Origin: Candidatus Endomicrobiellum cryptotermitis
GTDB lineage: Bacteria; Elusimicrobiota; Endomicrobiia; Endomicrobiales; Endomicrobiaceae
Assembly: GCA_031257835.1 (NCBI GenBank)
Contig: JAIRNY010000027.1
Location: 1 to 41,880, forward strand
DNA length: 41,880 nt
Direction: 5' to 3'
How positions within the stretch are numbered: the stretch's first letter is position 1; the number at the start of each line of letters is the position of its first letter. Below are positions 1 to 41,880 of this stretch, in pieces. Under the pieces are notes generated by a model. It saw nothing but the letters and a program-made list of their open reading frames with translations, ran no database searches and had not been told where the DNA came from. A program made the translations under genes and the position numbers.

Positions 1-110
1 TGGAGATAGAGTTGCTAATGGAGGTAGCGATGGAACCGCAGTTAAGGTTTGCAATAAGAGAGGGAGGAAGAACTGTAGGTTCTGGCGTTGTTACTGAAAT
101 CCTACACTAA
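1..110 (+). CDS. tuf: Elongation factor Tu, C-terminal end (partial)
   Basis: Reading from base 3, the last 35 residues match the C-terminal beta-barrel of EF-Tu, including the segment [16 protein letters not shown] just before the stop at 108-110. EF-Tu carries aminoacyl-tRNA to the ribosome in the cytoplasm as a GTPase; the GTP-binding part lies outside the window. The terminal residues TEILH differ from the usual short tail, which is normal variation. Its place directly before rpsJ is the classic str-to-S10 junction, so the 105-bp gap that follows may carry the S10 promoter. Identity is secure although only the end is visible. Confidence 0.93.
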
Positions 111-215
111 CTCAAGGGAATGTGAGATAAGCACTCTGTTTGACTTTTAAATGTTTTTATTTATGTAAATTATATAATAAAGAATGTATAATCAAAATAA
201 ATAGGATTAAAATTT
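111..215 (+). promoter_or_regulatory. tuf-rpsJ gap with possible S10 promoter
   Basis: This 105-bp gap is very AT-rich. Two TATAAT hexamers occur, at 173-178 and 187-192, the second preceded by TG. A TTGACT hexamer at 140-145 lies 27 bp upstream of the first, too far for a standard sigma-70 pair, and no good -35 box sits at 16-18 bp from either. A weak ribosome site (AGGAT, 203-207) precedes the rpsJ ATG at 216. A promoter here is plausible but not demonstrated. Confidence 0.3.
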
Positions 216-557
216 ATGGTAAATGAAAAGACACTACAAAATCAAGATTTAAGAATCAAGTTACAGGCGTACGATCATAAAATGTTGGACGATTTTCTTG
301 CTAAAATAGTAGAAACTGCAAGACGTACGGGTGTATCTATAACAGGTCCTGTACTTTTGCCTACAAGCATAAAAAAGTATACAGTTAACAGGTCTGTTCA
401 CACGAACAAAAAATCTCGTGAGCAGTTCGAAATGAGAATTCATAGAAGATTAGTAGACATTCGTGAACCTTCCAGCAGCACAGTAGAAGAACTTCAAAAA
501 TTAGACTCGCCTGCTGGCGTGGATATTGAAATTAAGTACAAGGAAGTTCGTAGATAG
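216..557 (+). CDS. rpsJ: 30S ribosomal protein S10
   Basis: S10 sits in the 30S head and in many bacteria also partners NusB in antitermination. The protein is 113 residues against the usual 100-105; about nine extra residues sit at the N-terminus before the conserved LRIKLQAYDH start of the fold. The motif TGVSITGPVLLPT, the VHTNKKSREQFEMR loop and the C-terminal GVDIEIK strand are all typical. It heads the S10 cluster. The ATG at 216 follows a weak AGGAT site, and no in-frame alternative near the fold start looks better. Identity is secure; the N-terminal extension is the only uncertainty. Confidence 0.96.
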   Translation: MVNEKTLQNQDLRIKLQAYDHKMLDDFLAKIVETARRTGVSITGPVLLPTSIKKYTVNRSVHTNKKSREQFEMRIHRRLVDIREPSSSTVEELQKLDSPAGVDIEIKYKEVRR

Positions 558-599
558 GCTTTAAAATTAATTAAAATATTTAAATCGTAGAGAGAAAAT

Positions 600-1271
600 A
601 TGTTAAAATCGATTATTGGTAAAAAAGTAGGCATGGCTCAGGTTTTTGACGATAAAGGAAACCTTATACCTCTAACGGTAGTAGAAGCTGGCCCTTGCGT
701 TGTTGTAGGTGTACGTACAGTAGAAAAAGACGGTTATAATGCTGTACAGCTTGGTTTTGGAAATGTTAAGGGAAAAAATCTTAACAAGTCTTTGAAAGGT
801 TTTTTTAAAAAAAACAAAGTTGAACCTAAAAAAATTATAAAGGAGTTTAGAGTTCAAAATGTTAAAGACTTTGCAGTAGGACAGGAAATAAAGGCAGATA
901 TTTTCAAAGTTGGAGACTATGTAGATGTTTGCGCTTTAACAAAAGGTAAAGGCTATGCTGGCGTTATAAAAAGGCACAACTTTGGTATGCAACCAACAAC
1001 TCGTGGTCAATCAGACAGAACACGTGCCAGAGGTTCTAGCGGTGGCCAAGGTCCTCAAAGAGTTTTAAAAGGGATGAGAATGTCTGGACATTTAGGTAAC
1101 GAATATGTTACAATACAAAAATTGCGTGTTGTGAATGTTGACTCACAAAAAAATGTTTTGCTTATTAAAGGGGCAGTACCTGCTGTAAAAACAGGGACAT
1201 TGTTTATAAGCAATACAGTTAAGAAAATTCCCGTTGTTGTGGAAGTAAAAACTAAAGCTAAAAAGAAATGA
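600..1271 (+). CDS. rplC: 50S ribosomal protein L3
   Basis: L3 is an early-assembly 50S protein whose long loop reaches towards the peptidyl transferase centre. The 223-residue protein starts with the usual IGKKVGMAQVFD block and contains the diagnostic loop RHNFGMQPTTRGQSDRTRARGS, followed by a GMRMSGHLGNE segment. It has a lysine-rich tail (KTKAKKK). Length is slightly above the family norm of 205-215 because of this tail. The ATG at 600 follows AGAGAG. It ends with TGA, one of several genes here showing that UGA is a normal stop. An unusually long 101-bp gap with inverted repeats separates it from rplD. Confidence 0.96.
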   Translation: MLKSIIGKKVGMAQVFDDKGNLIPLTVVEAGPCVVVGVRTVEKDGYNAVQLGFGNVKGKNLNKSLKGFFKKNKVEPKKIIKEFRVQNVKDFAVGQEIKADIFKVGDYVDVCALTKGKGYAGVIKRHNFGMQPTTRGQSDRTRARGSSGGQGPQRVLKGMRMSGHLGNEYVTIQKLRVVNVDSQKNVLLIKGAVPAVKTGTLFISNTVKKIPVVVEVKTKAKKK

Positions 1272-1284
1272 TTTAGTTTATATT

Positions 1285-1347
1285 TGCTTTTTACAAAAAG
1301 CAGTCTTTATATATAGAATTTATTAAATATCTATTTAGACTTTTTGT
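1285..1347 (+). repeat. Nested inverted repeats in the rplC-rplD gap
   Basis: A compact inverted repeat, TGCTTTT/AAAAGCA, occupies 1285-1302 with a four-base loop. A larger imperfect one pairs ACAAAAAG at 1293-1300 with CTTTTTGT at 1340-1347 and continues inwards through GTCT/AGAC with small bulges. The two structures share bases and so are mutually exclusive. The stem is too weak and AT-rich to call a factor-independent terminator with confidence. Attenuation or mRNA processing between L3 and L4 is possible. Confidence 0.5.
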
Positions 1348-1372
1348 TTTTCTAATAGGATAGAGAGAGAAA

Positions 1373-1993
1373 ATGGAAACAATAGTTTATGACGCAAAAG
1401 GACAGGAGAAAGGGAAAATAGAGCTTCCTTCTTTTTTTGGTACAGAGGTTTCTAGTATTCTTTTGCATGAGATCACGACAGCATACTTGAATAATCAGAG
1501 GTCAGGTATGCACAAAACAAAAACAAGAGGAGAAGTGTCTTTTTCTGGAGCAAAACCTTGGAAACAAAAAGGTACAGGAAATGCCCGTGCAGGACAAAAA
1601 AATTCTCCTTTGTGGAAAAAAGGTGGCATAATTTTTGGACCACTACCTAGAGATTATTATACAAAAATGTCAAAACAAAAAAAGAAAGCTTCTTTAAGCA
1701 TGGCATTTTCTGCTCAGCTTCAAAATGGCAATATAATGGTTGTAGATTCTATAAAATTAGAAAAAATTAAAACAAAAAAAGTAGCCGAGATTTTAAAAAA
1801 TCTTAAAGTTGAAGGTAAAAAAATAGTTTTTGCAATTGCTAATGATGCAGATTTTAAAGTTGCATCAAAAAATATAAAAAATGTTATAGTTGAAAATATA
1901 AAAAATGTTAACGCATATCAAATTCTGTGGGCAGATAAAGTGGTTCTTACGCCTGAAGCTATTGATTTAATAAAAGAAAGGCAGTCTGCATAG
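1373..1993 (+). CDS. rplD: 50S ribosomal protein L4
   Basis: L4 is a primary 23S rRNA binder; its extended loop lines the peptide exit tunnel, and in some bacteria it represses its own operon. The 206-residue sequence has the family start (YDAKGQEKGKIELPS) and the tunnel loop with GAKPWKQKGTGNARAG followed by WKKGGIIFGP. The C-terminal Rossmann-like part (VVLTPEAIDLIKERQ) is normal. The ATG at 1373 is preceded by AGAGAGAG. Whether this L4 autoregulates through the structured upstream gap cannot be read from sequence. Identity is secure. Confidence 0.96.
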   Translation: METIVYDAKGQEKGKIELPSFFGTEVSSILLHEITTAYLNNQRSGMHKTKTRGEVSFSGAKPWKQKGTGNARAGQKNSPLWKKGGIIFGPLPRDYYTKMSKQKKKASLSMAFSAQLQNGNIMVVDSIKLEKIKTKKVAEILKNLKVEGKKIVFAIANDADFKVASKNIKNVIVENIKNVNAYQILWADKVVLTPEAIDLIKERQSA

Positions 1994-2024
1994 TTTGGAT
2001 ATCTTTTGTTATTTAGGAATAAAA

Positions 2025-2312
2025 ATGGATATTAGAAACATTATTAAAAGGCCGATAGTAACTGAAAAAGCTTCACTTTTAAAAGAAAAAAATAATAAGT
2101 ACACTTTTGTTGTAGACAAAGCCGCAAACAAGTTTCAAATAAAGCAGGCTGTAGAATCCTTGTTTAACGTTAGAGTAGAAAGTGTGCATACTGCAAACTG
2201 TGCAGGTAAAAGTAAAAGAATAGGTGCTCACCCTGGTTATAAAAACGATTGGAAAAAAGCAATAGTAAAACTTAGTGAGGGTCAAGAAATTCAAATGGTC
2301 GAAGAAGCCTAG
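2025..2312 (+). CDS. rplW: 50S ribosomal protein L23
   Basis: L23 lies at the exit of the peptide tunnel and is the docking site for trigger factor and the signal recognition particle. I start it at the ATG at 2025, giving 95 residues beginning MDIRNIIKRPIVTEKAS; AGGA about seven bases upstream supports this. A TTG at 1995 would add ten residues unlike any L23 and has no ribosome site. The motif KAANKFQIKQAVESLFNV and the KKAIVKLSEGQEI tail are standard. It follows rplD by about 30 bp in the usual S10 order. Confidence 0.95.
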   Translation: MDIRNIIKRPIVTEKASLLKEKNNKYTFVVDKAANKFQIKQAVESLFNVRVESVHTANCAGKSKRIGAHPGYKNDWKKAIVKLSEGQEIQMVEEA

Positions 2313-2419
2313 TTTAGGCGAAGTTAATTTTTAGTAAAAGTAAATAAATTTGCTTTACTAAAGAAGTAAATATGGGCAAGTAAAATTATTTTATGCTAGC
2401 CCGATACCAGGAAAACATA

Positions 2420-3253
2420 ATGCCAATTAAAATATTTAAACCGTATACGCAGTCTAGAAGGCAAATGTCTGTATCAGATTTTTCAGATATTACAAAAACA
2501 AAACCAGAAAAATCGTTAACAAGAATTATAAAGAAAAAAAGTGGCCGCAACAATACTGGGCAAGTAATGGTACGCTTTAGAGGTGGTGGCCACAAAAGAT
2601 TTTATAGAATTATAGATTTTAAAAGAGATAAATTTGATATTCCAGCCAAAGTTGTTGCAATTGAATACGATCCTAACCGTTCAAGCAGAATAGCGCTTCT
2701 GCAATATCAGGACGGAGAAAAAAGATATATAATACAGCCTGTAGGTGTAAAAATTGGAGACACCTTGGTTTCCGGACCGGATGCCGAGATAAAACCAGGT
2801 AATGCTCTTCCTCTTACAAATATTCCTGTAGGTACTTTTATACATAACTTAGAACTTGCAGTAGGCAAAGGTGCACAGCTTGTGCGTTCAGCAGGTGCAG
2901 CTGCACAGCTTTTAGCAAAAGAAGGCGAATATGCTCACATAAGAATGCCTTCTGGCGAGATAAGGCTTATCCGAGTAAACTGCTATGCTACTGTTGGACA
3001 GGTAGGCAATTTGGCCCACGAAAATATTACGATAGGCTCTGCAGGAAGAAATCGCCATATGGGCAAAAAACCTCATGTGCGCGGAACTGCAATGAACTCT
3101 GTTGACCATCCTCACGGAGGCGGTAGAGGTAGATCTAAGGGTAACAACCAACCTAGAAGCCCTTGGAACCAGCCTGCTAAAGGTTTTAAAACAAGACCTA
3201 AAAAGATTTGGGACTGGGTAATAGTAAGCCATCGTAAGAAGGCTAAGAAGTAA
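2420..3253 (+). CDS. rplB: 50S ribosomal protein L2
   Basis: L2 is needed for subunit association and the architecture of the peptidyl transferase region. I choose the ATG at 2420, which gives 277 residues starting [14 protein letters not shown] as in other L2 proteins; CAGGAAA lies 6-12 bases upstream. An upstream TTG at 2393 would add nine atypical residues. Visible landmarks are the RFRGGGHKR block, [13 protein letters not shown], and the highly conserved [12 protein letters not shown] segment carrying the functional histidine. The tail is lysine-rich. Identity is secure. Confidence 0.96.
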
Positions 3254-3269
3254 TCGGAGGAAATAATAG

Positions 3270-3554
3270 ATGAGTCGTTCAACAAAAAAAGGCCCTTACG
3301 TAGACGCAAAACTTTTAAAAAAACTGCAAAAGCTTAATGAAGAGGGAAATAAAAAAGTTATAAAAACTTGGGCAAGATCTTGCACTATAACCCCGGAATT
3401 TGTAGGACACACAATAGCAATACATAATGGAAAAAAGTTTCTTCCTATATTTATTTCCGAACAAATGGTAGGGCATAAGTTAGGAGAGTTTTCCCCAACC
3501 AGAGTTTTTAAAGGTCATGGCGGTATGACAAAACAAGAAACGTCGCTTACGTAA
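3270..3554 (+). CDS. rpsS: 30S ribosomal protein S19
   Basis: S19 binds 16S rRNA in the 30S head with S13 and touches the A-site region. The 94-residue sequence begins [15 protein letters not shown] and holds the signature block [19 protein letters not shown], then [13 protein letters not shown]. Length is normal. The ATG at 3270 has a strong GGAGG site upstream. It lies 16 bp after rplB, so the two are surely cotranscribed; a 96-bp gap follows before rplV. Confidence 0.96.
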
Positions 3555-3573
3555 ATAGTATTTGTGATGTGTG

Positions 3574-3592
3574 TTGTTGTGTTTAACAACAA
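3574..3592 (+). repeat. Small hairpin in the rpsS-rplV gap
   Basis: TTGTTGT at 3574-3580 pairs with ACAACAA at 3586-3592 around a five-base loop. A looser partner pair (CAACATTTAC with GTAATTGTTG) lies just downstream, before the rplV ribosome site. No T-run follows, so it is not a clear terminator. Function is unknown. Confidence 0.45.
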
Positions 3593-3650
3593 GAAATATC
3601 CAACATTTACAAGTTAAGTAATTGTTGAACAAGAAAAAAAGGATACAAAG

Positions 3651-4046
3651 ATGCAAGCAAAGGCAACAGCGAAATTCGTTAGATATACTCCAAGAAAAGT
3701 TAATCAGGTGCTAACACTTATAAGAAATAAAAAGGTGGAGAAAGCGTTTGAAGTTCTTTCTTTTTCCCCTAAATCTGCTGCAACGCTTGTTACTAAAGTT
3801 TTAAAAAGCGCAACAGCTAATTCAGGCAAACTTAAAGATTATTCAAATCTTAAAGTAAAAGAAGCTTGGGTAGGTAATGGTCCTATTTTAAAGAGAATGC
3901 GACCAGGTCCTCAAGGACGAGGCCTACCTATAAAAAAAAGAACATCTCATCTTACTATAGTAATTACAGATGCTGGTGTTGCAGGGACAAGAAAGAAAAA
4001 GATTACCAAAAGTGCGAATGTAAGTAAAGAAACGCAAGTAAAGTAA
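3651..4046 (+). CDS. rplV: 50S ribosomal protein L22
   Basis: L22 assembles onto 23S rRNA and its hairpin narrows the exit tunnel, a known place for macrolide-resistance changes. The sequence starts with ATAKFVRYTPRKVNQV and contains the hairpin region VGNGPILKRMRPGPQGRG followed by IKKRTSHLTIVI. At 131 residues it is about 20 longer than usual; the surplus is a basic, low-complexity C-terminal tail (from RKKKITKSANV to the end) that probably lies on the ribosome surface. The ATG at 3651 follows an AAAGGAT site. Identity is secure. Confidence 0.95.
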   Translation: MQAKATAKFVRYTPRKVNQVLTLIRNKKVEKAFEVLSFSPKSAATLVTKVLKSATANSGKLKDYSNLKVKEAWVGNGPILKRMRPGPQGRGLPIKKRTSHLTIVITDAGVAGTRKKKITKSANVSKETQVK

Positions 4047-4072
4047 GATAAAAAACTAGGAAAGGTATAAAA

Positions 4073-4753
4073 ATGGGTCAAAAAATACATCCCAAAAGTG
4101 TAAGATTAGGATATATTAAAGATTGGGAATCTAAATGGTTTAGCTTAAAAGAGATGCCTAATTTTATAGTAGAAGATCGTAGTTTAAGAGTTTATTTAAA
4201 AAATTGCCTCAAGTTAGCTTCTGTGTCTAAAATTGTTATTGAAAGGCCTGGGAAGTACATATGTGTTAACATCTATACAGCGCGTCCTGGCATTGTTATT
4301 GGCAAAGGTGGCCAGGGCATAGAAAATTTAAGAAAAGATATTGAATCTATGACGTCAAAGAAAAGTTTTGTAAACGTTATGGAAATAAAAAAACCTGAGC
4401 TAGATGCTCAACTTGCTGCTGAAGGTATTGCCTTTCAGTTACAGAAACAAATTGCTTTTAGAAGAGCAATGAAAAAGACTATAGAAAAAGCTATGTCTGC
4501 AGGTGCTTGTGGTATAAAAGTTATGGTTTCTGGCAGACTTGGCGGCGCTGAAATTGCAAGGACTGAATGGCTAAAAGAGGGTAGAATTCCTTTGCAGACT
4601 TTTAGAGCTGACATTGACTATGGTTTTGCTGAAAGTTATACGACAATGGGACAAATTGGTGTAAAAGTTTGGATATTCAAGAAAGAACTTTTTAAAAAGA
4701 CTACTAAAGACTTGATTGAAGAAGCCAAACTTGTTGAAGTGCCTTTAGCATAA
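4073..4753 (+). CDS. rpsC: 30S ribosomal protein S3
   Basis: S3 forms part of the mRNA entry channel and contributes to ribosomal helicase activity. The 226-residue protein begins [20 protein letters not shown], has a KH-type RNA-binding domain with the GxxG loop in [14 protein letters not shown] (around residue 75), and a C-terminal domain with [13 protein letters not shown] and KVWIFKKE. Length and order are ordinary. The ATG at 4073 has AGGAAAGG upstream. It follows rplV by 26 bp and precedes rplP in the standard arrangement. Confidence 0.96.
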
Positions 4754-4818
4754 ATGGAAGTTTCTAAAAACAAAAAAACCTCTAAATAATTTAAGATATA
4801 AAGACTAAAGGAATTGAT

Positions 4819-5232
4819 ATGTTGATGCCAAAAAGAGTTAAATATAGAAAGACACATAGAGGAAGAATGAAGGGAAAAGCTAAAGGAGGCACTTATTTAG
4901 TTTTTGGTAAATATGGTCTTCAAGCTCTTGAACCTGTATGGATAAATAGTAATCAGATAGAAGCTGCTCGTGTAACACTTACAAGATTTACAAAGAAAGG
5001 TGGAAAAGTTTGGATCAGAATATTCCCTGATAAACCAATCACTAAAAAACCTGCTGAAACGAGAATGGGTAAAGGTAAAGGCGATCCACAATTTTGGGTT
5101 GCGGTTGTAAAGCCTGGCAGAGTAATGTTTGAAATGGAAGGTCTTCCGGAAGTTGAAGCACGTAAAGCTTTAAAGCTTGCGTCAAACAAACTCCCTATAC
5201 ATACAAAAATTTTAGTTAGAACTGATATTTGA
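4819..5232 (+). CDS. rplP: 50S ribosomal protein L16
   Basis: L16 organises the A-site and aminoacyl-tRNA binding region of the 50S subunit. The 137-residue sequence starts [19 protein letters not shown], a widespread L16 start, and includes [13 protein letters not shown], the [20 protein letters not shown] segment and the [15 protein letters not shown]-like tail (here [14 protein letters not shown]). The AAAGGA site at 4807-4812 sits at good spacing from the ATG at 4819. Its TGA stop overlaps the ribosome site of rpmC, which suggests translational coupling. Confidence 0.96.
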
Positions 5233-5239
5233 GGCTATG

Positions 5240-5443
5240 ATGAAAAGTAAAAATTGGAACGAAACAAAAAATATGACAGAGGCTGAACTTTCTGTAAAGC
5301 TTAGCCAATTACAGGACAAACTTTTTAGGTTAAAATTTCGTCATCAAACAGCGCCTGTAAAGAACCCTCTAGAAATTAGAGGAATGAGAAGAGATATTGC
5401 AAGAATTAAAACTTTGGTTAATCAAAAAAAGAAAAGAGTCTAA
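5240..5443 (+). CDS. rpmC: 50S ribosomal protein L29
   Basis: L29 is a small helical protein beside L23 at the tunnel exit. Two ATGs stand in tandem at 5237 and 5240; I take 5240 because the TGAGG site at 5230-5234, which overlaps the rplP stop, is five bases from it and only two from the other. The protein is then 67 residues. The helical hairpin with KLSQLQDKLFRLKFRHQT and the RRDIARIKTLVNQKK end are diagnostic. The overlap of stop codon and ribosome site implies coupling to rplP. Confidence 0.93.
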   Translation: MKSKNWNETKNMTEAELSVKLSQLQDKLFRLKFRHQTAPVKNPLEIRGMRRDIARIKTLVNQKKKRV

Positions 5444-5465
5444 ATTAGGCTAATAGGAAGGAATA

Positions 5466-5723
5466 ATGTCACAGGAACGCAATAAACGCAAATGTCGTAC
5501 AGGTATAGTTGTAAGTGATAAAAGCGATAAGACAAGATTGGTTTCTATAGAAAGAACGCAGCGCCACTCCTTATATGACCGTGTGCTTCGCAGGAAAGTT
5601 AAGTTTGTTGTGCACGATGAGAAGAACCTCTCTCATATTGGAGACACGGTTACAATAATGGAATCAAGACCAATGTCAAAAACAAAAAGATGGGTATTGA
5701 TGGGAGTTATAAAAAAACAGTAG
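5466..5723 (+). CDS. rpsQ: 30S ribosomal protein S17
   Basis: S17 is a primary 16S rRNA binding protein with an OB fold that nucleates 30S body assembly. The 85-residue protein shows the CRTGIVVSDKSDKT strand pair, RRKVKFVVHDEKN, and the signature IGDTVTIMESRPMSKTKRW near its end. The ATG at 5466 follows GGAAGGAAT. The gene is 22 bp downstream of rpmC and of normal length. The order rpmC-rpsQ-rplN is as expected at the S10/spc boundary. Confidence 0.96.
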   Translation: MSQERNKRKCRTGIVVSDKSDKTRLVSIERTQRHSLYDRVLRRKVKFVVHDEKNLSHIGDTVTIMESRPMSKTKRWVLMGVIKKQ

Positions 5724-5758
5724 AAATTTAAAAATTAAGTTTATCGAAGGATAATAGA

Positions 5759-6127
5759 ATGATTCAGGAAAGAACTATATTAACCGTAGCAGATAATTCA
5801 GGTGCAAAAAAAATTCGTTGTTTTAGAGTTACAAAAGGTTTAAAACGTCGTTATGCAAGTATTGGGGACGTAATTCACGCTTCAGTACAGGATGCTTTAC
5901 CGCACGGGAATATAAAAAAAGGTGAAGTTGTTAAAGCAGTTGTTGTTCGTACAGTAAAAGAAGTACGTCGTGCTGACGGCACGTATATTAAATTTGACGA
6001 TAACGCTGCTGTAATAATTAACGATGAAGGCGAGCCAAAAGGTACACGTATTTTTGGCCCGGTAGCAAGAGAGCTAAGAGAGAACAATTATCTTAAGATA
6101 ATATCTTTAGCTCCAGAAGTAATTTAA
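5759..6127 (+). CDS. rplN: 50S ribosomal protein L14
   Basis: L14 lies at the subunit interface, contacts 16S rRNA, and is where the silencing factor RsfS docks. The 122-residue sequence opens with [19 protein letters not shown] and contains the conserved [13 protein letters not shown] strand and [19 protein letters not shown], ending [24 protein letters not shown]. Length is exactly the family norm. AAGGAT at about 5747 supports the ATG at 5759. It opens the spc part of the cluster. Identity is secure. Confidence 0.97.
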
Positions 6128-6209
6128 CCTCTAACTGCTGCTATCTTTTATTTATAGGGATAAGAGTCAAAGAGATAATTTTTAAGCCAAAAACAAACAG
6201 GATATAAAA

Positions 6210-6521
6210 ATGCTTAACATTAAGAAGAAAGACAAAGTTGTAGTATTATCAGGAAAAGACAAAGGTAAAAAGGGAGAAGTTTTTGACGTTTTTCCGGATA
6301 AAGGCAAAGTTATTGTTTCAAAAATAAATTTTGTAAAAAAACATACAAAACCTACTCAAAGGGACGCAGGTGGAATTCGTGAAAAAGAAGCTCCTATTGC
6401 TATAAGTAAGGTTATGCTTATATGTCCAAAGTGTGAGCAAGCTTTAAGGCCTAAATTTGATAAGCTTTCCGATGGTAAAAAAGTAAGGTTATGTCGCAAA
6501 TGTGGAGAAATGTTAATATAA
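6210..6521 (+). CDS. rplX: 50S ribosomal protein L24
   Basis: L24 initiates 50S assembly and carries a KOW RNA-binding motif, visible here as KDKVVVLSGKDKGKKGEV near the N-terminus. The C-terminal third holds two cysteine pairs, CPKC and CRKC, about 24 residues apart, the zinc-ribbon form of L24 found in many lineages. The 103 residues are normal. An ATG at 6210 follows AGGATATAAA. A 146-bp gap containing a large palindromic element separates it from rplE. Confidence 0.96.
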   Translation: MLNIKKKDKVVVLSGKDKGKKGEVFDVFPDKGKVIVSKINFVKKHTKPTQRDAGGIREKEAPIAISKVMLICPKCEQALRPKFDKLSDGKKVRLCRKCGEMLI

Positions 6522-6525
6522 TGTT

Positions 6526-6623
6526 TTGTCTTTTAAATTTTTGCTAAGAAAAACTTTCGTTCATTTGCAGTGCATAGCAAACTTCACTCAGTTTTTCTTA
6601 GTAAAAAGCTTAAAATACTTCGC
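6526..6623 (+). repeat. 98-bp palindromic element, copy 1 (rplX-rplE gap)
   Basis: Perfect 12-bp arms CTAAGAAAAACT at 6544-6555 and its complement at 6590-6601 form a long stem that extends outwards imperfectly to TTTTAA at 6531 and TTAAAA at 6610. An inner TTTGC/GCAAA pair (6564-6568 and 6577-6581) closes the tip. The element shares four ordered blocks with a second element at 11582-11679: TTGTCTTTTA at the left end, TTTCGTT, AAACTTC, and TAAAATACTTCGC at the right end. Both span 98 bp. It looks like a short, non-coding, dispersed repeat of the REP or MITE kind, or a conserved RNA structure; sequence alone cannot decide. Confidence 0.7.
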
Positions 6624-6667
6624 ATTAGGTTGTAAGAAGTAACGAAGAAAGATAAGGGAAGAATAAA

Positions 6668-7222
6668 ATGAATCAACCTCGTTTGAAAAAAATTTATCAA
6701 GAAAATGTTGTAAACGAATTAAAAAAACAGTTTAATTTAAAAAATGCTCATCAAATCCCTAGACTTAGCAAAATTGTTGTTAATATAGGTTTAAGTGAAG
6801 CAAAAGATAATATTAAAGTTTTAGATATTGCTTCTGCAGAACTAGCAGCTATTACAGGCCAAAAACCGTTAATGTGCAGAGCAAAACAATCTATATCTAA
6901 CTTTAAATTACGCCAAGGAATGCCAATAGGCATTAAAGTAACGTTAAGAAATGCAATGATGTATGAATTTTTGGACAGGCTAATAAATGTAGCCATGCCT
7001 CGTATAAGAGACTTTAGAGGCATAGAACCTAACGGCTTTGACAATCACGGGAACTTTAATATGGGTCTTTCAGAGCAGTATATATTCCCAGAAATTAGTG
7101 TTGAAAAGTCAGACAAAACTAGAGGCATGAACATCACAATAGTAACAACAACCAAAAAAAAAGAGCAAGCAAAAGTTTTGTTAGAGGCGCTTGGTATGCC
7201 GTTTAAAGAAAAGAGACAATAA
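6668..7222 (+). CDS. rplE: 50S ribosomal protein L5
   Basis: L5 binds 5S rRNA and forms the central protuberance and an intersubunit bridge. The 184-residue sequence contains IPRLSKIVVNIGLSEAK, the GQKPLMCRAKQSISNFKLRQG-type 5S contact region, LRNAMMYEFLDRLINVAMPRIRDFRG and the FPEISVEK segment. Length is ordinary. An AAGGGAAGAAT site precedes the ATG at 6668. It follows the palindromic element, so any structure there would lie in the 5' region of an rplE message. Confidence 0.96.
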   Translation: MNQPRLKKIYQENVVNELKKQFNLKNAHQIPRLSKIVVNIGLSEAKDNIKVLDIASAELAAITGQKPLMCRAKQSISNFKLRQGMPIGIKVTLRNAMMYEFLDRLINVAMPRIRDFRGIEPNGFDNHGNFNMGLSEQYIFPEISVEKSDKTRGMNITIVTTTKKKEQAKVLLEALGMPFKEKRQ

Positions 7223-7256
7223 ATAGAAACGCAAATAGAGCAAAGGATATTTTTCT

Positions 7257-7442
7257 ATGGCAACAACTTCAGCAGAAGCAAAAATGCGTAAGCCTCAGAA
7301 ATTTGCAACACGGCACAGGAACAGATGTAATTTGTGTGGAAGACCGCGTGGCTTTTACAGAGATTTTGGACTTTGCAGGATATGTTTGCGCAAATTAGCG
7401 CACAATGGTGAAATACCAGGTCTTATAAAATCAAGTTGGTAA
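7257..7442 (+). CDS. rpsZ: 30S ribosomal protein S14, zinc-binding type
   Basis: This is the short 61-residue form of S14 with a zinc site: CNLCGRPRG at about residues 24-32 and CRICLRKLA at about 40-48 supply four cysteines. S14 assembles late into the 30S head. The C-terminal IPGLIKSSW ending is typical of this form. The zinc form is found in Gram-positives and many other phyla and contrasts with the roughly 100-residue form of gamma-proteobacteria. The ATG at 7257 follows AAAGGAT. Identity is secure. Confidence 0.95.
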
Positions 7443-7465
7443 TAATTTAAAAAGAGGTCGGTTTA

Positions 7466-7861
7466 ATGATTACAGATCCAATTTCAGATATGTTTGCACG
7501 TATTCGTAACGCGAATGCAAAATTGCACGAAAAAGTAGATATCCCGTCTTCAAAGCTGAAAATGGAAATAGCTAAAATTTTAAAAGATGAAGGTTATATT
7601 GCAAGTTATAAGAATATTGAAGACAATAAACAGGGCGTTTTAAGAGTTTATCTTAAGTACACTCTAACTGGCAAACAAGTTCTTAAAGGAATAAAAAGAA
7701 TTTCTAAATCCAGTTTAAGGATATACAGAGGGTATGAAGATATGCCAAAATCTGTTGGCGGACTAGGCATTGCTATAGTTTCTACTTCTAAAGGTTTAAT
7801 GACAGACGCAAATGCAAGGAAAGAGAAAGTTGGCGGGGAAGTGTTGGGCTTAGTTTGGTAA
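7466..7861 (+). CDS. rpsH: 30S ribosomal protein S8
   Basis: S8 is a primary 16S rRNA binder and in Escherichia coli represses the spc operon. The 131-residue protein starts [29 protein letters not shown] and ends with the signature [23 protein letters not shown]; the central STSKG turn contacts rRNA. Length is normal. AAGAGG precedes the ATG at 7466. A 126-bp gap with an inverted repeat follows before rplF, which is unusual because these genes are normally close. Confidence 0.96.
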
Positions 7862-7913
7862 AGATTTTTGTCTTTGCAAGAATTTGGCTCAAAGTGGGGA
7901 CTTGGTTTGAAGT

Positions 7914-7948
7914 TTTGTATTTTATAGTTTAGTTCATAAAAATACAAA
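7914..7948 (+). repeat. Inverted repeat in the rpsH-rplF gap
   Basis: TTTGTATTTT at 7914-7923 pairs perfectly with AAAATACAAA at 7939-7948, leaving a 15-base loop. The stem extends by two more pairs if one base is bulged. It is AT-only apart from two G:C pairs and has no clean T-run after it. Function is unknown; the surrounding 126 bp hold no gene. Confidence 0.45.
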
Positions 7949-7987
7949 TTTATTATTTTGTAAAAAATTTATATTGAGGGTCAAACA

Positions 7988-8551
7988 ATGAGTCGCCTAG
8001 GCAAAAGACCGGTTCATATTCCGGAGAAGGTGAAAGCAGAGTTTAAAAATGGTGTGTTAGAAATAACAGGTCCCAGCGGGAAACTTTCACAACTAATTGA
8101 CAATAAAATAAATGTAAAAGTTGAGAAAGATAATATACTTGTTGAAGCGCTTGGCGACTCTAGAGAACATAATATGTTTCATGGTCTTACAAGAGGTCTT
8201 ATTGTAAATATGGTTGAAGGTGTTACAAAAGGATTTAAAAAAGAATTGGAAGTGATAGGTCTTGGTTTTAAAGTAAATATAGAAGATGGAAAAAAACTAG
8301 TTTTATCTGTCGGTTTTTCGCATTTAGTAAACCTTGAAATACCTCCCACAGTTAAAGTTACTGCTGCCCTTGCTCCTGACAAAAACACTTTAATAACTGT
8401 AACAGGTATAGATAAATATGAAGTAGGCACTTTTGCAGCTAAAATTAGAGCTGTAAAACCGCCAGAACCATATAAAGGGTTTGGCATAAGGTATTTAGGT
8501 GAAAAAATTATTAGAAAGGCTGGTAAAGCTGCAGCAGGTGGCAAAAAATAA
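7988..8551 (+). CDS. rplF: 50S ribosomal protein L6
   Basis: L6 lies near the factor-binding centre and the sarcin-ricin loop. The 187-residue sequence has two tandem alpha/beta repeats: the first begins MSRLGKRPVHIPEKV, the second holds the signature KPPEPYKGFGIRYLGEKIIRKAGK. Length is close to the usual 178-184, with a short glycine/lysine tail. TGAGGG precedes the ATG at 7988. Identity is secure. Confidence 0.96.
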   Translation: MSRLGKRPVHIPEKVKAEFKNGVLEITGPSGKLSQLIDNKINVKVEKDNILVEALGDSREHNMFHGLTRGLIVNMVEGVTKGFKKELEVIGLGFKVNIEDGKKLVLSVGFSHLVNLEIPPTVKVTAALAPDKNTLITVTGIDKYEVGTFAAKIRAVKPPEPYKGFGIRYLGEKIIRKAGKAAAGGKK

Positions 8552-8586
8552 TTTTTGTAGCTAGTTTTCTAAAAATAGAAGATTTG

Positions 8587-8623
8587 TTTTGTCTAATAGT
8601 TAACATAGTAAGAACAGACAAAA
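8587..8623 (+). repeat. Inverted repeat in the rplF-rplR gap
   Basis: TTTTGTCT at 8587-8594 pairs with AGACAAAA at 8616-8623 around a 21-base loop. A run of A follows on the right arm. This is one of several AT-rich inverted repeats filling gaps in this ribosomal cluster. It does not share the block order of the 98-bp elements, so I do not count it as a copy. Confidence 0.4.
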
Positions 8624-8638
8624 AATAGAGGATATTAG

Positions 8639-8998
8639 ATGAAAGGTTCAAATAAAAGATTTGATTATCGTGTAAAAAGGGTAAGAAGTAAAATAGAGGG
8701 AACTCAAGAAAAACCTCGTTTAAGTGTTTATCGAGGGCATAAGCATATTTATGCTCAGGTTATAGACGATAGTAAAGGTGTTACTCTTGCATCTGCGTCA
8801 ACATTATCTCCGGAACTTAAGGGAAAATTGAAAGTTACAGATACCGTTGTAGCTGCTAAATCCGTTGGTGACTTGATTGCAAAAAAGACGACTCAAAAAG
8901 GCATAAAAAAAGTTGTTTTTGATCGTAGAGGTTACGAGTACACAGGTAAAGTAAAAGCTTTTGCAGATGCTGCTAGAGAAAGTGGTTTAGAATTTTAA
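8639..8998 (+). CDS. rplR: 50S ribosomal protein L18
   Basis: L18 binds 5S rRNA with L5 and carries it into the central protuberance. The 119-residue protein has the basic N-terminus ([14 protein letters not shown]), the strand motif [29 protein letters not shown], and the conserved end [28 protein letters not shown]. Length is normal. The ATG at 8639 follows AGAGGAT. It precedes rpsE as expected. Confidence 0.96.
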
Positions 8999-9054
8999 TG
9001 CAATTTTAAATTAAATGTATATTAAGACGGTAGCGTATGTCTTAGGAGGACAAG

Positions 9055-9558
9055 TTGGCTGAAAAAATAGGGAAACAACAAAATGATAGTGGGTTAAAAG
9101 AAACAGTTGTAGCCGTCAACAGAGTTGCAAAAGTTGTTAAAGGTGGCAAAAGATTTTCTTTTAACGCTTTGGTAGTTGTAGGAGATAAGTCCGGTAAGGT
9201 TGGTTGTGGTCTTGGTAAAGCAAACGAGGTTCAATCAGCAATACAAAAAGGTAGTGCTCAGGCAGCAAAACATATGGTTTCTGTACAACTTAAAGGTAGT
9301 ACCATCCCTCATGAAATAATAGGCATTTCCGGGTCTGGAAAGGTTTTGTTAAAACCAGCTGCTCCTGGTACAGGCGTTATTGCAGGAGGTGCTGTAAGAG
9401 CAGTTCTTGAAGCTGTAGGAATTAAAGATATCCTTACAAAATCAATGCGCTCTTCAAATCCTTTTAATGTAGTTTATGCAACGATAGAGGCTCTTAAAGA
9501 ACTTCGTTCAAAAGAAGAAGTTGCTAAAATTAGAGAAAAAGGGATGGTAGAGATATGA
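9055..9558 (+). CDS. rpsE: 30S ribosomal protein S5 (TTG start)
   Basis: S5 helps decoding fidelity and forms part of the mRNA entry channel. The 167-residue sequence has the double-stranded RNA binding part with [22 protein letters not shown] and [13 protein letters not shown], then the second domain with [21 protein letters not shown]. The start is TTG at 9055, decided by a strong AGGAGG at 9044-9049 placed five bases upstream; no ATG occurs before the conserved core. Its TGA overlaps the rplO start by four bases, leaving no room for rpmD. Confidence 0.96.
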
Positions 9559-10001
9559 TAGGCTTACATAATTTAAAGCCTCAAAAAGGCTCAAAACATA
9601 GAAAGAAAATAGTAGGGCGTGGAGTAGGATCTGGCCATGGCCGTACATCTACTCGTGGCTCTAAAGGGCAGAAAGCTCGTTCTGGCGATGGGTCAAAAAA
9701 GATAGGGTTTGAAGGTGGACAGATGCCTTTAATTAGGAGAATTCCTAAAAGAGGTTTTAATAATCAGTTCCGTAAAGAATACGAAATTGTAAATGTTGAA
9801 AGTTTAAATAAGTTTGAATCTGGCGTAGAGGTCACCCCTACGTCTTTAAAGCAAGCTGGCATGGTAAAAAAAGCAAAGTTGATAAAAATATTAGGTGTAG
9901 GGGAACTTAAAAAATCTTTAACAATTAAAGTTACAGCTTTTTCTAAATCTGCAATAGAAAAAATTAAATCTGCAGGCGGCAAGTCTGAAGTTATAAATTA
10001 A
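9555..10001 (+). CDS. rplO: 50S ribosomal protein L15
   Basis: L15 is a late-assembly 50S protein that threads through 23S rRNA. The 148-residue protein begins with [20 protein letters not shown], has the glycine-rich [19 protein letters not shown] stretch and the [17 protein letters not shown] signature. The ATG at 9555 overlaps the rpsE stop (ATGA), so translation is probably coupled. In most bacteria rpmD (L30) stands between these two genes; here it is missing. A 231-bp gap follows. Confidence 0.96.
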
Positions 10002-10232
10002 ACGTTTTAACTGTTAAAGTTGTAGCTTAAAAATTTTAATGTTAGTTTGTTGTGTTTAATACACTAAATTTTAGTTGTTATTTTTAGTTGATTATAAAGA
10101 CGTTTGAGACTAATAATACGAACGTTTGTTGTTTTCTGTGCGTTTATTTGATTTTAATTTAAAACTCCATTTTTGGTTATATTGATAACAGATTTTTAAT
10201 GACTTTAATAAAATCCAACAACAGGAAAAAAT
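10002..10232 (+). other. rplO-secY gap, no gene seen
   Basis: This 231-bp gap is the longest inside the ribosomal part. I find no small ORF with a ribosome site, no tRNA fold and no strong terminator. It holds scattered short direct repeats (three copies resembling ACGTTT at about 10003, 10101 and 10122, and TTTTAGTTG twice near 10069-10090). A weak TTGATA around 10182 has no convincing -10 partner. It may be decayed sequence or a secY leader. Confidence 0.5.
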
Positions 10233-11576
10233 ATGTTGAAAAGTTTTTCTGATATTTTTAGAGTGCCAGAACTTAGAAAAAGAGTAATTTTTACATTGCT
10301 TATAATTGTTGCATACAGAATTGGCTCAAGTGTGCCTATTCCTGGCATAAATAGCGAAGCAGTAAAATCTTTATTTGCTGCACAAACTAATGGGTTACTT
10401 GGATTTTTAGACATGTTTTCTGGTGGCGCTTTAAATAGAATGTCAGTTTTTTCTATGGGTATTATGCCATACATTAACGCTTCTATTATAATGAGCTTGC
10501 TACAAGGGGCTCATATAATACCTTATTTAGACAGACTTGCCAAAGAAGGCGAACAAGGAAGAAAAAAGCTTACACAAATTACAAGATACGGAACACTTAT
10601 ATTAGGGGCCATACAGTCTTTTGGCTTAACTATGGCGATAACAAAATTGCCTAACCCTTCAGGGCTTCCTATAGTTGTTGATCCTTCATGGTCTTGGATT
10701 GCTTTAACAGGTACTACACTTGTTACAGGTACAGTGTTAATTATGTGGCTTGGAGAACAAGTTAGAGACAGAGGTGTAGGTAACGGTATTTCTATTATAA
10801 TATTTTCAGGCATTGTAGAAAGACTCCCCCATACTGTTATGAGCATTATCAAACTTGTTCAAATGGAAGAACTTTCAATACTTTTTGCTTTAACTTTAAC
10901 AGCTATAGTAATTGCAGTTTTAATTGCTGTAGTGTGGGTAGAGACAGCTCAGAGAAGAATTCCTGTTCATTATGCAAAAAAGACGGTTGGAATAAAAACG
11001 TACGGTGGACAAACTTCCTTTTTGCCTATAAAAGTTGATCAATCAGGCGTTATAGCAGTTATATTTTCAATGTCTATATTGTCTGCTCCGCTTACTATAG
11101 CTCAATTTGCGCCAGAATGGACATTTTTAGGTTATCCTGTAGCTAAAAAAATTATGGAATGGTTTAATGGTGGTTCTGTAATATATAGTGGAATTTATGC
11201 ATTTTTGGTTATATTTTTCTGTTATTTTTATAATTCTATATCTTTTAACCCTAAAGATTTGGCAGAAAATATGAAAAAGTCAGGGGGATTTGTACCGGGT
11301 GTAAGGCCAGGCGAACCAACAGCCACTTATATACAAAAAATTTTAGAACGAATTACTCTTGGCGGCGCATTGTTTGTTGCCGGTATTGCAGTTCTTCCTG
11401 ACTACTTGCGTTCTGTAATGAGTGCGCCATTTTTCTTTGGAGGAACTTCTTTACTTATTGTCGTAGGGGTTGCTCTTGACACCGTTGGACAGCTAGAGTC
11501 TCATCTAATCATGAGACATTATGATGGGTTTATGAAAGAGGGACGGATAAAGGGCCGCTGGTTCAATGTTAGATAG
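10233..11576 (+). CDS. secY: Protein translocase subunit SecY
   Basis: SecY is the channel protein of the Sec translocon in the inner membrane, partnering SecE, SecG and SecA. The 447-residue sequence starts with a short cytoplasmic segment (FRVPELRKRVIFTLLIIVAYRIGS) and shows about ten hydrophobic helices. Family markers are VPIPGIN, the plug-region FSGGALNRMSVFSMGIMPYI, YGGQTSFLPIKVDQSGVIAVIF and PGVRPGEPTATYI. The C-terminal tail RHYDGFMKEGRIKGR is typical. CAGGAAAA precedes the ATG at 10233. Its place after rplO is the standard spc arrangement. Confidence 0.96.
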   Translation: MLKSFSDIFRVPELRKRVIFTLLIIVAYRIGSSVPIPGINSEAVKSLFAAQTNGLLGFLDMFSGGALNRMSVFSMGIMPYINASIIMSLLQGAHIIPYLDRLAKEGEQGRKKLTQITRYGTLILGAIQSFGLTMAITKLPNPSGLPIVVDPSWSWIALTGTTLVTGTVLIMWLGEQVRDRGVGNGISIIIFSGIVERLPHTVMSIIKLVQMEELSILFALTLTAIVIAVLIAVVWVETAQRRIPVHYAKKTVGIKTYGGQTSFLPIKVDQSGVIAVIFSMSILSAPLTIAQFAPEWTFLGYPVAKKIMEWFNGGSVIYSGIYAFLVIFFCYFYNSISFNPKDLAENMKKSGGFVPGVRPGEPTATYIQKILERITLGGALFVAGIAVLPDYLRSVMSAPFFFGGTSLLIVVGVALDTVGQLESHLIMRHYDGFMKEGRIKGRWFNVR

Positions 11577-11581
11577 GAAGC

Positions 11582-11679
11582 TTGTCTTTTACAATTCTAT
11601 TTCGTTACTTGCCAGCTCATTTACGTTTTATTGGTAAACTTCGGTGTCAAGCGCCTAACATAATTGTAAAATACTTCGC
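11582..11679 (+). repeat. 98-bp palindromic element, copy 2 (secY-adk gap)
   Basis: Perfect 10-bp arms TTTTACAATT at 11587-11596 and AATTGTAAAA at 11662-11671 extend outwards to GAAGC at 11577 and its complement at 11678. Inside, CTTGNCA/TGNCAAG and TTTAC/GTAAA pairs continue a bulged stem. Four blocks recur in the same order as in copy 1 at 6526-6623: TTGTCTTTTA, TTTCGTT, AAACTTC and TAAAATACTTCGC. The first and last blocks are separated by the same distance in both copies, while the sequence between blocks differs, often with compensating changes in the arms. Confidence 0.7.
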
Positions 11680-11720
11680 TTCATTGGTAGCAAAATATAA
11701 AGAGTATAAAAAAGGTTAAA

Positions 11721-12347
11721 ATGAATTATATACTTTTAGGGCCTCCGGGGGCAGGCAAAGGTACACAAGCAAAAAAAATTGTAGATAAATTTGGTATAGT
11801 TCATTTATCTACAGGGCATATGTTTAGAAAAGTCACAAAGTCAGACGACGTTATAAGTGAACGTGTTGCTTCTGGTCAGCTTATTTCAGACGAAATAGTT
11901 GTAAATATGGTCAAGAATCGTCTTTTGCAAGAGGACGCAAAAAAAGGGTTTCTTTTAGATGGATTCCCAAGAACACTAACCCAAGTGCAAGCTTTAGACG
12001 TAATACTTGAGGCAGAAAACATTAAGATAGACACAGTATTTTTTATAGATTTAGACTATAAGGAAGTAATTAAAAGAACATCAGGCAGAAGAGTTTGCTC
12101 TTGTGGAGCAAGTTACAACATGTTTTTCATTCCTCCAAAAGAGGACAGTAAGTGTGACTTTTGCAAAAAAGAACTTATCCAAAGAAATGACGATAAAGAA
12201 GAAGTTGTAAAAAACAGACTTAATATTTATGAAGCCCAAACAAAACCTTTAATTGAATATTATAGAAAAAAGGGTACTCTGATTAAAATAGACGGCTTAA
12301 AATCAGAGTCTGAAGTTTTTAATCAAATAAGTGAAAACATTAAATAA
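11721..12347 (+). CDS. adk: Adenylate kinase
   Basis: Adenylate kinase interconverts ATP + AMP and two ADP in the cytoplasm. The 208-residue protein has the P-loop GPPGAGKGT (from residue 7), the AMP-binding STGHMFR segment, and [11 protein letters not shown]. The LID carries a zinc site with C126, C128, C145 and C148, as in Gram-positive and many other adenylate kinases. Length is normal. The ATG at 11721 follows AAAAAGG. Its place between secY and map is the common order outside gamma-proteobacteria. Identity is secure. Confidence 0.96.
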
Positions 12348-12410
12348 AAGTTCTTAAAGATATTTTAATTAAAATTTGAGTATACTTTAGCTTGTTTTGT
12401 GGAGTTTTAA

Positions 12411-13190
12411 GTGTTTTTTAAAAACCTCAATATTGAGTTGAAAACGGCAAGAGAAATTGAAAAAATGAAAATTGCCGGTCAAGTTGTAGGTAAAATTTTA
12501 GATAAACTTTATGAAATAATAAAACCTAACATAACGACTAAAGATATAGACATATTCGTAGAAAAGTATATAAAGTCATCACAAATGGTGCCAGCTTTTT
12601 TAGGAGTAAAGGGTATAAGTTATCCTTTTCCAGCTTCAGCCTGTGTGTCTGTAAGCAACGAAGTTGTGCATGGTATTCCGAATATTTCTCGTGTGCTTAA
12701 AGATGGCGACATTGTTTCTGTGGATATAGGTGTTCTTTATGAAGGCTATTACAGTGATGCAGCAAAAACCTACGCAGTTGGTAATATTTCCGACACCGCA
12801 TCTAAACTTCTTAAAGTTACAGAAATGTCTTTAGAAAAAGGCATTGCACAAGCATTGCCAAACAATCGTCTTGGCGACATTTCTTGTGCTGTGCAAGAAA
12901 CAGTAGAAAAGGAAGGTTTTTCTGTTGTAAGAGATTTTGTTGGGCATGGTATTGGCAGATCTTTACACGAAGATCCACAAATACCAAATTACGGAAAAGC
13001 AAAGACAGGCATAAAACTTTTATGTGGAATGGTTTTAGCAATTGAACCTATGGTAAATGTAGGGAGTTATGAAGTTGTGATGTTAGACGACGATTGGACA
13101 GTTGTTACAAAAGACGGCAGTTTAAGCGCTCATTTTGAGCATACAGTTGCTATAACAGAACAAGGTTATGAAATTTTAACAAAGGTATAA
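12411..13190 (+). CDS. map: Methionine aminopeptidase, type I (GTG start)
   Basis: This enzyme removes the N-terminal methionine from new proteins. The 259-residue sequence keeps all five metal ligands of the family: D105, D116, H179, E212 and E243, and the substrate-binding H87 in NEVVHGIP. There is no extra N-terminal zinc domain. The GTG at 12411 is supported by GGAG at 12401-12404; the next in-frame starts lie inside the conserved helix. It is separated from infA by one base, so adk-map-infA are probably one transcript. Confidence 0.95.
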
Positions 13191-13191
13191 A

Positions 13192-13413
13192 ATGGCTAAA
13201 GAAGAAAAAATTGTTATTGAAGGTAAAATACTGGAAGCTTTGCCAAACGCAGTTTTTAGAGTAGAACTTTTAGAGGGAGGGCACATTATTTTGGCGCATA
13301 TTTGTGGCAAAATGAGAATGCATTACATAAAAATTCTCCCAGGAGACAAAGTTAAAGTGGAACTTTCTCCTTACGATTTGTCAAAAGGGAGAATAGTATA
13401 TAGAGAAAAATAG
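13192..13413 (+). CDS. infA: Translation initiation factor IF-1
   Basis: IF-1 binds the 30S A site during initiation. The 73-residue OB-fold protein shows [64 protein letters not shown], essentially the family consensus. Length is normal. The ATG at 13192 starts one base after the map stop, with AAAGGT upstream, so it is likely coupled to map. A hairpin and a good promoter follow it, suggesting that a transcription unit ends here. Confidence 0.96.
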
Positions 13414-13439
13414 TATATTGTTTAATTTTTTCAGTTTAG

Positions 13440-13471
13440 AATCTTGTTTAGTTTTGTTCAAAAACAAGATT
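13440..13471 (+). terminator. Hairpin after infA, terminator-like
   Basis: AATCTTGTTT at 13440-13449 pairs perfectly with AAACAAGATT at 13462-13471 around a 12-base loop. The stem is only moderately stable and the T-rich stretch that follows (13472-13489) is interrupted, so termination is likely to be partial. Its last base overlaps the -35 box of the promoter for rpmJ. Confidence 0.45.
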
Positions 13472-13498
13472 TGAAAGTTGTTATTTTTGTGGTATAAT
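13471..13498 (+). promoter_or_regulatory. Promoter for rpmJ-rpsM-rpsK-rpsD-rpoA-rplQ
   Basis: TTGAAA at 13471-13476 and TATAAT at 13493-13498 are 16 bp apart, and the -10 box is extended (TGGTATAAT, TG at 13490-13491). This is the best sigma-70-type promoter in the ribosomal part of the window. It lies 50 bp before rpmJ, so it would drive the alpha cluster independently of secY-adk-map-infA. The -35 box touches the right arm of the preceding hairpin. Confidence 0.65.
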
Positions 13499-13548
13499 AT
13501 ACAAACTTTATTGAATTAAAGTATCATAGAATTATATAGGATATCAAA

Positions 13549-13662
13549 ATGAAAGTTAGAGCATCAGTAAAACCTATTTGTCAAAAATGCAAAGTAGTAA
13601 AACGTAAAGGTGTAGTACGAGTAGTATGCCAAGATCCTAGACATAAGCAAAGACAAGGATAA
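13549..13662 (+). CDS. rpmJ: 50S ribosomal protein L36
   Basis: L36 is the smallest ribosomal protein and stabilises 23S rRNA near the L7/L12 stalk base. The 37-residue protein starts [15 protein letters not shown] and has the zinc ligands C11, C14, C27 and H32, so it is the zinc-containing form. TAGGAT lies upstream of the ATG at 13549. It is the first gene after the promoter at 13471-13498 and precedes rpsM, the order found in most bacteria outside gamma-proteobacteria. Confidence 0.95.
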
Positions 13663-13749
13663 ATATTTTATTAATTTTATCTGTTAGAAAAATAGAACTG
13701 CTTCTTTTTGATATATAAAAATAGAGACACAAAATCCGGAGGATAATAA

Positions 13750-14136
13750 ATGGCTCGTGTAGCAGGAGTAGATTTACCCAAAAATAAAAGGCTTGATATA
13801 GCATTAAGGTATATTTATGGTATCGGACCTATAATATCAAACAAAATTATCGCAGAGCTTTCTTTAGACCCTGCTAAAAGAGTTAAAGATTTAACAGAAG
13901 AAGAAGTTAATAGAATAAATAATTTTATAACTAAAAACTTAAAAGTAGAAGGCGATCTTAGAAGAGAAATTCAAGCAAACATAAAAAGACTTAGAGAAAT
14001 AGCTAGTTATAGGGGGTCTAGGCACAGAAGGAACCTTCCTGTAAGAGGGCAAAGAACTAAAACAAACGCACGTACAAGACGTGGTAAGAGAAAAACTGTA
14101 GGTGCAGGAAAAGCTCAAGACCAAAAGAAGAGTTAG
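13750..14136 (+). CDS. rpsM: 30S ribosomal protein S13
   Basis: S13 lies in the 30S head and contacts the P-site tRNA and the 50S subunit. The 128-residue protein begins [26 protein letters not shown], contains the helix-hairpin-helix region and the signature [26 protein letters not shown], and ends in a basic tail. Length is slightly above the norm of about 120. A CCGGAGGAT site directly precedes the ATG at 13750. Identity is secure. Confidence 0.96.
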
Positions 14137-14190
14137 TTTTTTAATAAAACAAAATTAAAGATTATAAACGTAATAAAATCCGGAGGAAGT

Positions 14191-14583
14191 ATGGTAGAAG
14201 AAAAAAAGACCGGTAGTTCTAAGAAAAAGAGATTTACCGGCTCAGCGGCAAGAGCATATATATTGTCAACATTTAACAACACTATTGTTAATATAACAGA
14301 CGAAAGAGGAAACACTTTAGTTTGGGCTTCGGCAGGGGGTTCTGGTTTTAAAGGGACAAAAAAAGGTACTCCTTTTGCAGCACAATTTGCTGCTTCTTCT
14401 GTAGGTAAAAAAGCTTTAGATATGGGCGTAAAACAAGTATCAGTTTTTGTTAATGGTCCAGGACCGGGAAGAGAAACAGCCATCAGAGGCTTGCAAAGTG
14501 CAGGTCTTGGTATAACAGCTATAAAGGACATTACTCCGGTTCCTCACGACGGTTGTCGTCCAGCAAAACCAAGAAGAATATAA
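14191..14583 (+). CDS. rpsK: 30S ribosomal protein S11
   Basis: S11 sits on the 30S platform and lines the mRNA exit site. The 130-residue sequence contains [58 protein letters not shown] and the C-terminal [17 protein letters not shown], all diagnostic. The N-terminus is rich in lysine and serine, as is usual. CCGGAGGAA precedes the ATG at 14191. It follows rpsM by 54 bp. Confidence 0.97.
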
Positions 14584-14589
14584 TTAAAA

Positions 14590-14638
14590 CAATATTTGGC
14601 ACAACGGCTGCTGTTAAATATGTTTATTGTAAATAAAC
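14590..14638 (+). repeat. Inverted repeats in the rpsK-rpsD gap
   Basis: ACAATATTT at about 14590-14598 pairs imperfectly with AAATAT...TATTGT ending at 14630, and GTTTATT at 14622-14628 pairs with AATAAAC at 14632-14638 around a three-base loop. The structures share bases and cannot form together. The second lies immediately before the GGAGGG ribosome site of rpsD and could affect its access. S4 is the repressor of the alpha operon in Escherichia coli, but no known S4 target fold is recognisable here. Confidence 0.4.
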
Positions 14639-14656
14639 CTTGGAGGGTTTTAATAG

Positions 14657-15283
14657 ATGTCACGTTATTTAGGGTCAGTGTGTAAATTGTGTCGTCGTGA
14701 AAGAGAAAAGCTTTTCCTAAAAGGAGAAAGATGTTCGTCTAATTGTACTCTTGACAGAAAAAGAGGAAAGAATGGTCCTGGTCAACACGGAATTATCAAA
14801 GGTAAAATGTCTGACTACGCCAAACATTTACGCGAAAAGCAAAAAGCAAGAAGAGTTTACGATTTAACAGAAGAGCAGTTTGTTCATTATTATGAAGTTG
14901 CAGAAAAGATGAAAGGTTCTACAGGCGACAATCTTCTTAAACTTTTAGAAATGAGGTTAGACATTGTAGTTTTTAGGTTAGGGTTTGCTTCTTCTAAGAA
15001 AATGGCAAGACAAGTTGTCAACCATGGCAATATTTTAGTAAACGACAAAAAGATAGATGTGCCTCGTTATCAAGTTAAAGTTGGCGACGTTATAACAGTT
15101 CCTGAAAAATATAAAACCAATGCTGTTATAAAGAACTTGCTTGAAAAAACAGCATCAAGTATTCCTGCTTGGCTAAATTTTGACAAAAACAAAATAACAG
15201 GAACAGTTGTAAGTGAGCCGCTTGCAGGAGAAGCGTCGCATCCTATCAACAGCCAGCTTATTGTTGAATACTATTCAAAATAA
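14657..15283 (+). CDS. rpsD: 30S ribosomal protein S4
   Basis: S4 is a primary 16S rRNA binder that nucleates 30S assembly. The 208-residue protein has cysteines near its start (CKLCRRE and the following CSSNC), the zinc-binding form. It then shows GKMSDYAKHLREKQKARRVY, and the S4 RNA-binding domain with LDIVVFRLGFASSKKMARQVVNHGNILVN. Length is normal. TTGGAGGG precedes the ATG at 14657. It lies between rpsK and rpoA as in the classic alpha operon. Confidence 0.96.
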   Translation: MSRYLGSVCKLCRREREKLFLKGERCSSNCTLDRKRGKNGPGQHGIIKGKMSDYAKHLREKQKARRVYDLTEEQFVHYYEVAEKMKGSTGDNLLKLLEMRLDIVVFRLGFASSKKMARQVVNHGNILVNDKKIDVPRYQVKVGDVITVPEKYKTNAVIKNLLEKTASSIPAWLNFDKNKITGTVVSEPLAGEASHPINSQLIVEYYSK

Positions 15284-15322
15284 ACTAACAACTAAAAGTT
15301 GTTTTAGTGAGGTTATAAAATA

Positions 15323-16285
15323 ATGAAAGCCCCGGATTTAGAAAAATTACGTAGATTTGTTTTAGATGAAAAAACTTCCACTCCGTTCTATGGTTGTTTT
15401 ACGGCAAGTCCTTTTGAACGTGGTTATGGTCATACAATTGGAAACTCGCTAAGAAGAGTGCTTCTTTCTAGCTTAAATGGTGCTGCTATAACTTCTGTAA
15501 AAGTTACAGGTGCTTTGCACGAGTTTGCAGTTATTAAAGGTGTTAAGGAAGACGTTGCTCAAATAGTTTTAAATTTAAAAAAAGTTAGGGTTAAACTTAA
15601 TTCAGATGGGCCTGAAAGACTCTATCTTAGAGTAGAAAATCCAGGGAAAGTAACTGCAAAAGATATTGAAACGAACCTTAATGTTGAAATAATGAACCCA
15701 GAACAAGAAATTGCACATATAGATAACAATACAGTCCTTGAAATGGAAATGGAAGTAAATATGGGAAAAGGGTACATGCTTGCTGAAGAGTTAAAATCTT
15801 ATAAAGATTCTGTAGGCACAATTCTTTTGGACTCTTTGTTTTCACCTGTAACGAAAGTCAATTATGAAGTCGAAAACACGCGTGTAGAACAAAATTTAAA
15901 TTACGATATGCTTATTATAGAAGTTTGGACAGATGGGTCTATAGCCCCTAAAGATGCTTTAATAAAGTCTGCAAAAATACTTAGAAATAGTTTGGTAACG
16001 TTTACTGGTTTACCAGTAGACGAAGAGGTTGTTGTAGACAATTCTAAGGCATACGAACAAGGCATTTTTGGGAAAAATGTAAGCACTATGGTCCTTTCGA
16101 CAAGATCTTCAAATATTTTAAAAAATGCTAGGATAAAAACTATTGGCCAACTCGTAAAACTGACAGAAAACGAGATATTAAAGCTTCACAACTTTGGAAA
16201 ACACTCGTTTGAAGAGGTGAAAGGCAAGCTTGAAAAGTTAAACTTAACATTTGGAATGGAATTTAATAACGGAGCAAAGAAATGA
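15323..16285 (+). CDS. rpoA: RNA polymerase alpha subunit
   Basis: Alpha dimerises to start polymerase assembly and its C-terminal domain contacts promoter UP elements and regulators. The 320-residue protein has the N-terminal domain with FERGYGHTIGNSLRRVLLSSL and the beta/beta-prime contact region, a linker near residue 240, and the C-terminal domain with RIKTIGQLVKLTENEILKLHNFGKHSFEEV. Length is normal. GTGAGG lies upstream of the ATG at 15323. Its TGA overlaps the rplQ start (ATGA). Identity is secure. Confidence 0.97.
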   Translation: MKAPDLEKLRRFVLDEKTSTPFYGCFTASPFERGYGHTIGNSLRRVLLSSLNGAAITSVKVTGALHEFAVIKGVKEDVAQIVLNLKKVRVKLNSDGPERLYLRVENPGKVTAKDIETNLNVEIMNPEQEIAHIDNNTVLEMEMEVNMGKGYMLAEELKSYKDSVGTILLDSLFSPVTKVNYEVENTRVEQNLNYDMLIIEVWTDGSIAPKDALIKSAKILRNSLVTFTGLPVDEEVVVDNSKAYEQGIFGKNVSTMVLSTRSSNILKNARIKTIGQLVKLTENEILKLHNFGKHSFEEVKGKLEKLNLTFGMEFNNGAKK

Positions 16286-16635
16286 TAAAAACTTATAATG
16301 GCAGAAAACTCGGTGTAACAAGCTCGCATAAAAAAGCATTACTTCGCAATTTAGCTACCCAATTGTTTCTTCATGAGAAAATAACTATTACACTTCCAAA
16401 AGCAAAAGAGCTTGTAAGTTACGCTGAAAAACTCGTAACAAAAGCAAAAAAAACAGATTTAAGTGCTATAAGAGCAATAAATAGTGAAATTCATAGCAAA
16501 GATGTTGCAAAAAAAGTTTTTGATGTTTTGGTTCCAAGGTACAAAGAAAGACATGGCGGATACACACAAATTTTAAAAGTTGGAACAAGGCGTGGTGATA
16601 GTGCAGAAATAGCTATAGTGAAATTAGTTGTTTAA
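16282..16635 (+). CDS. rplQ: 50S ribosomal protein L17
   Basis: L17 lies on the 50S surface near the tunnel exit. The 117-residue sequence has the HKKALLRNLATQLFLHEKITITLPKAKEL core and the C-terminal motif RYKERHGGYTQILKVGTRRGDSAEIAIVKLV. Length is normal. The ATG at 16282 overlaps the rpoA stop by four bases, so it is likely translated by coupling. It closes the alpha cluster; a 238-bp gap follows. Confidence 0.96.
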   Translation: MIKTYNGRKLGVTSSHKKALLRNLATQLFLHEKITITLPKAKELVSYAEKLVTKAKKTDLSAIRAINSEIHSKDVAKKVFDVLVPRYKERHGGYTQILKVGTRRGDSAEIAIVKLVV

Positions 16636-16873
16636 CAAATTTTTGTTATAACAGCGTTCAATTAATGTAATTTACTATACAATATAAATTATGTTTTTAG
16701 TGTAAAATCAAACTGTTAAATTTATATTTATTTAAATATTAAAAAGTTTAGACCGTTGATAAGGTTGATAAGATAGTTAAGGCAAAAAATCCTATAAAGT
16801 TTTATGTTGCGTTAGCTTAATTCTGTACTATAACTTTTTATTTACTGATTTTAAAGAGGGAGAAAAATTGTAA
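16636..16873 (+). promoter_or_regulatory. rplQ-mreB gap with a candidate mreB promoter
   Basis: This 238-bp AT-rich gap holds no ORF, no tRNA and no clear terminator. The best promoter candidate is TTGCGT at 16807-16812 with TATAAC at 16829-16834, a 16-bp spacing; the -10 box matches 5 of 6 bases but the -35 only 3 of 6. It would start an mre/rod transcript about 35 bp before the mreB ATG. Read-through from rplQ is equally possible. Confidence 0.35.
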
Positions 16874-17902
16874 ATGTTTAATTATATTTTTAGTTTGTTT
16901 TCATACGATATGGGTATTGATCTTGGTACAGCTTCGGTTTTGGTGTACATTAAAGGCAAAAATATTGTTTTAAGAGAACCTTCGGTAGTTGCTATGGACA
17001 AAGAAACAAAACGGGTTTTAGCTATTGGCATTGATGCAAAAAAAATGTTAGGCAAAACTCCTGCAAATATTATTGCTTTAAGGCCTCTTAGGAATGGCGT
17101 TATAGCAGATTTTGAAGCTACAGAAAAAATGATTAGATATTTTATAAAGAAGGTGCATAACAAAAGAGCGTTACTTCATCCAAGAGTAGTTATAGGTGTA
17201 CCTTCTGGGATAACAGAAGTTGAACGAAGAGCAGTAAGAGAATCTGCAGAGCAAGCCGGCGCAAGAGAAGTATATCTTATAGATGAACCTATGGCTGCAG
17301 CAATTGGGGCTGGAATTCCTATCCAAGACCCTGAAGGTAGTATGATAGCAGATATTGGTGGTGGTACAACAGAAGTTGCTGTCGTTTCTTTAGGTGGGCT
17401 GGTATTAGCAAAATCTTTAGAAGTTGCTGGTGACAAGATGGACGAAGCAATCATTCAATATTTTAGACGCAAATATAACCTTACAATTGGGGAAAATACT
17501 GCTGAATCAGTAAAAATGCAAATTGGTTCAGCTTTTCCTTTAGAGCAAGAACTGGTGATGAATGTAAAAGGAAGAGACTTGCTTACAGGCCTTCCTAAAA
17601 CTGTAACAATCTCTTCAGAAGAAGTTAGAATAGCGTTAGAAGATCCTATAAGAAAAATAGTAGAGATAGTAAAAAATGTTTTAGAGGAAACCCCTGCGGA
17701 ACTTTCTGCAGACCTTGTAGACAGAGGTATAATATTAAGTGGTGGAGGTTCTTTAGTAAAAGGATTTCCTGAACTATTATCTCACGAGACACAACTTCCT
17801 GTAAATCTTGCAGACGACCCTCTTACTTGCGTAGCAAAAGGAACGGGCGCATATTTAGAAGAACTTGACAACATAAAAAGATCTAAGAAGAAAAATATAT
17901 AA
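16874..17902 (+). CDS. mreB: Rod shape-determining protein MreB
   Basis: MreB is the bacterial actin that forms membrane-bound filaments guiding lateral wall synthesis. The 342-residue protein has an amphipathic-looking N-terminus ([10 protein letters not shown]), phosphate-1 motif DLGTAS at 16-21, phosphate-2 motif DIGGGTTE at 160-167, [16 protein letters not shown], and a [13 protein letters not shown] adenosine-binding segment near the end. Length is normal. AGGGAGA lies about ten bases before the ATG at 16874. It heads mreBCD-mrdA-rodA, implying a rod-shaped cell or rod-type elongation. Confidence 0.96.
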
Positions 17903-17929
17903 AACAATTTTTTGGGTTTTTAAGATGAA

Positions 17930-18769
17930 ATGAATTTATATCAAAAATCAAAATATGAAAATATTGTTTTTGTAATTTTATTACTGATATGCTTTTTGTT
18001 TATGTTTGGCAAGTTTTTTACTACTATAAACTGTATAAAACATTTTGTTTATTATATGGCCTATCCCAGCCTAAGTGTAGCAAGTGATATTTTTAAATTT
18101 TCTGGCAATTTTGCTGATAATATTAAATCTTTAATCTATCTGCATCAAGAAAATATATTTTATAAACAAAAAAATCAAGAATTAACAGACAAACTTCGTA
18201 ATTACACGTCAATAAACCGTGAGTACGAAAATTTGTTAAAACTTTTCAAGTTAGACAAAATTAACAACACAGAATCTATATACGCTAAAATTACAGTTAG
18301 AGAACCTAGCTTGTGGTATCAGAGTTTTATAATAGATAAGGGCTTAGAAGACGGTCTTTATAATGAACTGCCCGTTGTTGTTTTTAGTAAAACAAAAAAC
18401 AGTTTGTGTGCAATAGGTACTATAGTTGAAACTTACAAAAAATCATCCAAAGTTTCTTTAATAACCAACTCAGAATCTGTTCTGCCAGCAGAAATTAAAA
18501 ACAAAGGTGTAAATTGTTTGGTCGAAGGTTTTAACTCGAATTTAGTTAAAGTAACTTATATACCACTAAGCGTGGACGTTAAACCCGGTGACGAACTTAT
18601 AGTTAGCAACTTAAGTTCTTTCTTTAATGAAGGGATTCCTGTAGGTGTTATTAAAAATATTGTACAAGAACCATATGTGGATTTTCAAATTGCCACTGCG
18701 GAAGTTTATTTTGATATGTGCTCTTCAAATATAGCGATTATTTTAGTACCTCTGGAACAAAAACAATGA
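17930..18769 (+). CDS. mreC: Rod shape-determining protein MreC
   Basis: MreC is a bitopic inner-membrane protein whose periplasmic part binds and activates PBP2 in the elongasome. The 279-residue sequence has one membrane helix (about residues 12-32), a coiled-coil-prone segment (about 70-105) and a beta-rich periplasmic domain with the family features WYQSFIIDKGLEDGL and IPVGVI. Sequence conservation is low, as usual for MreC, so the call rests on topology, motifs and position. The ATG at 17930 follows mreB by 27 bp; its stop overlaps mreD. Confidence 0.92.
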   Translation: MNLYQKSKYENIVFVILLLICFLFMFGKFFTTINCIKHFVYYMAYPSLSVASDIFKFSGNFADNIKSLIYLHQENIFYKQKNQELTDKLRNYTSINREYENLLKLFKLDKINNTESIYAKITVREPSLWYQSFIIDKGLEDGLYNELPVVVFSKTKNSLCAIGTIVETYKKSSKVSLITNSESVLPAEIKNKGVNCLVEGFNSNLVKVTYIPLSVDVKPGDELIVSNLSSFFNEGIPVGVIKNIVQEPYVDFQIATAEVYFDMCSSNIAIILVPLEQKQ

Positions 18770-19254
18770 AAAAAACAACACTTTATTTTTTTATTTATAT
18801 AGTTTTTTGTTTGCTGCAATTCTTCCTTAATCAATACTTAAACGTTTTTGGAATTTCGCCAAACTTTATTTTAGTGTTAATTGTTTGTATAGGCCTTATG
18901 AAAGGTTCTTTTGACGCGCAAATTATAGGGTTTTTGTTTGGCTTTACTTGGGACGTTTTTTCTACAGACATTTTTACAACAAGGACATTGCTGTTTACAA
19001 TGTTAGGCTATTTTTCTGGGAAATTAAACAAAAAGTTTAACGCTGACAGTATTTTCTTTCAGTGTACTATTGTGCTTGTTGGAAGTTTAGTTTACAACCT
19101 AGGAATTTATTTAGTTAGCTCTATTATAATGCAAAACAACGTGTTGTGCAGTTCAAATATTACTGTGCTTAAAAACATCTCAAAAATTTTAGCTGCAGTG
19201 GCTATAACCCCTTTTGTTTTTTATGTTTTACATCGTCTTTTAAAGGAAGTGTAA
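18766..19254 (+). CDS. mreD: Rod shape-determining protein MreD
   Basis: MreD is a small multi-span inner-membrane partner of MreC. I start at the ATG at 18766, overlapping the mreC stop (ATGA), giving 162 residues that begin MKKTTLYFFIYIVFCLLQFF; an in-frame TTG at 18718 would add 16 residues inside mreC with no ribosome site. Five or so hydrophobic helices are visible, and the ISPNFILVLIVCIGLMKGSF and FGFTWDVFS stretches match the family. The next gene begins directly after its stop. Confidence 0.9.
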   Translation: MKKTTLYFFIYIVFCLLQFFLNQYLNVFGISPNFILVLIVCIGLMKGSFDAQIIGFLFGFTWDVFSTDIFTTRTLLFTMLGYFSGKLNKKFNADSIFFQCTIVLVGSLVYNLGIYLVSSIIMQNNVLCSSNITVLKNISKILAAVAITPFVFYVLHRLLKEV

Positions 19255-21039
19255 ATGGTTTGGCAAAAAAAAGACAAATTTACCTACGAAACTTTCCTTA
19301 TTAAACACAAGGCAATCCTTGTGTTTTTTATATTTTTATTTGCATGTTTATCTTTTCGTCTTTTTTATTTGCAAGTTATAAACGGCAGCAGGTATAAAAA
19401 TATTTCAGAACAACAAAGGATTCATAACACTAGAGAATGCGCTAAAAGAGGCATTATATATTCTTCAGACAACCAAGTGCTTGCAGAGAGCGAAAACTCA
19501 TACGTTTTATTGTACTATCCTTATCTAGACCACCAGAAACCTTCAGACCAAATTTTGTCAGAGATAAGCGCAATTTTAAAAAAAGAAATAAAACCTTCCA
19601 GTAGCATTTTTTCTAAGTATGGTAGAAAAGTTATAGTTCTTGCAGAAAATCTAACTCTTAAGGACATATTTAAAATTCAAGAAAAAAGGTTTAAATTAAA
19701 AGGGGTTTATGTAACAAAAGAACCTAAACGTTTATACCATTTTTCTAAAGAAACTAGCCACGTAGTAGGTTATATTAGTCAGATACAATCAAATGAGATG
19801 GAATCTTTATCTGAAATGGGCTACAAACTAGGAGACTATATTGGTAGAGGAGGTATAGAACAATTCTATGACGAGTATCTACAAGGTGAAGATGGTGGTT
19901 GGCAAATAGAAGTGAACGCTAAAGGATACAAAGTAAGAACGTCAAACTATACCCTGCCCGAGTCTGGAAATAATATATACTCTACTATAGATTTAAAACT
20001 TCAACACTGTGCATACAAGGCTCTAAAACATAGCGATACAGGTAGAGGTGCGGTAGTTGTTTTAGACGTAAAAACTGGGGCCGTAAAAGCTTTAGTGTCA
20101 TGTCCTGGGTTTGACTCAAACAAAATCTTAAATAAAAAAATTGGCAAGTATTTAAAAGATAAAAAACTTCCACTCTTTAACAGAGCGTTGCAAGCCTTAT
20201 ACCCTCCAGGATCTACATTCAAGGTTGTTACGTTTGCTGCAGCTATGGACTTGTTTGATATTAACCCTTATGAAGCTATAGAATGTAAGGGTAATTTTGA
20301 GTTAGGGGATAGAATCTACATCTGTTATCACAAAACTGCTCACGGTAGATTAAACTTAATTTCAGCTATGGCAGTTTCATGTAATGTTTATTTTTATAAC
20401 CTGGGTTTAAGATTGGGCATAAAGAACTTAGAGGTATATACTAGAAAATTTCTGTTCGGACAAAAAACTTTAATAGACTTACCAAACGAAAAGCAAGGTT
20501 TTATTCCAACACCAGAATGGAAAAAAGCAAAATTTAAAATACCTTGGCTACAAGGAGATACGTTGGTTTTTGCAATAGGACAGGGTGCAGTTTGTGTAAC
20601 GCCTCTACAAATGGCCAACATCATGTCCGTCATTGCAAACAAAGGTGTTATCCACAAACCTTATGTAGTTGATAAAATTTTAGACTTAAACGGTAACGAA
20701 GTTTATAAATATAAAGAAACACTAAACGAAAATAAAGTAGAACTTTCCAGCAAAACTTGGGAATTTTTCCACAAAGCTCTTTTAGAAGTTGTTGAAAATG
20801 GTACAGCAATAAGATGCAAAATACCAGGTATAAAAATATCAGGCAAAACAGGTACAGCGCAATTCCCGCACCAAAAAGATCACGCTTGGTTTATTTCGTA
20901 TGCTCCTTCACAAGACCCAGAAATTGCAATGGCAGTCATTGTTGAAAATGGCGGTGGCGGTGGTTTAAACGCTGTACCAATAGCAAAAAAAATATATGAA
21001 ACTTATTTTGGAGTTAGCACGCTTCCAACTTTGGATTAA
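19255..21039 (+). CDS. mrdA: Penicillin-binding protein 2 (elongation transpeptidase)
   Basis: PBP2 cross-links peptidoglycan during cell elongation, paired with the RodA polymerase. The 594-residue protein has one N-terminal membrane helix (about 21-40), a dimerisation or pedestal region, and a transpeptidase domain with STFK at 320-323 (catalytic S320), SCN at 375-377 and KTG at 531-533. The ATG at 19255 follows the mreD stop without a gap. Length is normal. It is the natural partner of the adjacent mreC and rodA products. Identity is secure; the beta-lactam-binding motifs are intact. Confidence 0.95.
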   Translation: MVWQKKDKFTYETFLIKHKAILVFFIFLFACLSFRLFYLQVINGSRYKNISEQQRIHNTRECAKRGIIYSSDNQVLAESENSYVLLYYPYLDHQKPSDQILSEISAILKKEIKPSSSIFSKYGRKVIVLAENLTLKDIFKIQEKRFKLKGVYVTKEPKRLYHFSKETSHVVGYISQIQSNEMESLSEMGYKLGDYIGRGGIEQFYDEYLQGEDGGWQIEVNAKGYKVRTSNYTLPESGNNIYSTIDLKLQHCAYKALKHSDTGRGAVVVLDVKTGAVKALVSCPGFDSNKILNKKIGKYLKDKKLPLFNRALQALYPPGSTFKVVTFAAAMDLFDINPYEAIECKGNFELGDRIYICYHKTAHGRLNLISAMAVSCNVYFYNLGLRLGIKNLEVYTRKFLFGQKTLIDLPNEKQGFIPTPEWKKAKFKIPWLQGDTLVFAIGQGAVCVTPLQMANIMSVIANKGVIHKPYVVDKILDLNGNEVYKYKETLNENKVELSSKTWEFFHKALLEVVENGTAIRCKIPGIKISGKTGTAQFPHQKDHAWFISYAPSQDPEIAMAVIVENGGGGGLNAVPIAKKIYETYFGVSTLPTLD

Positions 21040-21066
21040 CAAAAATAAATAGGAAACAAAATTAAA

Positions 21067-22413
21067 ATGATTCAAAAAAAAAGTTTTTTACAACGTTTTG
21101 TCTCTAGCGTAGACATTTGGCTTATTTTTGCAGTTTCTGTACTTCTCTTGGTAAGTTTTTGTGCTATATACTCTGCAGGTTTTACTTATGGTTTATCTTT
21201 TAGATATATTTTTGTACAACTTGTCGCTAGCGGTGCTGGTTTAGCATGCCTTTTATTTTTAGCAGGTTTTAATTATCAATACTATAAACATTTCAATAAA
21301 ACTGTTTATGTTTTATCTTTAGTGCTTCTAATATCTGTGCTCGTGTTTGGATCTTTCAAAAGAGGCACAAAAGGTTGGTTTGATTTTGGTTTTGTTTCTT
21401 TTCAACCTGTAGAGATTGCCAAAATAATGTTTGTTTTGGTACTAGCTGCATTTTTAGACGCGAAAGCAAAAATGTCAAAATCTGTTTCTTTTTTAGTTCG
21501 CGTGTTTTCAATACTTATGGGCCATTTAATTCTTATAATGATGCAACCGGACTTTTCTTCCACACTCTCATATTTCCCTGTTACTTTGGTTTTACTTTTT
21601 GTAATAGATGTAAACCCTTTTTACCTTTTTTGTATGATCGTTTTTGGCGGGCTAGCTGTAGGGATTCCTCTTTTGGCCACATTTATAAACTTACAGTTTA
21701 AATTCGTACAAGATGAAACGTTTTTATTTAAATTGGCCACATTTTTTAAAAACGATAAAAATATCATATATATAATATTTGCAACTTTAGTCTTTATTAT
21801 GGGCATTTGGCACTTTTTATGGAAATTAAAAATCGAGATTCCATTTATATACCCTGTTATTTTATGTTTATCTTTATTGTTAGGTGCTGTATCATCTGTG
21901 CCTGTAGAAAAATCTTTAAAAGATTATCAAAGAAAAAGGTTAATAGTTTTTTTTAACCCTAATATAGACCCTAAGGGAGCAGGGTACAACATAATACAAT
22001 CTAAAATAGCTATAGGATCAGGAGAAATTTTAGGTAAAGGTTTTAAAAAAGGCACACAAACTCAGCTAGGATTTCTGCCTGAACAACATACAGATTTTAT
22101 ATTTTCTGTTATAGGTGAGGAAGGTGGTTGGCTAATATCTCAAGCTACACTCATGTTTTATTTTCTTTTCATTTGGCGCGCTTTAGTTATAGCAAAAGAG
22201 GCTCGCGACAGATATGGATCTTTAGTTGCTATTGGGATTGCCACAATGTTTACTTTTTATGTTGTTATAAACATAGGAATGGTTATGGGCATGATGCCTG
22301 TAACTGGAATGCCATTACCTTTGCTTTCTTACGGAGGATCTTCCATACTTTCTTCTTTATGTGCAATAGGAATTTTGTGTTCTATTAGTTTAAGAAAACA
22401 TATTTATTACTAA
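21067..22413 (+). CDS. rodA: Rod-type peptidoglycan glycosyltransferase RodA
   Basis: RodA is a SEDS-family enzyme that polymerises lipid II into glycan strands in the inner membrane with PBP2. The 448-residue protein has about ten membrane helices; family markers are KRGTKGWFDFG, QPVEIAKIMFVL, MQPDFSST, LPEQHTDFIFSVIGEEGG and GMPLPLLSYGGSS. It is somewhat longer than common RodA proteins (about 370-420), mainly in the stretch around residues 210-280. The ATG at 21067 is preceded by AGGAAA. It closes the mre/rod cluster. Confidence 0.94.
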   Translation: MIQKKSFLQRFVSSVDIWLIFAVSVLLLVSFCAIYSAGFTYGLSFRYIFVQLVASGAGLACLLFLAGFNYQYYKHFNKTVYVLSLVLLISVLVFGSFKRGTKGWFDFGFVSFQPVEIAKIMFVLVLAAFLDAKAKMSKSVSFLVRVFSILMGHLILIMMQPDFSSTLSYFPVTLVLLFVIDVNPFYLFCMIVFGGLAVGIPLLATFINLQFKFVQDETFLFKLATFFKNDKNIIYIIFATLVFIMGIWHFLWKLKIEIPFIYPVILCLSLLLGAVSSVPVEKSLKDYQRKRLIVFFNPNIDPKGAGYNIIQSKIAIGSGEILGKGFKKGTQTQLGFLPEQHTDFIFSVIGEEGGWLISQATLMFYFLFIWRALVIAKEARDRYGSLVAIGIATMFTFYVVINIGMVMGMMPVTGMPLPLLSYGGSSILSSLCAIGILCSISLRKHIYY

Positions 22414-22639
22414 TCTAATAAAATCAAAAACATCAAAAACTGCTCTAATATTTTAACTTATTACAAAAATAAAAATATAGGGACTGATATTGAAAAATAC
22501 AGATAAGTTTGATTAAATTTTAATATAAATTTTTAAATATTCGTACTAAATTAAAATTTTATTTAAAATATTTAAAAAAAGGCCTTCTGTCTATGTATAT
22601 AACGAATAATATCAGATACCATTATTGCCTCTTTATATA
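22414..22639 (+). other. Gap after rodA with AT-rich inverted repeat
   Basis: No gene is visible. AAATTTTAAT at 22515-22524 pairs with ATTAAAATTT at 22550-22559 around a 25-base loop and can be extended imperfectly on both sides. It may be a weak rodA terminator, but no G:C pairs stabilise it. The rest is AT-rich sequence that could include the eroded 5' part of the ATPase pseudogene; I cannot read a P-loop in any frame. Confidence 0.4.
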
Positions 22640-23060
22640 AAGGTAAAATTAGAAACTACAAACGAACAGATTATTAAAGATTTTTAGGTAATAACGATTT
22701 AGTTGTTTTAGATGAAGCGCAAACAATTTCTCAAATTGGTCTAACTTTAAAAATTATTTCAGATACTTTCCCAAACATTCAAATTATTGCCACGGGGTCA
22801 AGCAGTTTTGACCTTTCAAATCATATAGGGGAACCTCTTGTAGGAAGAAGCAGAGAATTTAAGCTATTGCCATTATCTGTTAGCGAATTAAAAACCAAAC
22901 ATACTAATTTTGAAATAGAAGCCAGTAAAATAAATAATATATTAAGATTTGGCTCTTACTCATAGATTTGCCAGAGATGGAATCTATGATAGACTTAGAA
23001 AGTCTTGCTAGCAGTTATTTGTTTAAAAATATCTTAGCTTTTGAAAATATCAATAACTAA
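22640..23060 (+). pseudogene. Remnant of an AAA-type ATPase (AAA_14/DUF4143 kind)
   Basis: Three fragments in different frames read as one decayed protein. The first (from about 22640) reads KVKLETTNEQIIKDF and hits a stop at about 22685. The second, 22678-22965, contains LVVLDEAQTISQIG (a Walker B-like LDEAQ) and IIATGSSSFDLSNHIGEPL then GRSREFKLLPLSVSEL, the diagnostic core of the AAA_14 domain. It stops at 22963-22965 after LRFGSY, and 22965-23060 continues as SLASSYLFKNILAFE, the typical start of the DUF4143 region. No P-loop or C-terminal domain remains. Such ATPases are common mobile or toxin-like accessory genes. Function is certainly lost. Confidence 0.85.
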
Positions 23061-23220
23061 AAAACATATTACTTTCTCTTTCCAACAACATAAACAAACT
23101 TGAAGACATTCGCAATGAAGCAAAGTGATGTGAAGTATATGTAAAATCAATGTGGTTTTTTTTGTATAAATAGCTAAGTTTTTTCGGAGAAGGATTAGTA
23201 CAGCAAAGGTTTTTAAGTTT

Positions 23221-23853
23221 TTATTTCAATGTGAAAAGGCCGTCAAATTCATGAGAGTCAATTGATATACTATCTTTTTCTACATTTTTTGGTGTATTAA
23301 ATAATATATTGCCACTACCTTTAATACTGTAATTATAAGCTGCTGGAAGTTTGTCAATAGTTAAGACTATATTTGCTCTGGTGTTTTCTATATTTATAGA
23401 CTTAAAAATTCCGTTTGCCCTTACAGGACTATCAACACTGTCTATTTCAAGTCGCCCATTGAAATTAGTTATGTTTACATTCCCAGCGGTAGTATCTATG
23501 TCTAGGAGTCCAGAAAGTCCATTAATATTAATGGTTGCTACTGTAGAATTAATTTCTAAATTAGATATTTTAGGTACAGTCATATTAATTATTGTTTTGT
23601 CTGTAATTTCGGAATCAATTAAATAAACATTTAACTCTCTATCTTTAACAGATATTTGTCTATCTGTCTTTGGCGATTTGCTTGGCGTAATGTCTATTGT
23701 TATATCTTTAACATTTGAGGACTTTATGTTTATTGTCCCATTATTTATAATAATATCTATTTCTTTGACATTCCTTGCTGGGAATGAATATGATTCAGCA
23801 AACAAGTAAGAAGAGAAGATAAAGAAAGATATAATTATAAAAAATTTTTTCAT
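23221..23853 (-). CDS. Secreted DUF4097-like beta-repeat protein
   Basis: The 210-residue product starts with a signal peptide (MKKFFIIISFFIFSSYLFAES, cleavage probably after the alanine at 19) and then consists of short alternating beta-strand units rich in N, I and D, such as GTINIKSSNVKDITIDI and GNVNITNFNGRLEID. This is the pattern of the DUF4097/DUF4098 putative adhesin family, right-handed beta-helix-like exported proteins of unknown role. GGAGG precedes the ATG on this strand. It is the only minus-strand gene, divergent from hldD, and looks intact. Location would be periplasm or cell surface; function is not established. Confidence 0.75.
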   Translation of the reverse strand: MKKFFIIISFFIFSSYLFAESYSFPARNVKEIDIIINNGTINIKSSNVKDITIDITPSKSPKTDRQISVKDRELNVYLIDSEITDKTIINMTVPKISNLEINSTVATININGLSGLLDIDTTAGNVNITNFNGRLEIDSVDSPVRANGIFKSINIENTRANIVLTIDKLPAAYNYSIKGSGNILFNTPKNVEKDSISIDSHEFDGLFTLK

Positions 23854-23978
23854 AATACCTCCAAATGTTAAATGTTAAGTATTAATTAAAATATTTTAGT
23901 ATTTTTTGTATGTTCAGTAAAGTTAATTTTTTGTGCTATTAATAGAACTACTCTAAAATAGAGGGTTACTTATTTTTG

Positions 23979-24008
23979 TTGACAGTTTTTAGTATCTTTT
24001 TATACAAT
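23979..24008 (+). promoter_or_regulatory. Promoter of the LPS gene run (hldD onwards)
   Basis: A perfect TTGACA at 23979-23984 is followed 18 bp later by TACAAT at 24003-24008 (5 of 6), or 16 bp later by the overlapping TATACA at 24001-24006. It lies 33 bp upstream of the hldD ATG. It is the strongest -35 box in the window and fits a single transcript for hldD through lptB, whose genes overlap or abut. Confidence 0.65.
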
Positions 24009-24041
24009 ATATAAAATAGGTTGAAAATATAAGAGGTTTTG

Positions 24042-25004
24042 ATGATAATACTTACTGGCGGAGCAGGTTTTATAGGTAGTTGTTTTCTTTGGAAATTAAA
24101 TCAAGAAGGAATAAAAGATGTTTTAGTTGTTGATCACCTTGATGATAGCGAAAAATGGAAAAATTTATTAGGCAAAAGTTATTATGATTATATACAAAAA
24201 AATGATTTTTTTAATGCAGTTATAAATAGGCAAGTACCAAAGCCTGAAGCTATTATTCATCTTGGCGCATGTAGTTCTACTACTTTGTATGATGCAAGTT
24301 ATTATATAAGAAACAATTACGAATATTCAAAAGTTCTTGCTTTGTGGGCTTTTGAGCTTGGTGTGCCTTTCATTTATGCTTCTTCTGCTGCGACATATGG
24401 AAATGGCGATAATGGCTATGATGACGATATATCAAAAATAAAAAGTTTGTCTCCTCTTAATATGTATGGTTTTTCAAAACATATGTTTGACTTATGGCTT
24501 TTAAATAATAATTATTTAAATAAAACTACTGGTATTAAATTTTTTAATGTTTTTGGGCCAAATGAGTACCATAAAGGCGATATGCGTAGTGTGATATGTA
24601 AAAATTATGGTGCTGTTTTATATGATGGTCTAATAAATTTGTTTAAATCTTATAACCCTCAATATGAAGACGGTCAGCAAAGAAGAGATTTTGTATATAT
24701 AAAAGATGTAGTAGAGGTTATGTATTTTTTATTTAGAAATCCTCCAAAAACTGGAATATTTAACATTGGAACTGGTAAGTCAAGAACATGGAACGATATA
24801 GCAAAATCTATGTTTTTGGCTGTGGGGAAAAAAGAAAATATTAAATACATAGATATGCCGGATAATTTAAAGTTAAAATATCAATATTTTACAGAAGCTA
24901 AAATGGATAATTTAAAAAATGCAGGATATACAAAACCATTTATGGAATTGGAAGATTCTGTAAAAGATTATTGTTGTTATTTGGCAAATAAATCTTATTT
25001 ATAA
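24042..25004 (+). CDS. hldD: ADP-L-glycero-D-manno-heptose 6-epimerase
   Basis: HldD epimerises ADP-D-glycero-D-manno-heptose at C6 to give the ADP-heptose used in the LPS inner core. The 320-residue protein is a short-chain-dehydrogenase fold with the NAD(P) motif GGAGFIGS near its start, ASSAATYG and the catalytic YGFSK (Y and K). VDHLDDSEKWKNL matches HldD specifically. I start at the ATG at 24042, with AAGAGG at 24031-24036 five bases upstream, rather than the adjoining TTG at 24039. It heads the LPS run behind a good promoter. Confidence 0.94.
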   Translation: MIILTGGAGFIGSCFLWKLNQEGIKDVLVVDHLDDSEKWKNLLGKSYYDYIQKNDFFNAVINRQVPKPEAIIHLGACSSTTLYDASYYIRNNYEYSKVLALWAFELGVPFIYASSAATYGNGDNGYDDDISKIKSLSPLNMYGFSKHMFDLWLLNNNYLNKTTGIKFFNVFGPNEYHKGDMRSVICKNYGAVLYDGLINLFKSYNPQYEDGQQRRDFVYIKDVVEVMYFLFRNPPKTGIFNIGTGKSRTWNDIAKSMFLAVGKKENIKYIDMPDNLKLKYQYFTEAKMDNLKNAGYTKPFMELEDSVKDYCCYLANKSYL

Positions 25005-25025
25005 TTGCTTACTTTGAGGCGAAGA

Positions 25026-26012
25026 ATGAATATTAAACTTTTAGATCTAATAGACTCTTTTAAAAAACAGTCAGTTTTAATTGTCGGTGACACAATGATT
25101 GACAAATTTGTGTGGGGTAAAGTTGAAAGGATTTCTCCTGAAGCTCCAGTCCCTCTAGTAGAAGTCATGAAAGAAACACAAGTTTTAGGTGGAGCAGCTA
25201 ATGTTACAAACAATATAACAGCTTTAGGTGCTAAAGCTTATATGGTAAGTAGTATTGGAAATGATTTAGACGGAAAAAATGTAATAGGAATGTTTAAAGA
25301 AAAAGAAATTGATTCTGATTGTTTAGTATGTGATGAAAAAAGGCCTACCATAGTAAAAACTAGAATTATCGCAGTAAGTCAACAACTTGTTAGGGTAGAT
25401 AAAGAAGTTAAAGGGCAATTTGACAGTCGTATAGAAAATAAACTCATAAGTAATATAGAGTCGCTTATTCCTAAGGTAAATGCTGTGATAATTTCAGATT
25501 ATGGTAAAGGAGTTGTAGGCCCAAAAGTTTTAAAAAGAACAATTGCATTAGCGAAAAAATATAAAATTCCTGTGACAGTTGATCCCAAAATAGAACATTT
25601 CAAAAAATATAAAAATATAACTACAATTACGCCAAATGAAAAAGAAGCAATTGAAGGCATGAATGCTAAAAATATAAAAACAGATTTTGATGTGGCAAAT
25701 TTAGGAAAAAAGATTTTAAAAACTTTAAAATCTGATTCTGTGGTTATTACTCGTGGGGAAAAAGGGATGACTTTAATTGAACCAAACAATAAAATTACAA
25801 ATATTCCTACAAGAGCAAAGGAAGTTTATGATGTTACAGGTGCAGGAGATACTGTCATTTCTACTATGACGTTAGCTCTTGCCGCCAAAGCCAATCTGTT
25901 GATTGCTGCAGAGCTTGCAAATTTTGCAGCAGGTATAGTTGTGGCAAAATTGGGTACTGCTACTGCAACTTCAGAAGAACTTAAGGACGTTATTAAGGAG
26001 TTTTATAAATGA
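25026..26012 (+). CDS. hldE: D-glycero-beta-D-manno-heptose-7-phosphate kinase (HldE kinase half)
   Basis: This is the PfkB/ribokinase-type half of HldE (RfaE domain I), which phosphorylates heptose 7-phosphate at C1. The 328-residue protein begins MNIKLLDLIDSFKKQSVLIVGD, has ERISPEAPVPLVEV, GGAANVTNNITALGA and the catalytic DVTGAGDT at 269-276 (base D275). The adenylyltransferase half found in fused HldE is absent, so a separate RfaE2 must exist elsewhere. I start at the ATG at 25026, five or six bases after GAGG; the upstream TTG at 25005 is unlikely. Its stop overlaps kdsB. Confidence 0.93.
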   Translation: MNIKLLDLIDSFKKQSVLIVGDTMIDKFVWGKVERISPEAPVPLVEVMKETQVLGGAANVTNNITALGAKAYMVSSIGNDLDGKNVIGMFKEKEIDSDCLVCDEKRPTIVKTRIIAVSQQLVRVDKEVKGQFDSRIENKLISNIESLIPKVNAVIISDYGKGVVGPKVLKRTIALAKKYKIPVTVDPKIEHFKKYKNITTITPNEKEAIEGMNAKNIKTDFDVANLGKKILKTLKSDSVVITRGEKGMTLIEPNNKITNIPTRAKEVYDVTGAGDTVISTMTLALAAKANLLIAAELANFAAGIVVAKLGTATATSEELKDVIKEFYK

Positions 26013-26758
26013 GGGTAGCTGTTGTTATACCATCTAGATATGGGTCCAATCGTTTTCCTGGAAAACCTTTGGCATTGATTAACAACAAACCTCTTGTTTG
26101 GCACACTATTGAAAGAGTCAAAATGTGTAAAGAGGTTGACTTTATAGCTGTAGCTACTGACGATAAACGTATCTTTAATTTTGTAAAAAAACTGGGTTTT
26201 AATGTTTTTATGAGTCCAAAAACTTGTAAAAGTGGGACAGATAGAATTGCTTTTTTAGCTAAAGATAGCTTGGATAAGTACGATATATTTATAAATGTGC
26301 AAGGTGATGAACCTTTAATAGACCCTATCCTTATTGATGAACTTATAAAATCTTTTAAAGAGAATAAATCTTTAGAATATATTACGGCTGCTTTTAAAAT
26401 AAAAGATGAAAAAAGTATAAACAATCCTAATATCGTAAAAGTTGTTTTTGATAAAAATGGATATGCACTTTATTTTTCAAGGAGTCCTATACCATATAAT
26501 AGAGACAATATAAAAGCTAATTATTATAAACATGTGGGTATATATGGATATAAAAAGGAATTTTTGTTGAATTTTTCAAAAAGTAAAAGGTCTCTATTAG
26601 AAAAAACTGAAAATTTAGAACAATTGAGAGCTCTAGAAAATGGTAAAAAAATAAAAGTTGTTATTGCAAAACATGATTCTATCGGTGTAGATACGCCAGA
26701 AGATATTTTAAAAATAAAGAAATATTTAAGGATACAAAATGCAAAAACATTACGTTAA
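26009..26758 (+). CDS. kdsB: 3-deoxy-manno-octulosonate cytidylyltransferase
   Basis: KdsB makes CMP-Kdo from CTP and Kdo, activating Kdo for lipid A glycosylation. The 249-residue sequence starts with VAVVIPSRYGSNRFPGKPLA, the nucleotide-binding signature, and shows KSGTDRIA, INVQGDEPLIDP, ALYFSRSPIPY and HVGIYGYKKEFLL. Length is normal. The ATG at 26009 overlaps the hldE stop by four bases, and its own end overlaps kdsA by 20 bp, so the run is tightly coupled. Identity is secure. Confidence 0.95.
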   Translation: MRVAVVIPSRYGSNRFPGKPLALINNKPLVWHTIERVKMCKEVDFIAVATDDKRIFNFVKKLGFNVFMSPKTCKSGTDRIAFLAKDSLDKYDIFINVQGDEPLIDPILIDELIKSFKENKSLEYITAAFKIKDEKSINNPNIVKVVFDKNGYALYFSRSPIPYNRDNIKANYYKHVGIYGYKKEFLLNFSKSKRSLLEKTENLEQLRALENGKKIKVVIAKHDSIGVDTPEDILKIKKYLRIQNAKTLR

Positions 26759-27575
26759 AATTGGCAAAGATGTTGTTTTGTCAAATAATAGACCGTTAGT
26801 AATTATAGCAGGACCTTGTGTGATAGAAAGCCAGGATCACGCATTTAAGATAGCGGTCAGTTTAAAAAAGATAACATCACAATTGAGAGTTCCATTTATT
26901 TTTAAATCCTCTTATGATAAGGCCAACCGCTCTTCAGTACAATCTTATAGAGGGCCTGGTATTGATGAAGGATTAACGATATTAGCAAAAATCAAAAAAG
27001 AATTAAAAGTTCCTGTAATTACAGATGTACATTCTCCAGAACAGGCTAAAAAAGCTGCAGAATTTGTAGATTTTTTACAAGTGCCTGCTTTTTTGTCGCG
27101 CCAGACAGACTTAATAAAAGCTTGTGCTGTTACCGGTAAACCTGTAAATGTGAAAAAGGGACAATTTTTAGCTCCAGAAGATATGATTAATGTTGTTAAA
27201 AAATTTGAAAAATTTGGGAATAATCAAATTTCTTTAACAGAAAGAGGTGCATCTTTTGGTTATCATAACTTAGTTGTTGATTTTAGAGGTTTAGAAATTA
27301 TGAAAGGGACATATTATCCTGTTATTTTTGATGCCACTCATAGTGTACAACTTCCAGGTGGAGGTGGTACTTATACTGCTGGGAGCAGAGAGTTTATAGT
27401 GCCTCTTTCTAAAGCTGCAGTAGCAATTGGCATTTCCGCACTTTTTATTGAAGTTCACGATAATCCTGATAAAGCTCTTTCTGATGGAGCAAACAGTTTA
27501 TATTTGAGAGATTTTAAACGAATTTTAAAGACAATTAAGGCAATAGACAAGGTGGCTAAATGTCAGAAAATCTAA
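26739..27575 (+). CDS. kdsA: 3-deoxy-8-phosphooctulonate synthase
   Basis: KdsA condenses phosphoenolpyruvate with arabinose 5-phosphate to Kdo 8-phosphate. The 278-residue TIM-barrel protein shows IIAGPCVIES, FKSSYDKANRSS, ITDVHSPEQA, LQVPAFLSRQTDLI and the active-site FDATHSVQLPGG. The cysteine in AGPCVIE and the later histidines and acidic residue fit the metal-dependent or independent forms; I cannot assign which with certainty. The ATG at 26739 lies inside kdsB, with AAGGAT upstream. It precedes a small membrane protein that overlaps it by 16 bp. Confidence 0.95.
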   Translation: MQKHYVKIGKDVVLSNNRPLVIIAGPCVIESQDHAFKIAVSLKKITSQLRVPFIFKSSYDKANRSSVQSYRGPGIDEGLTILAKIKKELKVPVITDVHSPEQAKKAAEFVDFLQVPAFLSRQTDLIKACAVTGKPVNVKKGQFLAPEDMINVVKKFEKFGNNQISLTERGASFGYHNLVVDFRGLEIMKGTYYPVIFDATHSVQLPGGGGTYTAGSREFIVPLSKAAVAIGISALFIEVHDNPDKALSDGANSLYLRDFKRILKTIKAIDKVAKCQKI

Positions 27576-27769
27576 AAAAAAGTAATAAAAATCTAATTTG
27601 GAAGCCGACATATTCTTGGTATGGTAAAGTTTTTGTAATAATTTTTGTACTGTTAATTGTTTTATTTTTTGTATTAAATATTGTTTTTAAACCGTATATG
27701 AGAAAAATTAATCCTGAACTAACCCCTTGGCTTAATAATACGCAAAAAGGTAGTAGCAAAAATGCGTAG
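27560..27769 (+). CDS. Small single-span membrane protein, unknown
   Basis: The 69-residue product has a basic N-terminus (SENLKKSNKNLIWKPT), one strongly hydrophobic helix (about residues 24-46) and a hydrophilic tail ending in asparagine- and serine-rich sequence. I do not recognise a family. It overlaps kdsA by 16 bp and kdsC by 8 bp, so it is probably translated by coupling and is not a random ORF in spite of its size. The AGGTGG at 27550-27555 in the kdsA end serves as its ribosome site. Its place suggests a link with Kdo or LPS assembly at the inner membrane, which is inference only. Confidence 0.65.
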   Translation: MSENLKKSNKNLIWKPTYSWYGKVFVIIFVLLIVLFFVLNIVFKPYMRKINPELTPWLNNTQKGSSKNA

Positions 27770-28292
27770 TGTATTAGACACAGCTAAAAACGTTAAACTT
27801 TTAGCTTGTGATATTGATGGAGTGTTAACCAAAGGTAAAATAATAATTTTTAATAATGGTGAAGAAATAAAGGATTGGAACGTTAAAGATGGAATGGGAT
27901 ATGCTCTTCTTTTTATGAGTGAGCTTAATATTAAAACAGCTTGGATAACAGGAAGGGGATCTCTTCAGGTTCAAAAAAGAGCAAAAGATATAAAAATAGA
28001 TTATCTTGTGGAAAATTGTAGCGACAAACTGAAAGCTTTAAATAATATATTAGGAGCTACTGGTTTAAATTTATCAGAAGCTGCATATATTGGAGACGAT
28101 ATTATAGATTTACCTGTTTTAAAGTCTGTTGGATTTGCAGCGTGCCCTAAGGATGCAGCACAAGATGTGAAGAATAATTCTTTATATATTTCATCTTTAA
28201 ATGGTGGAGAAGGTGTTGTTAGAGATGTTATAGAAATAATTATGAAGTCTCAAGGAGTTTGGAAAAAAGTTTTAGATAAGTTCTCATGTTAA
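27762..28292 (+). CDS. kdsC: 3-deoxy-D-manno-octulosonate 8-phosphate phosphatase
   Basis: KdsC dephosphorylates Kdo 8-phosphate to Kdo. The 176-residue protein is a small HAD phosphatase of the tetrameric C0 type with motif I DIDGVLT (nucleophile D17, general acid D19), the ITGRGS motif II region, a lysine at DKLKAL, and motif IV AYIGDDIIDLPVL. The C-terminal GGEGVVRDVIEII is typical of KdsC. The ATG at 27762 overlaps the preceding small gene. The arabinose 5-phosphate isomerase kdsD, often adjacent, is not in this window. Its stop overlaps the broken acyltransferase that follows. Confidence 0.94.
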   Translation: MRSVLDTAKNVKLLACDIDGVLTKGKIIIFNNGEEIKDWNVKDGMGYALLFMSELNIKTAWITGRGSLQVQKRAKDIKIDYLVENCSDKLKALNNILGATGLNLSEAAYIGDDIIDLPVLKSVGFAACPKDAAQDVKNNSLYISSLNGGEGVVRDVIEIIMKSQGVWKKVLDKFSC

Positions 28293-29107
28293 GCTTTACA
28301 AATTCAAAAGTTGTATTGTTTATACCCTATAGAGTTTCAGTTTGTTGCTATTAGTGGCAAGAATATTACAAAAAAAATATAAGGCGTTGTTTCCCTCAAA
28401 AAACTGACAGCGAAATTAGAAAAATGATTATAGAAATTTTTTCTAATGAAGCTAAAAATTTCTTTGAACTTGCTAATTCTCCAAGAATGGATTGTAAATT
28501 TTTAAATAATATTTCCACTATTGAAAATGTATATATTATAAAAAGTAGTTTAGCTAAAGGAATGATATTCTTCTTTTAAGTGTACATGCTGGACTTGGGA
28601 AATCGCTGCAGCTTCTCTAGCAGCTTTAGGCATATTTCTTAACGTTGTTGCAAAAAAGATTTATATAGACGAACTCAATGACATGCTTGTAAAGTATAGA
28701 ACGATAAAAAATGTAAAAGTTATTTTGCGTGATCGTCTAGATACAGCCATAAAGCTTTTAAGGGCTTTGAAAAGATTAGAATGTCTTATTTTGATTATAG
28801 ATCAAGATACAAATGTGCCGGGGGTTTTTGTTGATTTTTTTGGACAAAAAGCTTGGCCCCCTGTAGGACTTGCTGTAATGGCTTTAAAATCTAAAGCAGG
28901 TATTTTGCTTGTCTAGATCAGCGAATAGATAAATATGGACATAAAATTGTAGTTAAAGGACCTATAGCAATAGAACGTTCTGGAACTTTTGATGATGATG
29001 TTAAAAATTTTACGCAAGAAGCACCTTTGATGTTAGAAGAACATATAAAACAATATCCTTCCCAATGAGTTTGGTTTCACGATAGATGGAAAACTAGACC
29101 AAAATAA
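28286..29107 (+). pseudogene. Broken lipid A acyltransferase (LpxL/HtrB family)
   Basis: Fragments in several frames add up to one lysophospholipid/lauroyl acyltransferase. From an ATG at 28286 (overlapping the kdsC stop) a stop appears after about 22 codons. The remainder contains EIRKMIIEIFSNEAKNFFEL, then SVHAG followed after a frameshift by WEIAAASLAALG, which together form the catalytic HX4E motif. An ORF 28683-28916 has LIIDQD, GVFVDFFGQKAWPPVG and AVMALKSKAGI, diagnostic of the family. The last frame reads to YPSQ, TGA at 29066-29068, then VWFHDRWKTRPK and TAA at 29105-29107. Intact relatives have tryptophan at the TGA position. At least three frameshifts plus stops mean the gene is dead. 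Confidence 0.88.
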
Positions 29108-29131
29108 AAAAATAGTAAATAAGGATTTTTT

Positions 29132-29665
29132 ATGAGTGACTTAAAAAAAGTGAAATTAAATTTAGTTTTTATTTCTCTCATTTTTATTATACTTTTTGGT
29201 TGCAAAGAAAAGAAAATTATTATAGATGAAACTCCACCTATTTCAGAACAAGCAATAGAAAAGTTTACTATTACTCAGACAAATGAAGGGAAATTAAAGA
29301 TGATTTTAGAAGCAGAATCTGCCACAATAAATGAAGAAACTCAAATTGCTAATTTAAAATTACCTATTGTGAAATTTTATAATAATGGAGGTTATGCTTC
29401 TACTCTTGTTGCTGAGAGGGCAAAAATAAATATGGAAACGTACGATATACAAGGTGTTGGTAAATGTACTATTGACACTATAGATAACGAACAGCTTCAA
29501 ACTACGGATTTGATGTATGATGCATCTAAAGAATTAATATATAGCAATAGAGATATCGTAATTACAAACCCTGGTCAAAAAATTTATGGAACAAGTTTTC
29601 ACTCTGATACAAAACTAGATAATATTATAATAAAAGATCAGAGGACAGTAATTGATGAGGTCTAA
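29132..29665 (+). CDS. lptC: LPS export protein LptC-like, with lipobox
   Basis: LptC bridges the LptB2FG exporter to periplasmic LptA in LPS transport. The 177-residue protein has a hydrophobic N-terminal helix ending in a lipobox-like LFGC (C24), so it may be lipid-anchored rather than a simple bitopic protein. The remainder is beta-strand rich (KLKMILEAESATINEE, GGYASTLVAERAKINMETYDIQG), the jelly-roll pattern of LptC/YrbK. Sequence conservation is low; position just before lptA and lptB supports the call. The ATG at 29132 follows AAGGAT. Its end overlaps lptA by 11 bp. Confidence 0.85.
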   Translation: MSDLKKVKLNLVFISLIFIILFGCKEKKIIIDETPPISEQAIEKFTITQTNEGKLKMILEAESATINEETQIANLKLPIVKFYNNGGYASTLVAERAKINMETYDIQGVGKCTIDTIDNEQLQTTDLMYDASKELIYSNRDIVITNPGQKIYGTSFHSDTKLDNIIIKDQRTVIDEV

Positions 29666-30344
29666 TATTGTATTTTTTATTATTTGTTTTTTTGTTAGGT
29701 TCTCTTTTGCAGAAGTTACATCTGAAAAGACTGTTGTAACAGGTGATATAATGGAAATAAAAAATGCAGGTAAGGTAACTATTTCTAAAGGTCATTCTGT
29801 TGCGGTTAATGAAGATAGCATTGTAAATGCCGATGAAATGTCTTATGATAAAGAAAAATCTTTAATTTCAGCGAAGGGGAATGTTAAATTGTTTTCTAAA
29901 ACTCAAGAATTAGAACGTGTTGAAGTTTGTGGTAATTATTCAAATTATAATCCAAAAACTCAAGAGGGAAAAGTTTGGGGAAATGCGTTAATAAATTATT
30001 TTATTAGTACATCTACGTCTCCTTTGGTTTTACGCGCTGAAGAAATCTATGTAGATAAAAGCAAGCAAACTCTAGATGCACGTAATAATGTTGTAGTTAC
30101 AACTTCTTCTGGAACAATTTACGCTGATAACGGCAATTTTGACAAAAAAACTGTAAGAATTGTTTTTAAAAAAGGTAAAAAAAAACCTGTAGCACATGTG
30201 TTAAGTGATGGTAAAAAGGAAGTATATGAAGCAGATGAAATGATTTTTTATCATCCCCAAAATGATGATAAAAGGATAATTATGAAAGGTTCTGTTTTAG
30301 GGAAAATTAAAATGGAAGATGAAAAAAATGATACTAAAAACTGA
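29655..30344 (+). CDS. lptA: LPS transport periplasmic protein LptA-like (OstA domain)
   Basis: LptA forms the periplasmic bridge carrying LPS to the outer-membrane LptDE complex. The 229-residue protein has a signal peptide (MRSNIVFFIICFFVRFSFAEV) followed by OstA-type beta repeats: VTGDIMEIKNAGKVTISKGH, IVNADEMSYDKEKSLISAKGNV, LRAEEIYVDKSKQTLDARNNV, IYADNGNFDKKT. I start at the ATG at 29655 with GAGG at 29641-29644; an adjoining TTG at 29652 would add one residue. It is longer than E. coli LptA (about 185). It overlaps lptC, and lptB begins within it. Confidence 0.88.
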   Translation: MRSNIVFFIICFFVRFSFAEVTSEKTVVTGDIMEIKNAGKVTISKGHSVAVNEDSIVNADEMSYDKEKSLISAKGNVKLFSKTQELERVEVCGNYSNYNPKTQEGKVWGNALINYFISTSTSPLVLRAEEIYVDKSKQTLDARNNVVVTTSSGTIYADNGNFDKKTVRIVFKKGKKKPVAHVLSDGKKEVYEADEMIFYHPQNDDKRIIMKGSVLGKIKMEDEKNDTKN

Positions 30345-31047
30345 AGAATTATTTAAGAAATATAAATACAGAATGGTTGTAAATGGTATAAGTATAAGCG
30401 TAAGACAAGGGGAAGTTGTAGGCCTTTTAGGCCCCAATGGAGCTGGTAAAACAACAACGTTTTATATGGTAGTAGGTCTTATAAAACCTTATGATGGTAG
30501 TGTGTATTTAAACAATGAGGAAATAACAGATTGGACTATATTCCAAAGAGCAAGAGCAGGTATTGGTTATCTATCTCAAGAGGCATCTATATTTCGTGGA
30601 CTTAGTGTTGAGGATAATTTGTTTGCTATAGCGCAAATGTTGCCCATTGAAAAATCTCAGCAAAAAGAAAAAGTGAATACATTGCTTTCAGATTTTGGCC
30701 TTACAAAATTGCGTAAACAACAAAGTGTGACTTTATCTGGAGGAGAAAAAAGAAGGCTTGAAATTGCAAGGTCTTTAATTAGAGGTCCTAAATTTTTGCT
30801 TTTAGATGAACCTTTTGTTGGAATTGATCCTGTAACTGTTGACGAGATTCAACAAATTATAAAAAGTTTAAAAGAAAGAGGCTTAGGAATACTGATAACA
30901 GATCACAATGTAAGAGAAACTCTTGAAATTATAGATAGGGCTTATATAATTTATGAAGGTAAAATTTTACTAGAAGGAACTGCCCAAGATTTATTAAATA
31001 GCCCAAAAGCAAGGAAAATTTACCTTGGTGATAACTTTAAGATGTAA
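30328..31047 (+). CDS. lptB: LPS export ABC transporter ATP-binding protein LptB
   Basis: LptB is the ATPase that drives extraction of LPS from the inner membrane with LptF and LptG (not in this window). The 239-residue protein has Walker A GPNGAGKTT, the Q-loop region GYLSQEASIFRGLSVEDNL, signature LSGGEKRRLEIARSL, Walker B FLLLDEPF and the switch histidine in LITDHNV. I prefer the ATG at 30328 because the GGAAG at 30314-30318 is nine bases away; the in-frame ATG at 30319 touches it. It overlaps the end of lptA by 17 bp. Identity is secure. Confidence 0.95.
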   Translation: MILKTEELFKKYKYRMVVNGISISVRQGEVVGLLGPNGAGKTTTFYMVVGLIKPYDGSVYLNNEEITDWTIFQRARAGIGYLSQEASIFRGLSVEDNLFAIAQMLPIEKSQQKEKVNTLLSDFGLTKLRKQQSVTLSGGEKRRLEIARSLIRGPKFLLLDEPFVGIDPVTVDEIQQIIKSLKERGLGILITDHNVRETLEIIDRAYIIYEGKILLEGTAQDLLNSPKARKIYLGDNFKM

Positions 31048-31054
31048 CTATTGA

Positions 31055-31084
31055 TTGAAAGATTATAAGCAAATTTTGTATATT
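31055..31084 (+). promoter_or_regulatory. Candidate promoter of the hpf-pts run
   Basis: TTGAAA at 31055-31060 and TATATT at 31079-31084 are separated by 18 bp, with TG just before the -10 box. It lies 27 bp upstream of the hpf ATG in the only gap between lptB and hpf, so it could start a separate transcript for the phosphorelay genes. No sigma-54-type box was seen. Confidence 0.5.
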
Positions 31085-31110
31085 TTAACCTATTCTAAAA
31101 GGAGAAGAAA

Positions 31111-31659
31111 ATGCAGATTAATATTACTGCTAGACACCTAAAGTTAACAGATGCTATTGATTCTTATGTACGCAAGAAAGTTTTAAAATTTGATAAGTTA
31201 TATGATGGAGCTAATAATGTTTATTCGCATGTAATCCTCTCAGTAGAAAAGAATAGACAAATAACAGAAATAATTTTTCATATAGGAAAAATTTCATTTA
31301 GAGCAAAAGACCAATCAGAAGATTTATACGCATCAATAGACTTAGCCTCAGATAAGCTTGAAAAACAACTTAAAAAACATAAAGAAATTTCAAAAGATCA
31401 TAGAAAGGAATCCTCAAAAGAATACACGACTTTAGAAGAAGTTTTTTCTTATGATGTTATGAACGACTCTAGGACAAAAATTGCCGAGATAAAACGTTTT
31501 GATTTAAAACCTGTAAGCTTAGAAGAAGCTATTGATGAAATGGATAATCTAGGATATAGAGTTTATATGTTTAAAGATGGCCAAAAAGATAAAATATGTG
31601 TGCTTTATAGGAATGATGGTGGTTCAATAGTGCTTTTAGAACCTAATGAAAAAATGTAG
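31111..31659 (+). CDS. hpf: Ribosome hibernation promoting factor, long form
   Basis: Long HPF dimerises 70S ribosomes to 100S in slow growth. The 182-residue protein has an N-terminal S30AE domain (MQINITARHLKLTDAIDSYV to the lysine-rich helix at about 85-100) and a C-terminal dimerisation domain with KRFDLKPVSLEEAIDEMDNLGYRVYMFKD and VLYRNDGGSIVLLEP. Proteobacterial neighbours of ptsN usually carry the short form of about 95 residues, so the long form here is notable. AAAAGGAGAAG precedes the ATG at 31111. Confidence 0.94.
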   Translation: MQINITARHLKLTDAIDSYVRKKVLKFDKLYDGANNVYSHVILSVEKNRQITEIIFHIGKISFRAKDQSEDLYASIDLASDKLEKQLKKHKEISKDHRKESSKEYTTLEEVFSYDVMNDSRTKIAEIKRFDLKPVSLEEAIDEMDNLGYRVYMFKDGQKDKICVLYRNDGGSIVLLEPNEKM

Positions 31660-31681
31660 CACAAAAATAGGAGAAACTTAG

Positions 31682-32140
31682 ATGAAAATTATGGATTTTT
31701 TGAGTCAAAATGAAATTATTGTTGGTTTGAATGCAACAGATAAAAAATCAGCGATACTTGAACTAGTAAATGTTTTAGAAAAAACAAAAAAAATCAAAAA
31801 GACTGATGAAATTATAAATGTGGTTTTAGAAAGAGAAAAGCTAGGTTCAACAGGGATTGGACAAGGTGTAGCTATTCCTCATGGCAAAATAGATATACTT
31901 TCAGAACAAATGGGAGTGCTAGGCATATCTCATAAAGGAATAGAGTTTAACTCTTTAGATGGAGAATTAGTGCATATAATTTTTCTTCTATTAGGTCCTC
32001 TGGAAGTGGCTGGGCAACATTTAAAGGCATTATCTAGAATTTCAAGATTATTTAAAGATAAATTTTTGAGGCAAGCTATAAGGGAAGCTAAAACGACAGA
32101 AGACGTTGTAAAAATTATACAGCAAGAGGATATATATTAA
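31682..32140 (+). CDS. ptsN: PTS EIIA-like nitrogen-regulatory protein PtsN
   Basis: PtsN is an EIIA of the fructose/mannitol family used as a phosphorylation-dependent regulator rather than for sugar transport. The 152-residue protein has the active-site region STGIGQGVAIPHGKID with phospho-accepting H67, and the LSRISRLFKDKFLRQAI end is typical. No membrane or EIIB domain is attached. AGGAGAAA precedes the ATG at 31682. It stands between hpf and hprK in an arrangement like the hpf-ptsN-rapZ cluster of Proteobacteria, but without rpoN upstream. Confidence 0.92.
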   Translation: MKIMDFLSQNEIIVGLNATDKKSAILELVNVLEKTKKIKKTDEIINVVLEREKLGSTGIGQGVAIPHGKIDILSEQMGVLGISHKGIEFNSLDGELVHIIFLLLGPLEVAGQHLKALSRISRLFKDKFLRQAIREAKTTEDVVKIIQQEDIY

Positions 32141-32143
32141 AAT

Positions 32144-33076
32144 ATGGATATAAAAACCTTCTTGGCTGAAAAAGCTAAAGATTTTAAACTAGAGCTTTTA
32201 GTAGGTAAAGAGGGGTTAGATAGAAAAATTTTAGTACCTGAGATAAATAGGCCAGGTTTGGCTATTGCTGGTTTTTTCGAACATTTCCCGTATGAACGTA
32301 TACAGATTATTGGTATAATAGAATATACATACTTAAAGCACTTAAGTTATGATCAACAGTTAAATGTTTTAAATAAAATTTTTTCTCATGAAAAGTCTGT
32401 AGGGTGTATTTTAACAAGAGGTTTAGAGCCTACAGAATCAATGTTTAAAACTTTTGCTGATTTAAACGTTCCTTTATTAAGTACAGAATTAAGATCTTCT
32501 CTATTTATGGGAGATTTAGGTTATTATCTGAATGAAAAACTTGCTCCATCGATTAAAATTCATGCTGTTATGACAAATGTTTATGGGCTAGGAGTTTTAA
32601 TTATTGGTAAGGCTGCAATTGGTAAGTCTGAATGCGCTATAGAACTTGTTAAAAGAGGTCATAAATTTGTTGCTGATGATGTTGTAAATATAAGAAAGCG
32701 TTCGGGACGAACTTTAGTAGGCAGAGGGTTAGAGGTTACTAAACACCTTATAGAAATAAGGGGTATAGGAGTAATAGATGTTAAGGATTTGTTTGGTGTT
32801 GGCAATATTTTAGATGAATCTAAAATAGAGCTTGTAATAAGGCTGGAAGAGTGGGAAAGCTCAAAGAAGTATGATAGGGCAGGTTTAGATGAGTCTTTTA
32901 TTGAATATTTAGATGTGAAAATTCCAGAAGTTGTAGTACCTGTGGCACCAGGTCGTAACCTTGCTGTTTTAGTTGAAACTGCAAGTTTAAATCAAAGGAT
33001 TAAAAGTAGAGGTTGTTTTACTGCTAGAGATTTAGATGTCAGGTTACAAAAAGAGATAAACAAAAATAATTTATGA
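32144..33076 (+). CDS. hprK: HPr kinase/phosphorylase
   Basis: HprK adds or removes phosphate on the regulatory serine of HPr according to the metabolic state. The 310-residue protein has the N-terminal domain and a C-terminal kinase domain with Walker A GKAAIGKS at 155-162, followed by E163 and RGHKFVADDVV; the upstream H140 is kept. The Walker A differs from the common GxSGIGKS by two alanines but keeps all phosphate-binding positions. A later VVPVAPGRNLAVLVE stretch is also typical. The target serine is present in the nearby ptsH. Its stop overlaps rapZ. Confidence 0.93.
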   Translation: MDIKTFLAEKAKDFKLELLVGKEGLDRKILVPEINRPGLAIAGFFEHFPYERIQIIGIIEYTYLKHLSYDQQLNVLNKIFSHEKSVGCILTRGLEPTESMFKTFADLNVPLLSTELRSSLFMGDLGYYLNEKLAPSIKIHAVMTNVYGLGVLIIGKAAIGKSECAIELVKRGHKFVADDVVNIRKRSGRTLVGRGLEVTKHLIEIRGIGVIDVKDLFGVGNILDESKIELVIRLEEWESSKKYDRAGLDESFIEYLDVKIPEVVVPVAPGRNLAVLVETASLNQRIKSRGCFTARDLDVRLQKEINKNNL

Positions 33077-33930
33077 CTAAATTATATATAATTTCAGGAA
33101 TGTCTGGTGCTGGAAAAAGTCAAACACTTAAGATTTTTGAAGATTTTGGTTTTGAGTGTGTTGATAATATGCCAATTGTAATGTTCCAACCTTTTTTAAA
33201 TATTTATCTTAAGAACAAAAATAAATACAAAAATGTTGCAATTAGTATTGATTCTAGAGCAGGTAAAGATTTATCTCATTTCAAAGAAATTCTAGTTGTT
33301 TTAAAAAATAAAAAAATTAAATATAAAGTTATTTTTTTGAACGCCACTGATAAAGTTTTAATAAGACGTTATTCGGAAACACGCCGCAGACATCCCTTAG
33401 GTAAGTCGGTTTCTTTAGGCATATCTCTTGAAAGAGAAATTGTAAAAGATATTTTTGAGGTTGCAGATGAAGTTATAGACACTTCAATTCTAACTGTAGG
33501 TGAATTAAAAAAAGCTATTTCAGTAATCGCGAAAGTTACCCAATTTGGTAGACAATATTTAAATATATCTGTAGTTTCTTTTGGATATAAATATGGAATT
33601 CCTAATGACGCAGATATTGTCTATGATGTACGCTTTATAACAAATCCAAATTATGTGTACGAGCTAAAATACAAAACAGGCCAAAATAGGGCTGTTAAGG
33701 ACTATATAAAAAAACAAAAAGAATTTAAAGTTTTTTTTAGTATGTTTTCTAAATTGATAGAATTTACCTTGCCATACTATATAAAGGAAGGCAAAAGTTA
33801 CTTAACTATTGCAATTGGTTGTACAGGTGGTAGACATAGATCAGTTTTTATTGCAGAAAAGCTTGCTGATTTTTTTAAAAGTCAAAAATATAAAGTGCAA
33901 CTAAATCATAGAGATATACTTGCAAAGTAG
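33073..33930 (+). CDS. rapZ: RapZ family nucleotide-binding protein
   Basis: RapZ/YvcJ proteins bind nucleotides and, in E. coli, an sRNA controlling amino-sugar synthesis; the role in other phyla is less clear. The 285-residue protein has a P-loop GMSGAGKS at 9-16, then FEDFGFECVDNMP, RRYSETRRRHPL and the C-terminal IAIGCTGGRHRSVFIAEKL, all conserved. Length is normal. The ATG at 33073 overlaps the hprK stop by four bases, so the two are coupled. The hprK-rapZ-EIIA order is known from several Gram-negative groups. Confidence 0.93.
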   Translation: MTKLYIISGMSGAGKSQTLKIFEDFGFECVDNMPIVMFQPFLNIYLKNKNKYKNVAISIDSRAGKDLSHFKEILVVLKNKKIKYKVIFLNATDKVLIRRYSETRRRHPLGKSVSLGISLEREIVKDIFEVADEVIDTSILTVGELKKAISVIAKVTQFGRQYLNISVVSFGYKYGIPNDADIVYDVRFITNPNYVYELKYKTGQNRAVKDYIKKQKEFKVFFSMFSKLIEFTLPYYIKEGKSYLTIAIGCTGGRHRSVFIAEKLADFFKSQKYKVQLNHRDILAK

Positions 33931-33967
33931 ATAATAGACGGTTACCTCTTCCTTGGGAGACTAATTT

Positions 33968-34375
33968 ATGGTTAAAATTTTTATAGCAGCACATGGTAAC
34001 TTGGCTAATTCTTTAATTAATTCTGTAGAACTTATAGTTGGCAAGCAGAAAAATCTTTATGCTATTTCTAACGAAAAAAGTGATAGTCTAACACACTTAC
34101 AATATAAAATAAAAACCCTTTTAAGCAATGTAATAGATCAAGATGGTGTTTTAATACTTACAGACATGATGGGTGGCAGTCCAAACAATGCTTCCCTTAG
34201 AATGCTTGATGATTTTAAAGTTGAAATTATTTCAGGTGTAAATCTTCCTATGTTATTATCTGCTATTTCTGCAATTAAAAACTCTCAAGATATTTCACAA
34301 TTGGCTGATAAAGTTTTTACTGAAGGGCAAAAAAGCATAATTAATATTAGAAAGGCTTTGTTTGAGAAAAAATAG
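33968..34375 (+). CDS. PTS mannose-family EIIA component
   Basis: This cytoplasmic protein takes phosphate from HPr on a histidine (H9 in AAHGNLA) and passes it to EIIB. The 135-residue sequence has ILTDMMGGSPNNASL, the family signature. Unlike E. coli ManX it is a stand-alone domain. In many Gram-negative bacteria a lone EIIA-Man is only regulatory, but here EIIB, EIIC and EIID follow, so it probably serves sugar uptake. GGGAG lies about 12 bases before the ATG at 33968. The substrate cannot be told from sequence. Confidence 0.92.
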   Translation: MVKIFIAAHGNLANSLINSVELIVGKQKNLYAISNEKSDSLTHLQYKIKTLLSNVIDQDGVLILTDMMGGSPNNASLRMLDDFKVEIISGVNLPMLLSAISAIKNSQDISQLADKVFTEGQKSIINIRKALFEKK

Positions 34376-34396
34376 TATGTTAAGTGAGGAAAGATA

Positions 34397-34903
34397 GTGC
34401 CTATATCTCTTGTAAGAATAGATGATAGACTTGTTCATGGTCAGGTAGTTCAAGGTTGGCTTAAAGCAATTTCTGTGGATATTCTTTTGGTGGCTTCAGA
34501 TATTGCAGCTGAAGACAAAATGCAAAAACTGCTTATGGAAATGGCTGTTCCAAGCGATATCAAACTTGAAGTAAAGAGTCTGCAAGATGCAGTTGCGGTT
34601 TTAAAAGTGGTTAATTGTAAATATAATATTATGGTTTTAGTTGCAAGCCCAAAAGAAGCTTTCTATATACTGGAACAAGGTGTGAGATTTAATTCTTTAA
34701 ATATTGGAGGCATGCACTTTTTTAGTGAAAAAAGACAAATTTTAAGTAATGTTTGTGCTGATGATAACGATATTAAATTTTTATATAGAATTTATCAGAA
34801 AGGCATTGAGTTAGAGTCGAGGGTTTTGCCAGGAGATGAAAGGTTAAACATTATTCCCTTGATAGAAAAAGAATATTTAGCTTTACCAGAGGTGAAAAAA
34901 TGA
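34397..34903 (+). CDS. PTS mannose-family EIIB component (GTG start)
   Basis: EIIB receives phosphate from EIIA on H14 (in RIDDRLVHGQV) and passes it to sugar moving through EIIC/EIID. The 168-residue protein is of normal length; SVDILLVASDIAAEDKMQK and NIGGMHF match the family. It starts with GTG at 34397, supported by GAGGAAAG about six bases upstream. Its end overlaps the GH57 gene by four bases (ATGA), so glucan enzyme and PTS component are translationally linked. Confidence 0.93.
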   Translation: MPISLVRIDDRLVHGQVVQGWLKAISVDILLVASDIAAEDKMQKLLMEMAVPSDIKLEVKSLQDAVAVLKVVNCKYNIMVLVASPKEAFYILEQGVRFNSLNIGGMHFFSEKRQILSNVCADDNDIKFLYRIYQKGIELESRVLPGDERLNIIPLIEKEYLALPEVKK

Positions 34904-36987
34904 GTAAAGTTAAATTTATTTTTTGTACACATAATCACCAACCGGTTGGTAATTTTGGTTGGGTTTTTGAAAAAGCTTATCAATTAGCATATAAACCATT
35001 TTTAGATGTTTTATCTAAACACAGTGACATAAAATGGAATTTGCATTTAAGTGGAATTCTCTGGGAGTATTTAGAAAGGGAACACAAAGACTATGTTAAG
35101 ATTGTTCAAAATTTTGTTGATAAGGGAAAGATAGAAATATTATCTGGAGGTTATTTTGAACCTATAATGTCTTCTGTTCCAGATAAAGATAAACTTGGAC
35201 AAATAGAGAAGTTAACGAAATATTTAAAAAGTAAATTTGGAAAATCTCAGGCAAATGGCATGTGGCTTGCAGAAAAAGTATGGGAACCTTCTATGGCAAA
35301 AGTTTTTGCCCAGGCTGGTATGAAATATACGGTTGTAGATGATTGCCATTTTGTAAATGCAGGTTTTGATGTCGATAAATTAAATGGTTATTATACGACA
35401 GAAGAAGATGGGTATAAATTAGATATATTTCCTATAAGTCAAAAGATGAGATATTTAATTCCTTTTTCTAATGTAGAAGATACGGTTGAATATTTTAGAT
35501 ATTTGATACAAAAGAGTCCAGTAGAAGACCCTATCATTATTATGGCAGATGACGGTGAGAAGTTTGGCATGTGGCCTAGTACATATAAACATGTTTATGA
35601 GAATAAATGGCTGCATGCTTTTTTGACTGCATTAGAAAATAATTCAGATATTGTAGAGACTGTAACTTTTAGTGAGATTCTAAAATTAAGAGACTCTTCT
35701 CAAAGGGTATATTTGCCATGCTCGTCTTACTTTGAAATGTCTCAATGGGCATTGCCATTTGAGCTGCAAGAGAATTTTGAAAATGTTTTAAATAGAAATA
35801 CTTGTGATATTGAAACAATAAAGTTTTTAAGAGGAGGGTTTTGGAGAAATTTTCTTGTAAAATATGAAGAGTCAAATAATATGCATAAAAAAATGCTCTA
35901 TATAAGTGGTAAAGTGGAATGTTTAAAAGATGATGATAAGAAAGCTTTTAAACAAGCTAAGGATTTTTTGTATGCTGGACAATGCAATTGTGCATATTGG
36001 CATGGAGTTTTTGGAGGTATTTATCTTCCTCATTTGAGGAATGCTGTTTATAATAACATTATAAAAGCTGAAAACTGTTGTAATAAGTCTATGTTTAAAA
36101 AATCTTCTTGGAATATTTTTGATATAAATTGTGACGGTCAAGACGAGTACTTGTATGAAGGTAAAACACAAAACATTTATATGTCTGCATATTCTGGAGG
36201 CTCAATTTTTGAGTGGGATATTTTTAAAATCAGTTACAATTTATTGGACGTGCTTACAAGACGATATGAACCTTACCATAAAAGGTTAAAAGAAAATATT
36301 GATAAAGCTGTAATAGCAAATGATAATTCATTAGAAGTACAAAGTATACACAATGATTCTATAAAAGTTAAAGAATTCGGGCTAGATAAATATCTTGTAT
36401 ATGATAATTATAAAAGAGCCTCTTTAATTGATCACTTTTTTTCATGTGATATAGAGTATGATTCTTGTGTGTTTGGCAATTATGAAGAAAAAGGTGATTT
36501 TGTGTCTGGCAAATATGAAGTGAAATTAGTTGATGTGAGAAAATTTTTAAAAAAGCAAGCAAAACTTAGTTTGTGTCGTTATGGTAGTGTTTGTGGAAAA
36601 AATGTTAAGCTCGTTAAAGAAATTTTCCCATTGACAAATGGCTATCATGTAGACTATTCCATAAAAAATAATTTTAGTGATAATTTAGAGATTTGTTTTT
36701 CTCCAGAACAAATGTTTGCCTTTTCTTCAAAAACAAGAGATGATGTAGGAAGTTTAAAAAATGTTGAAATTTGGAAAAGATACGATGATTATCTAAAAAT
36801 AGAAATAGAGCTTAAATTATCTGAAAAATGTGATTTGTTTGTTTATCCAGTTGAAACTGTTATCAATTCTGATAATGGCTATGAACGGACATATCAAGGA
36901 ACAGCTGTGATGCCATTAGTTAAATGTAATATAGAATCTGGCAAAGAAAAGAAATTTTCTATGGAGACAATTGTAAATTTTAGATAA
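34900..36987 (+). CDS. GH57 alpha-glucan enzyme (4-alpha-glucanotransferase/amylase type)
   Basis: The 695-residue protein is a glycoside hydrolase family 57 member of the 4-alpha-glucanotransferase kind, acting on alpha-1,4-glucans in the cytoplasm (no signal peptide). Landmarks are HNHQP at 11-15, GGYFEPIM at 83-90, the nucleophile E125 in WLAEKVWEP, and the acid/base D217 in MADDGEKFG. A helical DUF1925-like part (about 290-390) and a beta-rich DUF1926-like C-terminal domain (about 410-690) follow. Transferase or amylase activity cannot be told apart by eye. It lies between EIIB and EIIC and overlaps EIIB, an unusual place for such a gene. Confidence 0.88.
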   Translation: MSKVKFIFCTHNHQPVGNFGWVFEKAYQLAYKPFLDVLSKHSDIKWNLHLSGILWEYLEREHKDYVKIVQNFVDKGKIEILSGGYFEPIMSSVPDKDKLGQIEKLTKYLKSKFGKSQANGMWLAEKVWEPSMAKVFAQAGMKYTVVDDCHFVNAGFDVDKLNGYYTTEEDGYKLDIFPISQKMRYLIPFSNVEDTVEYFRYLIQKSPVEDPIIIMADDGEKFGMWPSTYKHVYENKWLHAFLTALENNSDIVETVTFSEILKLRDSSQRVYLPCSSYFEMSQWALPFELQENFENVLNRNTCDIETIKFLRGGFWRNFLVKYEESNNMHKKMLYISGKVECLKDDDKKAFKQAKDFLYAGQCNCAYWHGVFGGIYLPHLRNAVYNNIIKAENCCNKSMFKKSSWNIFDINCDGQDEYLYEGKTQNIYMSAYSGGSIFEWDIFKISYNLLDVLTRRYEPYHKRLKENIDKAVIANDNSLEVQSIHNDSIKVKEFGLDKYLVYDNYKRASLIDHFFSCDIEYDSCVFGNYEEKGDFVSGKYEVKLVDVRKFLKKQAKLSLCRYGSVCGKNVKLVKEIFPLTNGYHVDYSIKNNFSDNLEICFSPEQMFAFSSKTRDDVGSLKNVEIWKRYDDYLKIEIELKLSEKCDLFVYPVETVINSDNGYERTYQGTAVMPLVKCNIESGKEKKFSMETIVNFR

Positions 36988-37001
36988 GGTTTAGGTGGCC
37001 T

Positions 37002-37643
37002 ATGACAGAAAGTATATTTTTTTACGCTTTAATAGGTTCATTTTGTAGTATGGACATAACTGCTTTTGGGCAGTTTATGATTTGTCGTCCTATATTTTGT
37101 GCTCCTATTGTTGGTTATTTTATGGGAGATGTTAATAGTGGGCTTTGGATAGGCATGATTGTAGAGTTACTTTGGGTAAATGCTATTCCAATGGGAGTAA
37201 TAGTACCAGTTGATGTTTCATTGATAAGCATTTTATCTACTTTTTGGGTATGCAAATATTTTCTTGGAGTACAGGAAGCAGCGGTTTTTTCTTTAGTTTT
37301 AGCTATTCCTTTTGCGTATTTTTATAGAGACATGGATATATCTGGGCGAAATTTTAACACTAAAATTATGCATTTTGTTGAAGATGGTATAAAAAACCAA
37401 AAATATTGGCGTATGTATGCAGGTATATATGTAGGACTTTTTCTTTTTGCATTAAGACTTTTTTTGTTTTATTTGTTTGCTATGTATGTTGGAGGTTTAA
37501 TATATTCTGGCCTTTATTTACAGCTATCTCAATTTATTATTTTGGGTTTAAGAAATGCTTGGTATTTGCTACCTATAATTGGTTTTGCTTTAGTTATAAA
37601 AGAGTTTAATATTTTTAGAAGATTGTTTTTAAAGGAACGTTAA
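37002..37643 (+). CDS. PTS mannose-family EIIC component
   Basis: EIIC is one of two membrane proteins forming the mannose-type sugar channel. The 213-residue protein has about six hydrophobic segments and the family features GQFMICRPIFCAPIVGYFMGD, LWIGMIVELLWVNAIPMGVIVPVD and GLRNAWYLLPIIGF. It is shorter than ManY (about 265), with the loss mostly in the central region, as in related divergent permeases. AGGTGG precedes the ATG at 37002. EIID follows one base after its stop. Confidence 0.85.
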   Translation: MTESIFFYALIGSFCSMDITAFGQFMICRPIFCAPIVGYFMGDVNSGLWIGMIVELLWVNAIPMGVIVPVDVSLISILSTFWVCKYFLGVQEAAVFSLVLAIPFAYFYRDMDISGRNFNTKIMHFVEDGIKNQKYWRMYAGIYVGLFLFALRLFLFYLFAMYVGGLIYSGLYLQLSQFIILGLRNAWYLLPIIGFALVIKEFNIFRRLFLKER

Positions 37644-37644
37644 G

Positions 37645-38424
37645 ATGATTAAAGTATATATAAAAATGTTTGTGAGGTCTTTTTTCTTGCAGGCGTTATG
37701 GAATTTTGAAAGAATGCAAAACATAGGTTTTGTTTATATTTTAAAACCATTTTTAGATAAAGTGTATCTAGATGAAAAATCTAAGCAAGAGGCTTTAATG
37801 AGACATATAGGCTATTTTAATACTCACCCATATATGGCAAATTTACTTTTTGCTATAGTGGCAAACTTAGAAAAAGGAAAAAGTGAAAATAAAGAAAATT
37901 TCCTTGACATAAGTGTTATTAAAAATCAAATGGCAGGTCCACTAGCAGCAATTGGCGACCCTTTATTTTTTGGTTCGCTAAGGCCTTTAGTAGCTTGTTT
38001 TAGTATTTTAGTTATGTTGCTGTTTATGAAATTTTTAGATCAGAATTTTCAAGAGTATGCAATTTTTGTGCCGATTATTTTTATTGTTGGCTATAATGTT
38101 TTTCATATTGTTTCTAGATGTTGGCTTATGTTTATAGGTTTTAAGTTTGGACAAGATAGTTTTTCTGTCATCTCAAATACTAAAACTTTAATGCCTATAA
38201 TAAAATATGCTGTATTTATTGTTACTGCAGTTACGTTATTTGTATACCTATTAATTTTTAAATCTAGTCCTATAAGCAACTTGTTTTTTGGAATCAAAGA
38301 AAACGACTTGGCTTTATATATAATAGCTTTTTTGTTTTCAATAATTTTTAGTAGATTGGGAGTAGTTTTTTTACTTTACAGCATAATAATAATATGTTCT
38401 TTAGTATCTTACTTAAGGATTTAA
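37645..38424 (+). CDS. PTS mannose-family EIID component
   Basis: EIID completes the mannose-type permease in the inner membrane. The 259-residue sequence shows the signature LWNFERMQNIGFVYILKPFL, RHIGYFNTHPYMANLLFAIVANLE and MAGPLAAIGDPLFFGSLRPL, then hydrophobic helices in the C-terminal third. It is close to the normal length of 270-300. AAAGGAACG precedes the ATG at 37645, one base after EIIC. EIIA, EIIB, EIIC and EIID are thus all present in one run. Confidence 0.9.
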   Translation: MIKVYIKMFVRSFFLQALWNFERMQNIGFVYILKPFLDKVYLDEKSKQEALMRHIGYFNTHPYMANLLFAIVANLEKGKSENKENFLDISVIKNQMAGPLAAIGDPLFFGSLRPLVACFSILVMLLFMKFLDQNFQEYAIFVPIIFIVGYNVFHIVSRCWLMFIGFKFGQDSFSVISNTKTLMPIIKYAVFIVTAVTLFVYLLIFKSSPISNLFFGIKENDLALYIIAFLFSIIFSRLGVVFLLYSIIIICSLVSYLRI

Positions 38425-38427
38425 AAG

Positions 38428-38694
38428 ATGAAAGAAAAGATTATAATTGTTTCTAATAAGATGGGTTTACATGCAAGACCTGCAGCTATGCTTGTGCAAA
38501 CTGCAAGTAAGTATAAATCTTCTGTGAAAATTATAAAAGATGACTTCGTCGATATAGATGCAAAAAGTATTATGGGAATTATGTCTTTAGCTGCAAGGCA
38601 AGGAAGTCAGTTGAAATTTATCGCAGATGGTCCAGACGAAAACGAAGTTTTAACTGAACTTGAGAGTTTGTTTAAGTCTAATTTTAGTGAATAA
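38428..38694 (+). CDS. ptsH: PTS phosphocarrier protein HPr
   Basis: HPr carries phosphate from EI to the EIIA proteins. The 88-residue protein has the active-site MGLHARPAA with H15 and the regulatory serine S47 in AKSIMGIMSLAA, equivalent to S46 of Bacillus HPr. Presence of this serine and of hprK in the same run supports serine phosphorylation as a control. AAGGAT lies upstream of the ATG at 38428. It is three bases after EIID and twelve before ptsI. Confidence 0.95.
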   Translation: MKEKIIIVSNKMGLHARPAAMLVQTASKYKSSVKIIKDDFVDIDAKSIMGIMSLAARQGSQLKFIADGPDENEVLTELESLFKSNFSE

Positions 38695-38705
38695 GAGGAA
38701 ATAAG

Positions 38706-40445
38706 ATGTCAAAATCGAATAATATCATCTTAAAAGGAGTTGCTGCATCCGCAGGTGTAGTCATAGGGAAAGCATTTCTTTTAGATGAAGATGAACTTTG
38801 TCTAATTTATAAAGAAATTCCTAAGAATGAAAGAGCAAGTGAAAAAAAACGTCTTGATGCTGCAGTTGAGAAAACAAGACAAGAACTTAAAGAAATTTAT
38901 AATAAAATTAATGATGTTTTGGGTGAAAATTATGCTCATATAGCAGACGCTCATATTTTGATTTTAGATGATCCAACTATGAGAAAAGATGTTTATAAAC
39001 TTATAGAAGATGGCACTAATGCAGAATATGCCATATTTAAAGTAATAGATAAGATTGTTCGTTCTTTTGAATCGATTAAAGATGATTATTTTAAAGAAAG
39101 AAAAGTTGACGTACAGGAAGTTGGTAAAAAAATTTTGGCAAATTTGTTGGGCAAACAAGAAAAGAGTCTTATAAATTTAAAAAAAAGTTCTATAGTAGTT
39201 GCTCATAATTTGACGCCTGCAGATACTGTTACAATAAGGGAAAAACTAATTAAAGGTTTTGTTATTGATATTGGTGGAAAAACTTCTCATACTGCTATCA
39301 TGGCACAAGGGCTTGGAATACCTGCAGTGGTTGGTTTAAAAGTTGCATCTTCTCAAATAAAAACAGGAGACACAATAATACTAGACGGAAATGTTGGTGA
39401 AATAATATTAAATCCGTCTGCAGAAATATTAGAAAAATATCAAAAAGATTATGATAGGCAATATGAAGAGATCAAAGAGTTAAGAAAATTAAAAAATTTA
39501 AGTATTGAAACGATAGACAAGCACAGTGCTTTGATTTTTGCAAATATTGATAACTCTGGCGAAGTGTCAACTGCTTTAAATAATGGAGCAATAGGTATAG
39601 GTCTTTACAGGACAGAATTTATGTATTTTAATCGTAATGCTATGCCATCTGAGCAGGATCATTTTGAAGAATATGCTAAAGTTGTAAAAGAAATGTCGCA
39701 GTATCCTACAACTATAAGGACAGTAGATTTAGGCGGAGATAAATTTACAAAGCTCGGACTATTAAAGCTTGGACAAGAACAAAATCCATTTTTAGGGTTG
39801 AGAGCGATAAGGTTATGTCTTAAATATCCTGATATTTTTATTTCTCAATTAAAAGGTATTTTAAGAGCGTCTGTTTTTGGTAAGGTAAGACTCATGTATC
39901 CTATGATATCAGGTATTGATGAGCTTAGAGCCGCAAACAAAATACTTCAAAGTGTTAAGCAAGAATTAAGAAAAAAGGATGTAAGTTTTGACGAAAACAT
40001 GGAAGTAGGCGCAATGATAGAAATACCTTCTGCGGCTGTTATTATGGACGTTATAGCTAAAGAAGTAGACTTCGTTTCAATAGGTACTAATGATTTGATA
40101 CAATATACTCTAGCAGTTGATAGAGTAAACGAAAACGTTGCAAATATTTATGATCCTAAACATCCAGCAGTTTTAAGACTTATTAAACAGATTATAGATA
40201 GTGCTCATAAAGGAAAAATAGAGGTTGGCATTTGTGGCGAAATGGCTGGAGATCCACTCTATACAGCTGTTCTTTTAGGTTTTGGACTTGATGAATTTAG
40301 TGTATCGGCATCACAAATTCTTAAAATAAAAAAAGTTATACGTAGCGTATCTTTTAAAGAAGTAAAAGAGATATCAGATAAAATTCTACAATGCGGGGAC
40401 AAAGAATCTATTTTAAAAATAATGAGTAGGATACAAGTGCATTAG
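38706..40445 (+). CDS. ptsI: PTS enzyme I (phosphoenolpyruvate-protein phosphotransferase)
   Basis: EI takes phosphate from phosphoenolpyruvate and gives it to HPr, starting the relay. The 579-residue protein has the HPr-binding N-terminal domain, the phospho-histidine domain with GGKTSHTAIMAQGLGIPAV (H195), and a C-terminal PEP-binding barrel with GIGLYRTEFMY, FLGLRAIRL, IGTNDLIQYTLAVDR and the active-site cysteine in GICGEMAGDP. Length is normal. GAGGAAATA precedes the ATG at 38706. It closes the intact part of the run. Confidence 0.96.
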   Translation: MSKSNNIILKGVAASAGVVIGKAFLLDEDELCLIYKEIPKNERASEKKRLDAAVEKTRQELKEIYNKINDVLGENYAHIADAHILILDDPTMRKDVYKLIEDGTNAEYAIFKVIDKIVRSFESIKDDYFKERKVDVQEVGKKILANLLGKQEKSLINLKKSSIVVAHNLTPADTVTIREKLIKGFVIDIGGKTSHTAIMAQGLGIPAVVGLKVASSQIKTGDTIILDGNVGEIILNPSAEILEKYQKDYDRQYEEIKELRKLKNLSIETIDKHSALIFANIDNSGEVSTALNNGAIGIGLYRTEFMYFNRNAMPSEQDHFEEYAKVVKEMSQYPTTIRTVDLGGDKFTKLGLLKLGQEQNPFLGLRAIRLCLKYPDIFISQLKGILRASVFGKVRLMYPMISGIDELRAANKILQSVKQELRKKDVSFDENMEVGAMIEIPSAAVIMDVIAKEVDFVSIGTNDLIQYTLAVDRVNENVANIYDPKHPAVLRLIKQIIDSAHKGKIEVGICGEMAGDPLYTAVLLGFGLDEFSVSASQILKIKKVIRSVSFKEVKEISDKILQCGDKESILKIMSRIQVH

Positions 40446-40473
40446 CTAAATTAAGATTAAAGGAGAATATTTT

Positions 40474-40647
40474 ATGCTAAATAATGTTTATGATTGTTCT
40501 GAAAAAATTGAATCTGTTGTAGCAATGTTGCGCAATTTTTCACCAAAGGAACCAGTAGAAGATGCTGTTATATATTTTTGGGAAAGCCATAATAAACATC
40601 CCGATGAAAAAAGAAAAACGCAGGCTACAAGTGACTTAGATTTATAA
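40474..40647 (+). pseudogene. N-terminal piece of a broken sensor gene (57 codons)
   Basis: The 57-codon ORF has a strong AAGGAG site before the ATG at 40474 and stops at 40645-40647. I recognise no domain; VEDAVIYFWESHNKH looks helical. The next frame (+1) is open from 40640 and continues without a gap as IYKEFDMLSCEKYEV, so removing one base near 40639 joins the two pieces. Since the downstream ORF has no ribosome site of its own, this is most likely the start of one longer gene now broken. It could instead be a short real protein. Confidence 0.5.
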
Positions 40648-40657
40648 AGAATTTGAT

Positions 40658-41251
40658 ATGCTCTCATGTGAAAAGTATGAGGTACGTACGGGATATTTAA
40701 ATCGTTGGAACTATATGCCAAAACGTTTAGAAATGTGCTCTCAGGATGAAATAGAAAAATCTATTAATAAAGGTAAAGAGGAAGAAGCTGAGTGGATTAG
40801 TAGATGTCAGCCAGATTTTCCAGAATTTATAAAAAAAGATTGGCAAGATTGTATATCTAAACAAAAAAACCCGTACTACCAGAGCTGTAAAAGTCTTGTT
40901 ATTAAAAAGATAAATACTGATAATGTCTTTTCTAGTGCTTTTGCTAAAAGTGTTGATGAATTTTTGTCTACCCATAATAATATAGACAGATTAAACTGTA
41001 ATTCATATGTTTTGGAAGAAACTTCATGGATACTCACACTTCCATTATTGCATTTAAATAAGCCTATATACTTACTGCATATAGGAAGTGCTAATAGCGC
41101 TGTTGTGGCAATGTTCCATCATTTTCCAAATCTTCAAAAAGGAGTAAAGTGGTTAGCTCCTCGTTTTAGCGTAAGGAAGTTTGAAAATGGTTCTGAATTT
41201 ATATTAGATTATAGAAATTGGTTTGCATACTGGATATTCATATGCGATTGA
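40658..41251 (+). pseudogene. Middle piece of the broken sensor gene, unidentified domain
   Basis: This 197-codon stretch starts at an ATG without a ribosome site and ends at a TGA at 41249-41251. The domain is not securely known to me. Its second half (FSSAFAKSVDEFL, then CNSYVLEETSW and PIYLLHIGSANSAV) resembles the C-terminal part of tRNA-dependent cyclodipeptide synthases, where a Y..xE-type motif follows a similar helix, but the N-terminal catalytic-serine region is not visible, so that is a weak suggestion. Dropping one A from the AAA at 41215-41217 continues the reading frame into the PAS kinase piece as DYRIGLHTGYSYAIENKE. Confidence 0.5.
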
Positions 41252-41880
41252 GAATAAAGAAATTGTAAAAGAAATGAGGATTTTTAAAAGACAAAAGATA
41301 AATGATTTAAAAAATTCGAAGAAACTACTAGAGAATGAGCTTATGGAAAATAGTTTATATAAAGCTGTACTTGATCATGTTCCATGCCATGTTTATTGGG
41401 TGGATTATAATAATATTTATCAAGGTTGTAACGATGTACAGGCTAAAGCATTAGGGTTAAATAGTACTACTGAAATAATTGGTAAAACAAATTATGATTT
41501 ACATGATGTTTCAGAGGCAGATATGTTAAACGAAATTAATAATAATGTTATGGCAACAGGTACAGTATATGAATGTGAAGAAACTGTTTTTATGAAAGGA
41601 AGCAGTAAAAGTGGGACTTATTTGTCGAGAAAGACTCCTTTATTTGATAATAATGGAAAAGTTATAGGTTTAGCTGGAGTCTCAATAGACATAACAGACA
41701 GGAAAAGAGCGGAAGAATTAGAATTAAGATTAGAAAAAATAGAGCAAGAGAAGCAGAAAGAGTTATACGAAATAGCCAAAGGAGTGTCCCATGATATATG
41801 CTCACCAATTTCTGCATTAAATGCAGTAAAATATATGTGCGCAGACAATTTGCCAGAGCCAGGAAAAAAGATGTTTGAGT
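41208..41880 (+). pseudogene. PAS-domain histidine kinase piece (runs off the window)
   Basis: A third frame is open from 41208 to the window end. After a linker (KINDLKNSKKLLENELM) it holds a PAS domain, about 41355-41710, with LDHVPCHVYWVD, GKTNYDLHDVSE and the PAC-like PLFDNNGKVIGLAGVSIDITDRKRAEE. A HisKA region follows with the phospho-accepting histidine in SHDICSP (codon 41790-41792). The ATPase domain would lie beyond the window. There is an in-frame ATG at 41274 but no good ribosome site, so the kinase is probably the 3' part of the gene starting at 40474. If initiated at 41274 it might still be made as a shorter cytoplasmic kinase. Confidence 0.65.

Follow-up and report, generated by a model that had tools for sequence, protein, structure and literature searches.

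Mannose-family phosphotransferase systems (PTSs), of which ManXYZ of E. coli is an example, are among the closest described relatives of the genes considered here. In E. coli, the genes for HPr and glycogen phosphorylase are presumably unlinked. According to an excerpt of PMC11046441, HPr regulates this phosphorylase, and that is the already described PTS control of glycogen that we could find. Our literature search, which had most subscription journals outside its reach, returned no description of a GH57 gene inside a PTS operon. The system described in part of PMC2937029 has genes for HprK, an EIIA(Man)-like protein, and NPr clustered without a permease and joined to a two-component system.

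The DNA analyzed here (the window) is a 41,880-nucleotide stretch from the termite-gut bacterium Candidatus Endomicrobiellum cryptotermitis (phylum Elusimicrobiota; GCA_031257835.1, contig JAIRNY010000027.1). Open reading frames (ORFs) and Pfam matches delineated a run of genes, all on the + strand, in the order HPF-PtsN-HprK-RapZ-EIIA-EIIB-GH57-EIIC-EIID-HPr-EI. The gene for an HPF-like (S30AE) ribosome hibernation factor (31111..31659; PF02482, 3.9e-21, and PF16321) is the upstream limit of the conserved run, and its position is unchanged in relatives. It is followed by a PtsN-like EIIA (PTS_EIIA_2; 31682..32140; PF00359, 5.1e-35), to which we presume the name “Ntr” applies, by the HPr(Ser) kinase/phosphorylase HprK with its conserved P-loop lysine (32144..33076; TIGR00679, 6e-103; PF07475/PF02603), and by RapZ (33073..33930; NF003828, 3.7e-98; PF22740/PF03668).

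Within positions 33968-38424, the first-pass annotation had recognized all four mannose-family EII components, with a GH57 gene that lies between EIIB and EIIC and overlaps EIIB by four bases, and the ORFs and Pfam matches agree on each point. EIIA (33968..34375; PF03610, 4.1e-23) carries His9 as its presumed phosphorylation site, and EIIB, of the sorbose/mannose subfamily (34397..34903; PF03830, 8e-42; PDB 1ble, 6.8e-26), has a GTG start and His14. A Shine-Dalgarno-like AGAGGTGA (34888..34895) lies within EIIB, 5′ of the start of the 695-residue, 4-alpha-glucanotransferase-type GH57 (34900..36987), and the 4-bp overlap is an ATGA at 34900-34903, in which EIIB ends and GH57 begins. After 14 bp comes EIIC (37002..37643; PF03609, 3e-26), then, 1 bp on, EIID (37645..38424; PF03613, 4e-38; PDB 7xtg, 2e-25). 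The unit extends past this region, to HPF, PtsN, HprK, and RapZ on the 5′ side and, on the 3′ side, to HPr, 3 bp after EIID (38428..38694; PF00381, 1.7e-30; His15, with Ser47 as the presumed regulatory site), and EI, the PEP-protein phosphotransferase, another 11 bp downstream (38706..40445; TIGR01417, 2.3e-187; His195). Scans for promoter-like sites (86 vs. 74.4 ± 8.0 in shuffles) and terminator-like sites (8 vs. 4.0 ± 1.9) were uninformative, and both + strand terminator-like sites fall within coding sequence (GH57 and EIIC).

The window shares with the mannose-family PTSs of known structure (PDB 6k1h and 7dyr) a complete set of EIIA, EIIB, EIIC, and EIID families and the phosphorylation-site histidines of EIIA and EIIB, which are kept in 84/84 mannose-type EIIA sequences from EII-bearing loci and in 85/85 EIIB sequences. 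In the window, unlike in those systems, a glucan enzyme gene separates EIIB from EIIC, and the permease genes are joined to those for HprK, RapZ, HPr, and EI. Its EIIC is also about 50 residues shorter (213 vs. 266 aa in the 7dyr chain, with the best match covering 7dyr residues 23-199). The median EIIC length across the phylum is 213 aa as well, and we classed the protein as a short variant because its Pfam family, which it matches, is not defined by length. In the available part of PMC8809381, Endomicrobium proavitum grows on glucose, not on mannose or fructose, and glucose is suggested as its PTS sugar.

The GH57 protein matches the 4-alpha-glucanotransferase of Thermococcus litoralis (PDB 1k1w) over nearly its full length (1.4e-127), so its predicted fold is already fixed by this match. 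Pfam places the catalytic, glucanotransferase middle, and C-terminal domains (PF03065+PF09094+PF09095) above their cut-offs, and an NCBIfam search gave no match for the protein. E125 and D218 align with E123 and D214 of 1k1w, which we take to be the catalytic pair. Both residues are present in all 100 phylum GH57 sequences that have these columns (the other 4/104 are gapped) and in 64/64 sequences from loci not titled Elusimicrobiota; in this family, excerpts of PMC6037648 give the Glu as nucleophile and the Asp as proton donor. Y185, F189, W225, and Y277 align with Tyr183, Phe187, Trp221, and Tyr272 of 1k1w and, by a correspondence drawn through that alignment alone, with the acceptor-site residues Tyr181, Phe185, Trp219, and Tyr270 that part of PMC9582752 gives for the Pyrococcus enzyme. 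With dN/dS at 0.10-0.22 in five comparisons and the catalytic positions intact, a degenerate gene is ruled out. The protein thus resembles the 1k1w enzyme in near full-length homology and catalytic Glu/Asp positions and differs from it in being encoded in a PTS operon of a termite-gut bacterium and known from sequence alone.

Conservation of the order in related genomes, which the first-pass annotation had named as a check, proved to be phylum-wide, and a recent or genome-limited insertion is thereby ruled out. A search of 340 Elusimicrobiota genomes found GH57 at 104 places in 102 genomes, and all 104 adjoin a gene of the cluster. The upstream neighbor is EIIB in 80, a branching-type GH57 in 10, EIIA in six, PtsN and RapZ in one each, and a contig edge in six; downstream lies EIIC in 88, HPr in 11, and a contig edge in five. 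Given these placements and the low dN/dS, the association of GH57 with the PTS exceeds chance. The exact 4-bp overlap with EIIB occurs in only 16/80, and genes neighboring GH57 are similarly fixed in position among relatives. Pfam-checked DUF4912 genes (glycogen-type) and branching-type GH57 genes are also found within the cluster, in 7/104 and 12/104 loci, respectively. EIIB was followed directly by EIIC in 20/20 GH57-less loci examined. EIID is present in 276/340 phylum genomes vs. 102 for GH57, and intact EIID occurs in 9/26 endosymbiont genomes of the genus that have no GH57; therefore, the PTS does not need GH57.

Within the genus, we compared nine GH57-positive and 26 GH57-negative genomes (35 in total). 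Glycogen synthase and branching enzyme were each found in 8/9 vs. 0/26, phosphorylase in 7/9 vs. 1/26, and intact EIID in 9/9 vs. 9/26; the permease often outlives GH57. These counts are not independent, as they reduce to three changes (or five losses if regain is disallowed) on a tree in which several branches are weakly supported. G000 gave no phosphorylase match in a genome that is 87% complete. This co-retention, together with the branching-type GH57 in 12/104 loci, supports a predicted role of GH57 in a glucan store. A stand-alone GH77 was found in only two genomes of a 59-genome panel, G055 and G058, sister genomes of one genus that lack GH57 and have EIIB adjoining EIIC, which weakly suggests the same role; G052 has neither GH57 nor GH77, and partial above-cut-off GH77 matches lie in very large ORFs of the GH57-positive G036, G046, and G051.

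GH57 also stays in the PTS cluster of 12 genomes without a detected mannose-type or PF02378 permease. This class is defined by whole-genome profile searches for three families, PF03609 (EIIC; 0/12), PF02378 (0/12), and PF03613 (EIID; absent except for one marginal match of 9.5e-4 in G338). GH57 adjoins HPr-EI in 11 of the 12. Where the gene was seen in the 13 permease-less loci, the relay residues were largely kept (HPr His, HPr Ser, and EI His 11/11 each; HprK Lys 10/10; EIIA His 6/7). Because these genomes keep GH57 in the cluster, it may be the phosphorelay, and not transport, to which the enzyme is linked. Their clusters resemble the permease-less one in the available text of PMC2937029, except that they are joined to glucan enzymes instead of a two-component system.

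Among 64 loci not titled Elusimicrobiota, five have the full EIIB-GH57-EIIC order, GH57 lies beside HPr-EI in four loci, and 52 have no PTS gene near GH57. EI exceeded the cut-off elsewhere in 32 of the 50 genomes examined from those 52, and a universal GH57-PTS linkage is thus ruled out. EI-like matches in L108 and L112 carry PPDK_N and were rejected as PPDK-like. On the GH57 tree, 40 Elusimicrobiota sequences fall on one side of a branch with support 95, compatible with one ancestral placement. The five full-order foreign loci do not group and need four changes, of which the starred branches force only one; the complete unit may have passed once from one phylum to another.

An enzyme that handles a sugar taken up by a PTS commonly has its gene next to those of that PTS, and the frequent contact of GH57 with EIIB (80/104) and EIIC (88/104) would fit an operon in which an alpha-glucoside or maltodextrin enters through the PTS and GH57 processes it, serving uptake and not storage. 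We consider this distinctly unlikely: GH57 persists, mostly beside HPr-EI, in the 12 genomes without a detected permease, and in the genus it is missing together with the glycogen genes while EIID stays. A characterized GH57 4-alpha-glucanotransferase also does not favor maltose or maltotriose (part of PMC9582752), and the sugar suggested for E. proavitum is glucose (part of PMC8809381). An alpha-amylase or some other alpha-glucan enzyme would be conceivable in a family that spans many specificities, but the same excerpts of PMC6037648 record that its founding “alpha-amylases,” from Dictyoglomus and Pyrococcus, are now classed as 4-alpha-glucanotransferases. The three-domain architecture, the near full-length 1k1w match, and the four retained aromatics, whose match to the Pyrococcus acceptor site is inferred, likewise make another specificity improbable.

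An ancestor may instead have trapped GH57 in a useful cluster, which was then inherited vertically with no regulatory meaning. The single branch side holding the 40 Elusimicrobiota sequences and the equally fixed neighbor genes fit such an accident, and a slowly rearranging cluster can keep co-location by inheritance without functional coupling. It would not lead one to expect the cluster to contain DUF4912 and branching-type GH57 genes as well, GH57 to lie beside HPr-EI where no permease was detected and in four foreign loci, or the full order to occur in five ungrouped foreign loci, and we judge it unlikely.

The reading that we prefer, and regard as probable, is that GH57 has a co-operonic role in glycogen metabolism; support comes from the intact catalytic positions, the operon-like packing, the fixed phylum position, the co-retention with glycogen genes, and the retention without a permease. 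The cell would rely on GH57 as its 4-alpha-glucanotransferase for both glycogen and maltodextrins, and the placement of the gene in the PTS operon would cause this storage-glucan enzyme to be made together with the importer and the sensing parts (EI, HPr, HprK, and EIIA), presumably from a single mRNA whose translation is coupled at the ATGA overlap. Glucose would be imported by the PTS as glucose 6-phosphate, while GH57 would recycle short maltodextrins into chains usable by synthase and phosphorylase. The phosphorylation state of the PTS would set the timing through expression and possibly through a PTS protein binding GH57, much as HPr acts on the E. coli phosphorylase. In both cases a PTS protein would set storage-glucan metabolism (cf. 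the excerpt of PMC11046441), but the link here consists of gene order and co-retention, and the enzyme is a predicted glucanotransferase instead of a phosphorylase.

This placement suggests that the cell coordinates its sugar supply with its energy storage. The first-pass annotation had proposed joint control of imported sugar phosphate and a glucan store; joint control of a stored glucan and the PTS is supported at the level of gene organization, the store itself by co-retention, while “imported sugar phosphate” is incomplete in view of the 12 permease-less genomes. A more far-reaching version, possible but rather doubtful, would have the cluster serve as a dedicated PTS-glycogen control unit, with EIIB, EIIA, or HPr acting directly on GH57, and on branching enzyme where present, in a phosphorylation-dependent manner. 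In permease-less lineages, alpha-glucan metabolism would then be the main PTS output, with the relay reading PEP/pyruvate and setting storage without sugar transport, and the unit would be of ancient origin and survive as remnants in a number of candidate phyla.

What stands out here is the phylum-wide presence of a storage-glucan enzyme gene within a PTS operon and its retention in some lineages without a detected permease, an arrangement in which any control of carbon storage by permease-less PTSs can be tested directly. For the sugar economy of endosymbionts, the absence of the glycogen genes as a set where the importer remains suggests, at the genus level, which goes first. The cultured E. 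proavitum appears to carry the GH57-in-PTS arrangement.

The window, on contig C23 of a 1.05-Mb genome (28 contigs, 87% complete), contains the five genes from EIIA to EIID at the coordinates given in the first-pass annotation, and ORFs and Pfam agree on each. The same-strand run is longer than these five, and by Pfam it reads HPF, PtsN, HprK, RapZ, EIIA, EIIB, GH57, EIIC, EIID, HPr, and EI, which we call the cluster. The GH57 gene (34900-36987, + strand) starts within the EIIB stop region (ATGA, 34900-34903) with a Shine-Dalgarno-like sequence, AGAGGTGA, upstream of its start, and EIIC begins 14 bp after it. No terminator-like site was found between genes on the + strand from EIIA to EI; two sit within coding sequence. 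For a 197-aa ORF after EI (40658-41251), neither Pfam nor NCBIfam gave a match (E 0.001). The window EIIC (37002-37643) matches the mannose EIIC structure 7dyr up to residue 199 of a 266-residue chain, and EIIC is short across the phylum (median 213 aa in 88 ORFs vs 266 in 7dyr).

The domains of the 695-aa GH57 protein are those of a glucanotransferase (PF03065, PF09094, and PF09095), and the protein matches the 4-alpha-glucanotransferase of Thermococcus litoralis (1k1w) over residues 1-673 (E 1.4e-127). Its Glu125 and Asp218 correspond in the alignment to 1k1w Glu123 and Asp214, and equivalents of each are present in 100/104 phylum rows, the other four being gaps, and in 64/64 foreign rows. 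Against five relatives, dN/dS was 0.10-0.22. Judged by sequence, purifying selection acts on an intact gene, whose product is a predicted glucanotransferase.

At 1e-20, the window GH57 was matched in 33 of 59 relatives, 30 of them at full length; the partial copies are cut by a contig edge (G023), interrupted by stops (G020), or reduced to a fragment (G005). Across Elusimicrobiota, GH57 was present in 102 of 340 genomes at 104 places (match at 1e-100 with alignment A1). We read the neighbors at all of them (100 longer stretches and four short loci), naming genes with in-house HMMs built from the window proteins. The upstream neighbor was EIIB in 80, a branching-type GH57 in 10, EIIA in 6, PtsN and RapZ in 1 each, and a contig edge in 6; the downstream neighbor was EIIC in 88, HPr in 11, and a contig edge in 5. 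The order, whose conservation in related genomes the first-pass annotation had marked for checking, is thus conserved phylum-wide, as at least one adjoining gene belongs to the cluster at all 104 places. Endomicrobium proavitum (G303, L175) appears to have the complete order. With starts taken from the longest ORF, the 4-bp EIIB-GH57 overlap recurs in 16 of 80 loci. EIID (PF03613) was matched in 276/340 genomes vs 102/340 for GH57, so many genomes keep EIID without GH57; in 20/20 chosen GH57-less loci with EIID, EIIC follows EIIB with gaps of at most 170 bp. A YvcK-like gene (CofD family, PF01933) occurs in 41/104 phylum loci, some loci having too little flank, mostly between RapZ and EIIA (e.g. 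L067:6131-7069); it is absent from the RapZ-EIIA interval of the window (33931-33967).

Within the window's genus (35 genomes), full-length GH57 was found in 9 and counted as lacking in 26. An intact glycogen synthase was present in 8/9 GH57-positive genomes vs 0/26 others, the branching enzyme in 8/9 (including G026, where it is split) vs 0/26, phosphorylase in 7/9 vs 1/26, and intact EIID in 9/9 vs 9/26. The single exception for phosphorylase is G023, scored as lacking GH57 because a contig edge truncates the gene. Decayed copies were scored as absent (synthase in G013 and G018, branching enzyme in G018, and EIID in G006, G018, and G027). When only the 12 genomes with completeness of 90% or more are considered, synthase, branching enzyme, and phosphorylase each occur in 6/6 GH57-positive genomes vs 0/6 others, and EIID in 6/6 vs 3/6. 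In G013 and G005, what remains of GH57 is found between EIIB and EIIC; in G020, a remnant adjoins EIIC at a locus ending short of EIIB. The tree built from 19 loci of the genus plus two outgroups has weak branches and requires three changes, or five losses if regain is barred. Based on these counts, remnants, and tree, the glycogen genes were lost as a set, and GH57 was lost along with them. The window genome itself has no phosphorylase match and its 99%-complete sister (G030) has one, so the gene was lost or left unassembled.

GH77 is described as the usual bacterial 4-alpha-glucanotransferase family (PMC9582752). In the 59-genome panel, GH77 at E < 1e-100 was found only in G055 and G058, of one genus, which have no GH57, have EIIB adjoining EIIC, and retain matches for synthase, branching enzyme, and phosphorylase. 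Some observations speak against GH77 having simply taken the place of GH57: G052 lacks both enzymes, no member of the window's genus has GH77, and GH57-bearing G036, G046, and G051 have partial GH77 matches over the cut-off in ORFs of 3236-3676 aa. The very large ORFs on G046:C16 and G051:C35 (3236 and 3502 aa) carry partial matches to both GH77 and phosphorylase.

Twelve genomes (G048, G056, G063, G065, G066, G067, G069, G333, G334, G335, G338, and G339; 13 loci) have a GH57 within the cluster, and no EIIB, EIIC, or EIID gene appears in the sequence read around it. Genome-wide, PF03609 was found in 0/12, the window genome being positive in the same search; PF02378 in 0/12, and in 0/14 of all genomes in that search; and EIID (PF03613) in none except for one match of 9.5e-4 in G338. 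The term permease-less refers to these three families genome-wide and to EIIB in the stretch read; two of the genomes, G067 and G069, have a completeness of just 80-81%. GH57 adjoins HPr and EI in 11/12 of these genomes, and the contig of G067 stops after GH57. Where the genes were seen in the 13 loci, the relay residues are retained: HPr His and Ser and EI His (11/11 each), HprK P-loop Lys (10/10), and EIIA His (6/7). In permease-less lineages, it is HPr and EI rather than the permease that stay with GH57.

The cluster is most likely a single operon producing a glucose PTS, its regulators, and an enzyme that reshapes storage glucan. A mannose-type PTS giving glucose 6-phosphate has been described in Endomicrobia (PMC11257099), with glucose the likely PTS sugar of E. 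proavitum (PMC8809381). GH57 would recycle short glucans between synthase and phosphorylase, consistent with a GH57 4-alpha-glucanotransferase of Pyrococcus, which is reported to act on maltotetraose and longer substrates and seldom releases glucose (PMC9582752). The first-pass annotation had proposed joint control of sugar phosphate and glucan store; such regulation could operate through expression alone or through a PTS protein binding GH57. We infer this step from gene order and from the reported action of HPr on glycogen phosphorylase in E. coli, a precedent for PTS-protein control of a glycogen enzyme (PMC11046441).

Outside the phylum, we scanned named genomes and read the best 80 of 575 confirmed GH57 loci, 16 of which (L065-L080) are Elusimicrobiota and 64 foreign by record title, which can be wrong for such assemblies. 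The closest named GH57 among these 80 is that of Candidatus Endomicrobiellum incisitermitis (93% identity), so the window probably derives from a similar Elusimicrobiota endosymbiont of termite guts. Among the 64, the full order EIIA-EIIB-GH57-EIIC-EIID-HPr occurs in five: L111 (FCPU426), L127 (unplaced), L134 (Firestonebacteria), L143 (Mcinerneyibacteriota), and L136 (labelled Clostridia), where a methyltransferase gene separates GH57 from EIIC. The order GH57-HPr-EI is seen in four others, two from Hydrogenedentota (L104 and L120), one from Muiribacterium (L131), and one from Nitrospiraceae (L140). In another three (L099, L109, and L121), of which two are Zixibacteria and one carries the label Bacteroides, HprK precedes an MlaD-like gene, which in turn precedes GH57. 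The other 52, several on short contigs, had no PTS gene found near GH57; two EI-like matches among them are PPDK-like, not EI. Glycogen synthase or branching enzyme/DUF4912 lies near GH57 in 9 of these 52, and EI passed the cut-off elsewhere in 32 of 50 such genomes tested. In the GH57 tree (104 rows), the 40 Elusimicrobiota rows fall on one side of a branch with support of 95, and the five foreign full-order loci do not form a group. The foreign linkages may reflect ancient inheritance with losses, or repeated assembly.

The protein families and the type of control are known, and the phylum-wide gene unit appears undescribed: we found no description of GH57 in a PTS cluster in the literature searched, and "glycogen" has 0 occurrences in the main text of the Endomicrobia genome paper, though the PTS is treated there (PMC11257099).

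Other glucan genes accompany the cluster in some lineages. Within the stretch read, DUF4912 occurs in 7/104 phylum loci and a branching-type GH57 in 12/104, with permease-less and permease-bearing lineages both represented. Pfam confirmed these assignments in L173 (DUF4912 plus two GH57+BE_C proteins) and in L162 and L195 (a single GH57+BE_C protein in each). In the window genome, a GH57 branching enzyme (PF03065+PF09210) adjoins a DUF4912 protein on contig C20 (L145:5381-7654, - strand), away from the PTS; in some other lineages this enzyme lies within the PTS cluster. A second, different GH57 on contig C6 (26066-27323; L146:5914-7354, - strand) is split into ORFs of 226 and 260 aa and seems to be a decayed copy.
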